Assembly: GCF_010119975.1 (NCBI RefSeq)
Contig: NZ_CP048222.1
Span: 2,932,501 to 2,996,500 of the forward strand
Source: Rhodocytophaga rosea
Lineage (GTDB): Bacteria; Bacteroidota; Bacteroidia; Cytophagales; 172606-1
DNA: 64,000 nt
Direction: 5' to 3'
The notes beneath the pieces are model-generated. The model did no database searches. It was not told the origin of the DNA and saw only the letters and a program-made list of their open reading frames with translations. Shown piece after piece: positions 1 to 64,000 of this stretch. The position numbers were made by a program, and so were the translations under genes. Each line of letters opens with the position of its first letter. The stretch's first letter is position 1.

Positions 1-347
1 ATTTCATAAAAATAGCTGGCAAAGTTTCCGGGCATATACAAATCAATGAAACGTAAAGGTTGACTACCGCCATTCCAGAAGGCGTGGAAGCTGTTACGTT
101 TCTTTAGGGCAACTTCACCGGCTTTATAGATACTTATTCTGCCCTCCTCCCAGATAGTGATTTCTCCTTCTAAAATAATAGAGATTTCATCTTCACGGGT
201 GTGCAGGTGGGGCGCTTCTCCAAAAGAACCTGGTTCTAATAAGTGTTCTACGATGGCAATCCCTGATGGATTTTCATTGGTAGACATGAGCAGCTTTGTT
301 TGCAGATTTCGATAAGGACCAGTCAAGACCCAAGACGGTGATGTCAT
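1..347 (-). CDS. Cupin-domain protein (3' end cut by window edge)
   Basis: A reading frame starts with ATG at 347 and runs off the left edge, giving at least 115 residues. The translation opens MTSPSWVLTGPYRN and contains the cupin signature PHLHTREDEISIILEGE followed by a glycine-rich turn and the second cupin motif (NSFHAFWN). The histidines and glutamate of the first motif are the usual metal ligands of small beta-barrel cupins. No signal peptide is visible, so it is probably cytoplasmic. The family is functionally diverse (isomerases, dioxygenases, sugar or hormone binders), so no substrate can be named. The spacer upstream is long and holds no co-transcribed gene. Confidence 0.75.
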   Translation of the reverse strand, partial: MTSPSWVLTGPYRNLQTKLLMSTNENPSGIAIVEHLLEPGSFGEAPHLHTREDEISIILEGEITIWEEGRISIYKAGEVALKKRNSFHAFWNGGSQPLRFIDLYMPGNFASYFYE

Positions 348-907
348 AACTTTCTTCTTGTCAGATGAATAATTAATGAGTTAAAAATAGCTCCTCAGGC
401 AAACAGAGTATAGTAGAAATGCGACATCTTTTGGAAATAGGGTCTATTTTACACAGCTAAATGGTAGTTGCTGATTCTTTGAGACTCCAGAAAGAGCTTA
501 TATAAAATTAACCTGAAAAGCGTAAGACTAATGCTGCAAATGAATGAATAAAAACAAGTTAAGTAAAAGCAGTAAAAAATCCTACTTACCTTTTGGAAAG
601 AAAGGTCCTCCACAACTGATTGTAAGCTGTAACAGTAGCCAAATCAATTATAGCTAATTAGAAGTGATATCCCTGTTGGCTTTTCACCCCATTTCCTGCT
701 TAAGTACACAATAGCGGTTATGTCAAACCACTGTTAGTAGGATAAAACAAAGCAGAAAATGTTTTCACTCCTTACTCAGATGCTAAGTCTATTATTTTCA
801 ATATAGAGTAGATTTTAGTAACTTATTCCTCCCTTTTAAGTTAACTCCTTATAGTGGATGTGTCATCTTAGAAAATGTTGGCCATTAGTTGCTCTATTAT
901 CCTTTCT
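348..907. other. Gene-free spacer
   Basis: About 560 AT-rich bases between two minus-strand genes. I see no open frame with coding character, no strong hairpin and no copy of the AAAAGGGG palindrome found in later spacers. The promoter of the cupin gene should lie in the left part, but no convincing TTTG / TAnnTTTG pair was identified. Confidence 0.5.
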
Positions 908-1330
908 TTATTTTCTTTTCCCGGCTTCTTTTTGTTTGCTAAGTTCTTCTTGCCAAACAGGTATAAAATCATAGGTTGGATAAAATTCAGTTGCAAACGC
1001 GCCCCAAGCCCCTTGTTCTATAGACAAATTCAGGGTGCGTAACTGAGCAGCAGGGATCTTAACAGTGACTACCTGGCCAATGCCCATCATCACATACCAG
1101 GAAACGACCCTGGCTGATTTAGGGGGAAAACGTTCTAAAAACTTGTTTTGTTGTTGTATTTTTCGAAGTGAATCCAGACTTTTATCTTGTTGATGCTTTA
1201 AGAAAATGGTAATTAATATACTATCTGATGATGCATGAGACGGTTGGGAAAAAGAAGGAAAGCTGCTCAGTAAGCAAACTAGGAGCGTATATATTATCTT
1301 CTTATAGCTGAATTGAAGCTGAGTGGTCAT
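908..1330 (-). CDS. Small secreted protein of unknown function
   Basis: This 140-aa protein starts with a charged segment and a hydrophobic core (IIYTLLVCLLSSFPSFSQ), a typical signal peptide with probable cleavage after SFSQ. The mature part is basic at the end (KQKEAGKRK) and contains a segment, VVSWYVMMGIGQVVTVKIP, that reads as a beta hairpin. I do not recognise a family. It stands alone, with 360-560 bp spacers on both sides, so the context gives no clue. The signal peptide supports it being a real gene exported to the periplasm or beyond. Confidence 0.55.
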   Translation of the reverse strand: MTTQLQFSYKKIIYTLLVCLLSSFPSFSQPSHASSDSILITIFLKHQQDKSLDSLRKIQQQNKFLERFPPKSARVVSWYVMMGIGQVVTVKIPAAQLRTLNLSIEQGAWGAFATEFYPTYDFIPVWQEELSKQKEAGKRK

Positions 1331-1694
1331 AGCTTGAGGTGAACCAAATGAGAGTTTATCTATTCCAAGGTAAGGTAAAGTATCTGCTTCTGCAAGAATT
1401 AGGCTGTGTATGAACCTTTCTGTAGAACCCTACAACTAATTATCTTTACAACAAGGACTTGAAATTGCAACAGTTTACTGGAAGGTTTTTAGGAGGGACT
1501 ACAAAAGAAAAAAAACATCCTGAATTTATTACAAGGCCAATAGTTATCTCAAAGAGGAGGTAAATTTAACCATCCTTTCATGATCCTTATACCCTGCCAG
1601 AACTTTAAAAAGTCAAAATGTATAAGCTGGCATTACATATGCTGAAGAGGTTAAAGATGAAAAACAACTAATAAACATCAATAGACCAACAATC
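1331..1694. other. Divergent spacer with promoters only inferred
   Basis: A 364-bp gap between a minus-strand secreted protein gene and a plus-strand lipoprotein gene. It must hold both promoters. A purine-rich stretch lies near 1550-1560, but no clear Bacteroidota promoter pair or hairpin was recognised. Confidence 0.4.
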
Positions 1695-2045
1695 ATGAAA
1701 ATAACACTCAGTCTCATAAGTATATGTTGTATCTTGTTTCTACTAGGAGGATGTAATTCCTCCCCCACTCAATTACCCACTACTGATACACAGCAATCAA
1801 GTGAAGTCATAAAGCAATTATCTATTACAGGTGAGGTACAAGAAGTAGAATCCGGCAAGGATGGCTATACGGCTAAGATAGTAAGTAAAGAAGGGAAAGT
1901 ATATTGGGCAACGATTAGTCATTCAAATCTGAAAGAGAATGCAAGCCAATATAGAGCAGTCAACGTAGGAGAAACCATTACTGTCAAAGGAGACAATTGG
2001 GAGATGGATGGGCAAGCCCATATAACCGTTCGGGAGTTACCATAA
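1695..2045 (+). CDS. Small lipoprotein, possibly OB-fold
   Basis: This 116-aa protein has a lipoprotein signal ending in LLGGC, with the acylated cysteine at residue 20, followed by a Ser/Thr/Gln-rich linker. The remaining 70 residues alternate beta strands (ITGEVQEVESGKDGYTAKIV, then a KGD turn and a final strand), which resembles small OB-fold periplasmic proteins. The fold is an inference from strand pattern only. The gene has its own spacer on each side and is probably monocistronic. Location is likely the outer membrane, by lipobox. Confidence 0.6.
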   Translation: MKITLSLISICCILFLLGGCNSSPTQLPTTDTQQSSEVIKQLSITGEVQEVESGKDGYTAKIVSKEGKVYWATISHSNLKENASQYRAVNVGETITVKGDNWEMDGQAHITVRELP

Positions 2046-2404
2046 ACCTCTTTAAGCTTCTTCTTTTCCAAACAAACTCAAATTTGTATAATTCTGTAAC
2101 TGTTATTATTTGTTTGTAAGGTAAAGCCAAAGGGGGATTTATATTACCGTTCATGTGAAGTAACGCAATGATTAAAAGTAAAAGTTTGAATACTGCAAAT
2201 ACCCTCTTACATCACTTGATAAGTCAATTTCACCTCCCAAAGTATATTTACAGAGCTTTGTTTGATTTCTTATGCAAAGAGTTTTTTTGAGGCCATCAGC
2301 TGATTTTAGGATAAGACCTTTAACATTTTTGTATAAGAATTTATCTATCTTGGAGCTATTATAACTACAAATCACAAGAGCAGGAATGTTTAGCGCTAGT
2401 TTTA

Positions 2405-3721
2405 ATGGAGCTTCAGGAAAGTCAGAATATTGAATGGAAAGAGTCTTGGCGAGATGAATACATTAAATGGATCTGTGGATTCGCCAACGCCCAGGGAGGT
2501 GTACTCTATATCGGCAAGAACGATCAGGGCCAAGTAGTGGGCCTGGAAAATAGTCGAAAGCTGCTAGAAGAAATTCCTAATAAGGTGCGTGACCTGCTTG
2601 GTATCTTGGTCGATGTTAACCTTCGATCCGAAACTGGTCTAGACTTTTTAGAAATTATAATAGAGCCATACCCTTATCCGGTCAATTATAAAGGGCAGTA
2701 TCATTACCGGAGTGGAAGTACCAAGCAGGAACTTAAAGGAGCTGCTTTAGATAAGTTCCTTTTGCAAAAACAAGGTAAACGTTGGGATAGTGTTCCGATC
2801 CCTAATGTTTCCGCAGAAGATTTAAGAAATGAAGCCTTTGAGTTGTTTAGACGAAGAGCCTCTAGAAGCAATCGGGTAGATGAAGATGTATTACGAGAAA
2901 GTAATTCCTCCCTACTGGAGAATCTGCATCTTTTAGAGGGGGGTTATCTGAAGCGAGCCGCTATTCTGCTTTTTCATCCTGTACCGGAAAAACTCGTCAC
3001 AGGGTCTTATATTAAAATTGGTTATTTTGAGTCCGACGATGATTTACGCTACCAAGATGAGGTACATGGCACGCTACTCGAACAAATCGAAACGACGCTA
3101 GATCTACTAAGGACCAAATACCTAAAAGCTCACATCCGTTATGAGGGGGTAAATAGAGTGGAAGAATATCTTTTTCCAGAAGCTGCTATTCGAGAAGCAG
3201 TACTCAATGCTATTGCTCATAAAGATTACAGTGGTGGTGTTCCAGTACAAATTAGTGTATATGAGAACCGTATTCTTTTCTGGAACGAAGGCCAGTTACC
3301 CGATCACTGGACGGTAGAGCACTTAACTCGCAAGCATCCTTCCAAACCTTTTAATCCTGAAATTGCCAATACCCTGTTTCGGGCAGGCTACATTGAATCT
3401 TGGGGTAGAGGAACAATCAAAATGATTAATGAATGTCGAAAGCATCATCTTCCTGCTCCCCGCTATTATTTCGACTTATCAGGATTTGTTGTTGAGTTCT
3501 TTATTTATACAGAAAGCTATCTCAAGGAACGTGGACTGCGGGAGGAACTTATCAAGATTATCCTATACGTGCAAGCGCAGGGGCATATTAATAACTCTAC
3601 CGTACAACAGCTTTGCAAGGTTAGCAAAGCAACGGCTACCCGTTATCTTTCCGAACTGGAGAAAGAAAAATATCTATATAAAAAGGGGGTCACAGGAGCC
3701 GGGACTGAGTATACATTATAA
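2405..3721 (+). CDS. AlbA_2 / GHKL-type ATPase transcriptional regulator
   Basis: This 438-aa protein has the layout of the COG2865 group of putative transcriptional regulators. Residues 1-115 form the AlbA_2 (Schlafen-like) nucleic-acid-binding domain, with the hallmark ESQNIEWKESW and CGFANAQGGVLYIG. Residues about 245-345 form a GHKL-like ATPase (EAAIREAVLNAIAHKDYSGG, then FRAGYIESWGRGT). The C-terminal 60 residues are a winged helix-turn-helix (INNSTVQQLCKVSKATATRYLSEL). It is probably a cytoplasmic DNA-binding regulator, and members often sit near mobile or defence genes. The 3' flank is odd: bases directly after the stop keep reading as a plausible C-terminal tail in the same frame (see the repeat at 3722). 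The gene may therefore be slightly truncated by a nonsense change. Confidence 0.85.
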   Translation: MELQESQNIEWKESWRDEYIKWICGFANAQGGVLYIGKNDQGQVVGLENSRKLLEEIPNKVRDLLGILVDVNLRSETGLDFLEIIIEPYPYPVNYKGQYHYRSGSTKQELKGAALDKFLLQKQGKRWDSVPIPNVSAEDLRNEAFELFRRRASRSNRVDEDVLRESNSSLLENLHLLEGGYLKRAAILLFHPVPEKLVTGSYIKIGYFESDDDLRYQDEVHGTLLEQIETTLDLLRTKYLKAHIRYEGVNRVEEYLFPEAAIREAVLNAIAHKDYSGGVPVQISVYENRILFWNEGQLPDHWTVEHLTRKHPSKPFNPEIANTLFRAGYIESWGRGTIKMINECRKHHLPAPRYYFDLSGFVVEFFIYTESYLKERGLREELIKIILYVQAQGHINNSTVQQLCKVSKATATRYLSELEKEKYLYKKGVTGAGTEYTL

Positions 3722-3877
3722 GGGCTTATAATGGACTCACTACTGGTCCAAAATTATACTAATAAAGCTAGCAGAAAGGAGCTTTTCTATAAAAGCACGG
3801 TAAATATGCTCATTTTGACTCTGGTTTGTATGGTCCATAAGGGCTCATAATGGGCTCACTACTGGTCCAGAGCTGTA
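3722..3877 (+). repeat. Two direct copies of a coding-like 3' tail
   Basis: The segments starting at 3722 and 3841 are near-identical for about 37 bases. Both read as GLIM(D/G)SLLVQ in one frame. The first follows the stop codon of the AlbA_2 gene in frame. The second is 119 bp downstream, so out of phase with the first. Each copy also holds a short palindrome (TGGAC / GTCCA around CTCACTACTG). They look like duplicated or decayed 3' gene sequence rather than regulatory sites. Confidence 0.55.
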
Positions 3878-4215
3878 CAATATTAGATAGAAAGGACAGT
3901 TAAAATAACTCCCCCTTTCTTAAAACTTCTGCTTCATTCATCGTCTCGTTTCGGGGCAACTATGGCTATGGACAGATAAACTTGATCTCAGGTTCATTAT
4001 CAGGTCCATCTACAAAGGACTTGCACCCTTGGGATAATTCTTGTACATTTCTCTCAATGTACCATGCCATGCCGGGCACACACACCGCATTCCTTCGACA
4101 ATTGAGTATGCTCAGCGCATAGCTCCAGCTCATAAGCATCAATTGCGAGAATGCTTGCTACATTAGTGGCAAGGCTATGAAACACCCAACTCATTAACAA
4201 AATTAGATGTAATAA
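3878..4215. other. Spacer with one AAAGG...CCTTT palindrome
   Basis: The stretch holds copy A of the dispersed palindrome at 3891-3918 (AAAGGACAGTTA, then TAACTCCCCCTTT). Beyond it there is nothing I can assign before the acyltransferase start. Confidence 0.5.
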
Positions 4216-5337
4216 GTGAAGCGACTTTATTATTTAGATAATCTGATGATATTCTTATCTGCCCTTGTTGTCCTCCATCATGTGAGTATTGGTTATGGGA
4301 CAATGGGCGGCTGGTGCTATGTTACAGCACAAAAACTAACAGGTAGAACTCAAATTTTCATTTCGGCATTAACCGGACTCGAGGCATGCTTTTCAATGAG
4401 CCTTTTCTTTTTCATTTCTGCTTTCTTAACCATTCCATCTTTGGAGAAAAAAGGAGTATCTACATTTATAAAAACAAGGTTAATACGATTGATGATACCT
4501 TTGTTATTTGTCATGATTATTTTTGCACCAAGTATTTTATATTTTATTGAAATTCATAATAGCACCACTCAGTTGTCATGGGTTAGTTATTTACTACAAC
4601 AAAATGCTAAACCTTATACTTCTCATGTGTGGTTTATTTTGGTGTTGATCATTTTTGAGTTAGTCTATATTGGTTATTGGAAAGTTATAAAACCTCATTT
4701 TTCCATTTCAACATGGCTATCAAATAAACTCCCCACACATGTAACTATATTGACTAGTATTGTTCTATGCAGTGGTCTTACCTTACTCGTGCGGCAATTT
4801 TTTCCACTTGGACAAAATTTTATCGGCATAGAATTTTCCAATATCACTCCTTACATTTTCATGTATGCAATCGGACTAGTAGTTTATCGAAAAGGTTGGC
4901 TTGATGATCTTTCTAGAAAGTTGTCAATAACCTGGTTTCCTATTTCACTTATTGCAGCTACTTACTTTAGTGTCATTATTTATCTACTTTCAAACTACCC
5001 ATCTATCGTTAATAAATTTGTAGTGGGCATTAGCTGGGAATCTGTTTTTCTTTCATTTGCCCAAGTGTTAGTGTGTTTTGGTTTCTCTGGTTTTTTTCTT
5101 CATCTTTTTAAGAAAAAACTCAACTTCACAAATTTTGTATCATCAATGATGAGAGAAAATAGATACGGCGTTTATATTTTCCATTCTGCAGTTGTAGTTG
5201 GTGTTACTATGATGCTAGAATCGTTAACAGTGAACACACCTATTAAATATATTTTAGCCTGCATTTTAAGTATTGTATTTTCCTACATACTAGTGGGGCT
5301 ACTTCGTAAAATCCCTGTAGTGAGGCGAGTAATTTGA
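4216..5337 (+). CDS. Acyltransferase 3 family membrane protein
   Basis: This 373-aa integral membrane protein has about ten hydrophobic segments. It opens with KRLYYLDNLMIFLSALVVLHH, the family pattern R-x-x-x-x-D-N-x-R/M with a downstream histidine, and it has FFFISAFL in TM3. These are hallmarks of the acyltransferase 3 (OafA/OpgC-like) family, which moves acyl groups from the cytoplasm to sugars or peptides at the membrane. Translation must begin at GTG 4216, because an in-frame TAA lies directly before it and the first ATG (4246) would remove the conserved N-terminus. It stands alone, so the acceptor is unknown. Confidence 0.85.
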   Translation: MKRLYYLDNLMIFLSALVVLHHVSIGYGTMGGWCYVTAQKLTGRTQIFISALTGLEACFSMSLFFFISAFLTIPSLEKKGVSTFIKTRLIRLMIPLLFVMIIFAPSILYFIEIHNSTTQLSWVSYLLQQNAKPYTSHVWFILVLIIFELVYIGYWKVIKPHFSISTWLSNKLPTHVTILTSIVLCSGLTLLVRQFFPLGQNFIGIEFSNITPYIFMYAIGLVVYRKGWLDDLSRKLSITWFPISLIAATYFSVIIYLLSNYPSIVNKFVVGISWESVFLSFAQVLVCFGFSGFFLHLFKKKLNFTNFVSSMMRENRYGVYIFHSAVVVGVTMMLESLTVNTPIKYILACILSIVFSYILVGLLRKIPVVRRVI

Positions 5338-5381
5338 CTATGTAAAGCAAAGTTCGACCAAGCCCTGCCACTAGCATTGAT

Positions 5382-5487
5382 CTTACCGCAAGTGTGGCAG
5401 ACGGCAATAAATGTTATTTTCATCAATCAATAAAAAATCAACCTTTGCTCCGGGCAGACGGACTACTAATTCCACACTTGCAGTAAG
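5382..5487. repeat. 16-bp inverted repeat, 74-bp spacing
   Basis: The left arm 5382-5397 (CTTACCGCAAGTGTGG) and right arm 5472-5487 (CCACACTTGCAGTAAG) pair at 15 of 16 positions. Outside the arms, TTCGACCA (5353) and TGGCCGAA (5490) also pair, but with unequal spacing. The block lies in the 395-bp gap between an acyltransferase gene and a convergent transporter gene. It may be a terminator with a large loop or the ends of a small decayed element. Confidence 0.5.
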
Positions 5488-5613
5488 TCCTGGCCGAAAT
5501 CTATGGGTAAATCAAGGGTTTGTGGCTATATTTTATCCAATTTCTTAATATACGGTTGCCTCATATGAAAACTGATCTACTCCTAATAAATCAAACATAG
5601 AAGCAGTTACCAG

Positions 5614-5656
5614 AAAGGGGAAGTTAATTTAACTTAACTTAACTTAACTAACCCTT
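5614..5656. repeat. Dispersed palindrome copy with AACTT expansion
   Basis: The left arm AAAGGGGAAGTTAA (5614-5627) is followed by TTTAACTT. The motif AACTT is then repeated about four times before a remnant of the right arm (AACCCTT). The copy belongs to the AAAAGGGG family and shows a short tandem expansion inside one arm. Confidence 0.6.
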
Positions 5657-5732
5657 ACTTATGCCCATAGTGAAAGACTTACAAGTTTTAAGAATGGTAA
5701 TGGCAGCAGGCAAAGAGGAAATATACAGGGGT

Positions 5733-6164
5733 TTATTTAGTAGCACTTCCTGCTAAAGTGATTAGAATTGCTCCTGCTGCCATCAATACGGCACCCAAAA
5801 TGATCTGCCAGTTTACTCGTTCTTTGAGAAAAATGATAGATAAAATAATCACAAACACAAGCGATATTCTTTCCAGAGGTGAAACCTGAGAAGCATTCCC
5901 TAATTTTAAAGCCCGAAAGGTGAGTAGGGAGGAAACGCATGTCAGGATGCCGGCAATGATCAGATATATCCAGGTTCGCTTTTCTAGTCGCGTTACATCC
6001 GCTAGATTGCCTTGGAAGATGACCACACTCCAGGATACAAGCAGGATCGGTAGTGATTGAATGGCAAAACCAAGGCTGGAATCAAGGTTTTTAATTCCCA
6101 CTTTTGACAAAATGACTACGATTGCAGCCGATAAAGCGGCCAATAAAGCAAACACAATCCACAT
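5733..6164 (-). CDS. Half-size EamA-family (DMT) transporter
   Basis: This 143-aa protein has five hydrophobic helices and ends with the EamA pattern SPLERISLVFVIILSIIFLKERV followed by ILGAVLMAAGAILI. Typical DMT carriers are 300 aa with two EamA repeats; this has one, as do many bacterial single-domain members that probably dimerise. The proposed role is efflux or exchange of small metabolites across the inner membrane, with the substrate unknown. It stands alone on the minus strand and converges with the acyltransferase gene. Frame and length are intact. Confidence 0.75.
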   Translation of the reverse strand: MWIVFALLAALSAAIVVILSKVGIKNLDSSLGFAIQSLPILLVSWSVVIFQGNLADVTRLEKRTWIYLIIAGILTCVSSLLTFRALKLGNASQVSPLERISLVFVIILSIIFLKERVNWQIILGAVLMAAGAILITLAGSATK

Positions 6165-6450
6165 ACAATATAGAGGAAGGATACAGGTAAGGTGGTTGTT
6201 ACGATTTTTACTTTTTTTAGTTTCTGCCTCTTTTTAATGCAAATGACCATACCCTTATTCCCTAAAATGTTGTGTAAATAGCACAATTTTACTTTTAGAT
6301 GAAATCGATTTATTAGGTAGTTAAAATAACCTCACTTTTCCATTACTAACTTAGCAATTCTATCCTTCTTTACATCTGTTAGAAAATAATGGGGTGTGAC
6401 ACTTAAATTCTATTCCTTATCCAGATCTAAGCAATACAAGGACATTTACA
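6165..6450. other. Spacer with a half copy of the palindrome
   Basis: Around 6319-6340 the sequence TAGTTAAAATAACC followed by TCACTTTT resembles the core and right arm of the dispersed palindrome; the left arm is not preserved. Nothing else is assignable. Confidence 0.35.
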
Positions 6451-7149
6451 TTAGTTTTTCTCCTCATCTACAATATCAGGCTGTGTTTGGGCAACATAGG
6501 AATCTGCATACTTAAAATCCTCCAACCAATAAGCAGAACTGACAATTTCAAAAATGATGTAATTGTTATCTTTTTCAATGGTATGCAATCGCCAAATAAT
6601 GTGCTTTGCCTCCTCAAAGGAATTCCCTGCTAACTTCTCACTAAAAAGGCGGTTAAGTAAGGCTCTATCCGGCATTCCCTGGGCTATTAACCGCAGCAAT
6701 GGTGGCTCCGGATTGCTTTCAAAAAGAAAGAGACTCGCATTCTCCTCAGCAGTAAGCTTAAGTTGAAACGCTACGGCTTCAGCTCCGGGAAACTTTCCAT
6801 TATAGGCCGTGTACAACAGTTGAGTCGCTTTAAAAAAACCTTCGTGAAGCGAGAGTTCCGGGTATTCTTCCCATAGTTTCTCTGTGAGCATTTGGTGGGA
6901 TAAGTTTTTAATCTGTCCTTCACTCAGCTGCCCGGCAAACAAATACCCTATTATCACTTGAGCGGCCTCAACCGGTTCTACATCCGTCAAGGACATCAGA
7001 CACATGGCTTGTAATTCAGCGTCAGGGATTTCTTCCGGCTTGTCATAGCCTATTTGGTTAAGTAAGGCTAGGTAATCCTTATTTTCCCACGAATAGGGTA
7101 GTTCATGGATCGTCGCAAAGGTCAACCGTTCTACCAAGAATGTATTCAT
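6451..7149 (-). CDS. Conserved-looking cytoplasmic protein, unknown function
   Basis: This 232-aa acidic protein has no signal peptide and no membrane segment. It appears all-helical, with hydrophobic/acidic repeats through the middle (EAAQVIIGYLFAGQLSEGQIKN; AEAVAFQLKLTAEENASLFLF). I do not recognise a domain. Codon use and the unbroken frame suggest a real gene. It is isolated by about 250-290 bp on both sides. The next gene to the right, the GreA-like protein, is divergent. Confidence 0.6.
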   Translation of the reverse strand: MNTFLVERLTFATIHELPYSWENKDYLALLNQIGYDKPEEIPDAELQAMCLMSLTDVEPVEAAQVIIGYLFAGQLSEGQIKNLSHQMLTEKLWEEYPELSLHEGFFKATQLLYTAYNGKFPGAEAVAFQLKLTAEENASLFLFESNPEPPLLRLIAQGMPDRALLNRLFSEKLAGNSFEEAKHIIWRLHTIEKDNNYIIFEIVSSAYWLEDFKYADSYVAQTQPDIVDEEKN

Positions 7150-7398
7150 CTATTTTTTAATTTTAAATTCGTTTTCATAAAAACCTTGATGTTATATTTT
7201 TATTAATCCATCTTAGCTCACTCAAGGGTAAACTCCCCTTGTGAAGTTTAGTTGTCCATCACATCAAATAAATTGCATGCCCGGTTTCTCCTTGGCTAAA
7301 ATCACAGGCCCATAGCTACCAATATAGGTATATGGTCATGAGACAAAAAATACGTATACCTCAACTACGAATCCACCAACTAACAAAAATAGCAGCGC

Positions 7399-7857
7399 AT
7401 GGACAAACTAGGCCTAAAAAAACGTATTTTGGAAGAAAGCAGGAGCAATCAACAGCTCTTACGGGATGATTTAAGAGAGTCCTTCCAGGAAAGGGTAGAA
7501 AGTGCCAATCAAAATGAGGACGATGACTTCACTGACCACTTTGAATCCACCCGAGAGGAGGTAATGGATGAAATCCATCTGGTAGCTCCTCAAGCGGATG
7601 CAGCTCAGGCACAGCTTCAGTTACTAGAGAGAATGGAGGCACAAACCTTACACGAGCAGGTAAAGAATGGGGCAGTTGTGTTAACTGCCCAACAGAACTT
7701 TTTTGTGTCTACCAGCCTGCCCCTGTTTGAAGTGGAGGGAAAGCCATACCTTGGTGTTTCTACGGATTCTCCCATTTACCATGCCATGAAGGACAAAAAG
7801 AAAGGTGATTCTTTTACGCTAAATGATGTACTGTATCATATTGAAGATGTTTTTTAG
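7399..7857 (+). CDS. GreA/GreB-like protein
   Basis: This 152-aa protein has an acidic helical N-terminal half (residues 1-85, rich in Glu/Asp/Gln) and a C-terminal beta domain. The C-terminal half reads GAVVLTAQQNFFVSTSLP...GKPYLGVSTDSPIYHAMKDKKKGDSF. The SP-(I)-x-x-(A/L)-x-x-KK-x-GD pattern is that of the GreA/GreB/Rnk C-terminal (FKBP-like) domain, which docks on RNA polymerase. True GreA proteins rescue stalled polymerase through two acidic residues at a coiled-coil tip; whether the shorter, divergent N-terminal half here does so is unclear. It could be a Rnk-like or secondary-channel regulator. The family call rests on the C-terminal half only. Confidence 0.65.
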   Translation: MDKLGLKKRILEESRSNQQLLRDDLRESFQERVESANQNEDDDFTDHFESTREEVMDEIHLVAPQADAAQAQLQLLERMEAQTLHEQVKNGAVVLTAQQNFFVSTSLPLFEVEGKPYLGVSTDSPIYHAMKDKKKGDSFTLNDVLYHIEDVF

Positions 7858-7895
7858 TGTAGGTAGTCAGATTTAGGATTCAAACTGAAGTAAAC

Positions 7896-7924
7896 AAAAG
7901 GGGGAGTTTAATTAACTCTTTTTT
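7896..7924. repeat. Dispersed palindrome copy (degenerate right arm)
   Basis: AAAAGGGGGAGTTTAA followed by TTAACTCTTTTTT. The left arm is intact and the right arm has lost its C run. It overlaps the last codons of the doubtful minus-strand frame at 7912. Confidence 0.55.
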
Positions 7925-8181
7925 ATTAATCTGTTAAGCCATATTGCAGTATAAGGTGGTGTATTGATTCGACCTAATAAAACAGGTATATTCCAGACAG
8001 AAGAAGCCATCGGTATAGATTCAATAGCTGTCTGCAAATCTGCGGGCCGTATATCGAGCATCGTTCTCTCTTCCAGCATCAGAAAAGAAATGACAAACAA
8101 AACGGGAAACCACACCGATATGCCATAGCCAGCTTTGATCTGCTTATCTTGAGGCCCAGAGATTGTTTCAAAATGAAGCAA
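7912..8181 (-). CDS. Doubtful 89-aa open frame
   Basis: The frame codes for an 89-aa protein with one hydrophobic segment (SVWFPVLFVISFLML). I recognise no family. Its first codons lie in one arm of a 16-bp inverted repeat and its stop lies inside a copy of the dispersed palindrome. Both are unusual for a genuine gene, so it may be a decayed fragment or a chance frame. Confidence 0.2.
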   Translation of the reverse strand: MLHFETISGPQDKQIKAGYGISVWFPVLFVISFLMLEERTMLDIRPADLQTAIESIPMASSVWNIPVLLGRINTPPYTAIWLNRLIKKS

Positions 8182-8205
8182 TTGGCTGTTTCATTTTGAA
8201 ACAAT
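8162..8205. repeat. Perfect 16-bp inverted repeat
   Basis: Arms ATTGTTTCAAAATGAA (8162-8177) and TTCATTTTGAAACAAT (8190-8205) match perfectly around a 12-base loop. The repeat lies 127 bp before the proposed start of the FtsX permease. Possible readings are an operator for a dimeric regulator or a terminator-like hairpin. Confidence 0.65.
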
Positions 8206-8331
8206 ATTCCCAGGTAAATTCCTGATAATCTTCTTCTAGGGGATGCTAGCGGGCATATTTGATTGTGGCACGTAAATGGTAACCCATCAGGAAATTGGCT
8301 TGAACATTTCCAACCCTTAACACTACCGGAT

Positions 8332-10803
8332 ATGCTATTTCATTACGTCAAACTCGCCTTTCGCTTGCTGGTTCGAAACCCCCGCTTCTCGCTGATCAAC
8401 ACCCTGGGCTTAGCTACCGGCTTTGCCGCCTTTCTCATCCTGTGGCCCTATGCCCAGGAGGAGTTGCATACCGACCAGTTTCATAAAGATTACGACCAGA
8501 TTGCCCGGCTAGGCTCCAGGGTGCAGCTGACCGTGGACGGAAAGAACTGGACGGAATGGACTACAGCTGGCTGCTTCTGGGGCGGGGCAACGATGATCAA
8601 GAACAGGTTCAGCGAAGTAATCGACCTGACCCGCCTGGTACCCCAGAAAGCTTTTAAAAAAGAGGTGCAGGGGTCTGATCCCAAGGTGCTCATCAGCCTG
8701 CGGAAGGAAAACGACCAGAAGGTGTTCTTTTCTGAAAAGACGGTCGCTTATGCCGAGGCAAATTTCTTCCGGTTCTTTTCCTTCCCCCTGGCTCTGGGAA
8801 GCGCTGACCAGATTCTGGCCCGGCCCGCTACGGTGGCCCTGTCGGAAACGGTGGCCAAAAAGTATTTTGCCAGTGCCAATCCGATGGATAAAGTCATCTA
8901 CCTCAACGACTCCCTTCCCTTCCGGGTGAGCGGCGTATTCAAAGATCTGCCAAAAAATACCCATTTCCAGTTGGATATTCTCCTCTCTACGGCTGGCATC
9001 CAAAGCATTGACGTCTTTAACTGGGACTTATACAGGGACTGGGGCTCCTATAGTTACGTAAAGGTGAAAGACGGGAATTTTACTGCACTGGAGACAAAAT
9101 TAAAAGCCAGCAGCAAAGAACTCTTCGGACCACTGTTTGGGGCGCAGGCCCATCCCTCTTACCTGGTGGATCCCTTGACCCAACTATCTTTTATCAATCG
9201 GTTTGACTATGCCTTCAAAGTGAAATCCAGGCAGCCGCTGGTCCTGCTCAATGTCATCGCTTTCGTGATTCTGGGCATGGCCTGGATCAACTACGTGAGC
9301 CTGTCGATTCACCAGCTGCGCAAGCGCCTCTCCGAGATTGGCACCCGCAAGGTGGTGGGTGCTTCGGCCAAACACCTGGCGCTGCAGTTCCTGGTCGAAG
9401 CAGCCTTGTTGAACGGGATTTCCTTTCTGCTGGCCCTCACGCTAGTGCAACTGTCTAACACGGGTGTAGAGCGTTGGTTTGGCATTTACCTAATCAGTTG
9501 GGCAGATCTACCCGCCTCATCAGTAACCCTCATCGGGCTGGTGCTGCTGGGCGGCATGCTCATCACAGGCTTATATCCGGTGTGGATTGCCCTGGCGTAC
9601 AAACCGCTGCAGCTGCTGCGAAAACTAAAAACCTACCGGAGCCCGCGCTGGGTAAACGGGGTGGTCACCCTGCAGTACACCTGCGCCATTGTGCTGCTGA
9701 TCTGGATTACAGCCGTCTATGCCCAGATCAATTTCATTTTAAACAAAGACCTGGGCATTGACAAACAAGCCGTCGTGGTGGTGGATAGTCCCATCCGAAG
9801 ATCACCGGCTTTTGAGAGGGAGCTGCGGACTTTCCTCCACCAGGTCCGCACCCTACCGGGCGTAGGGGACGTCACCTTCAGTGTGAGCGTGATGGGGGAT
9901 GATGTCCGCTCGCAGGACGTGCGGAAGAACCGAACGGCCATGGTGGTGCCCCTCGACAACAGCGGTGGGGTAGACGAGCATTTTATTCCCCTCTACCATA
10001 TTCAACTGCTGGCCGGCCGTAATTTCGGGCCCGATCAGCCGGCCGATCAAAAGACGGTACTGCTCAGTGAAACGGCCGTAAAAAGGATGGGGTATCGCAG
10101 GATACAGGAGGCATTGGGCAGCACCATTTTCCTGCCCGGCGAGGTGGCCGTAGAAGTCATTGGGATTTACCGCGACTACGAGTTCAGACCGTTGCTGAAT
10201 GGGGTGCGGGAAGAGGGGCGGGGCAGCATCCTGACCTACAAGCGCAATCCGGTTGCGTATATGACACCCGAAAAAATCTCGGTCAAAATCAACACCAAGG
10301 CCTATCAAGCCACCATAGAGGGGCTAAAAAACACCTACACAGCTTCCTTCGGTGATAGCCTCTTTGAATGGCGGTTCCTGGAAGAGCATCTGGAAAAGCA
10401 GTACGTCGGCGAGCAACTGGCCCGCAATCAGATTGCCCTTTTTACAGTCATTGCCATTTTTATTGCCTGCCTGGGCCTGCTGGGCATGATCACCAACAAA
10501 GCCGATCAAAAAATCAAAGAGATCGGCATTCGGAAAATAGTAGGCGCTAAGCCCCACCACATTGCCAAGCTGCTGCTGAAGGCGACCCTCATTCAGGTGG
10601 TGGTTTCAACACTGGTGGGCATCCCCCTGGCTAAGTACCTGATCAAGGAGTACCTGGAAACCTTTTCGGAGCGTGTCAGCCTGCTGTGGTGGCACTACGG
10701 GTTTGCGCTGCTGATTCTGCTGCTGCTGATGTTTGGTACCATCATCTCTGTTTTACGGAAAGCTGCCAACCGCAACCCTGCGGAAGCACTCCGATACGAA
10801 TAG
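8332..10803 (+). CDS. FtsX/MacB-type ABC transporter permease (GC-rich)
   Basis: From ATG 8332 this gives 823 aa; an open frame extends 23 codons upstream, but the family starts at MLFHYVKLAFRLLVRNPRFSL. The architecture is TM1, a MacB-type periplasmic core (about residues 50-290), three TM helices (330-450), a further TM and second periplasmic domain (475-680), and a final FtsX triad of helices ending NRNPAEALRYE. Motif pairs EIGTRKVVGAS and EIGIRKIVGAKP mark the two FtsX domains. Such fused permeases work with a separate LolD/MacB-like ATPase in mechanotransmission or lipoprotein/peptide export; no ATPase gene is adjacent. Base composition is clearly richer in G and C than the flanks and than the second FtsX gene at 30167, suggesting acquisition from a different background. 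Confidence 0.9.
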   Translation: MLFHYVKLAFRLLVRNPRFSLINTLGLATGFAAFLILWPYAQEELHTDQFHKDYDQIARLGSRVQLTVDGKNWTEWTTAGCFWGGATMIKNRFSEVIDLTRLVPQKAFKKEVQGSDPKVLISLRKENDQKVFFSEKTVAYAEANFFRFFSFPLALGSADQILARPATVALSETVAKKYFASANPMDKVIYLNDSLPFRVSGVFKDLPKNTHFQLDILLSTAGIQSIDVFNWDLYRDWGSYSYVKVKDGNFTALETKLKASSKELFGPLFGAQAHPSYLVDPLTQLSFINRFDYAFKVKSRQPLVLLNVIAFVILGMAWINYVSLSIHQLRKRLSEIGTRKVVGASAKHLALQFLVEAALLNGISFLLALTLVQLSNTGVERWFGIYLISWADLPASSVTLIGLVLLGGMLITGLYPVWIALAYKPLQLLRKLKTYRSPRWVNGVVTLQYTCAIVLLIWITAVYAQINFILNKDLGIDKQAVVVVDSPIRRSPAFERELRTFLHQVRTLPGVGDVTFSVSVMGDDVRSQDVRKNRTAMVVPLDNSGGVDEHFIPLYHIQLLAGRNFGPDQPADQKTVLLSETAVKRMGYRRIQEALGSTIFLPGEVAVEVIGIYRDYEFRPLLNGVREEGRGSILTYKRNPVAYMTPEKISVKINTKAYQATIEGLKNTYTASFGDSLFEWRFLEEHLEKQYVGEQLARNQIALFTVIAIFIACLGLLGMITNKADQKIKEIGIRKIVGAKPHHIAKLLLKATLIQVVVSTLVGIPLAKYLIKEYLETFSERVSLLWWHYGFALLILLLLMFGTIISVLRKAANRNPAEALRYE

Positions 10804-11337
10804 TCTTAAAGTGGTTATAGCGCCATTGCAGGTGAACCAGCACCTGGTTTTTGCTATTGACCGGGGTACATGGTTTTCTGGGTAAGCACATGGTTTCAAG
10901 TGGGATGAGGCTATATGCGGACCAATTCCGTCTGTCATGGCTGCTGCCCATAAATGGTTCCTAATGGTGAGAGTAGTACAGAAAGGAAGGAGGGAGTCCT
11001 ACTCAAATGCTTGAAGTATCCGCTTTGCCAATAACCCGCTAGATCCAACCCGATCAACCTATTGCCTCAGGGAGGCTGAACCTGTCAAGCACCATCATAT
11101 CGTCAAAAGGCCAGCCAACGAAATATTTCCTGCTAAACATTCTTAAACCCTAAGATATTGGAATCACTCCTTCTTTTGCCATGCTGGTTGGGATGGTAAT
11201 GCCTTCTCAGCTTTCCGAGGGCAACCACTGATTTCTATCCAAAACTCCCTTTTGGTTAACTGGATGATTCTCTCAAAAGGGAGAGTTAAATTAACTTCCC
11301 CTTTGGGGTAACTGTAAACATTGATGCATAATTTACA
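10804..11337. other. Spacer with palindromes, bordering the ISL3 element
   Basis: The first 430 bp hold nothing I can assign. From 11244 to 11304 there are two interlocked inverted repeats: CTCCCTTTTG pairs with CAAAAGGGAG, and the latter also forms the left arm of the dispersed palindrome. The ISL3 element begins at 11338. Confidence 0.5.
11275..11304. repeat. Dispersed palindrome, near-complete copy
   Basis: AAAAGGGAGAGTTAA (left) and TTAACTTCCCCTTT (right) pair along almost their whole length around a short AT centre. This is one of the best-preserved members of the family. Confidence 0.75.
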
Positions 11338-13000
11338 GGTTCATCGTCACATTCCGTGAAATGGCACTAAAGAATTGTTAATGGATGTTTTGCGGAAGTG
11401 ATACCAACCCTTTTATTACCAGCTTCCCAAATTCTGATAGAGTCAATTGAGAAGCGGGAGCAACTACTTGAAATTACCCTCAGTTCTCAAACTACTATTG
11501 CCCTCTGCCCGGATTGTAAAACAGAACAAAACCATGTCCATAGCCGCTACATAAGAAAAGCAGGTGACTTGCCTTGGGCAGCTTTCACTATAAAGTTACA
11601 GCTAATTGTCAGACGCTTCTTCTGCTACAATGAAGACTGTAGCCGTAAAACTTTTGCAGAAAGGCTCTCCTTTCTTTCACCCTATGCCAGACGCACGGCA
11701 CGCTTGAATGAGCGATTAACTTCTATGGCTTTTGCTACCAGTGCCCAAGCAGGTAGCAGACTTTCTGCTCTATTTGCTATGCCTGTAAGCAGTTCTACCA
11801 TGCTACGCCTGATGCATGGCTACAGGGTTGAACCCGCTCAAACACCTTCTGTGCTAGGTGTGGATGATTTTGCTTTCTGTAAAAGAAAAAACTACGGTAC
11901 CATCTTGGTAGATAATCTACAAGGACAGGTGATTGATCTGCTACCTGACCGACTACCGGAAACCTTGTCGGATTGGCTAAAAATGCATCCCGAGATTGAG
12001 TACATCACCAGAGACAGGGCTGCTGCTTATGGGGAAGGATCTACAAAGGGTGCACCACAGGCCATACAAGTGGCAGACCGCTGGCACCTTTTAGTTAACT
12101 TATCTGATGCCTTGAAAAGATTCTTGGATGGGCAGGCAAGTGCGCTTTATCAAGCAGGTATGGAATTAGCTCAACAAGCTATTGATGAAACACCTGCCCC
12201 TGAGTCCAAAGAAGCTATCTCTATTGAAGAAAAACCACCTTCAGCTAAAGAGATCATGTTTGAAAAAGTGAAAGAACTGGCAGCTAAAGGGTATTCCGGC
12301 AGAGCTATCAGCCGGCTGCTTTCCCTGAGCCGTGTAACTGTTAGCCGCTATCTGCAACACCAAATGCTGCCTGCTTATCCAACTCGAAAAGGAGGCACCA
12401 AGTTTACTCCTTTCATTGATTTTATTGCTAAGCACTGGCAAGAGGGTAATGGCAACCGCTACCAATTGTATTTGCTACTCAAAGAGCAAGGCTACAAAGG
12501 ATGCTACGGGAACTTGTGCAAATTTTTGAACCAATATCCCAAACAAGCTTCAATAACCCCCAAACCCATAGTTGTACCTATTGCATCCAGAAAAACTGCC
12601 ATGCTACTTTCCCGTTTAGCCGATGATCTGTCAGAGAAGCAACAAAAAGAACTAAGGGTGATTCTTGACCATTGCCCAAAGGCTGCCGCTATACATCCAC
12701 TTGTGTTAGAATTTGTGATAATGGTGCGTAATAAGCAATCTCAACTCCTGGATGATTGGCTGCAAAAAGCAAGTAATTGCCAAGTTGCCGGAATCGCAAG
12801 TTTTGCAAAAGGACTTACAACGGATTATGAAGCAGTAAAAGCTGCTTTGCAATACAGCCACAGTAATGGCCCGGTAGAGGGGCAGGTTAACAGGCTCAAA
12901 CTAATCAAAAGGCAGGCCTATGGCAGAGCCGGATTTAATCTGTTGCGCAAAAGAGTTCTGGTGAAAATCTAACCCTTTTCACATAAAGTGACGATGAACC
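11338..13000 (+). mobile_element. ISL3-family insertion sequence, complete
   Basis: The 1663-bp element is bounded by terminal inverted repeats. The left end reads GGTTCATCGTCACATTCC and the right end, read inward, GGTTCATCGTCACTTTAT. The first 13 bases are identical. The flanks carry a perfect 8-bp target duplication, AATTTACA at 11330-11337 and 13001-13008, as expected for ISL3. One transposase gene fills the element. Intact ends, intact gene and intact duplication point to a recent insertion that is probably still mobile. Confidence 0.95.
11398..12972 (+). CDS. ISL3-family transposase
   Basis: This 524-aa protein has an N-terminal zinc-finger segment (CPDC...CYNEDC, residues about 37-80), then a helix-turn-helix, then the DDE catalytic region. 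The first Asp lies in GVDDFAFCKRKNYGT, the second in ADRWHLLVN, and the Glu in GPVEGQVNRLKLIKRQAYGRAG, which is the family's most conserved C-terminal block. The start is GTG 11398; the nearer ATG frame is closed at once. The gene sits wholly within the two terminal repeats and has no passenger genes. It has no truncation or frameshift. Confidence 0.95.
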   Translation: MIPTLLLPASQILIESIEKREQLLEITLSSQTTIALCPDCKTEQNHVHSRYIRKAGDLPWAAFTIKLQLIVRRFFCYNEDCSRKTFAERLSFLSPYARRTARLNERLTSMAFATSAQAGSRLSALFAMPVSSSTMLRLMHGYRVEPAQTPSVLGVDDFAFCKRKNYGTILVDNLQGQVIDLLPDRLPETLSDWLKMHPEIEYITRDRAAAYGEGSTKGAPQAIQVADRWHLLVNLSDALKRFLDGQASALYQAGMELAQQAIDETPAPESKEAISIEEKPPSAKEIMFEKVKELAAKGYSGRAISRLLSLSRVTVSRYLQHQMLPAYPTRKGGTKFTPFIDFIAKHWQEGNGNRYQLYLLLKEQGYKGCYGNLCKFLNQYPKQASITPKPIVVPIASRKTAMLLSRLADDLSEKQQKELRVILDHCPKAAAIHPLVLEFVIMVRNKQSQLLDDWLQKASNCQVAGIASFAKGLTTDYEAVKAALQYSHSNGPVEGQVNRLKLIKRQAYGRAGFNLLRKRVLVKI

Positions 13001-13235
13001 AATTTACATTTAATCTTTCTATTCACAAGCGAAGTACAGAATCTCAAAAATAGATTTTACAATCAGACAATCACCTACTTTATATTTGACCCTCTTTAAC
13101 CTTAACTCATATGAGAGATAATTTGCTCTTTTATGATATCTTTACTTAGCACTGGTTTGTAAGTTCTGTCTTCGCACTTAATCTATGGCATAGTAAGAAA
13201 CTTATTAACTAATTCACCTTAAATCTTAACTTTCA

Positions 13236-14405
13236 ATGAGACAGAAAAAATGGTTCCCATTCTTCCTAGCTGCTTGCTTGTTTATACTAGCTTCAGTTTT
13301 CTCTCCGAGTGCTTATAGTCAAATGCCACAGCGGCAACCCACACCTAACGATACCTTGAAATCGCCACAAGTCTTGTCTGACCATCGGGTAAAAATCAGT
13401 ATTTATGCGCCTAAAGCGAGTGAGGTTACAGTAAGTGGTGATTTTCCTGGTGGATCCCCTAGTATGAAATTAGAAAAAGGAGAGATCGGAGTCTGGTCTG
13501 TAACCATTGGCCCTCTCAAGCCTGATTATTACACCTACACCCTTACAGTGGATGGGGTTCGCACCATGGACCCGAAAAATCCGGTAATTAAGCAGGGGAT
13601 CAACAGCCTGGAAAATATGATGGCTGTATCCGGGCAAGAAACAGCTTTCCAGGATAATAAATCTGTTCCACATGGAGAGGTGCGCCAGGTTTGGTATCAG
13701 TCTACCTCCCTTGATATGCCCCGGCGAATGCATGTGTATACACCCCCAGGGTATGAGAAAAGTAACACCAAATACCCGGTGTTTTATCTGTTACATGGCG
13801 GAGGTGACGACGATTCAGGATGGAGCACGGTAGGCCGTGCTAATTTCATCCTAGATAACCTACTGGCAGCAGGAAAGGCAAAACCCATGATCGTAGTGAT
13901 GCCTAATGGAAGTATGCCCATTCGTAGCACACCCGGAGCGATGAACCCTCAGGCGATGACACAGATGCGGACTATGTTTGCTGATGAGCTTCTCAAAGAA
14001 GTGATGCCTTATGTGGAGAAAAACTACCGGATACTTACTGGCCGTGAAAATCAAGCGATTGCTGGACTCTCGATGGGTGGCTTTCAAACGTTGGATGTCA
14101 CCCTAAGTCATGGGGACCTGTTTAATTATGTAGGCGTATTTAGCTCTGGTTTTTTTGGACCAAGTATTGATGAGGCGGAGACCAAATATGCCAAGGTATT
14201 ACAAGACCCCAACTTTAACAAAAGTAAAAAACTCTTCTGGGTTGAAATTGGGAAGGATGATTTTGTCATGGAGGCCAATAAAAAAACGCTAGCCTTGCTA
14301 GACAAACATCAAATCAAGTATCAGTATAAGGAAACAGAAGGAGGACATACCTGGATCAATTGGCGGCAATATCTGAATGAATTTGCACCATTGCTTTTTC
14401 GCTAA
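13236..14405 (+). CDS. Secreted CE1-type esterase with N-terminal E-set/CBM48-like domain
   Basis: This 389-aa protein has a signal peptide ending near PSAYSQ. Residues about 45-130 form an immunoglobulin-like E-set domain ([22 protein letters not shown]) of the kind fused to carbohydrate esterases. The rest is an alpha/beta hydrolase of the esterase D/feruloyl-esterase type, with [12 protein letters not shown] (oxyanion loop), nucleophile Ser279 in GLSMGG and catalytic His371 in GGHTW. The probable role is periplasmic or extracellular removal of acyl groups (feruloyl or acetyl) from plant polysaccharide. It stands alone next to an ISL3 insertion that landed 235 bp upstream and may affect its expression. 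TATATTTG at 13081-13088 could serve as a minus-7 box, but the matching upstream box is not clear. Confidence 0.88.
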
Positions 14406-14591
14406 GCTTTTCCAAGTAACCCAATCAAGTAAACTCAGAATCCAAACAACGCTATCCCTAAATTAGCTTGTTACAACACTGTCAACACAAATCAGGTAGT
14501 AACTTTGCTTTAGCCTATACAATAAGTAGAAACCGGCTTTCACCTATCAAAGTGCAAGGTTCAATAGGAAATAACATTTGAAGCTAAAATG

Positions 14592-14675
14592 GACAAAAGG
14601 GCAAGATAATAGTTTCTATTACTTCCCCTCTTGTCTTAATATGAAGTTTTAACAAAGGGGTAATTATTGTAATTA
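14592..14675. repeat. Two neighbouring copies of the dispersed palindrome
   Basis: Copy E pairs GACAAAAGGGCAAG (14592-14605) with CTTCCCCTCTTGTC (14622-14635). Copy F at 14651-14675 keeps only the left half (AACAAAGGGGTAATTATTG). They lie in the 377-bp gap between the esterase gene and the convergent acyl-CoA dehydrogenase pseudogene; the rest of that gap is featureless. Confidence 0.55.
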
Positions 14676-14782
14676 CATTGGAATTTTAGAACTTACTTTA
14701 AAACCAAGAAGATTCCGTGGCTCCCATACTACAGAATATATATTATTAAAGAGACTTGCAAAATTCCTCCTCTGTTTCCCTA

Positions 14783-15893
14783 TCATAAAATTGCTTGTTG
14801 CGCTTCCGGCTTTAATAAAACATGTTGGCTGGCTGTATGAAAATTTCTCCACACCCGGTTTATTTCGCTCTCTGCCTTGACTACTTCCAATCCGCCATAA
14901 GGAAAGAGTAGATTTATACTGCAACGGCAGAGTTGAACTAAACTCAGGCTGCTATCACTGATTGCCTTTAAAGCTAGGTCTGTACTAACCCCTTCTCCTT
15001 GCAGCGCTTTCCAGGATAACCATACTGTATCATAAAACCCTTTCCGGCTTGTCTGCAATTGAGCTTTTGTGGTGTTGATTACTTCGAGTATTGAATCTGC
15101 TTTGCCTGTATTGCTTTTTATTTTCTGTTCCTGCAGACTTGTAAACAGATCTAAAAAACGTACAGCCATACCAGAAATGGTAACAACTAAAGTAGTTTGG
15201 GCAAGTTGTAAAAAGGGATACTGGTAGAGGGAATTAGTAATGGTTGCTTCCTCAGTGCTGATAGAAAAGTAGCGGTTTTGAGACACAGGAATTGATCTTG
15301 CCTCAAATGAATGACTACCAGTTGCCTTCATACCCATGGCTTGCCAGGTTGTATGCAGGATTACTTCTTCCTTTTTAAGTAAAAATGCTTGAATCAATGG
15401 TGTGCCATCGGGATTATAGAGTGGCTGTCCCTGTTCGTGCACCTGGCAGTTAAGAGTAAAAGCTGTGGCATGCAGGGCACCTGAGGCATAGTTCCAATAC
15501 CCAGTAATTTTATAGCCATGCTTAATTAAGTTAGCTGTACCGCTTGGGGTTCCACTGCCGGCTATGCAACTCTGTGGACTATTAAAAACTTCATGGGCCA
15601 GGATCTAAAAAGCCCCCAAACCATCCGGCCCCACTACATAGTGTAACCACCCAGCCAACGCTGCCATCAGCATAGCTTAAGGCTTCAAGGGTTTGTAAAA
15701 CTTCCGGAAGGGAAATTTCCTTTCCTCCGTATACTTTGGGAACCAGCATGTACAACCATTGCTGTTGGTAAATGAGGGCAAGCTGTTTTGGATGCAAATG
15801 CATAAGACTTTCAGTTTCCTGAGCAAATGCACGGAGGGTATCAATTAATTTTTTGTCTAGATAGGCAGCTGGCTGTTCAAAAAAAAACGTCAT
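14783..15893 (-). pseudogene. Acyl-CoA dehydrogenase-like flavoprotein, frameshifted
   Basis: Two adjacent frames make one protein. The first, 15893-15591, covers the N-terminal helical domain (residues 1-100, ending GWFGGFLDP). One base too many near 15600 ends it at TGA. The second frame then continues from about 15597, without its own proper start, as HEVFNSPQSCIAGSGTPSG and the middle beta and C-terminal helical domains, ending at 14783. The total is about 370 aa, the normal length for the acyl-CoA dehydrogenase superfamily. The sequence resembles the branch that includes flavin-dependent monooxygenases and thermophilic desulfurisation enzymes. It is either a recently inactivated gene or a base-calling error in the GGCCC context. 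Confidence 0.75.
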
Positions 15894-15987
15894 AATAATA
15901 TCTACTAAAAGCGAAATATAAGTCTAAACGTTCAATCCCAATAAGATGACCGGCTGCTAATAAATAAGACAAGTTTAAAGTATATAT

Positions 15988-16017
15988 AAAAGGGGTAGAA
16001 TTTGTAACTACCCCTTT
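15988..16017. repeat. Dispersed palindrome, perfect arms
   Basis: AAAGGGGTAG and CTACCCCTTT pair perfectly around AATTTGTAA. The copy lies between the start of the dehydrogenase pseudogene and the 3' end of the TonB-like gene, both on the minus strand. Confidence 0.75.
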
Positions 16018-16126
16018 GCTGCTCATATGTCTGATATTTTAGGATGAGGACAGCCACTGCTGTTTTCCTTTTAAAACTAACAATAAGACTGTTATGGGGT
16101 ATAGTTTGTGTGGTGTACCTCAGCTT

Positions 16127-16540
16127 TTAAGTAAGCTTAAATGCAAATGGTAAAACCAGTCGGACTTTGACAGGCTTTCCATCTTTTATTCCTGGCGTCC
16201 ATTGTAGCTTAGTCTTTATCAAAGCCTTGATTGCAGCCTCGTCACAGCCATATCCGAGCCCTTCTTCAACCTTGTAATCGGTGATATTGCCCATCTCGTC
16301 TACAATAAAAGAAACAAAAAGTTTTCCTTCAATATTGTTTATTCTTGCTTTTGCAGGGTACTTCACTACAGAATTCCATTTTTTATATAATGACTCCATT
16401 CCTTTCTCCACTGTCGGCTTAGTGTCCACCTCGTCGTAGGAATAGATCGTATCGGATTTATAAGCGTTGTTGTTGATTTTGGATGTTGCAAATGTGAGGG
16501 TTGATAGTATCACAAATAAAACTGTTAGAAATTTTCTCAT
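16127..16540 (-). CDS. TonB C-terminal-domain protein
   Basis: This 137-aa protein has a hydrophobic N-terminus (FLTVLFVILSTLTFA), a linker, and a TonB C-terminal domain from about residue 55: YPAKARINNIEGKLFVSFIVD, then VEEGLGYGCDEAAIKALIKT and WTPGIKDGKPVKVRLVLP. These strand-helix motifs are typical of Bacteroidota energy-transducer/TonB-like proteins that contact TonB-dependent receptors. It is much shorter than a classical TonB and lacks the proline-rich spacer, so it may be a secreted TonB-domain protein rather than the energy transducer itself. No ExbB/ExbD genes are near. Confidence 0.8.
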   Translation of the reverse strand: MRKFLTVLFVILSTLTFATSKINNNAYKSDTIYSYDEVDTKPTVEKGMESLYKKWNSVVKYPAKARINNIEGKLFVSFIVDEMGNITDYKVEEGLGYGCDEAAIKALIKTKLQWTPGIKDGKPVKVRLVLPFAFKLT

Positions 16541-16636
16541 AGTAGTCTTGTATTTTTCGTCCTAAGTTATGGGCAATGTGCCAACTGCAACTGAATACCG
16601 TTGGCTAATGCTAAGGTAAAGCTTCGAGATGCCATA

Positions 16637-16779
16637 GTTTAAGTTAAATTAACTTCCCCCATCTTATTCCCATCAAAAGTAAAATTGGGCAAAAGGGAAA
16701 GATGATCATATAAATTAATTTTCCCTCTCGCCCATTTGTTCAGTTTCTCAAAAGGGGGAATTAATTTAACTTCCCTTTT
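16637..16779. repeat. Cluster of three dispersed palindromes
   Basis: Copy H (16637-16660) has the core TTAAGTTAAATTAACTT and the right arm CCCCC. Copy I pairs GGGCAAAAGGGAAA (16687-16700) with TTTTCCCTCTCGCCC (16719-16733). Copy J (16750-16779) pairs AAAAGGGGGAA with TTCCCTTTT around TTAATTTAAC. This is the densest cluster in the window. Confidence 0.65.
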
Positions 16780-16949
16780 AGTTGAACTTCATCAACTTCT
16801 ATTCGACAAATAATCATCCACCTAAAATGAATTTTTGTCAACCTATATTAGGAGAAGACCCTTGTATAAAACCTTCTTTGCATCGCCTTCGCTGAACTCC
16901 TACACACTTGACTCTATGGTCACGGTTAAAAAGTATTTTCTTATAGTAA

Positions 16950-16993
16950 TTTATTATACACAATACCTATTTTTAGGTATTGTGTATAATAAA
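16950..16993. repeat. Perfect 20-bp stem with TTTT loop
   Basis: The arms 16950-16969 (TTTATTATACACAATACCTA) and 16974-16993 are exact reverse complements with a four-base TTTT loop. The stem is far longer than needed for a terminator and has no flanking stop codon nearby. It could be a small RNA or attenuator hairpin, a folded regulatory site, or a miniature element. Confidence 0.75.
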
Positions 16994-17151
16994 TGCTTTT
17001 GCGATATTGAAAGTAATAAGGTTCAACTATATCAGCTATATTCTAAAAGCAGATCCAATACATAGTTCTGCCTAATGCCCACCAGCAAACATGGATAGAT
17101 AATTTTTTGAACTATAGTTAATTTTTTCTATCACGCTTAAAACAGACCCTT

Positions 17152-17526
17152 ATGAAACTCAACAAAGAAGCCATTCCGGTAGCAATGCAAGCGCCGGGAA
17201 CCATCATGAGAAACCTGCCCGGTTATGGAGGGATGACAGTTGCCTTTAATCAAATGCCGGCAGGCACAGACCTTGGTCCCCTACTGCAAGGATTAAAGAA
17301 TAATAGTTGCCAATGCCCACATTGGGGATATGTCTTGGAGGGGGAGATAGTGATGAAATATGATGATGGGACAGAAGAGACCTTAATGACCGGCGATGTT
17401 TTTTACATGCAGCCAGGACATACGGCTGTGGTTAAAAAGGATACGAAATTAATTGATTTTAGTCCTGAGAAACAACTCAAGGAAGTGTTGGAGCATGTGG
17501 CTAAAAAGATGGCTGAATTCTCCTGA
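17152..17526 (+). CDS. Cupin-domain protein
   Basis: This 124-aa cytoplasmic protein has a single cupin fold. The first motif is PHWGYVLEGEIVMKYDDGTEE and the second GDVFYMQPGHTAVV. The usual metal-binding His/Glu/His positions are partly kept. The sequence around it (CQCPHWGYVLEG) is characteristic of a small Bacteroidota cupin group of unknown substrate. It reads in the same direction as three small secreted protein genes further right but is 272 bp from the next, so co-transcription is uncertain. Confidence 0.8.
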   Translation: MKLNKEAIPVAMQAPGTIMRNLPGYGGMTVAFNQMPAGTDLGPLLQGLKNNSCQCPHWGYVLEGEIVMKYDDGTEETLMTGDVFYMQPGHTAVVKKDTKLIDFSPEKQLKEVLEHVAKKMAEFS

Positions 17527-17798
17527 TAAAGTTTCTTCTTTTGACTAAACCAATAGTCAATTTGGGTGATCTTTACCATTTTTCTGATAGCTATACTTAA
17601 ATATTGCTTAAAACAGCTTAGGCAATAAGATGGGATTACTCTATGTCACCATTTGAAAAATGGTTGAAAATTATCTTAGCAGTAAGCAATAGACTTTTTT
17701 GATCTATCAGTCAGTTTCCTTCCTGTTTAATTACAAGCCTCTCCTATGCATCTATTATTGAGTTAATAGTCATCCAATCACCTTTTAAAACTAGTAGT

Positions 17799-18275
17799 AT
17801 GAAAAATCTTATTTTTGGCATAATTGCCACTCTTATGGTGGGTGCCATCTTTGGTTTTAGTGGGAATAGCATTAAAAAAGATACACCCAAGAAAGAATGG
17901 ATAATAGCACCCCGGTTTTTAACCCTTCAGAAAGGAATCACAAAAGAACAGGCTAGAAAATGGATGGAAAATGAATATCTTCCTTTATATCGATATCATT
18001 CAGGGTGGAATGCTCAACTTGGTGAACCAACCGCCTCTGGCAAATGGGGAAAGTCGGATAACACGGCCAAAGAAAAAGGAGATTTTGTATTGATCTATTT
18101 CTTTGATTCACCAAAAACAAGAGACCATTATTTTCCACCTGATGGCGCATGGAGTGAAGACATCCAAAAAGTTATAGCAGAACACAACTCTACCTGGAAG
18201 GATTTCTTTGGTAAATATTTCGTTCAGGAAAAGTATCAAAACGAAGAATATACCATGTTTGCTACTGCAAAATAA
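17799..18275 (+). CDS. Exported protein of unknown function
   Basis: This 158-aa protein has an N-terminal hydrophobic segment (LIFGIIATLMVGAIFGFSG) serving as signal or anchor. The exported domain contains KGITKEQARKWMENEYLPLYRYHSGWNAQ and a second half with GDFVLIYFFDSPKTRDHYFP. This resembles a ferredoxin-like/dimeric alpha-beta barrel layout, but I cannot name the family. The neighbours downstream (NTF2-like lipoprotein, VOC protein) are on the same strand and also exported, suggesting a small-molecule or stress-related group; that link is inference from position only. Confidence 0.6.
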   Translation: MKNLIFGIIATLMVGAIFGFSGNSIKKDTPKKEWIIAPRFLTLQKGITKEQARKWMENEYLPLYRYHSGWNAQLGEPTASGKWGKSDNTAKEKGDFVLIYFFDSPKTRDHYFPPDGAWSEDIQKVIAEHNSTWKDFFGKYFVQEKYQNEEYTMFATAK

Positions 18276-18401
18276 AACGGCTGCTAAGCGTGTTTTGTAA
18301 TGAACCATGCGATGGTAATGCTATTCCTAAGCCTAAAGCAAAGGTTTATGTGGATGAATGATTGGTGGTAGTACCTTGATTTCAAAAAAAACAATCAAAC
18401 T

Positions 18402-18941
18402 ATGAGGTATTTTAACATTTTAATTGTTTTTCTAATACTTGTTGGTTGCCATCAGCCATCAGAACAAGTATCAAGTAAGGAAATCGAACAAATAAAAAGC
18501 GATATCATCAAGCGGTCTGAGAAGCATGCTGCTGATTTGGAAAACATGGACTACCAATCAGTCATGGCCTTCTATGCAAAGGACCTCATCGTTTTTGGAG
18601 ATGGCTATTATTGGGGAGATTACTTAACTATGGATGGCATCTGGAAGAATATCTTGGGAGAAGGTGGTTGGAAAAAAATGGTAAAATGGGATTTGCAGAA
18701 CCATAAAATTCATGTTCATTCAGCAAACGCTGCTTCCTATTTGGTTGAGTTTGACCATGCACATTTAGTAGAAAATGGGGATACCGTCAGAAGTTCAGGA
18801 TGCTTTACCTATGGCATGCAGAAAGTGGATGGGGAATGGAAAGCTGTAACGGCACATGTCTCCCATATTGCTTTCAGAACAGATGATGAAAAATGGTGGT
18901 CTAAATACTCACCTTCAAAAACAACAAACATAGCAGAATGA
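18402..18941 (+). CDS. NTF2-like (DUF4440/SnoaL-type) lipoprotein
   Basis: This 179-aa protein starts with a lipoprotein signal (ILIVFLILVGC, acylated Cys16). A cone-shaped NTF2-like fold is suggested by SEKHAADLENMDYQSVMAFYAKDLIVFGDG, the helix-strand opening of DUF4440 proteins, and by the late strands GCFTYGMQKVDGEWKAVTAHVS. Members bind small ligands or act as immunity or stress proteins; no catalytic residues can be assigned. The stop overlaps the start of the next gene (ATGA), so the two are co-transcribed and probably translationally coupled. Confidence 0.75.
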   Translation: MRYFNILIVFLILVGCHQPSEQVSSKEIEQIKSDIIKRSEKHAADLENMDYQSVMAFYAKDLIVFGDGYYWGDYLTMDGIWKNILGEGGWKKMVKWDLQNHKIHVHSANAASYLVEFDHAHLVENGDTVRSSGCFTYGMQKVDGEWKAVTAHVSHIAFRTDDEKWWSKYSPSKTTNIAE

Positions 18942-19456
18942 AAAATGTATTACTTACCGGGATTCTTATTGTTTCTTTATTAACCATAATTTTCGGGTTT
19001 AAAAGAAGTAAAAGTATGGTTCATACAGTGGATATAGGCGTAGTTGTAACAGATCTGGAAAAATCGTTAGAATTTTACACCCATATTTTGGGAATGGAGC
19101 AAACCGGTACCTGGCGCTCATCCAGGGAAATGTCTACAAAATATGATGTAAATAGTGGAAAGGCTTTTGATATTATTGACTTAAAGCTGGATTGCGATGG
19201 TTACATTTTAAAATATAAACTAAACAAAACAGAAGGTAACATTCCAAAAGAAACAGTAGCGAGTGGAAAAGAGTATTATGGATTTGAGAAAATTGGTTCA
19301 AGATATTTGACTATAAATGTAGAAAGCATCGATCCTTTCATAAAGAGAATGAAAGAGAATCACATTAGATATAAATTGGTTACCCTTCCAAATGGACATC
19401 GTGTTGTGCTTCTTCATGATCCGGACGGAGCCTTATTAGAACTAGCAAGCGATTAG
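18938..19456 (+). CDS. Membrane-anchored VOC (glyoxalase-fold) protein
   Basis: This 172-aa protein has an N-terminal hydrophobic helix (VLLTGILIVSLLTIIFGF) followed by one vicinal-oxygen-chelate domain. VDIGVVVTDLEKSLEFYTHILGM is the classic opening beta-alpha unit; the closing strand is HRVVLLHDPDGALLELAS with the conserved Asp-Pro-(D)-G and a terminal Glu ligand. VOC proteins bind a metal and act on or sequester small molecules. An exported, anchored form is less usual than the cytoplasmic type. It overlaps the preceding lipoprotein gene by 4 bp, so both belong to one operon. Confidence 0.8.
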   Translation: MKNVLLTGILIVSLLTIIFGFKRSKSMVHTVDIGVVVTDLEKSLEFYTHILGMEQTGTWRSSREMSTKYDVNSGKAFDIIDLKLDCDGYILKYKLNKTEGNIPKETVASGKEYYGFEKIGSRYLTINVESIDPFIKRMKENHIRYKLVTLPNGHRVVLLHDPDGALLELASD

Positions 19457-19979
19457 TTATTAGACAGTTGTTGCCAGAAACTTAGTGATGCACCTATGAG
19501 TTAGATTGAGAGATTATATGCCAAAACTTAGTATTCCCTAAAGGGTCATCTGCTAATAGAGGTTGACACTTCTTATACCATACTTTCCTATAAGAAGAAA
19601 AGAACTTATCTGAAAATTATTAACTGCTATCATACCAGTGAACAAGTAATATAATACATCCCTGGCTGTTGCACAACTCAAAACTATTGATAGACTGTTC
19701 AATCTTTGAGTTGCAAAGGCCATAAAAGACGATCAAAACAAGCATATTTTTTACAATCAACATCATAGTTGGGGAGGTATCCATTATGGAAAATAGTTGT
19801 GCAACAGACACACCCCTTTATGTTAACTTGATAACATGGGCTGAGAAATCAACTTCGTTTCAAGTTTCCCTTCTTACCCTTATTAAAGATAATCTCATAG
19901 GCACTTTTCTGTCAACTTATACTAGGAGAGGAACCTTAAGGATCGAAGAAAAAGATTGTCATTTAAGCATTTTATCATT
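19457..19979. other. Spacer upstream of the IS66 element
   Basis: It holds nested inverted repeats at 19666-19807 and a stretch near 19905-19935 (TGTCAACTTATACTAGGAGA) that resembles a sequence at 16837 and, more weakly, ones at 29859 and 32952. Two overlapping short frames here have no coding character. Confidence 0.4.
19666..19807. repeat. 12-bp inverted repeat spanning 142 bp
   Basis: CTGTTGCACAAC (19666-19677) and GTTGTGCAACAG (19796-19807) are perfect complements. Just inside the left arm, CAACTCAAA pairs with TTTGAGTTG. Ends with TGTTGCACAAC resemble insertion-sequence termini, so this may be an element that lost its transposase; no target duplication was found. Confidence 0.4.
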
Positions 19980-20053
19980 CAATTAGTGTATGCACCCGGT
20001 AAAACAGCCTTGATTTGTGATGAGCAGCTTTCCTAACTTTAGGAGAAAAAACA

Positions 20054-20371
20054 ATGACACAAATCAGAACCCAAAAGGAAATGTTTCCGCTGGTAGCAGA
20101 GTGGCTAGCAAGCGGCATCAGCCAAAAAGAGTTTGGCCAAAGACATGGATTTGCGCTACATATTATGCCCTATTGGGTGAGTAGGTACCGGAAGGTGCAT
20201 GGATCAACTCAACCCACACCTGCTGCAAGCACAGGATTTATTCAATTACCCACCTCTCAAGCTACTATAAGCCCTATGGAAGTGGCTTTACCCTCTGGAA
20301 CAATCATCCGTTTCTCCTCCCTGATTCCGGTCAGTTACCTACACGAGTTACTCACTTCATGTTCGCGTTAA
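20054..20371 (+). CDS. tnpA: IS66 accessory protein TnpA
   Basis: This 105-aa protein has an N-terminal helix-turn-helix (WLASGISQKEFGQRHGFALHIMPYWVSRYR), as in IS66 TnpA, and a flexible Pro/Ser/Thr-rich tail. TnpA is needed for transposition but its biochemical role is not established; DNA binding is likely. It is the first gene of the element and overlaps tnpB by 13 bp, consistent with translational coupling. A purine-rich site (AGGAGAAAA) lies just before the ATG. Confidence 0.9.
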   Translation: MTQIRTQKEMFPLVAEWLASGISQKEFGQRHGFALHIMPYWVSRYRKVHGSTQPTPAASTGFIQLPTSQATISPMEVALPSGTIIRFSSLIPVSYLHELLTSCSR

Positions 20372-20697
20372 CAGCCTCGCAAAGATTCTTTCTCTATGGG
20401 CAGGCAGTGGATATGCGTAAAAGTTTTGATGCCTTAAGTGGAATTGTTTCTACAGATATGGGTAAAGATGTCTTGTCAGGGGATGTGTATATTTTCATAG
20501 GTAAAAGCAGAGATAAGATTAAACTACTAGTGTGGGAGAAAGCAGGCTTTGTATTATACTATAAGCGTTTGGAAGCAGGCACTTTTCACCTGCCCAAAAG
20601 TGGGCAGTATAGTTTATCTTACAGCGAATTGTGTTTATTGATTGAAGGGGTGGAGGTGGAGGTCAAACAAAGGCATAAACGCTATGGGGTCCTGTAG
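20359..20697 (+). CDS. tnpB: IS66 accessory protein TnpB (Orf2)
   Basis: This 112-aa protein carries the signature of the IS66 Orf2 family: RFFLYGQAVDMRKSFDALSG near the N-terminus, then GDVYIFIGKSRDKIKLLVWEKAGFVLYYKRLE, and a final KRY. It is essential for transposition in studied members; the mechanism is unknown. The start overlaps tnpA. It is full length with no disruptions. Confidence 0.95.
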   Translation: MFALTASQRFFLYGQAVDMRKSFDALSGIVSTDMGKDVLSGDVYIFIGKSRDKIKLLVWEKAGFVLYYKRLEAGTFHLPKSGQYSLSYSELCLLIEGVEVEVKQRHKRYGVL

Positions 20698-20767
20698 AAA
20701 AAACAGCTACACCTGCTTGACAGCTACAGCAGCAAGATTTATCTTGTAGAGATCAAGTAGGATTGAT

Positions 20768-22246
20768 ATGTCTGCTACGCCCCTGTTATCTACTGTCCAG
20801 CAACAAGCCTTATTAGAGGAGAATGAGCAATTGCGAGAGGAAATCAAAGAACTCAAACGGCTTATCTTTGGTAGTAAAAGGGAACGTTTTGTGCCACAAG
20901 TTAATACTGCACAACTGAGTCTAGAGTTAATTTCCTCAAGCAGTGAACCTGCTGTAGTGGTCAAGCAGACCATCAGTTATGAGCGGGCAGTCAAACAAAT
21001 AGCTAAAAAAGCCATTCGTGGCGGTTTTCCTACACATCTGCCACGCATTGATGTGATCTTACAACCCAAAGAAGATGTATCAGGTATGCGCAAAATCGGT
21101 GAAGAAATCACCGAGGAGTTAGATTTAAAACCGGCTTCCCTGTTTGTCCGCCGCTACATCCGCCCCCGTTATGTGAGCAAGGAGGAGACTTTTCATATAG
21201 CTGTTTTACCTGCACGCCCGATAGAAAAAGGTATGCCCGGGGCAGGTTTGCTCTCCCAAATTATTGCAGATAAGTTTGTCTCTCATCTGCCTTTCTACCG
21301 GCAGGCACAGCGCTATGAGCAGTTGGGCATGAAAATTCCTGCCTCCAGTTTGGATGGCTGGTTTGAAGGGGCTTGCGCCTTACTAGAACCACTCTATCAA
21401 GCCTTGCGCTTACACATCCTTGCTTCTACTTATCTGCAAGCAGATGAGACACCTATCGCTGTCTTAGATAAGCAAAAGAAGGGAGATACCCACCAAGGCT
21501 ACCATTGGGTGTATTACTCACCCGAAGAGAGACTGGTGCTGTTTGAGTACCAACCCGGCAGAGGCAAAGATGGACCGGCTAAACTGCTAAAAAACTACAA
21601 AGGCTATCTGCAAACAGATGGCTATGTCGCTTATGATCAGTTCGAAACAAGAGAAGATATCGTATTAGTGGGTTGTATGGCCCATGCCCGCAGATATTTT
21701 GAGCATGCTTTGGATAACGACAAAGCAAGGGCAGAAAAAGTACTGCTCTGGATTCAGCAGCTATATGCGGTAGAAAGAGAAGCCCGGGAGAAAAACCTCT
21801 CTACAGCAGATCGTTATTTATTGCGCCAGCAAAAAGCTCGTCCGGTAATGGATCTGCTTGGAGAATGGTTAGTAGCAGAGCACAGTAAAGTACTTCCCAA
21901 AAGTGCCATTGGCAAAGCGATCTACTACCTTGTAGCCCGCTACAATAAGATCTATTTGTATTTAGAAGATGGTAGACTAGAAATAGATAACAATCCGGTG
22001 GAGAACGCTATTCGGCCTGTGGCTCTTGGACGCAAAAATTATCTCTTTGCTGGTTCTCATGCCGGAGCACAACGGGCGGCTATTGTCTACAGCCTGCTTG
22101 GCAGTTGTAAACTGCAAGGCATTAATGCCCATGACTATTTACAAGATGTCTTGCAAAGATTGCCTAACCAGCCTATCAACCAACTTAAAGAACTACTGCC
22201 TTCCTTTTGGAAAAAAATTAATTCATCACCTCAATTACAGATATAG
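20768..22246 (+). CDS. tnpC: IS66 transposase TnpC
   Basis: This 492-aa protein starts with a leucine-zipper coiled coil (QQQALLEENEQLREEIKEL, residues about 10-35) and the family block LIFGSKRERF. A zinc-finger-like region is largely missing, as in many short TnpC proteins. The DDE core follows with ADETPIAVL, then TDGYVAYDQ, then NNPVENAIRPVALGRKNYLF bearing the Glu. The C-terminal IS66 block (AAIVYSLLGSCKLQGINAHDYLQDVL) is intact. It is the catalytic transposase of the element at 19988-22270. The frame is uninterrupted. Confidence 0.95.
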   Translation: MSATPLLSTVQQQALLEENEQLREEIKELKRLIFGSKRERFVPQVNTAQLSLELISSSSEPAVVVKQTISYERAVKQIAKKAIRGGFPTHLPRIDVILQPKEDVSGMRKIGEEITEELDLKPASLFVRRYIRPRYVSKEETFHIAVLPARPIEKGMPGAGLLSQIIADKFVSHLPFYRQAQRYEQLGMKIPASSLDGWFEGACALLEPLYQALRLHILASTYLQADETPIAVLDKQKKGDTHQGYHWVYYSPEERLVLFEYQPGRGKDGPAKLLKNYKGYLQTDGYVAYDQFETREDIVLVGCMAHARRYFEHALDNDKARAEKVLLWIQQLYAVEREAREKNLSTADRYLLRQQKARPVMDLLGEWLVAEHSKVLPKSAIGKAIYYLVARYNKIYLYLEDGRLEIDNNPVENAIRPVALGRKNYLFAGSHAGAQRAAIVYSLLGSCKLQGINAHDYLQDVLQRLPNQPINQLKELLPSFWKKINSSPQLQI

Positions 22247-22497
22247 CCTGCTACTTCACCGAACGGATACCAATTAGTAAGCATTTTGTCTCGCTAAATC
22301 AACCCACCTCACTTCTATAAAATGTCTTTTCCTTTTGTTCTTTGCCTGTTTAAGAACAAATTGTACAATAAGTTTTCGTCTTGACCCTCTCCGAAGAGAA
22401 GGGATATCTACTCACAAGGCTGATCTGGTATGTTCATTAGGTTTGCAAAGCATATTGTTAGGAAAGCCTAAAGTAAAGCCCTTCAGAAGGCTATTTT

Positions 22498-22538
22498 CCA
22501 ATAGTAGCTGATCAAATGTGCTTATCAGCTACTATTGG
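22498..22538. terminator. Bidirectional hairpin terminator
   Basis: Perfect 15-bp arms CCAATAGTAGCTGAT (22498-22512) and ATCAGCTACTATTGG (22524-22538) surround an 11-base loop. T runs flank it on the plus side and A runs (TATTTT before the left arm) serve the minus strand. It lies 36 bp beyond the stop of the minus-strand lipoprotein gene and downstream of the IS66 element. Confidence 0.8.
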
Positions 22539-22573
22539 TTTTGTGCATCTAGGTTAGTAAGATTTCTTTTGGT

Positions 22574-23296
22574 TTACTCTATTACATGAATAGTGTAAGT
22601 AACAATACTTGAAAAAGTAAATTTTTCCTTTTTCGCATCTATTGCCCCACCCACGATTAATGTATGAGTACCAAGCGTGAGTGGCATTTTAGCCCAGTAG
22701 CCATCTGCATAAACCGTAGTTGAAGGAGTTTCACACCCACTGTAATCAGGATGAACAGTAAAACTCCATACCCCTGAATTAGCTCTCAATTCATTTGGAT
22801 TCTTTGATAACAGGGAAACACCATCCCAACTTAAAATTAGCCCGGAAGGACCATTGAGAGATTCTTTCAACGCAATTTGAAAATAGGCCTCGAAAGTCTG
22901 ACCTCCCTTTGGCCCAGATGTCGGATCACAGGGACCAGCATAAGCGGTTCTTCCTACCAATGGGGTAAACACATATTGATACTGGCTTAAACTGATGGTA
23001 ACTGTTCTATAGATGGGATCTGGGGAAGCCCCCGGTCCGAGCATAAAAATGCCACTGCTATAAGGCTGATCCAGGTACTGAAACTCACCAGTTGGATCAT
23101 TGAAGGGAGCTACAGAGAAAGGTCTTGTAAAAACCCATTCATTCCAGGCACGGATTAAAGTTTGTATTTCATCATTCCCGCGTCTGGCTGCCTTAGCTAA
23201 AGTAGATAAGGAAGATTGTTCTGGGGCAACCTCTGATTTTTGACAAGAGGTTATCAACAACATCGTCAGGATACATAATAAATAAGTGGTTTTCAT
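22574..23296 (-). CDS. Lipoprotein of unknown function
   Basis: This 240-aa protein has a lipoprotein signal (LLCILTMLLITSC, Cys18). The mature protein opens with a basic segment (AKAARRGNDEIQTLIRAWNEWVF), and the rest appears to be all-beta with several aromatic residues and three cysteines. I recognise no domain. It lies between the hairpin at 22498 and the giant sensor kinase gene on the same strand, but 270 bp from the kinase stop, so joint transcription is possible yet unproven. Confidence 0.6.
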   Translation of the reverse strand: MKTTYLLCILTMLLITSCQKSEVAPEQSSLSTLAKAARRGNDEIQTLIRAWNEWVFTRPFSVAPFNDPTGEFQYLDQPYSSGIFMLGPGASPDPIYRTVTISLSQYQYVFTPLVGRTAYAGPCDPTSGPKGGQTFEAYFQIALKESLNGPSGLILSWDGVSLLSKNPNELRANSGVWSFTVHPDYSGCETPSTTVYADGYWAKMPLTLGTHTLIVGGAIDAKKEKFTFSSIVTYTIHVIE

Positions 23297-23566
23297 TTGA
23301 TTAAGAGTTTAAAGTGGAAATATGAATTTATGTGTCAATGTTTGGGGTGGAAAGGTAAGCGCTCCCCTATAAAACTATAGTCACAAATGTTTCAAAATGC
23401 ATCACAGATGTTTCTATCTCGGCATTATTGAAAAAAGTTTAAAGATTTTCTACAGAATGCAACAATGGGTGGATTAATAGAGCATCATTGTCTTATGCAC
23501 CCAAGTTTGGAGTGAAAGGGAGCAGAAAATAGAGATAAGAAAAGGCTAAAAAGACTGGTTTGGAGA

Positions 23567-26500
23567 CTATCTAGGTGGGTACTGGCTGGGATTTACGCCA
23601 TAGCGCTGCTTGAAGTTGCTGGCAAAGTAAGATACGCTGTTGAAGCCCACCGCATACATCACTTCTGATACGCTGCCATAGCCTTGCTCCAGCAGAGAAG
23701 CTGCCCGCTTAAGGCGAATGGTGCGGATGAACTCACTGGTGGACTCATCAGTAAGCGCTTTCAGCTTTCGGTGTAGTTGCACCCGGCTCATGGCCATCTC
23801 TTCTACCATAATTTCTACCGTAAAATCCTCATCAGACATATGTCTTTCAATAATTGCAATGGCTTTATTTATAAACAGCTCATCAGTGGAAGTTATGGCT
23901 ATATCTTTGGGCTGCAGTTTGACTTCTTTTGTAAACCGTTCCCGTAGCTTTTTTCTTTGGTCAATCAGATTTTTCACCCGTGCTTTGAGCTCCTGCAGGC
24001 TAAAAGGTTTGGCCACATAATCATCAGCACCGATCTCTAAACCCTCAATTTTACTCTCCTGAGTAGCTTTGGCAGTAAGCATAATGATAGGAACATGACT
24101 GGTAAGAGCATGGGTCTTGAACTGACGGCAGAGTTCCATTCCATCCATTTTAGGCATCATGCGGTCAGAAATAATTAGATCCGGAATGTGTTGTTTGCCT
24201 AATTCTAAGCCTTCCAATCCATTAGAGGCTTCTAATACGCGGAAATGATCTATAAAATTATCGCGGATAAACTCCCTGACTTCCCGGTTATCTTCTACTA
24301 TTAAGAGTAATGGAAAGCCTTCACTAATTTCATTTTCTTCTGTAGGAGTTTGTAGGGGAGAAGTGCTTTCCTCATTTTCTTGTTTAACCATCATGAGGCG
24401 ATCCGGCATCATTTCTTGCCTGTCTGCAGATAGGTTGAGCTGGGCTATGCAGTCCGTAAGAGGCAAATAGAGGATAAATTCACTACCCTTTCCTACTTCA
24501 CTTGTGAGCTCGATTCTGCCTCCATGTAGTTCGGCAAGTTCCTTTGCTAAAGCAAGTCCTATGCCTGTGCCTTCTCCTTCCCGGATTTGAGAGCCATCCA
24601 CCTGATAAAAGCGCTCAAAAATCCGGGACTGCTCTTCAGCAGGGATGCCACTGCCGGTATCTTTCACATGAATGCCAATCGTTTGACTCCAATGTGAAGC
24701 TGTATCTTTGATTGCTTCATCCAGAGCTTTTGATAGGGTGACTTCTACCCTTACACTTCCCCCAGGTGGAGTAAATTTAAAGGCATTAGAAAGCAGGTTA
24801 TGCATTACTTTCTCCAGCACATTTGAGTCAAAGTAGCCAAGAATGGATTGATAGGCTGAACTAAAAGCAAGGTTGATACCTTTGCTTTGGGCAAGTGAGG
24901 TAAAAGAAAACGTGAGCACCTTACTTTGACGGTTAATATCCCCATGGGTAAGGGAGAGTTTGAGGGAACCCGATTCCAGTTTTGAAAAATCCATTAATTG
25001 ATTGATCAGATGGAGCAGTTGCCTGGCATGCCGGTCGATAAGCCGGAGATTTTTCTTTATCTGCGTACTATCCAGCTGTTGGTTAAGGAGTTTTTCAAGT
25101 GGGGCAAAGATTAGGGTGAGTGGAGTACGGAACTCGTGGGAAATATTGGTAAAGAAGCGCGACTTGAGCTGGTCGATTTGGTGGAGTTGTTCGGCTTGAA
25201 GCAGGCGTAAGCGATGGGCAGCTTTTACCCGTTCACTTCTTACAATGATTTCTCGCCCCATTACAGCTAGACCCAGTACCACCAGCCCATAGAGTCCATA
25301 GGCCCAAGGGGTACGCCAAAAGGGAGGGGAAATGACCACACTAATTTCCTTTTGTGCCCATTGACCATATAGGTTCATGACTTTTACCCTGAAAACATAT
25401 TTGCCCGCAGGAACGTTATAGTAACCCGCTGTTCCCGCTGCATCTGCCTTCCGCCATTTGGAATCATAATTTTCCAGCATGTATACCATATGCCGGTCTT
25501 CGCCATTACTGGTGAAATCAATACTGGTGAAGGCTATAGAAAAAGTGTTTTGAAAGTGTTTTAGTCTAAGTTCTTTGAGTTGATAAATAGGCTCCGGAAG
25601 TAAAGAACTCTTACCAAAATTTACCGGTTGATCGGATAGTGAGAATCCGGTAAGGGCTATAGCAGGCGGCCTGACACCTTTTAATAGGCTATCGGGATAA
25701 AAAGAAATGTAACCAGTCGTATCACCTGATAAGATTTCGCCTGTACCTGTAATATAACTACTAAATAAAACGTAGTCATACTCATGGCTCCTCGTTTCGT
25801 AAACACTCGCTTCTTTCTTTTGCACATTCAATTTGATAATTTTTTTGGGCGTCTTTAACCATAAGTTTTTCTGATGATCCTCTGTGATATTGAACACGGT
25901 AGTTACCCTGTTGATGACGCCTGTGGAATCATAAAAGGGCGTAAAAACATCCGCTTCTTTGTTGTAGCTGAAAAGTCCAGCACCATCCCCAACCCACAAG
26001 TCGCCACCACTATCTTCCGTTATGTTCAAGGCATCACTGAATTCCACTAAAAGATATTTTTTAAAGTGCCCGGTTTTCTTATCCAGCCGGTTGACACCCC
26101 AACCCGCACATGTCCAGATATCCTGATTTCTATCTATGAGAATGTCAAACACCAGTGCTCCCCCCAGAATAACAGCAAAGCTTGGATCAGGTACATAATG
26201 TTTGAACGTACCTGATGTTATATCCAACGCGTTTAATCCATTCCATGTACCGATCCAAAGTTTATTGTCGGGAGCAAGGGCAAGGGTGTAAAGGGAATCA
26301 GAACTTAAGGTTTCCTCGTTTCCGGCCTGGTGATGATAGCCGCTAAATGTTTGGGTGGTGGGGTTAAACCGGTACAATCCGTTGTAGCGTGTGGCGATCC
26401 ATAAATTATGCGCTTTGTCTTCTTTGATATCTACCATAACATTATTTAAAGAAGATGCTTTTGTATCAATAAGAAACTGTTGCATGGTGCCATCGCTGCT

Positions 26501-27754
26501 TTTTTTATATAGTCCCTGAGCGGTAGCGATCCATACTACACCATTTCGGTCTTGGTAAAAATTATAGACACGTGTGCCCATATGAGTATAGGATAAAGCG
26601 TCTTTGCCGGGATTTATTTTGTATAAATTACCACGTGGGGCGAAAAAATCACCCCATGAGGCCACCCATAGAGTACCGTCAGTGGTTGTAAACGCGGTAG
26701 AGAAGGCACTTTCTGTTAACTTTTTCCTACTATCCTGGGCAGAGGAGCCATAATAAATTGTTTGGCGGGTTATCGGATCATACACATTAATTCCATTATC
26801 AAATGTTCCGATCCAGATTTTTCCCCGGCTATCTTCGCTGATAAAGACGATGAAGGGGGCAACTATATGAGAAAATTTATTATAAACAGGAGGCCTGCTT
26901 AATTTTTGGGGATGTTTAGGATCATACAAATGCCGTGTAAATGTGCCCTTTTCCCTATCCATCGTATGCAGTCCATCCCCGGCTGTACCTACCCAGAAAG
27001 TGCCTCTGCTATCTTCAAAAAGTGCGGTTATTTGGTTATCGGCAAGACTTTGAGGATCGCTTGGCTTATGCATGTATCTTATAAATTTCCCCGTTTTAGG
27101 ATCATACCGGTTCAGTCCTCCTACTTTTGTTCCTCCGTCATCTGGCCATACACTTTTTGTGCCTACCCATACAGTTCCTTCACGATCCAGGTATAAAACA
27201 CGGACCTGGCTATCACTGAGAGAGGACGAGTCAGTGGGATTATTGTTGAATCTTCGAAATTTTCCGGTTTGAGGATTCCATTGATTTAGCCCATTATGGG
27301 TACCAATCCAAAACATACCCTGCCGGTCTTTAATAATGGAGGTTATCGTGTCATTGCCAAGGGTGGTCGTATCATTAGGATTGTAGCGGTAGTGGGTAAA
27401 ATTGCCGGTGACAAGATCATAATGGTCAAGCCCGTAAGCAGGGGTACCAATCAATAGAAAGTTGTCCTGGCTACTACCATATAGACACTCTATCCATTCG
27501 AAGGCAAGTGAGTTTGGGTTTGTGGGATCACGATGGTAGGAGATATAATTATGCCCGTCATATCTGTATAAACCTCCTCCATTTGTTGCCATCCATAAAA
27601 AACCTTGGGGGTCTTGAACCATCCCGCTTACACGGCCCCAAGGCTCATTTTTTGGGGGCGTAACCAGATCAAACTCTATATCCTGTGCAATAGAGTAAAA
27701 ACAAAACAGGATACTTATGCAGAAAAAAACAAAAATTAAACAAAGCTTTCTCAT
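23567..27754 (-). CDS. Hybrid two-component sensor/regulator (HTCS) with Reg_prop repeats
   Basis: A 1395-aa one-protein signalling system. A signal peptide (to SIAQ) is followed by two seven-bladed propellers built from Reg_prop repeats (motif DxxGxxWIGT, residues about 30-690), a Y_Y_Y domain (about 745-805), one TM helix (about 815-835), and a HisKA/HATPase kinase with His873 in NISHEFRTPL and the ATP lid GTGIGLALAKELAELHGG. Then come a receiver domain (about 1135-1250, phosphoacceptor Asp1197 in ISDRMMPKMDG) and a C-terminal AraC helix-turn-helix ending NPSQYPP. In Bacteroidota such HTCS proteins sense oligosaccharides in the periplasm and activate polysaccharide-utilisation genes. No SusCD pair is adjacent; the nearest, at 38-43 kb, already has its own sigma/anti-sigma pair, so the target is unknown. 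Confidence 0.95.
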   Translation of the reverse strand: MRKLCLIFVFFCISILFCFYSIAQDIEFDLVTPPKNEPWGRVSGMVQDPQGFLWMATNGGGLYRYDGHNYISYHRDPTNPNSLAFEWIECLYGSSQDNFLLIGTPAYGLDHYDLVTGNFTHYRYNPNDTTTLGNDTITSIIKDRQGMFWIGTHNGLNQWNPQTGKFRRFNNNPTDSSSLSDSQVRVLYLDREGTVWVGTKSVWPDDGGTKVGGLNRYDPKTGKFIRYMHKPSDPQSLADNQITALFEDSRGTFWVGTAGDGLHTMDREKGTFTRHLYDPKHPQKLSRPPVYNKFSHIVAPFIVFISEDSRGKIWIGTFDNGINVYDPITRQTIYYGSSAQDSRKKLTESAFSTAFTTTDGTLWVASWGDFFAPRGNLYKINPGKDALSYTHMGTRVYNFYQDRNGVVWIATAQGLYKKSSDGTMQQFLIDTKASSLNNVMVDIKEDKAHNLWIATRYNGLYRFNPTTQTFSGYHHQAGNEETLSSDSLYTLALAPDNKLWIGTWNGLNALDITSGTFKHYVPDPSFAVILGGALVFDILIDRNQDIWTCAGWGVNRLDKKTGHFKKYLLVEFSDALNITEDSGGDLWVGDGAGLFSYNKEADVFTPFYDSTGVINRVTTVFNITEDHQKNLWLKTPKKIIKLNVQKKEASVYETRSHEYDYVLFSSYITGTGEILSGDTTGYISFYPDSLLKGVRPPAIALTGFSLSDQPVNFGKSSLLPEPIYQLKELRLKHFQNTFSIAFTSIDFTSNGEDRHMVYMLENYDSKWRKADAAGTAGYYNVPAGKYVFRVKVMNLYGQWAQKEISVVISPPFWRTPWAYGLYGLVVLGLAVMGREIIVRSERVKAAHRLRLLQAEQLHQIDQLKSRFFTNISHEFRTPLTLIFAPLEKLLNQQLDSTQIKKNLRLIDRHARQLLHLINQLMDFSKLESGSLKLSLTHGDINRQSKVLTFSFTSLAQSKGINLAFSSAYQSILGYFDSNVLEKVMHNLLSNAFKFTPPGGSVRVEVTLSKALDEAIKDTASHWSQTIGIHVKDTGSGIPAEEQSRIFERFYQVDGSQIREGEGTGIGLALAKELAELHGGRIELTSEVGKGSEFILYLPLTDCIAQLNLSADRQEMMPDRLMMVKQENEESTSPLQTPTEENEISEGFPLLLIVEDNREVREFIRDNFIDHFRVLEASNGLEGLELGKQHIPDLIISDRMMPKMDGMELCRQFKTHALTSHVPIIMLTAKATQESKIEGLEIGADDYVAKPFSLQELKARVKNLIDQRKKLRERFTKEVKLQPKDIAITSTDELFINKAIAIIERHMSDEDFTVEIMVEEMAMSRVQLHRKLKALTDESTSEFIRTIRLKRAASLLEQGYGSVSEVMYAVGFNSVSYFASNFKQRYGVNPSQYPPR

Positions 27755-28194
27755 AACATTAGCTTGTAATGAGAGAATAGAAGATTACCGATAAAAGATA
27801 AGGAAAACGTCTTACCTATGCTAATGGTCTTTAAGATTTTAAATATATAAACAAGGAGAGGTGGTGCATTCAGTTTTTCACCATGTTCTTTGTTGCTATT
27901 ACCATTGTTTACAAATAGCCTAATATTAGTCCTTTTTCTGTAGTTTAGGTAGGAAAAAATAAATACTCAGTAGTGGAACACAATTAGTTTAAAGTATAAG
28001 TAGGAGGAGAAAAGTGGATGTATAGCCCATCACCTACAGCAGCAAAAGCCCAATCAACGGCATACAACAACTCATCTTTTGTCTGATATCTTCTAGATTG
28101 AGCTATTCATATTTGAGCATTCTCCAAAGCATTTCAGCTAAATTCTAAGTAAAAGAAAAGGGGTAATTAATTTAACTAACTTTCACCATAGACT
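27755..28194. other. Spacer with one palindrome copy
   Basis: The 440-bp gap lies between the sensor gene start and the stop of the peptidase gene, both on the minus strand. It contains copy K of the dispersed palindrome at 28156-28187 (AAAAGGGGTAATTAATTTAA, with a decayed right arm). Nothing else was recognised. Confidence 0.45.
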
Positions 28195-29373
28195 TTATTC
28201 CTGTTGGATTGATGTGGCCTGAACCGGACTCCTATAAAGTTTTTGCCTTGTTGTTTCTATAAGTCCCTCTTTGTGGAGAAGCACCGAAATGCCTTTCATT
28301 TTTAGATACGCAACACTCAGATACATGTATCCCTGTCTTCCTGCTTTAGGACCCCAGGAATTTTTTGCTTTATAATACAGATTACCATGCTGATCCTGCA
28401 CCTTGCCTATAATATGAACCAGGTGGTCGTCTGTGGTTTGGAAATTCTCAAAGGCTTCTTGACGCATTTGTAGGGTAACTTTCTTCTCCGGCCGGATTTG
28501 AGTAAGAATAAGCGTTTTGTCTTCCTGCTTTTGGGGCAATACTCCTATTTCGGCAGTAAAGGTTGGCTCTGTCCCATCCAGGTCAAGGGCCAGTGAAAAG
28601 CCTTCCTCGATCGCGTGATCGATGTTTTCCATAAATTCATCCAGGGGAAGATTATAAAACCGTTCATAAGCCCAGTTGGCAGGTATGCTCAGTACAAAGG
28701 GTTTATAGAAAGGCACGTGGGTAAAGGAAGTGATGGTTAGGTAATGATCCGGATTTAACTGCGTATAGTCAAGAAAGCTCATGGGTGTATACCACTTTCC
28801 TTTGTATTGAAATTGATCCGGCACTTTTCCTAAAAAACCATCCAGGATGGAAGGGACCTCCTTTCTCCATTCTGCCCCTAGCTTACTAGCCGGATTGGCA
28901 TAGGGTTTTACCCTGCTTTCCAGGGCTTGGAATAGGTTAAAATGGTTGTGCTGGGTTTCTCCCTTGAGTAGTCCGGTGTATACCGATTGGGGTAGCAACC
29001 CAAATTGAGTCGAACTCATCATGGGATCGTGATTAAGTCCACCTTCACTAAAACGGGCAGTACCTTGCCGAAGGATATAATTTTGAGCCTTCAACAAATA
29101 AGCACATCTTACAAAATACATTTCTGACAGGTCGATTTTTTCTCCCTTCAAACGCATGATCTCCGACTCCAGGAAAGAAGTCGTGGAAAAACTCCAGCAG
29201 GTACCTGAGCTGTTCTGATCTGTGACCGGTAATGCCGGAATTTCCTTTATAGAGGAAAAAACATAGTTACTTTTTGGGGGTACAACTGGAGCTTTTTCAT
29301 GCTTACTCTCGCAGGCTTGGATAAGAGGTAATAAAAGCACCAATAACAGGGTAAATAATGGATCTTTTTTCAT
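28195..29373 (-). CDS. C1B papain-fold peptidase lipoprotein (bleomycin hydrolase/PepC-like)
   Basis: From ATG 29373 the protein has 391 aa, with a lipoprotein signal (LLLVLLLPLIQAC, Cys21). The open frame extends 32 codons upstream, but that segment is not signal-like. The catalytic triad is visible: nucleophile Cys59 in NSSGTCWSFS, His in DDHLVHIIGK, Asn in YKAKNSWG. The order and spacing match the bleomycin hydrolase/aminopeptidase C branch. Unlike the cytoplasmic hexameric enzymes, this one is exported and lipid-anchored, as is common in Bacteroidota. It probably trims peptides in the periplasm or at the cell surface. Confidence 0.88.
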   Translation of the reverse strand: MKKDPLFTLLLVLLLPLIQACESKHEKAPVVPPKSNYVFSSIKEIPALPVTDQNSSGTCWSFSTTSFLESEIMRLKGEKIDLSEMYFVRCAYLLKAQNYILRQGTARFSEGGLNHDPMMSSTQFGLLPQSVYTGLLKGETQHNHFNLFQALESRVKPYANPASKLGAEWRKEVPSILDGFLGKVPDQFQYKGKWYTPMSFLDYTQLNPDHYLTITSFTHVPFYKPFVLSIPANWAYERFYNLPLDEFMENIDHAIEEGFSLALDLDGTEPTFTAEIGVLPQKQEDKTLILTQIRPEKKVTLQMRQEAFENFQTTDDHLVHIIGKVQDQHGNLYYKAKNSWGPKAGRQGYMYLSVAYLKMKGISVLLHKEGLIETTRQKLYRSPVQATSIQQE

Positions 29374-30166
29374 TTGAATAATTTTTTCAAAAAACAAGAC
29401 GTCCGTGATCATCATATCCTCTATTTTGCATTCCAACAAGAGCGCTGTATCCCGGATATGTCTGTACAAGGTTTGGTATGCCCTAATCTAGCACTGGAAG
29501 TGAGCGTAACGGCAACATGCTCAGGTGCTGCCAGGCCCTATAAGATGATCCATCATATAGCGCTGGAGCTGTTATAGGCTTCAATTATATGTGGTTCATA
29601 TAGCTTCCTTAATATGAAGTATGTAGTTAATTCTTGCAACAAATATAAACCAATACAAGGTACTATGTATTACAAACTATACAAACGGTTCTTACACAGG
29701 ATGAAATGTAGGGCTCTTGTACAAATTAATCAGATGAAGTACTATTAGAAAAGTAAGGGTTATACTACTGCCAATGTCAGTTAAATTAACTTCCCCTTTC
29801 CTGAAACTTCATTATCGGGTAAAAGAGGCACTAAAAATTTTGATCATTTTTTTCAACCTATTGCCGGATAACTCCATTATTTTTTCTAAAGGTAAAAGTA
29901 TAGTAGTCTTATGAAAAAGAGGCTCTTGAAATTTTTTTTAGTTTAGTTTCTTATCATACTTGTCCGTTTGCAGACATCGATCGTATCAAAACCGAACAGT
30001 ATGCATAATAATATTCTTATATATTTTTGATTATAAGTTTATTAACTTGTGGCATTGCTTGGGTAAACGTTCTTAGAGAGCAGTGATTTGAGTAAAGAGG
30101 GATCACTACTCACTTTTGAGTTTTAGTCAGTCCATCTTATCGTCCATCATTAAACTTTCTACGGCT
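29374..30166. other. Divergent spacer with a long repeat copy
   Basis: This 793-bp gap separates the peptidase and the second FtsX permease, which read apart. It holds copy L of the dispersed palindrome (29776-29799, left arm lost) and a conserved tail to about 29876 that matches the segment at 32880-32980. Short frames in the first 200 bp overlap the non-signal leader of the peptidase frame and are not credible. Confidence 0.5.
29776..29876. repeat. Dispersed repeat, extended type (copy 1)
   Basis: After the core GTCAGTTAAATTAACTT and CCCCTTT, the sequence continues with GGGTAAAAGAG, an AT-rich stretch with ATTTTTGATC-like bases, and ends AACCTATTGCCGGATAA. The same order of blocks occurs at 32880-32980. 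Confidence 0.55.
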
Positions 30167-32581
30167 ATGCTCAAAAATTACTTCCTTATTGCCTGGCGCA
30201 ATCTTATAAAAAGCCGCTTTTACGCCTTGCTCAATATTGCAGGCCTTGCCACAGGGATTTGCTTCTCCTTTTTGATCGGGGCTTATGTGTGGAGTGAATT
30301 TCAAGTTAATGCACACTTACGAGAGATTAATCACCAATACATCATCCAAAGTAAGTGGCGTGATGAGACCATGGGCCGTGAACTTACCTCGGTTGGTCCC
30401 TTAGCCAAAGCCTTAAAAGAAAATTATCCACACCTAGTGGCTAATTACTTTAGATGGGACGGAGTAAAAACCATTATTTCTACAGGCCAGAAGAGCTTCC
30501 GGGAAGCAGTTGCTATTTGTGATAGTACCCTGCTCACCATGTATGGCTTCAATCTCTTGCACGGAAATGCTTCTACAGCACTCGATGCTCCTTTCCAAGT
30601 GGTTATCACAGCAGGGCTAGCCCATAAATACTTTAGCAAAACCGATGTTGTGGGACAGACCCTTTCCCTGCAAAACTTCTCTGGCACAAAACATGATTTT
30701 CTTATAACCGGAGTATTGGCTAAGCAAGGGAGAAACTCGATAACGAGTGTGGCTTCCATTAATGAGAGCCTCGAGAATGAGGTGTTTATCTCTACGTCCA
30801 ACCAGCTTTACTTTGGCAGAAACATGGATTGGTCCAATCCATTTATCATCAGCTATATTGAGCTGCAGAAAGAGGTAAGCCCTCAGGAATTAGTGCAACC
30901 CATGCAATACTTGCTAACCCAGCACGCACCCGCTCCAATAGCCACTAACCTATCTCCTTACTTAGTATCACTGGGAGAATATAGCCTACAGGCTAATAAT
31001 GGCGTTGTAAAAAAAATGCTCCTCGCATTATCAGCGATCTGCTGCTTTATTCTGTTGATGGCTCTGATCAACTTCGTCAACCTATCAATAAGCCACTCTA
31101 GTGCGCGTATGCGAGAGATCGGCATTCGCAAAGTCTTAGGGGGAGTCAAAAGGCAAATCATCTGGCAATTCTTAACTGAATCTAGCCTCTTAGTGGCCTT
31201 AGCCACGCTATTAGCCATATTAGGCTATGAGCTAAGCAGGGATGTAATGGGAAGCATTTTAGGTAAACCTTTACCAGAACTGAGCGACTTCCCGGCTTAC
31301 TTTGTAGGCTTCCCTATTCTGCTAATCCTGGTACTGGGAGTGCTCTCAGGTATCTATCCGGCATTTATCTTATCCTCGCTGAAGGCAGTAGAAGTACTAA
31401 AAGGGAAAGTTACATCCATCAAAGAAAACATACTGCTGCGTAAAAGTTTAGTTGCTTTTCAGTTTGGAACAGCGATGGTGGTGGGTATCTGTGCCATCAT
31501 CATCGCTAAACAGATCAACTTGTTTTTTAGCGAAACACTAGGCTATGGCACAGACTATATTTTGTCGGCACAACTGCCCCGCAACTGGACACCCGAAGGG
31601 GTGAGAAAAATGGAAAATATACGCAGTCAGTTTGCCGCCCTTCCGGAAGTAAGCCATGTAACCCTCTCGTATGAAGTGCCGGATGGGAATCATAGTGGAA
31701 GTGTAGCTATCTACCGTGTAGGTGCTGATTCTACAACAGCCATTGCCTGTCTTCTTTTGATGAGCGATGAATATTATGGGTCAACTTATGATATAGCCAT
31801 GGTAGCCGGTGAATTTTACTCTGCTCCGGGAGCCTTTACCGATTCCTCCAAAGTAGTCATCAATGAAACAGGGGCGAAAGCCTTAGGATGGCAAAATAGC
31901 TTTGAAGCAGTAGGCAAACAAATCCGGTTTACCGATGGGGGGCCGCCCGCAGTAATAGCTGGAGTGACGAAAGATTTTCATTTTGGGTCGATGCAAAAAG
32001 CCATTGAGCCGATCCTTTTCATCCATGTAGGAGTGACCAATACCTACCGCTATCTAACCTTTAAACTTAAGCCGGGCAATATAAGTCAAACGCTCACTAC
32101 CCTACAAAAAAAATGGGCTGCTTTGATGCTAGCTAGCCCTTTCGAGTATACATTTATGGATGATACCTTAGCCAAAGTCTATAGAACGGAACTGCAGTTG
32201 AAAAAAGCAGCGTATCTAGCCACACTACTAGCCTTCATGATTGTCTTATTAGGCGTTTTAGGTCTGGTTTCCTTGAGTATTCAAAAACGCACCAAAGAAA
32301 TAGGCATCAGAAAAGTGCTAGGGGCAAGTGTGGTGGACATAATAGCTTTATTTACCAAAGAGTTTATAGCCATCACGTTAGTGGCGGCCTTGCTTGCTTG
32401 TCCGCTGGCTTATCTGTTGATGCGGCAATGGCTCTCGGGGTATGTCTACCAGGTAGAGCTTACCATAATGCCTTTCTTAGCTACTCTTGCCCTGCTGAGT
32501 GCGGTGATCCTGCTGGTGATAAGCTTACAATCCAGTAAAGCAGCCCTTGATAATCCAGTGAAGAGTTTAAGAAGTGAATGA
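30167..32581 (+). CDS. FtsX/MacB-type ABC transporter permease
   Basis: From ATG 30167 the protein has 804 aa; the frame is open 17 codons further, but only from a TTG, and the family begins MLKNYFLIAWRNLIKSRFYALLN. It has TM1, a MacB-type core domain, three TM helices with EIGIRKVLGGVKRQI, a second core domain, and a final TM triad with EIGIRKVLGASVVDI. The last residues ALDNPVKSLRSE are the standard family ending. The family couples to an ATPase for efflux or mechanical transmission across the envelope. No ATPase gene is adjacent. Base composition matches the local AT-rich background, unlike the paralogue at 8332. Confidence 0.92.
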   Translation: MLKNYFLIAWRNLIKSRFYALLNIAGLATGICFSFLIGAYVWSEFQVNAHLREINHQYIIQSKWRDETMGRELTSVGPLAKALKENYPHLVANYFRWDGVKTIISTGQKSFREAVAICDSTLLTMYGFNLLHGNASTALDAPFQVVITAGLAHKYFSKTDVVGQTLSLQNFSGTKHDFLITGVLAKQGRNSITSVASINESLENEVFISTSNQLYFGRNMDWSNPFIISYIELQKEVSPQELVQPMQYLLTQHAPAPIATNLSPYLVSLGEYSLQANNGVVKKMLLALSAICCFILLMALINFVNLSISHSSARMREIGIRKVLGGVKRQIIWQFLTESSLLVALATLLAILGYELSRDVMGSILGKPLPELSDFPAYFVGFPILLILVLGVLSGIYPAFILSSLKAVEVLKGKVTSIKENILLRKSLVAFQFGTAMVVGICAIIIAKQINLFFSETLGYGTDYILSAQLPRNWTPEGVRKMENIRSQFAALPEVSHVTLSYEVPDGNHSGSVAIYRVGADSTTAIACLLLMSDEYYGSTYDIAMVAGEFYSAPGAFTDSSKVVINETGAKALGWQNSFEAVGKQIRFTDGGPPAVIAGVTKDFHFGSMQKAIEPILFIHVGVTNTYRYLTFKLKPGNISQTLTTLQKKWAALMLASPFEYTFMDDTLAKVYRTELQLKKAAYLATLLAFMIVLLGVLGLVSLSIQKRTKEIGIRKVLGASVVDIIALFTKEFIAITLVAALLACPLAYLLMRQWLSGYVYQVELTIMPFLATLALLSAVILLVISLQSSKAALDNPVKSLRSE

Positions 32582-32615
32582 GTACAGAGGCTATAAAGAT
32601 AAGCGTAAACCTCAC

Positions 32616-32654
32616 AACACAGGGCTGATGAAATCAATACAGCTGCCCTGTGTT
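32616..32654. terminator. Hairpin terminator of the FtsX gene
   Basis: AACACAGGGC (32616-32625) pairs perfectly with GCCCTGTGTT (32645-32654) around a 19-base loop, 35 bp after the stop codon. A short AT-rich tail follows. Confidence 0.65.
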
Positions 32655-33061
32655 ATTAATCATAGTTAGTATAGGGTTAAGTTGAGAAAGTATTTTTTAG
32701 CAGTTGTACGCTGCTTGCTTTTATGGGGAGCCATTAGCAGATAAGATCGATGTTCAATATACTGACAAAAGAAAGGTAAGGACTTCCAGTTGCTGGCTTC
32801 CTGTTTTTTGGTTGCAAGCCAAGAAGAAAACTTATTTGGATAAAGGTTTACTGCCTTTCTTTTAAGTTACCTGAAAGGGGCATTTAGACTAACTACTCAC
32901 TTTTGTGAAAATCCTTTAGGGTAAAAGAGAACTTAACATTTTTGAGCTTTTATGTTAACTTATAGTCGGATAAAACCTCAAAATAAGCCCTGAATTTCAT
33001 AAATCAACTCTGCATTTTGTTCCATTCTTTATGTGATGAACTGCCATTTGTACTTGTACTT
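32655..33061. other. Convergent spacer carrying the second extended repeat
   Basis: Between two converging genes. It contains the extended dispersed repeat (32873-32983). The remaining 200 bp have no feature I can name. Confidence 0.4.
32873..32983. repeat. Dispersed repeat, extended type (copy 2)
   Basis: The palindrome part is degenerate (TGAAAGGGGCATTTAGACTA, then TCACTTTT). The tail keeps the blocks GGGTAAAAGAG, AACATTTTTGAGC and AACTTATAGTCGGATAA in the same order and spacing as at 29776-29876. Confidence 0.5.
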
Positions 33062-34369
33062 TTACTTACAGTGTCCATTGCTAATCTTTTTTAATTTTAG
33101 TGTAAAAGACTGCGTCATAAAACCATAATACTCGTGGTGCTTATGGACAGCAGTATAATCTCCAGCAAATAGTAATGTACCGGATAATCCATCTGTACTC
33201 CACCACTTATTGGTAATTTGAGGCAAATAAGCTGAATGCCTGGTGCCTCCCCATGGTTTTTCATTATGAAATATCTTCCAAGGTCCCCAGGGATTTTCAC
33301 TCTCATACAGTTGCATTTCAGATTCTTTATCCCACTTACTCCATTCTTCATTTGAAGCATTTTCCCGGTGAGGTACTATGTCACTATACATTCCAAGTAT
33401 ATAGCGCTTCAAAGCCTTATTATAAGAAATAGTAGGATGGGCTGTGTGTCCAGGATCGCAAAAAATGGGGTGACTTTCCTCTTCTGATGTAGACCAACTT
33501 GGAATATTATTTTCTACTCCTGATAAAAATTGCCATGCCTCCCTGTAAATAATACTATCCTTATGTACCCGGGCCATAAAAACATGATCACCGGTTTCCC
33601 AGCTCCCGTCGTTTGACATCGCATACACATAGGGTAAAAGATCGTTAGGTACATCGCTGTATCCGGGGCCAAAATTCAAAAAGGTGAGGCCGGCAAAATT
33701 AGGTCCGAGAAAACGAGGTGTCTGGGCATTGGGAATGTTTGTCCAGGTTTTTCCCAAATCGGTGGATTTGATGATTCCAGCTATTCCATAATTTTTTGAA
33801 TACGATGAAGTAAAAAACATATGGCTCAACATAGGTTCACTTGCACCTTTAAAAGGATCATAGTTTTCTAAGCGAGGCCTGATAGAATCAAAATAAGGCA
33901 TGATGCGTGGGAGGTTCCAATCATAATCGTATATTATAACATACAGCAATGAGTCCACGGCAATAATTCCGTCAACATACCTGTGTAACATCTTATCCTT
34001 AGGCAACATCTTACGAAAAGGAATATCCATGAAATCAGTTACCGTTTCCACTTTATGGTGAGGAGGCGTGCCGGTTACTCTAAGCACATGCGCATAGTTG
34101 ATGGGGCCTCCAAAGTTTTTTCCATCGTCGTCCAACACATACACAGCATCGTCAATTCCCCACGTCCACCAGTGCATATCAGAACCAGATCCAGGATATC
34201 TGGATGGATCTGAACTCCACTGGAAAGAATCTATCAGATCACTTTGTGGATAAGGCATCTTGCGGTGATATTGCGTAGTATGAGTGTTGTCTTTTTCTGT
34301 CTGAACACATCCAAATATACATGTTAGGAAGCATGGCAAATACACTATATATTTTAGGAGAGTACTCAT
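33062..34369 (-). CDS. DUF4185-like lipoprotein (putative glycan-active propeller)
   Basis: This 435-aa protein has a lipoprotein signal (LPCFLTCIFGC, Cys21). The body has the look of a five-bladed propeller of the DUF4185 family: SDMHWWTWGIDDAVYVLDDDG near the start, the repeated sialidase-type strand IIKSTDLGKTWT, and SENPWGPWK with repeated WSTDG turns near the end. Related propellers are found in glycoside hydrolase clans and in sugar-binding proteins; no catalytic residues can be assigned. It is the last gene of the minus-strand glycan locus, 162 bp after the CRTAC1-type gene, so it may be co-transcribed. Function is inferred only from fold and company. Confidence 0.7.
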   Translation of the reverse strand: MSTLLKYIVYLPCFLTCIFGCVQTEKDNTHTTQYHRKMPYPQSDLIDSFQWSSDPSRYPGSGSDMHWWTWGIDDAVYVLDDDGKNFGGPINYAHVLRVTGTPPHHKVETVTDFMDIPFRKMLPKDKMLHRYVDGIIAVDSLLYVIIYDYDWNLPRIMPYFDSIRPRLENYDPFKGASEPMLSHMFFTSSYSKNYGIAGIIKSTDLGKTWTNIPNAQTPRFLGPNFAGLTFLNFGPGYSDVPNDLLPYVYAMSNDGSWETGDHVFMARVHKDSIIYREAWQFLSGVENNIPSWSTSEEESHPIFCDPGHTAHPTISYNKALKRYILGMYSDIVPHRENASNEEWSKWDKESEMQLYESENPWGPWKIFHNEKPWGGTRHSAYLPQITNKWWSTDGLSGTLLFAGDYTAVHKHHEYYGFMTQSFTLKLKKISNGHCK

Positions 34370-34531
34370 AAAATAAATTTAAGTAACAGTTTTTATAATC
34401 AAATTCTTGTTAGTGCTTTACTCAAAGGTGTACATTCCTGCAACCGTTTAAGACCTTTGCTCCAAGAAATGCTGTCCTTATAAGGTCGGAAGAACTAGCT
34501 TCCCAGAATACACACCTACTTTGAGAGAATT

Positions 34532-37500
34532 TCAATTTGAGCCAGACTTACGCTTCCCATTCCAGCGAATAATTCGCAAGGGTGCCGCATTAGAACCTAT
34601 CACAAAGCTTTTCTTTCCTTTTACTTCAATCTCAATAGAAGAGCGGGTATCTTCCTGAATAAAGAAACCACTATGGGAGTAAGGTAATTTTGTAAACTGT
34701 CCATATCCGTTACCTATAAGCACAAGGCTGGGGGAGGCATCATATCTGCCGGTCATAAAATCAGGGGTATGATCATTGCCAAATAGTAAAACATCCCTAT
34801 TCCCATCGTTATTAAAATCACCAGTCTGTATGGATTGCACTGGCGCAAACTGCGCTTCTATAGGTAGTGGATGAAATAAAAATTGCCAGTTGCCTTTGTT
34901 TTCAATGTACATGGAACGCATTTCATTTGCCTCCAACCTGTTAAAACTAGCAGTTTCCTCTTTCGGGAATATCCCAGCAAATGTTTGTATGGCAAAAGAT
35001 TGGTAATTATTAAAACGGGCTTTAATGGCGGGGTACACACTAGCTATTTGGTCACGGCCTGCCAAGGTGTACTCTTGCTTATCCAAAAAATAAGTAATTA
35101 TGGGTAGAACAGAAATATCGGATAATGGTTTGGCATAGAGTCTGACAGGCGTAGCATTCCAACGGTTGTTTAGTCCCAGATTACCGGCGATAAAATCCTG
35201 GTCGCCGTCTCCATCAAAATCTCCTTTTTCAATACTATACCACCATCCGCTCCGCTCGCTTAAACTAGAACTTTCTATTTTTTCCAAAGTTAATCCTTTG
35301 TTATTTTTAAATATAGAGACGGGCATGAATTCCCCTACAACCATAAGTTCCGGAAAATGATCATTATCTATATCTATCCATAAAGCATCTGTAACCATCC
35401 CTACCCTGCTAAGCACAGGACATACCTTTTGGGTAATGTTGGTGAAATTTCCTTTTCCGTCGTTCAATAAAATAAAACTTTCTGGTATAAGCGGATAACG
35501 TCCCGGAACTACTCTGCCTCCCACAAATAAATCTGTATCACCATCCCCGTCAAAGTCGGCTGGCTGTACACAGCTACCACTTGCATACTCAACAGGCATA
35601 CTTCTTTCGCTACGGATAAAGTTTCCACGTCCGTCATTCAGATACAACCGGTCCTGGTAAGTAGCTGTCAGAGGGTTATATTCGTTTCCGCCGGATACTA
35701 CATATAAATCCAGATCCTTATCATTATCAGCATCAAAGAGCGAGCCCTGAGCATCTTCAAAGCCTGGGTCTGGCATATCTTTACTAATAAATGTTCCATC
35801 ATTCTGTTGAAAAAACAATTTTCCCGCAATAGAAGCTGCACCACTCATCCAGAAGTCTTGCAGCTCATCCCCATTCATATCTCCACTAGCCAGTTGAGGT
35901 CCGTTCCTGGAAAACCGGTGAGGAACTAGCGGCTCCAGATTGAAGTCTTCAAACTTGTTTTCCTGATGAATGATATCCAGGCCTGCGGATGCAGTGATGT
36001 CTGTAAAAAGAGGGGATGCGGACATAGTATCTGTCACAATTGAAAAATCAACCGGTTTGGCTCCCGCATTCCCATGCTCCAGAATGAGCGTCTGATTGGC
36101 AACAATGCCAGTTATTTGTTGGTATCGGCCATCAGGCCATACAATTTCCAGTATAGTAAGTAGGGTATCTTCTCCTAAACCTATATGCATTTTGTCTTCT
36201 TGGGTAGATTGAAAGCCACGGTATGGATTGTGCTCTAGGTATTGCTGGTTTCGACCATGCACTACTTTTACTTTTGTACCTTGAGAGAAATGTCCTTTTA
36301 ACCGGAGAGCCAGGTAGTTGTTTTTGTGAAATTGCTCACTGTTGTTTCTAAACACAAATGGCTCAGCATTAATGTTATTGGTCACTAGGTCTAGGTCACC
36401 GTCATTATCCAGGTCAGCTAGTACAGTGCCATTGGAAAAACCTTTTTTATCCAGTCCCCACGCCCGGCTCTTATCTTCAAATGTTAAATCCCCTTTGTTC
36501 CGGAAAACGAAATTAGGCTTATCTACTGTTTCCAGCTTTTCTAACTCTTTTATCAATTGCCTTTTAACTTCGTCGTAATCGTATGAACTTCGGTTGAACT
36601 GCCCGCTGCGGTACATGGTAAAATCTATATTGGTGATATCTTTTGGAATGCCATTGGAAACAAAAAGGTCTTTCCAGCCATCATTATCCAAATCAGCAAA
36701 CAAAGCAGACCAGCTCCAGTCAGTTTTATAAACACCTGCCAGCTGTCCAATCTCAGAAAACGAAATGTCACCATTGGGAAGCAAGCCATTATGAAGTTGC
36801 AACGTATTTCTGGAATACTGAGGAAGATAACCCTGTTGCAGCGAATAATTAAATACATAATTACTAATGCCAATACTCATCAATTTCTGGCGTTTGTTAT
36901 CGTTAGGAAGCATATCTACCACATAGATATCTGGCAGCAAATCGTTGTTGAAGTCAGCTATATCGCATCCCATGGCAAAGCGGGAGGTATGCTTGATGTA
37001 TTGCCGGGCTTTCTCTGTAAAGGTGCCATCCCCATTATTAATATACACCAAATCATCATAGGCATAATCGTTGGCAACATATATATCCGGCCAGTTATCA
37101 TGGTTGAGGTCGGATATAGCTATTCCTAAGCCAAAACCTTCATTAATAATCCCGCTAGCCCTGCCGACTTCGGTAAAAGTAGTATTTTCGTTATTTCTGA
37201 ACAGTTTATCGTTACTTGGAGCCGACCCATCCAGGGTTTTAGTTTTAGGATAATTAGGGTTTTTCTTTTCATGAAAATGGTTGAGCAAGTACATATCCAG
37301 GTCGCCATCCCGGTCGTAGTCAAAAAATGCTGCCTGGGTAGAGAATCCCTGGTAGTCAAGGCCATATTCCTTTGCTTTTTCTAAAAATTTTACTTTCCCC
37401 CCTTCCTGCTGCTTTCCGGAACTAATAAAAAGCTGGTTAGGCGAATGGGATAACCCGGCATGAGATACATATATATCCGGCCAGCCATCCCCGTTTACAT

Positions 37501-37873
37501 CTGCTACACTCACGCCTGTACACCATCCACTCGTCTGAATGCCAGATGCACCAGTTATATCTTCAAACTGAAAATTACCTTTATTCATATACAACTTGCC
37601 CGCTACCTGATTTCCGGAAAAAAATAGGTCTGTGAGCCCATCGTTATTAAAGTCAGCTGCGGCTACTCCCCCACCATTATAAAAATAATCGTATTCAAAA
37701 ATATTATTGTCAAAATCAGGCTTGAGTGTGTTTTCAAAAAAGATTCCACTCCTTTGTGAAGAAATAAGTTCAAATAATGTTTCTTCCGTTTTTTGTTTGT
37801 CAGAATCCCGACATGAAGACAATAAAGCAATTAGTACTCCCAACAATAAATATCTTTTTCGCAGAAACTTCAT
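34532..37873 (-). CDS. CRTAC1-type FG-GAP/ASPIC-UnbV lipoprotein
   Basis: The best start is ATG 37873 (1113 aa), which gives a clean lipoprotein signal (LLLGVLIALLSSC); a start six codons earlier is also open. Repeated FG-GAP/VCBS motifs with calcium-type loops (DFNNDGLTDLFFSGN, DVNGDGWPDIYVSH, DLDNDGDLDLVTNN, DFDGDGDTDLFVGG) form beta-propellers. An ASPIC/UnbV domain lies mid-protein (GTKVKVVHG...VWPDGRYQ, about residues 530-590). Proteins of this layout very often follow SusC/SusD genes in Bacteroidota and are thought to sit on the cell surface; their exact role is not established. It is separated from the SusD gene by a strong hairpin, which could lower its expression relative to SusCD. 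Confidence 0.92.
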   Translation of the reverse strand: MKFLRKRYLLLGVLIALLSSCRDSDKQKTEETLFELISSQRSGIFFENTLKPDFDNNIFEYDYFYNGGGVAAADFNNDGLTDLFFSGNQVAGKLYMNKGNFQFEDITGASGIQTSGWCTGVSVADVNGDGWPDIYVSHAGLSHSPNQLFISSGKQQEGGKVKFLEKAKEYGLDYQGFSTQAAFFDYDRDGDLDMYLLNHFHEKKNPNYPKTKTLDGSAPSNDKLFRNNENTTFTEVGRASGIINEGFGLGIAISDLNHDNWPDIYVANDYAYDDLVYINNGDGTFTEKARQYIKHTSRFAMGCDIADFNNDLLPDIYVVDMLPNDNKRQKLMSIGISNYVFNYSLQQGYLPQYSRNTLQLHNGLLPNGDISFSEIGQLAGVYKTDWSWSALFADLDNDGWKDLFVSNGIPKDITNIDFTMYRSGQFNRSSYDYDEVKRQLIKELEKLETVDKPNFVFRNKGDLTFEDKSRAWGLDKKGFSNGTVLADLDNDGDLDLVTNNINAEPFVFRNNSEQFHKNNYLALRLKGHFSQGTKVKVVHGRNQQYLEHNPYRGFQSTQEDKMHIGLGEDTLLTILEIVWPDGRYQQITGIVANQTLILEHGNAGAKPVDFSIVTDTMSASPLFTDITASAGLDIIHQENKFEDFNLEPLVPHRFSRNGPQLASGDMNGDELQDFWMSGAASIAGKLFFQQNDGTFISKDMPDPGFEDAQGSLFDADNDKDLDLYVVSGGNEYNPLTATYQDRLYLNDGRGNFIRSERSMPVEYASGSCVQPADFDGDGDTDLFVGGRVVPGRYPLIPESFILLNDGKGNFTNITQKVCPVLSRVGMVTDALWIDIDNDHFPELMVVGEFMPVSIFKNNKGLTLEKIESSSLSERSGWWYSIEKGDFDGDGDQDFIAGNLGLNNRWNATPVRLYAKPLSDISVLPIITYFLDKQEYTLAGRDQIASVYPAIKARFNNYQSFAIQTFAGIFPKEETASFNRLEANEMRSMYIENKGNWQFLFHPLPIEAQFAPVQSIQTGDFNNDGNRDVLLFGNDHTPDFMTGRYDASPSLVLIGNGYGQFTKLPYSHSGFFIQEDTRSSIEIEVKGKKSFVIGSNAAPLRIIRWNGKRKSGSN

Positions 37874-37938
37874 TAAGTAAATTATTAACATTTTCAGAAA
37901 GTCCTCCTGATTTGTGCATTTATAGCTTCCTAAATAGT

Positions 37939-37983
37939 AAGCTAAAACCTGTGAGAGTTATTAATCCTCACAGGTTTTAGCTT
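37939..37983. terminator. Strong hairpin between SusD and the CRTAC1-type gene
   Basis: The arms AAGCTAAAACCTGTGAG (37939-37955) and CTCACAGGTTTTAGCTT (37967-37983) are perfect over 17 bp with an 11-base loop. On the minus strand it follows the SusD stop by about 155 bp and precedes the next start by 65 bp, so it can act as a terminator or attenuator inside the locus. Confidence 0.8.
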
Positions 37984-38138
37984 GTCTAATCATTGACTTT
38001 ACCAAACTTATGTTTCATTATAAAAAACCATACATTAGTTTTTTCTAAAAAGTATAGTCATGTTGCGGCAACAGAAGTATAGACATAAAACCAATAAAAA
38101 GCTGTAGTTAAAATTTTAATACTAATAATCAAGTCTGG

Positions 38139-39605
38139 TTAATAACCTTCATTCTGACAAAGGTTTGGGTTTTGATCACGTTCCGACTGAGGGATAGGAA
38201 GCTTGTTATATTTGGGATCGTAGGGTTGGCCTTGGCCATCCTTTAAATCTTTAAGTCTACCGGTACGGGTGTAATAAAACCACATGTTGGGTTCCGTATT
38301 CAGTTCCCAACGGCGTTCGTTCATCAGGGCCCTCATAAATATCTCCCTATCGCTGGATACGACCAGATTGGGTAGTTTGGCCCGGCTTCTGACGGCATTG
38401 AGCTGAGCGTAGGCTTCCGTGGTTTTGCCTTGCTCAAACAGAATTTCGGCGTAATTGAGCAGGAACTCTGCGTAACGCATCAGCGGAACATTGGAGCCAT
38501 CCACATCTCCGGATTTCCCCAGCCAATACTTGGTTGAAAAATCGACGTTCTTCTGGGTAAGCTTAAATGTAGTGCCAAGAATAACGGGTTCACTCATCCG
38601 CTCGCCTTTGTAGGTTTCCCCTTCTCGCACTATCAAGCTTCGTCTTTCGTCAAGGGGATCCATAGAGTTTCTCAAGTCCTGACCAAGAACCATTTCTCCC
38701 CAACCGCCAAACGGAGCATAATCGCCCGAAATACCATCAGGTGCGGTAAAGGCTCCGATTAGGGATCCGGTTTGAACTTGATTGGACCATTCGAAACCGC
38801 CATCCCTGTATTGCACTTCAAAGATAGACTCTCCGGTATTTTCAGGGGTTAACGCTTCCGAAAATGCAGCGCGTGGAGTAACCGCCAACTTATAATTATT
38901 CATAGCTATCAGGTCTTCAGAGGCTTTGGCGGCAGCTGCCCAGTCTTTTTTGTACATGTAGGCATTGGCCAGGAAAGCTAAGGCAGCGCCTTTGGTAGCC
39001 CGTCCATAGTTGGCGTCCCCCCATTCTGCCCGTGTGGGCAGGCTCTGGCTGGCAGTCGTTAAATCAGTGATCACCTGGTCCCATATCTGGTCTTCCGGGA
39101 TACATCCTACTGTAGTTTGCGAGATAGAATAAGTCTCCAATAGCAGGGGCGCATTGCCGAAGGCGCGTGCAATATTAAAGTAAGCAAAGCCACGGAGAAA
39201 CTTGGATTCTCCCTCAATTTTTGCTCTGTCAGTCTCGCTTAGCGTTGCCGGGGCTTCCTCCAGTTTTGCCAGAAGGGTATTTGTCCGGCTACCGATCATG
39301 TACATGGATTGCCAGTAATTTCTGATGGTTCCTTGCGTAGGAACCATGTAGGCAGTAAGCTCCATGGGTATGGTGCTCTTAGGACGTGCCTCCTGAGAAA
39401 TATATCCCATCATTTGAGTCCAATCGCTGAATCTGAGCAATTCGGTGTAAGTTCCGATGATGAAGGAATTGAACTGCTCAGCCGTTTTAAAAAATGTAAC
39501 GTCTGTGAACTGATTGGACGGAGGGTTGAATTCAAGAAATTTATCTTTGCACGACCACACTATAAGCAGGGTGAAAATTGCAGTATATACAAGTGTCTTT
39601 TTCAT
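38139..39605 (-). CDS. SusD/RagB-family glycan-binding lipoprotein
   Basis: This 488-aa protein has a lipoprotein signal (FTLLIVWSC, Cys19) followed by FLEFNPPSNQFTDVTFFKTAEQFNSFI, the classic SusD opening. The TPR-like helical core includes RGFAYFNIARAFGNAPL and ALAFLANAYMYKKDWAAAAKASEDLIA. The C-terminal RagB/SusD block has LMRYAEFLLNYAEILFEQGK, RSRAKLPNL, NERRWELN and the terminal YNKLPIPQSERDQNPNLCQN. It sits on the SusC barrel at the cell surface as a lid that captures oligosaccharide. It lies 54 bp after the SusC gene in the same operon. Length and termini are normal. Confidence 0.96.
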   Translation of the reverse strand: MKKTLVYTAIFTLLIVWSCKDKFLEFNPPSNQFTDVTFFKTAEQFNSFIIGTYTELLRFSDWTQMMGYISQEARPKSTIPMELTAYMVPTQGTIRNYWQSMYMIGSRTNTLLAKLEEAPATLSETDRAKIEGESKFLRGFAYFNIARAFGNAPLLLETYSISQTTVGCIPEDQIWDQVITDLTTASQSLPTRAEWGDANYGRATKGAALAFLANAYMYKKDWAAAAKASEDLIAMNNYKLAVTPRAAFSEALTPENTGESIFEVQYRDGGFEWSNQVQTGSLIGAFTAPDGISGDYAPFGGWGEMVLGQDLRNSMDPLDERRSLIVREGETYKGERMSEPVILGTTFKLTQKNVDFSTKYWLGKSGDVDGSNVPLMRYAEFLLNYAEILFEQGKTTEAYAQLNAVRSRAKLPNLVVSSDREIFMRALMNERRWELNTEPNMWFYYTRTGRLKDLKDGQGQPYDPKYNKLPIPQSERDQNPNLCQNEGY

Positions 39606-39659
39606 ATATTTTTTAATAAGATTATTAAATGTTAAATTTATAATGGGGGGATTCAGCCA

Positions 39660-42600
39660 TTAAAATTGAAAGTTGATCCCACCAGTGAACATCCTTGAGA
39701 CTGGGTAACGGCCAAAATCAACGCCAGTCTGCAGGGCATTGCCCCTGCCATTGGAAACACGGCTTCCCATCTCCGGGTCATAACCACTATACTTGGTGAA
39801 AGTAAATAGGTTCTGAGCCGCTACATATATGCGGGCGCGGCTCATACGCACCATCTGGGAGATTGCTTCCGGAAGCGTGTATCCTAGTTGCACATTACGT
39901 ACCCTAAGAAACGCGCCGTTTTCGATGTTAAAGTCCGAGAACCATCTGTTGGAAAGGGCAGCATCGTGGGTGTTGCGCGTAAAGGTATTGCTCCTGTTCT
40001 CAGGTGTCCAACTTTCCAATAAATCCGTCAAGCCGTTGTTAATTCCTCCGGCGGTGTTGCTGTACTTCATATGGTTCAGCCAGTATTTGGTTTGGTTAGC
40101 AATCTCAAGACCTGCCTGGCCATTCAGCAAGACGGAAAGGTCAAAGCCTTTGAAATTCACATTCATATTAAAGCCGAAAGTATATTTAGGCAGCCCGTTG
40201 CCGATAATCGTCCTGTCCCGGTCGGTAAGTACGCCATCGCCGTTCAGGTCTTTGTACCGGCGGTCACCGGGCTTTACATCTGCTAAGCCGCTCATGGCAC
40301 TCGCATCTACTTCTTCCTGGGTCTGGAAAATGCCATCGGTCAAATAGCCGTAAAAACTGCCAACAGGCTCGCCTACTAATGTACGGGTTTCAGCCCCGCC
40401 ATCATCGCCGGCCGAAATATTTGAAGAAACGTATCCGGTTTCGTTGCCGGTCAGTTTCGTTACTTTATTGGTCAGCGTAGCAAAATTGACGCCGGTAGAG
40501 AAACCAAGGTCTCCGAACTGGCGGGTATAACCCAGGGCAACTTCTATCCCGCTGTTCTTCATCGAGAACCCATTTCTAGTTATTTTATTATTCAGAACGC
40601 CCACATAGGCGGGAAGCGGGAATTCGCCAAGCATATCATCAATCTTCTTTACATAGTAATCGGCAGTCAGGCTGAGGCTGTTGTCCAGGAAAGTGGCATC
40701 GATACCAACATTGGCCTGGGTAGATGTTTCCCAACGAATATCAGCTGTACCAATCCTATCCTGATAAAAGCCCACAACTGGGTCCTGGTTCAGGCCTAAA
40801 GGATACCGTCTCCGGTTTCCCTCGTTGGCATATATACTTAGGTATTGAAAAGATGGTATACCTTGGTTACCTACCTCGCCATAACTGGCCCGCATTTTCA
40901 GCTGGCTAACAAATGGCATGGATGCCATAAAATTCTCTTCAGAAACCAACCAGCCTACGGAAACCGATGGGAATACCCCGTACTGATAATCGCCGTCGGG
41001 GTTGAAGTTGGAGGATCCGTCGCGGCGGATATTAGCTGTCAAGAGGTATTTACCAGCGTAGTCGTAGGTGACACGTCCTAAATAAGACAACAGCGCAAAC
41101 TCGCCAGGTGCACCACCGGATACAGTCCGGTCGGAAAACAGCGCACCATCTACATATGGCTGGTCATTGGGGTTTTTTTGGGTGTTGATGCTGATCCCCT
41201 GGCTGGTGCCTTTCAGTGCATCAATACCAGCAAGGGCAGTTAAATTATGCTTGCCAAAAGATTTGCCGTACGAAATGGTGTTAATCCAGTTCCACTGATT
41301 GCCCTGGTTTGGCCCGGTCCATAATTGTGCATTACTTCCGTAAAGCCCCCTGCCCTCCAATATAGGCACCGGCATGCCTTTCCAAAAACTTTCACTGTTT
41401 CTATTGTAAAAAGTAAGGTTGATGGCCGAACGGACCTTGAGGCCCTTGATCAGTTCGTATTCCCCGAAAGCAGCGGCCAAAAATTCCTGCGATTTGTACT
41501 TTACTTCTCTCAACTTTTCATAAGCGTATGTCGGGTGACTTAAGCCTTGCGGGTACCAAACAGGAGTAGCGACGTTGGTAACGAAAACCGTTCCGTCGTA
41601 GCCATAATAATTATTACCAGTCGGATCGATGCTTCCATCAGGATTGATGCCGAACAGCCCTTCCTGGGGAGCAACCAGCGGAATGGTCGGTTGAGAAACC
41701 GCCGCCGTTATTAAACCGCCCTGGGTACTACTTCCATTTCCTCCGTCCGTCTGGGTTCCCCTCTTGTCCTCGAAGGCACCGTTTAGCGTGAGGCCTACTT
41801 TAAAACGGGGAGTGATATCGAAATCATTGTTTATCCGCGCCGTATAGCGTTTGTAATGTGATTGAGCTACAATACCTCCCTGATCGAAATAGCCCACCGA
41901 CACCAGTGAGCGGGACTTTTCACTCCCACCCGATACATTCACGTTGTAGCTTTGAATGGGGGCCGATCTGAAGATTTCATCTTGCCAGTTGGTGTTGGGC
42001 ACCGTGCTGGGGTTACTCCAGGCGGGATTGGGTTCTTTACCTGCGCTAACCAGATTTTCATTGGCGAGCCTGACAAATTGTGGTCCATTTAACAAATCCA
42101 GCTTCCGGGAGGCACTTTGGATACCTGCGTAGGCGTCCAGCGTTACCTGGATTTTTCCCGCCACACCGCGCTTTGTGGTGACGATTACTACGCCATTGCT
42201 CCCTCTCGAACCATATATGGCTGCCGAAGCCGCATCTTTGAGCACATCTATGCGGTCAATATCATTGGGGTTAATGGCATTCAATGACCCGTAGGGTACT
42301 CCGTCAACAATATACAAAGGCTCGTTGCTCCCATTGATGGAGCCCAGGCCACGGATTCTTACCGATACATTACCGCCGGGTTCGCCAGAGTTCTGGGTGA
42401 CCTGTACGCCAGCTATTCTACCCTGCAACGTCTGATCCAGGCCTGTTACTGCCACACCGGCTATTTCCTTGGTCGTTACTGATCCAACTGCGCCGGTTAC
42501 TTCGCGTTGTTTTTGCGTACCGTACCCAATTACTACTACCTCTGATAAGGTTTTAATATCGGGTATCAATTTTACATCAATGGTACTCTGCCCGTTAATA

Positions 42601-43253
42601 GGCATCTCTTCTGTGGTGTAGCCAATAAAACTAAAAAGCAATATACCGTTTTTCTGTTCATCGGGCACAGCTATAGCGTAAGCCCCTTCACTGTCAGTAG
42701 AAGTTCCTATGGTTGTACCTTTTAAAATTACACTTACTCCTGGCATTCCGTTGCCATTTTCATCGCTTACTTTACCCCTTATATTTACAGCAACTTGCAT
42801 CTCTTCCCCTTTAAACGCCTCTTTTTCTGCGGTTTGACTTGCAGTAGCTTCAAGAGAATCTTGTATTAGATTGGGCTTATCAGAATAGACAGAAGCTGTT
42901 TTTTTATCAGCTTTGGGAGCCAACACCAGGTAAACATCTTTCCTGGTTTTCTTATACCGCAATCCTACTGCTTTGAGAACACCCGAAAGTTTTTCTTCAA
43001 AGCTTAAGTTGCTGTTGAGTACATCGGTTTCTATACTACGGCCATTTACCAATTTATCGTCAAAAACAATGTCTACCTGGTAGCGTTCTTTGAGAAGAAG
43101 CAATACATCCCGTAACGATTGTTTTTGCGGGTTTTTGCGTTCAATGGGCGGACTTTCCATACTGAGTGTCTGGGAAGAAACCAATGGAATAGGCATATAG
43201 AATGCCAGGCCCAGAAGAATAGCTCGGAGTAAATTAGTAAGTTTTCCGTTCAT
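39660..43253 (-). CDS. SusC/RagA TonB-dependent transporter with STN domain
   Basis: This 1197-aa outer-membrane protein has, after the signal peptide (to about residue 28), an STN/secretin-N domain (about 45-110, RYQVDIVFDDKLVNGRSIE). Next come a carboxypeptidase-regulatory-like Ig domain (about 150-235, RGKVSDENGNGMPGVSVILKG) and the SusC signature EVVVIGYGTQKQREVTGAVG. The plug (about 245-370) has GVQVTQNSGEPGGNVSVRIRG and PLYIVDGVPYG. The 22-strand barrel ends GINFQF. It imports oligosaccharides together with SusD. The STN domain marks it as a transducer that passes a signal to the FecR anti-sigma protein encoded just upstream. The region is richer in G+C than the 5' spacers, as is common for these genes. 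Confidence 0.97.
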   Translation of the reverse strand: MNGKLTNLLRAILLGLAFYMPIPLVSSQTLSMESPPIERKNPQKQSLRDVLLLLKERYQVDIVFDDKLVNGRSIETDVLNSNLSFEEKLSGVLKAVGLRYKKTRKDVYLVLAPKADKKTASVYSDKPNLIQDSLEATASQTAEKEAFKGEEMQVAVNIRGKVSDENGNGMPGVSVILKGTTIGTSTDSEGAYAIAVPDEQKNGILLFSFIGYTTEEMPINGQSTIDVKLIPDIKTLSEVVVIGYGTQKQREVTGAVGSVTTKEIAGVAVTGLDQTLQGRIAGVQVTQNSGEPGGNVSVRIRGLGSINGSNEPLYIVDGVPYGSLNAINPNDIDRIDVLKDAASAAIYGSRGSNGVVIVTTKRGVAGKIQVTLDAYAGIQSASRKLDLLNGPQFVRLANENLVSAGKEPNPAWSNPSTVPNTNWQDEIFRSAPIQSYNVNVSGGSEKSRSLVSVGYFDQGGIVAQSHYKRYTARINNDFDITPRFKVGLTLNGAFEDKRGTQTDGGNGSSTQGGLITAAVSQPTIPLVAPQEGLFGINPDGSIDPTGNNYYGYDGTVFVTNVATPVWYPQGLSHPTYAYEKLREVKYKSQEFLAAAFGEYELIKGLKVRSAINLTFYNRNSESFWKGMPVPILEGRGLYGSNAQLWTGPNQGNQWNWINTISYGKSFGKHNLTALAGIDALKGTSQGISINTQKNPNDQPYVDGALFSDRTVSGGAPGEFALLSYLGRVTYDYAGKYLLTANIRRDGSSNFNPDGDYQYGVFPSVSVGWLVSEENFMASMPFVSQLKMRASYGEVGNQGIPSFQYLSIYANEGNRRRYPLGLNQDPVVGFYQDRIGTADIRWETSTQANVGIDATFLDNSLSLTADYYVKKIDDMLGEFPLPAYVGVLNNKITRNGFSMKNSGIEVALGYTRQFGDLGFSTGVNFATLTNKVTKLTGNETGYVSSNISAGDDGGAETRTLVGEPVGSFYGYLTDGIFQTQEEVDASAMSGLADVKPGDRRYKDLNGDGVLTDRDRTIIGNGLPKYTFGFNMNVNFKGFDLSVLLNGQAGLEIANQTKYWLNHMKYSNTAGGINNGLTDLLESWTPENRSNTFTRNTHDAALSNRWFSDFNIENGAFLRVRNVQLGYTLPEAISQMVRMSRARIYVAAQNLFTFTKYSGYDPEMGSRVSNGRGNALQTGVDFGRYPVSRMFTGGINFQF

Positions 43254-43358
43254 GTTGGTAGAAGAATAAATTAAAAAACAAATATCTTAACTACAAAAAA
43301 TACAATTTTTAAAAGAGTATATTTTTATTATGTGCTTGCAGATACAAAGATGATGTAG

Positions 43359-44342
43359 TTATTCGCTGGCGTTGAGGATGTAAACCTTGTCTTGTTCAGT
43401 TACCTGAAGGCCGGATACATCAGAGAGCATTTCAAGCATTTCTTCAACATTATTGGCCTGAAAGGTTCCCGATATGCTCCTGTTGGCCAGGGCAGTATCA
43501 GGGATAGACACTTTTACACCAAAATTTTCTTCAATCAGATAAGTAATTTCCTTTAGAGAGGTTCGGTCAAAGATAAAACGCTTGTCTTTCCAGGCTGCAT
43601 ATTTCTCCACGCCTTGTACCAGTTGTTTTTGAAGTGCCCCTTTTTGGTCTAAAGAAACCATATCACCAGGAGCAATCGTGAGAGACTCATTTGAAGCATT
43701 GCTTACCCGGACTTTGCCTGTTTGTAGAATCACTTTGCTGCCCCTTGGCCTTGAGTAAACAATGAATTTTGTTCCCAGCACCTCTACAGACAACTGATTG
43801 GGAGTAGTTACAATAAATTTTTGATGGGTAGGCGTATGGGTAATTGAAAATTCAGCTTCCCCTTTCAGGTATACTTCCCTGTCTCCATAACCAAAACTAA
43901 AACGGGGCACACGAAGCGATGAATTGGCATTCAATGCTACCTGGCTATTGTCTTCAAGGGTGATACTTTTTATTTCACCGAATGCCGTTGTATAGGTTTT
44001 GTATAAAATAGCATCTTTCAAAAACCAGGCACTACAGGTCAGTAACAGCAACACAGAAGCGGCTACCATCCATGCCTTTATGTTGCGTTGAGGAGGTGTG
44101 TGTAACAACCTGACTTCTTTTTTCCGGCTTCCGGTTTTCAGATTAACCTTAAAGCGCTCGTAAGCCAGGTCCGTATCAGCCAGAAATTGAGGGTGTTCGT
44201 TTTCCCATTCTTTAAGCCATTCAAAAAACCATTCCCGGTTAGAGTCTTCTTCCAGCCACTCCTCTATCGCCTTCTTCTGCATAGGTGATGCATTCCCGGA
44301 GAAGAAGTTAAACAAAGTATTTTTGGAGAATTTCTGTTCCAT
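43359..44342 (-). CDS. FecR-family anti-sigma factor
   Basis: This 327-aa inner-membrane protein has an N-terminal cytoplasmic sigma-binding part (residues 1-90, LFNFFSGNASPMQKKAIEEWL), one TM helix (WMVAASVLLLLTCSAWFL, about 91-108), a periplasmic FecR domain (AFGEIKSITLEDNSQVALNANSSLRVP) and a C-terminal DUF4974/STN-like domain (FDRTSLKEITYLIEENFGVKVS...ISGTFQANNVEEMLEML). It would hold the sigma factor inactive until the STN domain of the loaded SusC receptor contacts it. It lies 51 bp after the sigma gene and 105 bp before SusC. The segment before it contains a copy of the leader motif seen upstream of the sigma gene. Confidence 0.95.
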   Translation of the reverse strand: MEQKFSKNTLFNFFSGNASPMQKKAIEEWLEEDSNREWFFEWLKEWENEHPQFLADTDLAYERFKVNLKTGSRKKEVRLLHTPPQRNIKAWMVAASVLLLLTCSAWFLKDAILYKTYTTAFGEIKSITLEDNSQVALNANSSLRVPRFSFGYGDREVYLKGEAEFSITHTPTHQKFIVTTPNQLSVEVLGTKFIVYSRPRGSKVILQTGKVRVSNASNESLTIAPGDMVSLDQKGALQKQLVQGVEKYAAWKDKRFIFDRTSLKEITYLIEENFGVKVSIPDTALANRSISGTFQANNVEEMLEMLSDVSGLQVTEQDKVYILNASE

Positions 44343-44393
44343 AGTGGAGTATAGTCATCTGGTATTAGATAGATGAAAAAAAGCGCTTTTACC

Positions 44394-45077
44394 CTAACGC
44401 GTTAAGAGAAAATATAGTAAAACCGTTAAAACAGTTGTAAACTGGTGCTGCAGTACTTTGTGCAAAAGCTTAAGAACCTTTGTGATATGTGCCTCTACTG
44501 TTTTAATAGAAATTTTTAATTCTTCGGCAATAACTGAGTTCTTCTTTCCTTCAAACCGGCTCATCAGAAACACTCTTTGAACAGGCGGAGACAATAAATG
44601 GATGGTTTTTTCTATTTCCAGGTACAGCTCGTCATACTGGAGCAATTGATGCGGGGTTAGTACCGGGCAATTAATATCATGCTCACCCAGGGGCACCACT
44701 TTCTTACGGCTGAATTCAGTCCGTAAATGTTGAAATGCCTGATGCCGGACTGCCGTAAAGAGATAGGCCTGAAAAGAAGTAGTTACCTGTAGGTGAAGCT
44801 GCTTTTTGAAAAATTTTTCAAACACCTCCCCTACCAGGTCTTCGGCCAGTTCTTTGGAGTAAACATACCGGGCAGCATGGCTACACAAAGGCCGGTAGTA
44901 TGCTTTAAAAAGAAGTTCGAAGCCTTTTTCCGGGTCATCCTCAAAAGTTTTCCGGATAAACCGCTCCTTATCAAGCAAGTTATCCTCTTTGTTTTCGCTT
45001 TCTGATCCGCACATGAAAGGGGCTGTCTTCCGATTGTCTTCTTTAAACAAGGTAGTGTTTTTCTGCATCGGTTGCAT
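44394..45077 (-). CDS. ECF RNA polymerase sigma-70 factor (FecI-like)
   Basis: This 227-aa protein has sigma region 2 (FELLFKAYYRPLCSHAARYVYSKELAEDLVGEVF, about 53-86) and region 4 with helix-turn-helix (LSPPVQRVFLMSRFEGKKNSVIAEELKISIKTVEAHI, about 160-195). There is no region 3, as usual in ECF factors. The first 40 residues are an unconserved extension; starting at the second Met (residue 4) is equally possible. The hydrophobic C-terminal tail (FTTVLTVLLYFLL) is frequent in Bacteroidota FecI-like factors. It activates the SusCD operon when FecR releases it. The leader sequence is duplicated 3 kb upstream. Confidence 0.95.
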   Translation of the reverse strand: MQPMQKNTTLFKEDNRKTAPFMCGSESENKEDNLLDKERFIRKTFEDDPEKGFELLFKAYYRPLCSHAARYVYSKELAEDLVGEVFEKFFKKQLHLQVTTSFQAYLFTAVRHQAFQHLRTEFSRKKVVPLGEHDINCPVLTPHQLLQYDELYLEIEKTIHLLSPPVQRVFLMSRFEGKKNSVIAEELKISIKTVEAHITKVLKLLHKVLQHQFTTVLTVLLYFLLTR

Positions 45078-45160
45078 GAGTTGTAGCCTGGTAGCGCTTC
45101 TAGAGGGATAGATGCAAAAAGCACCCCTTTACCCTAATGAAAACAAAAAATTATAGAAAT
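45041..45160 (-). repeat. Leader of the sigma gene, copy 1 of a 120-bp direct repeat
   Basis: This segment spans the first codons and the 5' leader of the sigma gene. It shares TGAGTTGTAGCCTGGTA, GCTTCTAGA, ATAGATGC and ACCCTAATGAAAACAAAAAA in the same order with 48025-48144. A shorter version (TAGATAGATGAAAAAAAGCG, then TTTTACCCTAA) lies at 44366-44396 between the sigma and FecR genes. Confidence 0.75.
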
Positions 45161-45238
45161 AATCCTGTTAGAAAAGCAAAATATTTTTATTGGTCAAGTG
45201 GAATTTCTGTATTGCTTCTTGTAATGATAACGGGTACA

Positions 45239-45268
45239 CAGCCAGTATATTAATTCAGATACTGGCTG
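45239..45268. terminator. Hairpin after the GH95 gene
   Basis: CAGCCAGTAT (45239-45248) and ATACTGGCTG (45259-45268) pair perfectly with a 10-base loop, about 40 bp past the GH95 stop. T-rich DNA follows on the plus side, so it may work in both directions. It separates GH95 transcription from the sigma gene. Confidence 0.7.
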
Positions 45269-45307
45269 CCTGTTTTCTTTTGTTTTAAAACATTCCTATG
45301 ACTGAAC

Positions 45308-47875
45308 TTATAGATCAGTAGCATTTATGGTATACACGCCTCCTTTTTGGGTAGAAAAGGTGATTTCATTCTGATTGTTCTTTGTTTTCGCAATTTCCTG
45401 TCCATTCAAAAACACTTTTACAGGTTTAGTTACCAGTAAACGGCACAAGCCGCCATTGTTTGAAGTAACTCTTGCCTCTGTCAGCTGATTTTTTTCCCAT
45501 CTAATGTCTACTTCAAACCCATTTCTGGCACGTAGTCCGGATATAAAACCTGCCTGCCAGAACTTAGGCAATGCCGGAAGTAAATTTAACGCACCAGTAT
45601 TACTCTGAAGCAGCATTTCGGCTACTACATTAGAAGATCCAAAAGTGCCGTCTAACTGATAAGCAGCACCAAAGAAGTTAGGTTTCATGCCATATTTGAG
45701 CTGATACTGGTGATGTTTGTAGGCTTCCTCTGCCTCACCTAAACGAAGCCACATCATGGCAATCCATACGCTTTGCCACCCCCCAAAACTTTTGCCATCC
45801 AGGTAACTGCCATAACTTTTATAGCGGTTTTTGGCTTCTTCCGTCACCGCATTCGGATTACCCTTAAGCCTTCTTTCCAACGATTTCCGGGCAGCTGCAT
45901 ACAAGTCTGGTGTCTGGGCATTGATCAAATTTCCGGGAAACAAGCTGTACAGATGCGAAATATGTCGGTGTCCGATTTCCGGCTCTTTATAGTCTTCTAT
46001 CCATTCCTGCAAAATACCTGTCTGGGGGCTTATCTGTACAGGAGCAAGATTAGCCAGCGCTTTTTCCAGTTCGGCTTTAAACTGTGGATCAAAGGGCTTT
46101 CCGGGTGTACTCAAATCATCAATAGCTTGCAGGCAATTGGTAAACAATTCGCGGCATATCTGTATATCCATTGTTGCCCCATACGTAAATTGAAACTGAC
46201 TGCCATCCTCTTTCTCAAAAGCATTTTCCGGCGAATGTGAAGGATTAGTGACTAGTTTACCTGCCATTGGCATCCCTTCTGGAATCGGCACCAGAAAGTC
46301 CAGGTAGAACTGGGCAACTCCTTTCATTAGAGGAAAGGCGCGTTCACGCAAAAAAGACTGATCACGCAAAAACAGGTAATGGTCAAACAGATGATGCGCC
46401 AGCCATCCCCCTCCCATTGGCCATATGCCTACTACCCCATCAACGGGCGAAGTCCGCCAGAATACATCTGTCAGGTGATGCACCACCCAGCCCCGTGCAT
46501 TGTACATCACTTTAGCCGTATGTTTGCCATGCACAGCAAGCGAATCTATCAGTGAAAATAGCGGCAAGGTACATTCTGACAGATTCACCGCTTCGGCAGC
46601 CATGTAATTCATCTGCAGATTTATATTGATATGAAAATCTGAACTCCAGGGTGGGTTCATGCTTTGGTTCCAGATGCCTTGCAAATTGGCTGGTAATCCT
46701 CCTTTCCTGGATGAGGCAATTAACAGGTAGCGCCCATACTGAAAGAGTAGTTCAGACAGGTATGGGTCTTCAAAACTGTTTTTGATTACCCGTTCCAGCC
46801 GTTTATCCTGTGGCAGTTCATACGGGTTTGATTGAGCCGAAAGGTTAATCTTCACCCGATCATAGAGCGATTGATAATCTGCTAGGTGTGAACTGAACAG
46901 ATCGGGCACTGTTTTGCTAACGGCTCTTTTGATGGTTTGAATACAAGCACTGGCAGGATTCTTCTGATAATAACTGGTAGCTGCTGTAATGTAAAGTACG
47001 AGTTCGCTCGCATCTTTTACAGTCATCACGCCGTTTTTGGCTACTGTGATTTTACCGGTGTTACTGACAGCTTTGACGTACGAACAGAACCTCATCCCGG
47101 CAGGTTTTTTAGTTTTATCGTTCAGGCGGTTTATACGTCCTTGCATGGCGATAGCATTTGGCTCGGAAGTAGAAGCTGAAGACATTGCATCCCTTTCCCG
47201 CATCAATTTAATCCGGAGGTTAAGGTTGCTGGGTTTATCACAAACAATCCGGATCACAATCACGCTATCTGGGTTGGAGGCAAATACCTCCCGGCGGTAA
47301 TTGATCCCCCTATGTTGAAACTGCGTAACGGCTACCGCCGAATCCAGGCTCAGCCAACGCCGGTAATTAGTGTACACCGTATCCGCCTTATCTTGTATCT
47401 GCTCAATAAACAGATCGCCCAGGGATTGATAGGGATTGATACGAAGGGGTATGCCAAGCATTGTTTTCTCGGCTAACTGTTCGGCTTCATCTATTTTACC
47501 AGCAAACATCAATTGCTGAATCCGGGGCAGCGATTTAGCCGACAGCGGATTAGTGGCATCACGTGGATAGCCGTCCCATAGACTTGATTCATTGAGCTGT
47601 ATTCTTTCTCCAAAAACACCACCAAATACCATAGCACCTAACCGGCCGTTTCCAACGGGGATAGCTTCAAACCATCCCTTCTCTTCAAAACGAAATGGAT
47701 TTGTAAATTCTTCTGCTTTATAACTGAATTCTTTCGGCTGAAAGGCTGGCGTATCAAACCACAACAACATAGGTTTTTGCTGCGAAAAAGCCTGGCTAAA
47801 AAAAGCTTGAATGACCAGTAGTGCGAAAAAAATATGGCGGTAGTTTCTTAAAACAGTTATGTAAATAAAATGCAT
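45308..47875 (-). CDS. GH95-family alpha-L-fucosidase (or alpha-galactosidase)
   Basis: This 855-aa secreted enzyme has a signal peptide to about residue 32 ([15 protein letters not shown]). The N-terminal super-sandwich domain carries the family hallmark [18 protein letters not shown] and [15 protein letters not shown]. The catalytic (alpha/alpha)6 barrel includes [29 protein letters not shown]-type residues (here [13 protein letters not shown]), [21 protein letters not shown] and the late GRRL-like [14 protein letters not shown] block. A small beta domain closes the protein. GH95 enzymes are inverting exo-enzymes acting on terminal alpha-1,2-fucose or L-galactose of plant and host glycans. 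Placement next to the SusCD locus suggests that a fucosylated glycan is the substrate. Confidence 0.93.
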   Translation of the reverse strand: [855 protein letters not shown]

Positions 47876-48783
47876 ATATAGTAAAAGAAAGAAATTTAAA
47901 ATGCTTTATAAATTTTATGTCCTGATATTCATAAGTTGTCCAGAATAATCCAGTCTGTACATTAAAGGTTTGGATAGAATTTTCTCATAAACCCGTAGGT
48001 TGTTTGGTTGCTTCCAGGTCAGACGCTTAAACAGGTTAAGGTTTTTGTGCATCGGTTTGATGAGTTGTAGCCTGGTATTGCTTCTAGAAGTTATAGATGC
48101 ATAAAGTGCTTGCCTACCCTAATGAAAACAAAAAATATAGAAATATCAGAGTATATTTCTGGATCACCTTCTTCGAATATCTGTCTCGACTGTCGCAGGG
48201 CCCTTCTGAAAAAAAGATTCAGGAATAGCTATCGAGCTTATTGATGCCTTTGAGCATGGGTATCGTAAAAGGATAAGAACTTTCTCTGTAAGGATTAGTT
48301 GCCTGCTAAAGTTTGAGCGTACTTCAAGGAGCATACCTTGCAAAAGAGGATCTCAGTTGAGTGGGTAGTCTACAAGAAGTAAGTGTTAAAAGGGTTAATA
48401 GAACCCCTTACGAGGACGGTAACAAAAACTCATCTTTTTTAGCTAACGTTACTTTGATTTTTTTAACCAGTATTTGTAACTGCTGCCAATATGGCTGATT
48501 TTGCAGGAAGGGCATTATGATCATTTGATGGTTGAGTTACTTCAAAGACAGGTATACCTTTACTATCCTTTTATACTATACAGTTGCATACCACATGCCA
48601 TCACTTTAATAAAATTTGATTCAAGATAGACCGATTGAGAATTTTTTTGGTTGAATGAGCCAACAAATCAATTCAAATTAAATTAAAAGTGAACTATTCG
48701 GTGAACTAGTTTTAGTATATACTTGTAAGTATTTGATAATTAAATATTTAATAATATTATGACGCACCCTACACGTCCACTTG
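47876..48783. other. Long spacer upstream of GH95
   Basis: About 900 bp. It contains the second leader copy (48025-48144), a 45-codon minus-strand frame starting at 48052 within that copy and ending at 47915 (opening MHKNLNLFKRLTW), and a short AAAAGGG / CCCCTT palindrome at 48388-48410. The part between 48145 and 48380 has no recognisable gene. Confidence 0.5.
48025..48144 (-). repeat. Leader repeat, copy 2, upstream of GH95
   Basis: It matches 45041-45160 over about 120 bp with scattered differences and small gaps. In this copy the sigma start codon context is changed: the frame from ATG 48052 diverges after a few codons and stops at 47915. The copy may supply the promoter of the GH95 gene. 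Confidence 0.7.
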
Positions 48784-48826
48784 ATAAAAAGCACTTATGA
48801 GATATAATCTTATAAGTGCTTTTTAT
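48784..48826. terminator. Perfect hairpin with T-run
   Basis: ATAAAAAGCACTTAT (48784-48798) and ATAAGTGCTTTTTAT (48812-48826) pair perfectly over 15 bp around 13 bases. The A/T-run edges make it a bidirectional intrinsic terminator, although no complete gene ends beside it. Confidence 0.75.
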
Positions 48827-48828
48827 TT

Positions 48829-48860
48829 ACATACAAATTACATACAAATTACATACAAAT
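48829..48860. repeat. Three tandem copies of an 11-bp unit
   Basis: The unit ACATACAAATT is repeated three times without change directly after the hairpin at 48784. Three copies of an 11-mer without spacers do not make a CRISPR array. Iterons or a recombination site are possible; no integrase gene is visible. Confidence 0.7.
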
Positions 48861-48898
48861 ATTGAAATTATGTATCTTAATAGACTGTACTTAATTAG

Positions 48899-49296
48899 GC
48901 ATCTACTATTAAAAGTAGAATAGAATCTCAATGGGATAATGCTAAGTACCATCCTACCCCTTTTCCAATTAGTATACTATGTGAGCAAAAACTCACTTAC
49001 AAAGATGAAACCAAAGCCTTTCTGGTTATTCCTTTTTTCAGTCCCTTGGATGGTCAAATCAACGCATTGGCATAGAATTAAACCGTTATGACATGGTTTT
49101 ATATGAAGATAGTCAAAGGAAAATGCCTGTTGTACTTATTGAAACCAAACGCAAGTACGATGGATCAGCCCTTGCTTTGCAACAAATAAAAAATTATGCT
49201 AAAAATGCTGGTGTAAGCACCATGAAGTATCTGTTTGTATCAGATGGATTGCTGTACTGGTTGCTGGAGAGAGACTTCATATATGAACTTTTCTAA
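48899..49296 (+). pseudogene. Remnant of an HsdR-N-like (type I restriction N-terminal) protein
   Basis: Two frames join into one product. The first reads YHPTPFPISILCEQKLTYKD and ETKAFLVIPFF up to about 49040; the second continues QSLGWSNQRIGIELNRYDM and ends ERDFIYELF at 49296. A single-base loss in a T run near 49031-49039 separates them. The pieces VLIETKRKY and LALQQIKNYAKNAG match the nuclease-like fold of HsdR-N/HSDR_N_2 proteins (PD-(D/E)XK, with the E-x-K strand visible). The 5' end runs into an in-frame stop at 48896 and lacks a start. It is therefore a decayed fragment, not a working restriction protein. Confidence 0.6.
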
Positions 49297-49450
49297 TTTA
49301 ATGTTTTGATTTGATTACTTTCTGAAAAATTATTAAGTATAATTCAATGTTAAGACATCCCTGTCATTTTGGTTACAAATGTCCTTGATTTGGTTATCTT
49401 GAAAAAATAATAATTTCTGAGTTTTGCACTGTTCATTAATTATTATTCTT

Positions 49451-50224
49451 ATGGAAAATCAAATTGGATCATCCGCAAACAATCAATTAGTTGCCCTTGT
49501 AACGGGTGCTAACCAGGGCGTAGGCTTTCAGATCGCAAAAGCGCTTGCCGCTCATGGATATAGTGTATATGTGGGATCGCGTAACTTAAAAAATGGAGAA
49601 AAGGCGGCTGCTAAAATGGGTATTAATGCCTATGCTATCCAACTGGATGTAAATCAGCAGGCTTCTATAATTGCTGCCGTAGCGCAAATTGAGAAAGAAC
49701 ATGGACACCTGGATCTGCTTGTCAACAATGCAGGTATATCCCATGCAGGCAAGCCTGGCCGCACATTGGAAGAAATAACTGAGGATGGCCGCGCCAGTAC
49801 CGCCTCGCTGGCTGAGGTACGGACGGTCTGGGAAACCAATGTATTTGGAGTTATTGCTGTTACACAAGCCATGCTGCCTTTGCTTCGAAAATCATCAGCA
49901 GCCCGTATTGTCAATGTATCCAGTGGCCTGGGTTCACTTACCTGGATATCTGATCCCGCATGCTGGGCTAGAGAACATTTTGGTGTTGTGTATGCTGCCT
50001 CTAAATCGGCCCTTAATGCCATTACTATGGCTTTTGCTATCGAACTGGAAAAAGAAAATATCAAGGTCAATGCAGTTAGTCCCGGCTTTACAGCCACAGC
50101 GCTGAATAATTTTCAGGGCACCGACTCACTGGAGGTAGGTTCGCGTGAACCAGTCCGGGTGGCATTGGAAACCAACGGCCCGACCGCTACCTTTACCGGG
50201 CCTGAAGGTTCTCTTCCTTGGTAA
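49451..50224 (+). CDS. SDR-family oxidoreductase (1)
   Basis: From ATG 49451 the protein has 257 aa; an in-frame ATG nine codons earlier is less likely. The Rossmann motif TGANQGVG (about residues 14-21), NNAG strand motif (LLVNNAGIS) and catalytic YAASK are all present, with the upstream Ser in NVSSGLG. It is a classical NAD(P)-dependent short-chain dehydrogenase; the C-terminus with GPTATFTGPEGSLPW is typical of carbonyl-reductase-like members. It lies 96 bp before an AraC regulator on the same strand, an arrangement repeated twice more to the right. Substrate unknown. Confidence 0.92.
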   Translation: MENQIGSSANNQLVALVTGANQGVGFQIAKALAAHGYSVYVGSRNLKNGEKAAAKMGINAYAIQLDVNQQASIIAAVAQIEKEHGHLDLLVNNAGISHAGKPGRTLEEITEDGRASTASLAEVRTVWETNVFGVIAVTQAMLPLLRKSSAARIVNVSSGLGSLTWISDPACWAREHFGVVYAASKSALNAITMAFAIELEKENIKVNAVSPGFTATALNNFQGTDSLEVGSREPVRVALETNGPTATFTGPEGSLPW

Positions 50225-50272
50225 TCAATGTTCATCAGGTACACTAAAGCACAGTATACCAAAATATAATAT

Positions 50273-50303
50273 ATGACCGGTGACTGCAACACTCATCGGT
50301 CAT
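50273..50303. promoter_or_regulatory. Interrupted palindrome before AraC gene 1
   Basis: ATGACCGGTG and CATCGGTCAT (9 of 10 paired) are separated by 11 bases and end 17 bp before the AraC start. A similar palindrome with the same 11-base spacing precedes the third AraC gene (55186-55218). It could be a terminator of the upstream SDR gene or an operator for the regulator. Confidence 0.45.
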
Positions 50304-50320
50304 AGTTAGTATCTTTCCAC

Positions 50321-51241
50321 ATGAAAAGTGAAACGCCAAAAGTCAGAAAATTAGAGTCTATCCCAGACATGCATAAGATGTTGGGACTTCCAGGCCCCAT
50401 TCATCCCTTGATTAGTTTGCTGGATGCCACAAAAGCACAAATCGATTTAAACCAACTACCGACCAGCTATGTGGCAGGTTTCTATAAGATCTCTTTCATC
50501 ACCAAATTGAGTGGCAAGTTCAGGTATGGTCAGGGCTATTATGATTTTGATGAAGGTAGCATAGTATTCACTGCTCCCAATCAGGTTGTAGGCAGCGTTC
50601 GGGAAAAGTATGAGAATAATCAAGCATATTCGCTAATCATTCACCCAGATTTCCTGCAAGGCTATCCGTTGGCCAACAAGATCAAAAACTACGGTTTCTT
50701 TTCATACGCCAGCAATGAGGCGCTGCACCTGTCTGAGCAGGAAAGAGCCACTATGATGTCTATCTATACCATCTTAGGCGAAGAATTAAACAGCCGCATC
50801 GATGACTTTAGCCATGAGGTAATTATTGCTCAGATTGAGTTGCTGCTCAGTTACGCCAAGCGTTTTTATAAGCGTCAGTTCTTAACCCGGCAGGCAGTGA
50901 GTAGTGATCTGCTTGAGCAATTGGAAGGGTTGCTAAATACGTATTTTGCAGATAATAAGTCACTTAATCACGGTGTGCCTACCGTACAATATCTGGCGGA
51001 ACACTTGAATGTTACCCCCAATTACTTAAGCGATATGCTGCGTTCGCTCACCGGCCTGAATGCACAACAGCATATCCATCAAAAGCTGATCGAAAGATCA
51101 AAAGAACTGTTGTCTACCACAAACCTGACCATCAGCGAGGTGGCTTACCAATTAGGTTTTGAACATCCGCAATCGTTCAGCAGGCTGTTCAAAATGAAAA
51201 CCCATACATCGCCTGTGCAATTCAGATCAGCTTTCAATTGA
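50321..51241 (+). CDS. AraC-family transcriptional regulator (1)
   Basis: This 306-aa protein has an N-terminal cupin-like sensing half (GKFRYGQGYYDFDEGSIVFTAPNQ) and a C-terminal double helix-turn-helix (about residues 205-306). The latter includes VQYLAEHLNVTPNYLSDMLR and the second helix VAYQLGFEHPQSFSRLFKMKT. This family usually regulates a neighbouring gene in response to a small molecule. It lies beside the SDR gene at 49451, the probable target. It shares most of its sequence with the regulators at 51321 and 54235, so the three are paralogues. Confidence 0.92.
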   Translation: MKSETPKVRKLESIPDMHKMLGLPGPIHPLISLLDATKAQIDLNQLPTSYVAGFYKISFITKLSGKFRYGQGYYDFDEGSIVFTAPNQVVGSVREKYENNQAYSLIIHPDFLQGYPLANKIKNYGFFSYASNEALHLSEQERATMMSIYTILGEELNSRIDDFSHEVIIAQIELLLSYAKRFYKRQFLTRQAVSSDLLEQLEGLLNTYFADNKSLNHGVPTVQYLAEHLNVTPNYLSDMLRSLTGLNAQQHIHQKLIERSKELLSTTNLTISEVAYQLGFEHPQSFSRLFKMKTHTSPVQFRSAFN

Positions 51242-51320
51242 TGGCATCCACACACAAGTTTGTTGCTTGTAGGCGAACAGATGATTCACGACAAGGTTGA
51301 AAGGTTATTCGGGGCTCCTC

Positions 51321-52238
51321 TTAATAAAACGATTGCCTGAATTCCAAAGGCGAAAGTTGTGTTTTTGCTTTAAATAATTTGCTGAACGATTGCGGGTGTT
51401 CAAAGCCTAACTCGTAGGCTATTTCACTCACCGATAAGCTAGTAGTGGATAGCCGCTCTTTGGCCTTCTCAAGCAGTCTATTGTGAATATGCCCTTGAGT
51501 CGTTTGCCCAGTTAGTGCTTTCAGCAAACTGCCTAGGTAATTGGGAGATACGTTAAGTGACGCTGCGATGTATTGGGCGGTGGGCAAACCTTTCTCCAGT
51601 AGGTTATCGGTTTTGAAACTCTCCTCCAGCACCATTTCCAATTTTTCAAGCAGTTGATGGCTGCTCTTTTGCCGGGTAATAAACTGCCTTCCATAAAACC
51701 GGTCACTATAACTCAGGAGCAACTCTATCTGGGCAATAATGATTTTCTGACTAAATTTATCAATATTGGCATGATATTCCTGCCCAATATTCAGCATAAG
51801 TTCAGTAATAATAGCCTCCTCCCTTTCCGACATAAACAAAGCTTCATTCACTGCATAGCCGAAAAAATCGTATTGTTTGATAGTTTTCGCAAGTGAGGTA
51901 TTCCACAAAAAATCGGGATGAAAAAGCAGGAGAAAACCGGTTGGTTTTACGTCGGGCTTTACTACAGCAAGATGCACTAACTGGCCTGGCGCCACAAACG
52001 ATAGTAATCCTTCGTCAAAATCATATGGCTGTTGCCCATAGCGGAACTTGCCCTGAATATTCCGCTTCAATCCGATAGAATAAAAGTTTTGTACCCAGCT
52101 GATTTCCTTTTCATGAGTTTGATAATCTACCAGACCATAATCCACCAGACTCACTAGTAGATGTTCAGGTTTGGGTAATCCGCTCATTTTATGAAACTCG
52201 CTGATGGAATTAAATGTGTATACATGTTCGTTTTTCAT
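51321..52238 (-). CDS. AraC-family transcriptional regulator (2)
   Basis: This 305-aa paralogue of the regulator at 50321 faces it tail to tail with a 79-bp gap. The sensing half has GKFRYGQQPYDFDEGLLSFVAPGQ; the DNA-binding half has QYIAASLNVSPNYLGSLLKALTG and VSEIAYELGFEHPQSFSKLF. It is downstream of the MBL-fold hydrolase gene with a 25-bp gap, so they are probably one transcription unit and the hydrolase may be part of its regulon. The 3' ends of the AraC genes are very similar at DNA level too, which points to recent duplication or gene conversion. Confidence 0.92.
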   Translation of the reverse strand: MKNEHVYTFNSISEFHKMSGLPKPEHLLVSLVDYGLVDYQTHEKEISWVQNFYSIGLKRNIQGKFRYGQQPYDFDEGLLSFVAPGQLVHLAVVKPDVKPTGFLLLFHPDFLWNTSLAKTIKQYDFFGYAVNEALFMSEREEAIITELMLNIGQEYHANIDKFSQKIIIAQIELLLSYSDRFYGRQFITRQKSSHQLLEKLEMVLEESFKTDNLLEKGLPTAQYIAASLNVSPNYLGSLLKALTGQTTQGHIHNRLLEKAKERLSTTSLSVSEIAYELGFEHPQSFSKLFKAKTQLSPLEFRQSFY

Positions 52239-52263
52239 AGCTACTTATGAAATAGTGAAACCA

Positions 52264-53190
52264 TTACTCTATAAAGGAAGACGCCTGTGGAATAGTTGCC
52301 ATTTGTACCATATCATGATTAAGCCAAAGTTGGGCTTTTTCCGTTTGTACAATCACCTCCACACGCTTCATAGAGTTCAGGGATTGCGTATAATCACTAT
52401 TCATACTAGGTACACAGTGGTTTTCCAGGTTATATGTAAAATGTGCCACATCCCCAGCTAGCATCACCGGACCTATTTTGGGTAATCGAATTAATAAGGA
52501 GCAATGCCCTGGCGTATGTCCTGGTGTGGAAATAACCTTTATGCTTCCATCTCCATACACATCATAATCGCCATTCATTAACTTCATTTTTGCTCTTTTT
52601 AAGTTTTCATAAAGGGAAGGCAGGTATCCATAGCGCGCATAGTCAGGCCCAAACATTGCTTTATATTCTTGATACTGAGTATACCAGGTAGCCTTAGGAA
52701 ACAACTTTGTATTTCCTATATGGTCGAAATGAGCATGCGATAAAATTACTTTGCTAATAGCTTCCGGAGCTATGCCAATATCTGCAAGTTGGGAACGAAT
52801 GGTTCTCACCACCACAGCCCGTATGTTATGGGCGATTACCTTGCCTCCTGGTTCTTGTATGATATCATCTTCTATGCCTGTATCCCACAAAATCCATTCA
52901 TCCTGGCGCCTTATCAGGTAGGCATGGCAGCAAAGGGTGATTTGCTCGCCTTTCCATTTTCCGGGTGTATACACAGATTTATCTGGGGCTATGGCAAATC
53001 CTCCATTGAGTAAGTAAAGCCTTTCAATAGCTCCAACATTCCCCACGATGGAACTTCCAGTATCTGATAATGCTTTCATGTGTTTTTGTCCTTTTGAAAA
53101 GCTATTCAATATAGTTATTACTTGTGGATCAAAGAATATACTTACCATTCCCAATCCTGCTCTGCCAATAAAATTCCGTCTTGTTTCCAT
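52264..53190 (-). CDS. MBL-fold hydrolase, lactonase-like, with twin-arginine leader
   Basis: This 308-aa protein begins METRRNFIGRAGLGMVSIFF, a twin-arginine-type export signal (RRNFIG). The metallo-beta-lactamase fold carries the zinc motif SHAHFDHIGN (HxHxDH), then GHTPGHCSLLI (third His) and MLAGDVAHF (bridging Asp). The layout and spacing match the AHL-lactonase/AiiA-like branch, which opens lactone rings in quorum-sensing signals or other lactones; other substrates are possible. It lies between an AraC gene (25 bp downstream) and an SDR gene (80 bp upstream), all on the minus strand. Confidence 0.88.
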   Translation of the reverse strand: METRRNFIGRAGLGMVSIFFDPQVITILNSFSKGQKHMKALSDTGSSIVGNVGAIERLYLLNGGFAIAPDKSVYTPGKWKGEQITLCCHAYLIRRQDEWILWDTGIEDDIIQEPGGKVIAHNIRAVVVRTIRSQLADIGIAPEAISKVILSHAHFDHIGNTKLFPKATWYTQYQEYKAMFGPDYARYGYLPSLYENLKRAKMKLMNGDYDVYGDGSIKVISTPGHTPGHCSLLIRLPKIGPVMLAGDVAHFTYNLENHCVPSMNSDYTQSLNSMKRVEVIVQTEKAQLWLNHDMVQMATIPQASSFIE

Positions 53191-53270
53191 AGTAGAGCTT
53201 TGGATATAGAAAAGACTGCCCTTCCCTGGTTTATTATTGCAACAGGGCGATCTTTCCGGTAAACAGTGAA

Positions 53271-54113
53271 TTAACTGGAAAAATCTGTTGACAGACTCAT
53301 GGCCTCAGTTGCCTCAAGTTCTTTTTGAAGAATTTCTAATTTTTGCTTTGCCATTCCATAAGAATCGCTTCCCATAAAGAAATGCAATGGAGGATTTTCA
53401 CTTTCGGCTACTTGTATTAATGCAAGAGCTGCTTTTTGGGGGTCTCCAGGCTGGTTACCCGGAATGTCTTCCAGATGCATTCTGTCTAACTCTCTGGCTT
53501 CTTTGTAATCAGCAACTTGATGTTGGGCAAAGCGAAGAGAGCTTTTCAGTAAAAAGTTTGTTTTAAAATAGCCGGGATAAACAATGGTTGCTTTCACGCC
53601 CAGGGATTTAGCCTCTGCGGAAAAAGCTTCGCTAAGGCCGGCAACGGCGAATTTGGTAGCATTGTAAATGCCCCAGCCCGGAAAGGCACCTAAAAAGCCT
53701 GCAATCGAAGAAATGTTAATAATGTGTCCTGATTTCTTCTTGCGGAAATGGGGCATTGCACTTCTGATCACATTCAGCAAGCCAAATACATTGATGTCAA
53801 AATTCTCCCGGGCTTCTTTGTCACTCGATTCTTCCAGAGTACCTAATTGTCCATAGCCAGCGTTATTTACAACTACATCAATACCACCAAACGTTTCTAT
53901 CGTTTTAGCAATGGCATGGCTTACACTAGTTTCGTCTGTCAAGTTTACTTCCAGAGGCAGGAAGTTTGCAGACTGATCTACTTCTTTTTGGAGGCTTTCA
54001 ACTGTTCTGGAAGTGGCAGCTACCTGATAGCCTTCGGCCAACAATCTTTGTACTAAGGATAAACCTAATCCTTTTGATGCTCCGGTTACAAACCAAACTT
54101 TTTTTGTGTTCAT
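53271..54113 (-). CDS. SDR-family oxidoreductase (2)
   Basis: This 280-aa protein has the classical SDR motifs: TGASKGLG at residues about 10-17, VVNNAGYG, the Ser in INISSIAG and the catalytic YNATK. The C-terminal extension (NPPLHFFMGSDSYGMAKQKLEIL) is typical of the group of SDRs that Bacteroidota and Proteobacteria encode beside AraC regulators. Its substrate is unknown. It follows the AraC gene at 54235 by 121 bp on the same strand and precedes the MBL hydrolase. Confidence 0.93.
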   Translation of the reverse strand: MNTKKVWFVTGASKGLGLSLVQRLLAEGYQVAATSRTVESLQKEVDQSANFLPLEVNLTDETSVSHAIAKTIETFGGIDVVVNNAGYGQLGTLEESSDKEARENFDINVFGLLNVIRSAMPHFRKKKSGHIINISSIAGFLGAFPGWGIYNATKFAVAGLSEAFSAEAKSLGVKATIVYPGYFKTNFLLKSSLRFAQHQVADYKEARELDRMHLEDIPGNQPGDPQKAALALIQVAESENPPLHFFMGSDSYGMAKQKLEILQKELEATEAMSLSTDFSS

Positions 54114-54234
54114 TTTTTAAATGTTAAGTTTTGAAATGATTACACTACAAAGTTGGGTATGGAAGAACTGTTGGCTGTAGTCAAATCACAGGTTGTTGTA
54201 TCCGAAACAATGATTATTAGAGTTACCTTAACTA

Positions 54235-55161
54235 TTAGTTAAATGATTGCCTGAATTCCAGAGGAGTAACATTGGTTTTTGCCTTAAACAATTTGCTGAA
54301 GGATTGCGGATGCTCAAAACCCAACTCGTAGGCCACTTCACTTACCGATAAGCTAGTCGTAGACAGCTTTTCCTTGGCTTTCTCAATGAGTTTGCTATGA
54401 ATATATTGCTGCGCATTCTGTCCGATCAGTAACCTCAGCATATCACTTAAGTAACTTGACGAAAGGTTCAGGTGTTCTGCAAGATAGCCAACGGTCGGTA
54501 ATCCCTGGCTCAATGATGTATTATGTTTAAAATACTCTTCTACCAGGTCTTCCAGCTTTTGCAGCAACTCGTTACTTACTGCCTTACGGGTGAGGAACTG
54601 ACGTTTATAAAATCGATTTGCGTAGTTGAGTAATAGTTCAATTTGTGAAATCACAACGTCCTGGCTGAAGTCATCAATCCGGCCCTTCAACTCATTTTGG
54701 ATCAGCTTGAAAATAGAAATGATCGTCTCTTTCTCTTCTTCTGAAAGATGCAAAGCTTCATTGGTCGAATAAGAAAAAAAGCCATACTGCCTTATCTTTT
54801 TAGCCAGAGGATATCCCAGAAAAAAATCCGGGTGTATGAGCAAGGCATAGAGTGAACAGTCTTCTTTCGTATTCTCATCGTCACCAGCGCCGATTATTTG
54901 ATTGGGAGAAGCGAATAATAAACCTCCTTCATCAAAATCGTAATAATGCTGCCCGTATCTTAATCTTCCACTGAGTTTTGACTTATAGGATATTTTATAA
55001 AAATTCAATACATGGGAGCCGGATGGACTGTTTACCACGTCCCCATTATTGGCACTGCCTATCAGACTGATCAATGGATGCTGGGGCTTAGGTAAACCAA
55101 AAGCCCGGTGTGCGTCCGATATGGAAGCAAATGTATGATGGTTACTCTCTACTTTTTTCAT
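54235..55161 (-). CDS. AraC-family transcriptional regulator (3)
   Basis: This 308-aa protein is the third paralogue. It has GRLRYGQHYYDFDEGGLLFASPNQ in the sensing half and VGYLAEHLNLSSSYLSDMLRLL plus VAYELGFEHPQSFSKLFKAKT in the DNA-binding half. It sits between two SDR genes on the same strand, either of which may be its target. A hairpin separates it from the upstream SDR gene. The family resemblance to the other two regulators is strong across the full length. Confidence 0.92.
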   Translation of the reverse strand: MKKVESNHHTFASISDAHRAFGLPKPQHPLISLIGSANNGDVVNSPSGSHVLNFYKISYKSKLSGRLRYGQHYYDFDEGGLLFASPNQIIGAGDDENTKEDCSLYALLIHPDFFLGYPLAKKIRQYGFFSYSTNEALHLSEEEKETIISIFKLIQNELKGRIDDFSQDVVISQIELLLNYANRFYKRQFLTRKAVSNELLQKLEDLVEEYFKHNTSLSQGLPTVGYLAEHLNLSSSYLSDMLRLLIGQNAQQYIHSKLIEKAKEKLSTTSLSVSEVAYELGFEHPQSFSKLFKAKTNVTPLEFRQSFN

Positions 55162-55185
55162 AGTGACACTTTCTAAAACTAAAAC

Positions 55186-55218
55186 GATAACCGATACTAT
55201 CGATAAATATCGGCTATC
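55186..55218 (-). terminator. Hairpin between SDR (3) and AraC (3)
   Basis: GATAACCGATA (55186-55196) pairs with TATCGGCTATC (55208-55218) with one mismatch and an 11-base loop. On the minus strand it is followed by GTTTTAGTTTTAG, which fits an intrinsic terminator for the SDR gene at 55260. The same arm sequence and spacing resemble the site before AraC (1). Confidence 0.6.
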
Positions 55219-55259
55219 ATGGATCTATTATCAAGAGATTTTTGTCCTTTCCCAATCCT

Positions 55260-56141
55260 TTATTTTGCTTGCCCTTGGGCTGAACTGGAAACTTCTTCCC
55301 ACTCCTCCCAGGTCGCTAGGCGCTCCGCATAAGCGGTACGCACCCAGGGCAAATTGTGACTGCCGAGGAAGAACCGTAGGGGTGGATTTTCTGAATCCAC
55401 TACTTTGAATATGGCTTCTGGTGTCGCATTCGGATCGCCTCTTTCCAATCCCTTTAAACGGTCGAAAAACCGGGCTTTGAAATCAGCGTAGAAGTCGAGG
55501 CCTTCTGCAAACTTCAAGGATTCTTGACTTCCAAACTCAGTAGCATAGGCGCCCGGTTCTATGATCGTTACCTTAATACCAAATGGTTTCACCTCTGTGG
55601 CCAGGCTTTCGTGTATAGCCTCAAATGCCCATTTAGAGGAACAGTAATAGCCAATCACTGGCAAAGTCACATGGCCCAGATTGCTCGACACACCCAATAT
55701 GTGTCCATTCCCTTGCTTCCGCAGTAAAGGCAGGGCTGCCTGGATAACAGAGACCGCACCTAAAATATTGGTTTCATACAACTGCCGTATCTCATCAGCT
55801 TTCGCTTCCTCGATGGTACCAACAAGTGAATAGCCGGCATTATTGAGAACGATATCCAGCCTTCCAAATTGAGCATACGCTTGTTCCAGGGCGGTCTTTA
55901 CCTGATCAGGCCTGGTCACGTCAAGTTGTAGTGTCAGAACCTTATCACCGTATTTTTCTTTAAAATCGGCAATGCTTGACAACTTTCTCGCAGTAGCGGC
56001 AACTTTGTCTCCACGCTTGAGGGCAGCTTCGGTCCACACGCGTCCAAAACCCCGGGAAGCACCTGTGATGAACCAAACTTTATTAGATGTAGCTGGCCTT
56101 GAGGCATCTCCAACATTTGCATTTTCATTTTGATGTGCCAT
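55260..56141 (-). CDS. SDR-family oxidoreductase (3)
   Basis: This 293-aa protein has a polar N-terminal tail, then FITGASRGFG (nucleotide-binding), LDIVLNNAGYS, a Ser in GVSSNLG and the active-site YYCSSK. The C-terminus contains NPPLRFFLGSHNLPW, like SDR (2), so the two are paralogues. It has its own terminator hairpin downstream. It is the rightmost intact gene of the SDR/AraC group; the stump of a fourth AraC gene follows at 56279, so an SDR-AraC pair may once have existed here as well. Confidence 0.92.
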   Translation of the reverse strand: MAHQNENANVGDASRPATSNKVWFITGASRGFGRVWTEAALKRGDKVAATARKLSSIADFKEKYGDKVLTLQLDVTRPDQVKTALEQAYAQFGRLDIVLNNAGYSLVGTIEEAKADEIRQLYETNILGAVSVIQAALPLLRKQGNGHILGVSSNLGHVTLPVIGYYCSSKWAFEAIHESLATEVKPFGIKVTIIEPGAYATEFGSQESLKFAEGLDFYADFKARFFDRLKGLERGDPNATPEAIFKVVDSENPPLRFFLGSHNLPWVRTAYAERLATWEEWEEVSSSAQGQAK

Positions 56142-56658
56142 AATTTTTGATTTGAAATTTTATGATATGGCAAAGGTGAGCATGTTTGATTTGTTGATTG
56201 TATCCAAAATGAGGGTGTTTGTAGTTAAAATGAGAATCCAGTACAATACTGAAGATAAGTTTCGATTCGGGTCATCGTTAAATGATTGCCTGAATGCTAG
56301 AGCGAAAAATTAGACTTTGCCTTGAAAAAGTTTGCTGAATGATTGCGAATGTTCGAATCCCTAATTCATAGACTATTTCGCTTTGATGCCCTCTCAATGA
56401 GAGTTATGAGCTAGGGATTCCTCACCCTTAAGACCTTCTAATACAATGCGTATTTTCTGTTAGGCTAAATAATTATCGCTTAGTTTGCCTCCAGACATCT
56501 TTAATGACAAATAAAACTGGCCTTGCTTTTTGGGCTACCCGGTAGAATTGGTGGTGGGGACATTACTTATTTTGGATATAATCTAGAATATAAATAAGTT
56601 AGAAAACTATCTCTTCATTTCCCTACACTCTCTCCAGTTTCATACAACTGGTCTATAG
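56142..56658. other. Spacer with the AraC stump
   Basis: About 517 bp between SDR (3) and the first IS3-family element. Apart from the AraC remnant (56279-56412) nothing is recognisable. Confidence 0.4.
56279..56412 (-). pseudogene. 3' remnant of a fourth AraC-family gene
   Basis: On the minus strand the bases translate, after a one-base shift, to GFEHSQSFSKLFQGKV, a stop, then AFRQSFN. This matches the C-terminal GFEHPQSFSKLFKAKT...FRQSFN of the three intact regulators. DNA similarity to the 3' ends of those genes is also plain (ATGATTGCCTGAAT at 56282). A further piece resembling CTCAATGAG (56392) follows a short deletion. The rest of the gene is gone. Confidence 0.75.
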
Positions 56659-56727
56659 TGTACCCCAAAAATGGGACAGATAGTTAAGATGGAAACTAAT
56701 AACTTAACTATTTGAAAAATACAACTA

Positions 56728-57015
56728 ATGGAAAACAAACGCAAGCGCTACTCAGCCGAGTTTAAGTTCAAAGTAGCTTTAGAGGCTGTTAAAGAAAGAC
56801 AAACGATAAGTGAGCTGACAGCAAAGTTCGGAGTACATTCTACCCAAATAGGTCTTTGGAAAAAGCAACTTTTGCAAGAGGGGATGGAAGTCTTTAAAGA
56901 AGAAACCAAAGGGAAAAAAGAAAATCAGCAATCATTGTTAGACCGACTATACCAGCAGATTGGCCAGTTACAGGTAGAACTTGACTGGCTTAAAAAAAAA
57001 TCAGGTGTGGGATAA
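56728..57015 (+). CDS. IS3-family transposase OrfA (element 1)
   Basis: This 95-aa protein has a helix-turn-helix (YSAEFKFKVALEAVKERQTISELTAKFGVHSTQIGLWKKQ) that recognises the IS ends, followed by a short leucine-zipper coiled coil (LYQQIGQLQVELDWLKKK). The 3' end overlaps OrfB by 35 bp in the minus-1 frame. The A9 run at 56992-57000 is a typical site for programmed minus-1 frameshifting that makes the OrfAB transposase. Confidence 0.93.
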   Translation: MENKRKRYSAEFKFKVALEAVKERQTISELTAKFGVHSTQIGLWKKQLLQEGMEVFKEETKGKKENQQSLLDRLYQQIGQLQVELDWLKKKSGVG

Positions 57016-57859
57016 TTCTCAGAAACGATTGCTAATAGATCCGACCCATTCCGGTCTCAGTATCGCAAGGCAGTGTGAACTGCTGGGCTTACATCGTTCG
57101 GGATATTATTACCGACCTTGCGAAGAAAGTGAGGAAAACCTATTGCTAATGCGTCTGTTAGACGAACAGTACATGGACACTCCCTATTATGGCATTCGGC
57201 GAATGCAGTGGTTTCTAGGACAGAAAGGTTATCAGGTAAATCATAAGAGAGTTTCCAGATTGCTTAGGACAATGGGGTTAGAAGCAGTTTATCCTAAGCC
57301 AAACTTGAGTAAAGCAAATCCGACACATAAAATTTATCCCTACCTGTTGAGAGGAGTAAAAATAAAGCAAGTCAATCAGGTATGGAGTACAGATATCACT
57401 TATATCCCAATGGCCAAAGGATTCATGTATTTAGTAGCCGTCATGGATTGGTACTCTAGGTTTGTATTAGCCTGGCAGTTAAGCAACTCATTAGAAGTAG
57501 ATTTTTGTCTGGATGCATTAGAAAGCTCTTTTCAATACGGAAAGCCACAGATTTTCAACTCAGATCAGGGATCGCAGTTTACAGCTACGGCTTTTACTGA
57601 TAAGTTATCAACTAGAGACATTCGTATTTCTATGGATGGCAGAGGTAGAGCTTTAGATAATGTTTTTATTGAACGATTGTGGCGCAATGTTAAATATGAA
57701 TACGTATATTTATGTGCTCCCATTAATGGAAAGGAACTTTGGTCGGGTATCGATCAATACTTTACCCGCTATAACTATCAGCGGCCACATCAGTCGTTAG
57801 ATTACCTTACTCCTGCTCAGGTATATTTTCAGACCAACACAGGAAAAGTGCAAATATAG
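56981..57859 (+). CDS. IS3-family transposase OrfB, rve integrase core (element 1)
   Basis: This 292-aa frame carries the HTH_21 domain (SIARQCELLGLHRSGYYYR) and the retroviral-integrase-like core with STDITYIPM (first Asp), FNSDQGSQF (second Asp) and DNVFIERLWRN (Glu), then the C-terminal NYQRPHQSLDYLTPAQVY. All three DDE residues are present. The start at TTG 56981 is nominal; the protein is most likely made as an OrfAB fusion by frameshifting. Confidence 0.93.
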   Translation: MTGLKKNQVWDNSQKRLLIDPTHSGLSIARQCELLGLHRSGYYYRPCEESEENLLLMRLLDEQYMDTPYYGIRRMQWFLGQKGYQVNHKRVSRLLRTMGLEAVYPKPNLSKANPTHKIYPYLLRGVKIKQVNQVWSTDITYIPMAKGFMYLVAVMDWYSRFVLAWQLSNSLEVDFCLDALESSFQYGKPQIFNSDQGSQFTATAFTDKLSTRDIRISMDGRGRALDNVFIERLWRNVKYEYVYLCAPINGKELWSGIDQYFTRYNYQRPHQSLDYLTPAQVYFQTNTGKVQI

Positions 57860-57914
57860 TGAGAAACTTATCCATCTTATTTCTCACCGATTGCTGTCCG
57901 AACATCAGGGTACA

Positions 57915-58156
57915 CCTCAGTCTCTCTCGAAAAAGTGGACATTAAGATAAGAGCTATTTGTGAAAATCTATAGGTAAGTTGATAGATTAAAACTCCATGA
58001 GCTAAGTTATATAATATTCCCCTTTCTGTTAACTTAAAAAATAGATTTTACACCTGCACTTTTTCAACTTTTTTTAAGTGGGAACTCCACTTGTGAATTT
58101 ATTTGGAGATAAGCTATGTTTACAAGCGTGATTTATAAAAAAGAGTATCTGGAGAA
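57915..58156. other. Spacer between IS elements with one stray IS end
   Basis: GTGGACATTAAGATAAGAG at 57935-57953 matches, with one difference, the left end of the next element at 58303-58321. A small hairpin AAGTGG / CCACTT lies near 58077-58093. It is probably debris from earlier insertions. Confidence 0.5.
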
Positions 58157-58284
58157 TGGACTTGCAACAAAATTGTGGACAATAAATTAAGCAACTAACA
58201 CATATTGATTTAAAAGTTGCTCCATCTGGGCTGGTGTTCTATATCCCAGAGAGGAATGCAGTCTTTTCCTGTTGTACCAGATTT
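58157..58284 (-). mobile_element. Inverted 128-bp end of IS3 element (2)
   Basis: These 128 bp are the reverse complement of 59477-59604, the right end of the adjacent element, including the terminal TGGACTTGCAAC. The older inverted copy continues on the other side of the full element: 59605-59624 matches the next 20 bases of the same sequence. The full element has therefore inserted into it. Confidence 0.9.
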
Positions 58285-58336
58285 TGATCTTGCTACATTT
58301 GGGTGGACATTAAGTTAAGAGAAAATACTTAACTTA

Positions 58337-58618
58337 ATGAAAATGGGACAAAGAAGAAAATTCGACAAGGAGTTCAAACTAATGACTGTTGAACTTAGTA
58401 AGAGCAGAAAAAATTTAGTAGATCTGGCTAAAGAATTGGATATCAAAATTGGATTGATTTATCGCTGGCGCCGTGAGTTTTTAGACAAGAGGGAGGGAAG
58501 TTTTCCTGGCCATGGAAAACCAAAACAAACCCCTGAAGAAGCAGAAATAGCCCGTCTAAAGAAGGCATTAAAGGATGCAGAAATGGAAAGGGATATGGAG
58601 CCGATGCTCACAACGTAG
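58337..58618 (+). pseudogene. OrfA of IS3 element (2), ended by an insert
   Basis: The first 86 residues are a normal IS3 OrfA: the HTH (RRKFDKEFKLMTVELSKSRKNLVDLAKELDIKIGLIYRWR) and the start of the zipper (EIARLKKALKDAEMERD). The expected continuation ILKKAVSIFSR is displaced by a 30-bp insert (net 27 bp) at 58597-58626, which brings an in-frame TAG at 58616. After the insert the normal sequence resumes (KKAVSIFSRNDGRY). Confidence 0.85.
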
Positions 58619-58626
58619 GCAGGTCC
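58597..58626 (+). repeat. 30-bp GC-rich insert, copy 1
   Basis: It begins GGAGCCGATG and ends GGCAGGTCC. Without it the OrfA reading frame would be intact. It is an inverted copy of the insert at 59064-59093, matching at 25 of 30 positions. CGATG and CAACG inside it can pair imperfectly, and the outer GGA / TCC bases also pair. Confidence 0.75.
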
Positions 58627-58713
58627 AAAAAAGGCGGTCAGCATCTTTTCCAGGAACGATGGGAGATATTCCAATTCATAAAGGATAATCACACTGTATA
58701 CCCCATTGAGAAG

Positions 58714-59574
58714 ATGTGCAAAGCCTTTCAAGTAAGTAAAAGTGGATATTATGGATGGATAAACAGTGAGCCATCTAAACGAGCTACAGAGAACCGGGAA
58801 ATTCTTCAACAGATCAGAGTGATCCATAAGGAGAGTGGCCAGACCTATGGTAGCCCAAGAATCAGTAAAGCCTTGAAAGCGAATAACATTTCAGTTTCCA
58901 GACCCAGGGTTGCCCGCTTAATGAAGCAGGCTGAGCTTAGGGCAAAAAGAATTAAAAGGTATAAGGTCACTACGGATTCAAAGCATAGCTATCCGGTGAG
59001 TGAAAATCTACTGGATCGAAATTTTACAGCTAATGCAACAGGTCAGGCCTGGGTATCAGACATGGACCTGCAGACGATGTCAGCATCGGGTCCACTTATA
59101 TCAGAACCATTACAGGTTGGCTATATCTTACGGTGGTACTGGATTTGGCAGACAGAAAGATTATTGGCTCTCGCCTTGAGTAAAACCATGAAGGCCAAAG
59201 AGACGACAATAGCAGCATTAAAAATGGCTATAAAAAACAGGCCCGTGATCCAACCTCTAATATTTCATTCAGACAGGGGTATACAGTATGCCTGTGATGA
59301 ATTTAGGCAAGAATTAGGTACATATCCTCTTATTAAGCCAAGCATGAGTCGAAAAGGGAATTGTTGGGATAATGCTGTCGCAGAAAGCTTCTTTAAGACC
59401 CTGAAAGTGGAATGTGTATATGATTATAAGTTTGCCCATCAGCAGCAAGCGGCTACCACTGTTTTTGAATATATAGAAATCTGGTACAACAGGAAAAGAC
59501 TGCATTCCTCTCTGGGATATAGAACACCAGCCCAGATGGAGCAACTTTTAAATCAATATGTGTTAGTTGCTTAA
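58714..59574 (+). pseudogene. OrfB of IS3 element (2), scrambled by an insert
   Basis: This 286-aa open frame begins within the usual HTH_21 (MCKAFQVSKSGYYGW) and keeps the later DDE parts (HSDRGIQYA, GNCWDNAVAESFF, YNRKRLHSSLGYRTPAQME). After AWVSD the expected ITYIRT...GWLYLTVVLDLADRKIIGW is replaced: a 30-bp insert (net 29 bp) shifts the frame. The next roughly 30 residues (SEPLQVGYILRWYWIWQTE) are out of frame, until one extra base near 59175 restores it. The frame stays open but the catalytic core is damaged. Confidence 0.85.
59064..59093 (-). repeat. 30-bp GC-rich insert, copy 2 (inverted)
   Basis: It begins GGACCTGCAG and ends ATCGGGTCC. Read on the minus strand it aligns with copy 1 at 25 of 30 positions. 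It contains CGATG and CATCG separated by four bases, and outer GGACC / GGTCC, so it can fold as a hairpin with a one-sided bulge. Confidence 0.75.
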
Positions 59575-59604
59575 TTTATTGTCCACAATTTTGTTGCAAG
59601 TCCA

Positions 59605-59624
59605 ATTTCTATATATTCAAAAAC
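59605..59624 (-). mobile_element. 20-bp stub of the older inverted IS (2) copy
   Basis: The bases 59605-59624 are the reverse complement of 59461-59480 and continue the older inverted copy whose end lies at 58157-58284. The match stops exactly at the left end of element (3). Confidence 0.85.
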
Positions 59625-59695
59625 TGATCTTCCCCCGTTAAAAAGTACTAAAAGTTAAGCTAATCCTTAATTTACCAACAAAACAAATAACAGGG

Positions 59696-59980
59696 ATGGC
59701 TAATAGAAAAACATATCCAAAAGAGTTTAAAGAACAGGCTGTTAGGCTATTGCAAAAAAATGGCAATAAAAGTCAAGTTGCCAGAGAATTAGGTGTCACT
59801 TCTGGTATGCTCGCTCGTTGGGAGCAGCAAGCAATGCAGGATGGCGAAAAAGCTTTTCCCGGCAAGGGGAAGCCCCAAGATGAAGAACTGTATCAATTAA
59901 AGAAAGAAGTCTCTCGTTTAAAAGAGGAGAATGAAATTTTAAAAAAGGCAATGGGTATCTTCATCAAGCGCCCTCAGTAA
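59696..59980 (+). CDS. IS3-family transposase OrfA (element 3)
   Basis: This 94-aa protein has an intact HTH (YPKEFKEQAVRLLQKNGNKSQVARELGVTSGMLARWEQQ) and zipper (YQLKKEVSRLKEENEILKKAMGIF). The A-AAA-AAG heptamer at 59941-59947 lies in the LKK codons, the standard IS3 minus-1 frameshift site. Confidence 0.93.
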   Translation: MANRKTYPKEFKEQAVRLLQKNGNKSQVARELGVTSGMLARWEQQAMQDGEKAFPGKGKPQDEELYQLKKEVSRLKEENEILKKAMGIFIKRPQ

Positions 59981-60021
59981 GATACCTGTTTATCCACCAA
60001 CATAGAGGGCAGTTTTCACTT

Positions 60022-60852
60022 TTGGCATTATTGAGAACGATGCAGGTATCCAAAAGTGGTTATTACACTTGGCGAAAGCAGAAAGAATGCGAGAAAACAA
60101 AAGAAAATAAGCAGTTACTTAAAGAGATCCATAAGATACATCAAGCAAGTAAGCAAACCTATGGCAGTCCCCGGATTCACGCTCATTTAAAAGCAAATGG
60201 ATTCAAGTATGGAGAAAAAAGAATAGCTCGGCTAATGCGTTTGAATGGAATAAAGCCAAAATGGAAAAAGAAATTTAAGATTACTACCGATTCCAGACAT
60301 TCGCTTCCGGTGGCTAATAATAAATTAAATCAGGACTTTAAAGTAACAGTTCCGAATCAGAAATGGACTGCTGATATTACCTATGTGTGGACTAAAGAGG
60401 GATGGCTATATTTAGCTGTTGTACTGGATTTATTTTCCAGACGTATAGTAGGATGGTCTATGCAAGCAAATTTAAGCAGAAAATTAGTAATAGGAGCATT
60501 ACAAATGGCTACTCAAACACGTCATCCTCCTGATGGATTACTTCATCATTCAGATAGAGGATCTCAATATGCTAGCCAAGATTATCAGCAATTACTTGAC
60601 CGAGCAGGTATGGTTTGTAGTATGAGCCGGAAAGGGAATTGTTATGATAATGCCCCTACAGAAAGCTTTTTTGCCACGCTAAAAAGAGAATTGATACATC
60701 ATCGGCGTTATCAAAGCCGGATAGAAGCAAAAGAAGATATTTTTCAATATATAGAGGTATGGTACAACCGAAAACGAAGGCATTCCTCCTTAGGTTATTT
60801 AAGTCCTGAGGAGTACGAGAAAGTAAACCAATCATTGAAAATTGCTGCTTAA
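60022..60852 (+). CDS. IS3-family transposase OrfB, rve integrase core (element 3)
   Basis: This 276-aa frame has HTH_21 (LLRTMQVSKSGYYTWRK), KWTADITYVWTKEGWLYLAVVLDLFSRRIVGW (first Asp), HHSDRGSQYAS (second Asp) and SRKGNCYDNAPTESFFATLK (Glu). The C-terminal YNRKRRHSSLGYLSPEEYE is normal. It is in the minus-1 frame relative to OrfA and is probably expressed as an OrfAB fusion. In contrast to element (2) it is undamaged, so it shows what that copy would look like without its inserts. Confidence 0.93.
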   Translation: MALLRTMQVSKSGYYTWRKQKECEKTKENKQLLKEIHKIHQASKQTYGSPRIHAHLKANGFKYGEKRIARLMRLNGIKPKWKKKFKITTDSRHSLPVANNKLNQDFKVTVPNQKWTADITYVWTKEGWLYLAVVLDLFSRRIVGWSMQANLSRKLVIGALQMATQTRHPPDGLLHHSDRGSQYASQDYQQLLDRAGMVCSMSRKGNCYDNAPTESFFATLKRELIHHRRYQSRIEAKEDIFQYIEVWYNRKRRHSSLGYLSPEEYEKVNQSLKIAA

Positions 60853-61154
60853 CTAAAAGTTCGTAATAAGGGGGGAAACCCAGTTGGTTATTAAGTTAAA
60901 AATACAGCCAATGATATATAGAAGTACTCACCTTCGCCTTCCATTAACAATTTCTTAATTTTAATAAAAATTCCATACAACTTTGAATATTTCTATTCAA
61001 GAAAAAATATCGAATATCTTACATTTTAAATAAAAAAATCCGAAAAGATTTATAAGCAGCTATCGAAAAACTACATATGAAAATTCAAGCTATACTTTGC
61101 TTTTTAATCCTTTATTCAAATAGTTTATCAAAATGAATTAGAATTATGGTTTAA

Positions 61155-61745
61155 TTATTTTTCTAATTCTTTTAAAGCTTCTGTTGGGATTACTTTATCA
61201 ATAATATTTTTCATATTATCTTTTTTCTCTAAGAATTTCCAGCCTATATATTGGATATCATTAATTGCATACATTGAACTGCTTACATCAATACTATAAG
61301 TATTATCTTTTGGGTCGTATTTTACATTTTCCTCTCCATATTTAGCTTTAAACTGCTGATAGATAGAATTATCTTTTCCGGTTCCATTTCCAGAAATTAA
61401 ACTATTATTAATTTGTATTTTTAGTTTAAAATTATATTTCAATAATGTATATTTTACTTTATCAACTTCTATTACATTGGAAATACTTTTTATCATAGCA
61501 TTTTCGAAGTTCATAATCATAGTTGTATCTAATTTCATTTTATCTAATGATTGCATAAGTTTGTCCTTAGATAAATTATCAAAAATTTTAGGGTGTAAAT
61601 ATTCCAATGTAGAAGCATTGTCTTTTTTCTTAACTGTTTCAAAATACTCTTCAAAAACTTTTTCAATTACTTGTTTTTCACTTAAATCTTGACCATAACA
61701 AGAAATTAAGGGTAGTGTCATTAGTAGTAGTAGTTTAATCTTCAT
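61155..61745 (-). CDS. Small exported protein, unknown function
   Basis: From ATG 61745 the protein has 196 aa (a start three codons earlier is also open). It opens MKIKLLLLMTLPLISCYGQ, a signal with a lipobox-like LISC. The mature part is rich in Lys, Asn and Asp, with a helical start (KQVIEKVFEEYFETVKKKDNASTLEYLHPKIF) resembling the opening helix of DUF2059/NTF2-like proteins; the family assignment is weak. The DNA is more AT-rich than the rest of the window, as is the gene to its right. The two are on the same strand, 120-130 bp apart. Confidence 0.6.
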   Translation of the reverse strand: MKIKLLLLMTLPLISCYGQDLSEKQVIEKVFEEYFETVKKKDNASTLEYLHPKIFDNLSKDKLMQSLDKMKLDTTMIMNFENAMIKSISNVIEVDKVKYTLLKYNFKLKIQINNSLISGNGTGKDNSIYQQFKAKYGEENVKYDPKDNTYSIDVSSSMYAINDIQYIGWKFLEKKDNMKNIIDKVIPTEALKELEK

Positions 61746-61876
61746 TTTTAGCATTCTCGTTAATTTAACACATTACAGCTACCAGTTTTTACATAATTCA
61801 TATTAATAGAAATCTTTAATATACAGAATATGAAGCTAACATTTCCATTGATTGCAGCATACAACCAAAACCATAT

Positions 61877-64000
61877 TTAACGATTAACACTTGTTTTCAA
61901 TCTTTGTAATTTTTTCTTTTCATTATTTGGTAATTTCCAAGGATATCTCGGACTCCATATAAAAGCATCATCTGCTATATTTCTACGTATGGCTATATCT
62001 TTCGCCTCTATTGCTCTTACTTCTGAAGTACATGATGCCATCATTAGAGTCCAATATTTATTAGAATTGTCAGGGGCCCAAACAACAGTATGAATATCTG
62101 GGAATTTTTCTTCTAAATAAGTTTTAAAGTCTTCCGTATCTTTTTTGTTAAAGTAAGAGGCAATTACTGTCCAATGCTTATCTCCCAAAATAACAGTATC
62201 ACATTGATGATAGATAAATTTGTACTGACTTGGATTATAATTTAACCTATCGTTTATTGCAAGATTTGGATTAGTAAGCATTCTACATGTTACATCTTCT
62301 AACTTAATAATACCTTCTTCATTCTGAGTTGAAGGATAAAGATATTGGGCACATTCGGGGAATTTATATTTAGGATATTGTAATTCTACTCGTTCACCCA
62401 AGGCTCCTAATACCGATCCCTGAAAAAGAGAGCCAAATACTTTTTCTCGCAAATATGGGTCAATCCAAATTTTAAAGCCCTTAGATTTATTTTTATAATA
62501 ATCATAGCCATAATTAAATGATTCAGGAGAAGATTTGGTGTTATTACGCCGAGGATAAGGTAAAGCATATGCTTGCCATTGATGATTTCCATCAATACTT
62601 TTAATAGCTCCTATTAATATAGAAAAGTTAGTTTCATTTGAATGATACACTTCTTTTCCAAAAATAGGTGAAGAATATCCACCACTTAGATCGCTTATGA
62701 TAGTGTTAATAGTAGCTGGATCAAGTAACGCTAATTTAGCTAATACAACAGAATGAGATAAAGGGTAAAATGTATTCACATTTAGAGTTCCATCCTTTAT
62801 AGAAAGATCCTTTTCCACAAATTTTGCTACATCATCAAAGATGAGAAGCATTTTTTTTGACTCATCTTTTGAATAAACTTCATTAAGCTTCTCTCTTGTC
62901 GTATTATGTGGGTTTGTTAATACCATTAAAAATTCTGCCGTTTGCTTATCTGTTAGTAACTTTGCCAAGTGAAATTTTGCCTTTTCAAGTTCTGGTTCAA
63001 TTTTTTTGTATCCTGTGGCAGTAGCTTCTTTTGTTGGACTAATCAGCCAGCGTAATATAGTTGGTAAGCCATCATAGAATTTATTATATTCGTTTTTAAT
63101 CTTATTAAGATTGTCTTCAACAAAACATCCTACCTCACTTCCTTGAATAGGTACTCCAGTAAAAACACTACTATAACATTTGTACCATCGTGAATAATCA
63201 TCAACGGGATTACCATTATTATCTAGCATCTTTAACCCTGCATTATGACTTGCCTTTATATATTCTTCAGAGGCAATTTTGATACCGGAGGACCAATTCC
63301 TAATTAACACTGTAATTAAATTGTATTTATCTATGGCCTTTTTAATTTCATCTATTATAGGATCAAGAATATCCAATTTATTTTTAATCTCATCTTGCAG
63401 TTTTTTAACTTTCTCTAATACTTCCTCTGCTTTTTCTAAAGCCTTTTTTTGAATTTTTATGTCTGTTTCAGCAGTTGAAACTGCTACTTGGTAAGTTAGG
63501 TCAGCAAGACCTTTAACTGATTGATTTAATTTATTTGTAAGTTCATCGATTTTTTTCTTTGTTTCATCCCGAGCGTTTGATGCAACTTCCGCGGCTCGCC
63601 TTGCTACGGCAGCTCTTTCTTTAGCTATACCTATGTTTCTATTTAAGCCTGAAATTTGGTTATTTAAATCATTTATAATATCACAGCCTTCGCCCAATAT
63701 ATCTCCAACAAATGGAATACTACTAACAACATCGCACACTACACCTCCTAATCTACTTTGTAGATTACCAATTTCTTTTTCTAAACCTGCAACAGTTGTT
63801 TCGACTTCAGCTACAACCTTAGCGCTTTCTGCTAATAAATCTGCAGCAACTTTGGCTTGTTCAGCTAGAATAACTTCATTATGTGTTATTATCTCAGGGT
63901 ATTTCTTAACAATATCTTTAGCTTCATTTAAGGCAGAAAGAGCGGCATCATAAGCAGCTTGTTTTACCTTTAATACTTCTTTTTGAAGATTTAAATCAGC
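61877..64000 (-). CDS. Large coiled-coil protein with SPOR-like C-terminus (5' end beyond window)
   Basis: The frame is open to the window edge, giving at least 707 aa; the GTG at 63739 is internal. Residues encoded by 63200-64000 form long amphipathic helices rich in Ala, Glu and Lys (AAYDAALSALNEAKDIV, ERAAVARRAAEVASNARDE), a predicted coiled coil. The middle part is a soluble domain with no family I recognise. The last 90 residues (HWTVIASYFNKKDTEDFKTY, then WTLMMASCTSEVRAIEAKDIA) have the strand-helix pattern of a SPOR domain, which binds denuded peptidoglycan. No signal peptide can be judged because the start is missing. Confidence 0.7.
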   Translation of the reverse strand, partial: ADLNLQKEVLKVKQAAYDAALSALNEAKDIVKKYPEIITHNEVILAEQAKVAADLLAESAKVVAEVETTVAGLEKEIGNLQSRLGGVVCDVVSSIPFVGDILGEGCDIINDLNNQISGLNRNIGIAKERAAVARRAAEVASNARDETKKKIDELTNKLNQSVKGLADLTYQVAVSTAETDIKIQKKALEKAEEVLEKVKKLQDEIKNKLDILDPIIDEIKKAIDKYNLITVLIRNWSSGIKIASEEYIKASHNAGLKMLDNNGNPVDDYSRWYKCYSSVFTGVPIQGSEVGCFVEDNLNKIKNEYNKFYDGLPTILRWLISPTKEATATGYKKIEPELEKAKFHLAKLLTDKQTAEFLMVLTNPHNTTREKLNEVYSKDESKKMLLIFDDVAKFVEKDLSIKDGTLNVNTFYPLSHSVVLAKLALLDPATINTIISDLSGGYSSPIFGKEVYHSNETNFSILIGAIKSIDGNHQWQAYALPYPRRNNTKSSPESFNYGYDYYKNKSKGFKIWIDPYLREKVFGSLFQGSVLGALGERVELQYPKYKFPECAQYLYPSTQNEEGIIKLEDVTCRMLTNPNLAINDRLNYNPSQYKFIYHQCDTVILGDKHWTVIASYFNKKDTEDFKTYLEEKFPDIHTVVWAPDNSNKYWTLMMASCTSEVRAIEAKDIAIRRNIADDAFIWSPRYPWKLPNNEKKKLQRLKTSVNR

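Follow-up and report, generated by a model that had tools for sequence, protein, structure and literature searches.

Tiny hairpin inserts dispersed in transposase genes of Rhodocytophaga rosea, very probably mobile and perhaps skipped at expression

The window analyzed here, a stretch of 64,000 nucleotides of the single-contig Rhodocytophaga rosea genome (8,983,451 bases, 8.98 Mb), harbors an IS3-family element with two inserts of 30 bp, one at the end of the OrfA reading frame and the other within OrfB (Table 1). Directly beside the left end of this IS, at positions 58143-58284, part of its right end is repeated in inverted orientation (96%).

Table 1. Features of the insert-bearing IS3 element, in window positions; the strand of the inserts is given relative to GGACCWGC...GCATCGGNTCC
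Feature	Position	Strand	Remarks
IS3-family element with both inserts	58285..59605 (ends approximate)	+	Genome has 8 full-length copies, each of them filled
OrfA reading frame, 93 aa	58337..58618	+	Ended by a TAG within insert 1
Insert 1, class I, 30 bp	58597..58626	-	Site 33/34 (LKKA), immediately 5' of A_AAA_AAG; replaces 3 host bases by comparison with homologues, net +27
OrfB open frame, 286 aa	58714..59574	+	Reads through insert 2; an additional base near 59169 brings back the ancestral frame
Insert 2, class I, 30 bp	59064..59093	+	Site 181 (DI|T) of OrfB; replaces 1 host base, and the net gain of 29 breaks the frame
Additional base (+1) in OrfB, separate from the inserts	59167..59173	+	At residue 206; other copies align gap-free through it

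The first insert reads GGAGCCGATGCTCACAACGTAGGCAGGTCC and the second GGACCTGCAGACGATGTCAGCATCGGGTCC. They are equal at 25 of 30 positions on opposite strands, versus 14 of 30 in direct orientation, in agreement with a preliminary description of this DNA which had presented them as inverted copies of each other. Their richness in G + C, also claimed there, is apparent (0.63 for each, as against 0.41 for the IS and for the window), both follow the bases AT as had been stated, and the proposed replacement of one to three host bases is borne out by comparison with insert-free homologues. A search of the window with their joint pattern gave no further match, and 100 shuffles of the window gave none. 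No match to the covariance models of Rfam 15 was obtained at E values up to 1 for positions 58150-59640, a range that covers the two inserts of this IS.

Eight full-length copies of the window IS are present in the genome, with a near-identical core, differing outer flanks and both inserts in each, whereas its next homologue is only 68% identical. The presence of both inserts in all eight copies indicates that they predate the last amplification of the IS. The empty sites which the preliminary description had expected in other copies of this IS are therefore lacking there and are found instead in related ISs. It had also considered that the segments might be an ancestral part of the element; this agrees with the filling of every copy and fails otherwise, since IS3 relatives lack the inserts and the same element is present in other ISs and at other sites, making it non-ancestral to IS3. 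The neighbor at 59625-60882, taken there as an intact comparison copy, turned out to be a distant IS3 member (39% in OrfB) and not the same IS.

When up to three mismatches were allowed, the 30-mer pattern was found at 26 places in its own genome, the two of the window included, so that further copies do exist; the reversed-pattern control gave none. Together with the lack of matches in shuffled sequence, this rules out chance similarity, and its recurrence, many times over in a genome assembled as one contig and again in several other assemblies, makes an assembly artefact very unlikely. The remaining places are mostly in other ISs, several divergent IS3 members being filled at the same OrfA site just before A_AAA_AAG, and others elsewhere. 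A pattern with a free middle, GGACCNGC...GCATCGGNTCC, had 43 matches in the same genome; of seven further genomes from the family, three gave 5, 7 and 22 matches and four gave none, and its reversed control matched once in total (genome G006). In one genome (G007), a lone match to the 30-mer with two mismatches was not repeated with the free-middle pattern.

Alignment of interrupted with intact transposases revealed further inserts of other sequence with the same ends, and the 30-mer is one branch of a larger family of 26-34 bp, bounded by GGACC...GGTCC, with a length peak at 30 bp. In the fetched loci, which were partly chosen for the element, 94 GGACC..GGTCC pairs have a total length of 15-69, of which 51 measure exactly 30 and 82 fall within 26-34. 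Without selection, the own genome has 46 GGACC...GGTCC places of length 26-34, 30 of them of exactly 30 bp. The total of 46 is no evidence in itself, since the reversed pattern CCAGG...CCTGG is commoner there (191 versus 46), the evidence being the peak at 30 together with the hosts: as read by eye, transposases account for 27 of the 30 places of exactly 30 bp and ordinary open frames for two, with one left uncertain. The inserts do not appear to be what remains of a larger element whose ends were the two halves, as the halves were searched in four genomes and no larger element was present among the extra matches read; several of the extra matches obtained as loci are short inserts with variable middles, and others are chance-like. 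Shorter hairpin-like inserts of net 16-19 nt, such as GAACCATTATGGTTC or GGAGCATGACGCTCC, interrupt IS3 OrfB at loci L138, L033, L249, L043, L226 and L144, and possibly form a second size class. At OrfB site 208 of locus L194, an insert of 55-58 nt resembles one hairpin insert inside another.

The elements are more stably folded than shuffled sequences, with a mean over all 118 of -10.4 kcal/mol versus -6.3, and of -3.55 versus -1.87 once the ends are removed. Class II inserts (27 sequences) have two interleaved stems in the order A B A' B'. When 3' halves were dealt out anew as a null, 73 of 108 cells were paired in stem A against 53.3 (sd 3.6) and 77 of 108 in stem B against 57.2 (sd 4.4), neither being reached in any of 2000 shuffles, and the inner stem of class I covaries more weakly (reached by 17 of 2000), all these shuffles overstating significance because related sequences share ancestry. 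Their sequence would allow class II inserts to fold as a pseudoknot or as either of two hairpins. The A B A' B' order is the same on both strands, which fits the presence of class II in either orientation, and conservation of the stems may reflect mobility rather than expression.

The borders of the inserts follow a simple rule: the base before the insert is a pyrimidine and the base after it a purine in 107 of 118 distinct contexts, from which five chance matches had been removed beforehand and among which others may remain, compared to 21-32 of 118 at offsets 2 to 8. A purine starts 198 of 210 distinct outer flanks, and no strong consensus was found beyond that base. An extra stem pair made by the two flanking bases was also considered and rejected, C-A being observed in 26 of 118 cases against 26.0 expected from the single frequencies. 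Both borders are thus pyrimidine-purine steps (Y|G, C|R) of the kind at which a transcript might be cleaved and religated, no ribosomal skipping being involved, and the outer stem would bring the ends together. Such removal at the RNA level is nevertheless improbable, since a transcript cut exactly at the insert ends would, at the usual site, lack one base of the reading frame, and no candidate enzyme was found.

This shortage is visible in the comparison of IS3 inserts with intact homologues, where exactly one host base is missing in 21 of 30 cases and two in four, the five others deviating singly, in a set that omits events of other length or without recognizable GGA...TCC ends. One IS3 group has three host bases missing. 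The length of the insert varies (29, 30 and 32) with the missing base staying at one. The search for empty homologues covered 81 insert instances, many of which have none. None of the 30 IS3 inserts has a net length divisible by 3; exceptions outside these 30 are the OrfA site of the window (net 27) and an IS5-like IS with a 28-bp insert, in frame. The latter provides an empty site at the DNA level: where it carries the insert, two relatives with roughly 80% identity are shorter by 27 bases. A rule of length 3n+2 fell, with net lengths ranging from 26 to 32. Inverted ends are present as in MITEs, but a base is usually missing at the target site instead of being duplicated.

In the numbering of an intact frame of 338 residues, divergent IS3 genes share recurrent insertion sites at 34 (LKKA), 107 (T|YGSPR), 130, 181 (DI|T), 208 (GWA) and 269 (KGN|C|YDN), several of which adjoin motifs that we take to be catalytic in DDE transposases. 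Up to seven insertions of at least 13 nt are present in one gene, not all with GGACC ends. The recurrence of these sites in related ISs, some with nearly identical inserts at the same site, could suggest old regulatory structures of IS3 transposons that are inherited vertically and do not move. This is very improbable given that the same insert sequence is present at different sites and in other IS families, that relatives have empty sites, and that one site may hold different insert classes in different ISs or, as at 34 and 269, inserts of opposite orientation. The inserts are thus a dispersed family of tiny hairpins in transposase genes, as the preliminary description had glimpsed in proposing a very small repeat that can enter coding DNA in both orientations, and their distribution makes it very likely that they are mobile. 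That description had not extended to the wider family with members below and above 30 bp, to the rule of a pyrimidine before and a purine after the insert, to genes that hold several inserts or to the limited range of hosts.

The hosts identified are transposase genes of five kinds. Frames flanking the inserts match rve in the case of IS3, and the other matches are to IS91 (PF14319), DDE_3 (IS630-like), DUF4096/DDE_Tnp_1 (IS5-like) and Transposase_mut (IS256-like); of 10 peptides compared for these, four matched a transposase family above the cut-off, one gave a weak HTH match and five matched nothing. Other hosts, judging by their motifs, are presumably IS1182-like, IS1-like and IS481-like. 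No insert was found in an ordinary gene among the identified hosts, and in five ordinary genes with a chance match in the 26-34 length range the frame is open straight through.

Class I was detected in four of 390 genomes of the order, all in one family and including the own genome, and class II in one of 395 genomes of the class, namely the own genome, which alone represented its family in that sample. An exact scan of contigs, which perhaps left out the own genome, retrieved class I from Rhodocytophaga aerolata, from two Cytophagales MAGs and from nothing else. Genome G001, of the same genus as the window, shares a 150-base context at its insert with the R. aerolata record, in keeping with a most likely placement of the window in Rhodocytophaga. 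Viral contigs had no exact match to either insert pattern, and plasmids gave three weak matches to one 30-mer, none of them convincing. Within the genomes searched, the family therefore seems confined to the family of Rhodocytophaga. The own genome has five Y1_Tnp matches, and no link between these and the inserts was seen. Y1 transposases (PF01797) are matched at positions 8883265, 11174 and 3020690 (loci L309-L311), one of them beside an insert-rich IS3, and they are a candidate mobilizer. Searches of the open-licence PMC literature brought up no description of this GGACC/GGTCC insert family.

Interrupted OrfB proteins are under purifying selection, with a dN/dS of 0.09-0.39 over 13 OrfB pairs in which both members bear inserts (pS 0.02-0.68, at least 120 shared codons, stop codons excluded), for example 0.24 at pS 0.33 and 0.39 at pS 0.27. 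The alignment took 18 of 20 loci, and 16 of these have inserts of at least 13 nt, some without GGACC ends. Nine of the 16 insert-bearing genes are free of frameshifts of one or two bases and five have neither a frameshift nor an in-frame stop; eight hold one to three in-frame stops, some of which may lie ahead of OrfB. Near-identical filled copies exist for three ISs, namely the window IS (eight), the IS5-like IS (seven) and another IS (five), with no other copy above 83% identity; about 370 bases of each of the last two were searched for these counts. In the IS5-like IS, a frame of 270 residues stays open across the 28-bp insert, and the two empty relatives that were read are devoid of a full-length frame.

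The main rival explanation is that the same mobile elements kill the transposase at each insertion, either as selfish DNA in dispensable genes or planted by a host system, and that the filled ISs multiplied through a transposase acting in trans or through gene conversion. The low dN/dS among genes sharing insert sites, the amplification of three separate ISs only in their filled form and the lack of a full-length frame in both empty relatives are difficult to reconcile with inactivation. It nevertheless agrees with net lengths that are never a multiple of 3 in the 30 IS3 inserts, 10 of which put a stop in the incoming frame, with the in-frame stops of half of the aligned genes and with the second lesion of the window IS. 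The restriction of identified hosts to transposases, the chance matches in ordinary genes sitting in unbroken frames, also speaks for it, as does the existence in the own genome of intact distant IS3 genes, which might act in trans. Inactivation is a real possibility, only a little less likely than the reading favored here.

We favor skipping or removal over inactivation with help in trans, and regard the whole reading, that of mobile micro-inserts which would be tolerated and perhaps skipped at expression, as only a little short of an even chance. The inserts would move by means of an enzyme supplied in trans, the hairpin being the form that it recognizes, and would persist since the interrupted gene could still yield transposase. 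The folded segment would be skipped during expression as in mobile bypass inserts, which are called byps, and skipping could possibly keep transposase output low. One uniform skip does not fit, since the inserts differ in how many host bases they replace and, judged by eye, there is no one left-over base that would bring back every conserved residue. Codon matching of the T4 type was rejected, take-off and landing codons being identical in one of 27 inserts versus 0.79 expected, and so was reinitiation at an ATG after the insert, since ATG starts 28 of 236 outer flanks with no constant frame by eye. Other observations also argue against skipping. Half of the 16 aligned genes hold in-frame stops, and the multi-copy IS5-like IS is read in frame through its insert. 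Efficient skipping should allow inserts in ordinary genes, where none was found, and the window IS reached eight copies although a correct skip of insert 2 would leave OrfB ending soon after, through its additional base near 59169.

Should insertion inactivate the transposase, the inserts would represent an undescribed kind of transposon control, and in either case the genes that bear them are likely annotated as pseudogenes. To our knowledge, 30 bp is close to the smallest size for mobile DNA living inside genes. The small dispersed repeats of cyanobacteria, very small mobile repeats of around 21-27 bp, are similar in size but are not known to be tied to transposase genes, in which the present inserts sit. 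Rickettsia palindromic elements are longer and translated in frame, unlike the inserts described here, which are around 30 bp and mostly frame-breaking, none of the 30 in IS3 having a net length of 3n. What the two share is the presence of small palindromic inserts inside protein genes (PMC2229807). REP sequences, which go with RAYT transposases, are palindromic repeats of 20-40 bp and REPINs are thought to spread within a genome and form hairpins; REPs are extragenic, many of them with end tags GTAG or CGTC, whereas the present inserts have GGACC/GGTCC ends and lie in transposase coding sequence (PMC3116915, PMC3733652). None of the identified inserts is extragenic, all being within transposase frames.

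A likeness in mode of life is to the frame-breaking inserts of mitochondrial genes in Magnusiomyces capitatus, and to the bypass of phage T4 gene 60, as presented in a review (PMC5009743). Like byps, the inserts are short frame-breaking blocks of nucleotides, many per genome, in genes that should still work, and stem loops matter in T4; several M. capitatus cases are also without perfect take-off and landing matches, according to the same review (PMC5009743). The inserts are likewise short and frame-breaking in conserved coding sequence and absent from relatives. Unlike byps, they are in a bacterial chromosome, with transposases as the only identified hosts and unmatched take-off and landing codons. 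That they are a bacterial counterpart of byps, namely mobile folded inserts of about 30 nt in the most conserved transposase motifs of several IS families, up to seven per gene, which would be removed or skipped in transposons active and multiplying while interrupted, is a tentative proposal that we hold at clearly under an even chance.

Prevotella loescheii is a member of the Bacteroidota. A translational hop of 29 nt has been reported in its plaA gene (PMC3022353, PMC5009743), a report not followed up according to the review; 29 is also the commonest net insertion here, which may be a coincidence. Few cases of skipped coding gaps are given in that review besides those of phage T4 and a yeast mitochondrion (PMC5009743). 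If the interrupted genes are still expressed, the inserts would constitute a bacterial system for many-fold skipping of coding gaps, in hosts that include a named culturable species (Rhodocytophaga aerolata).
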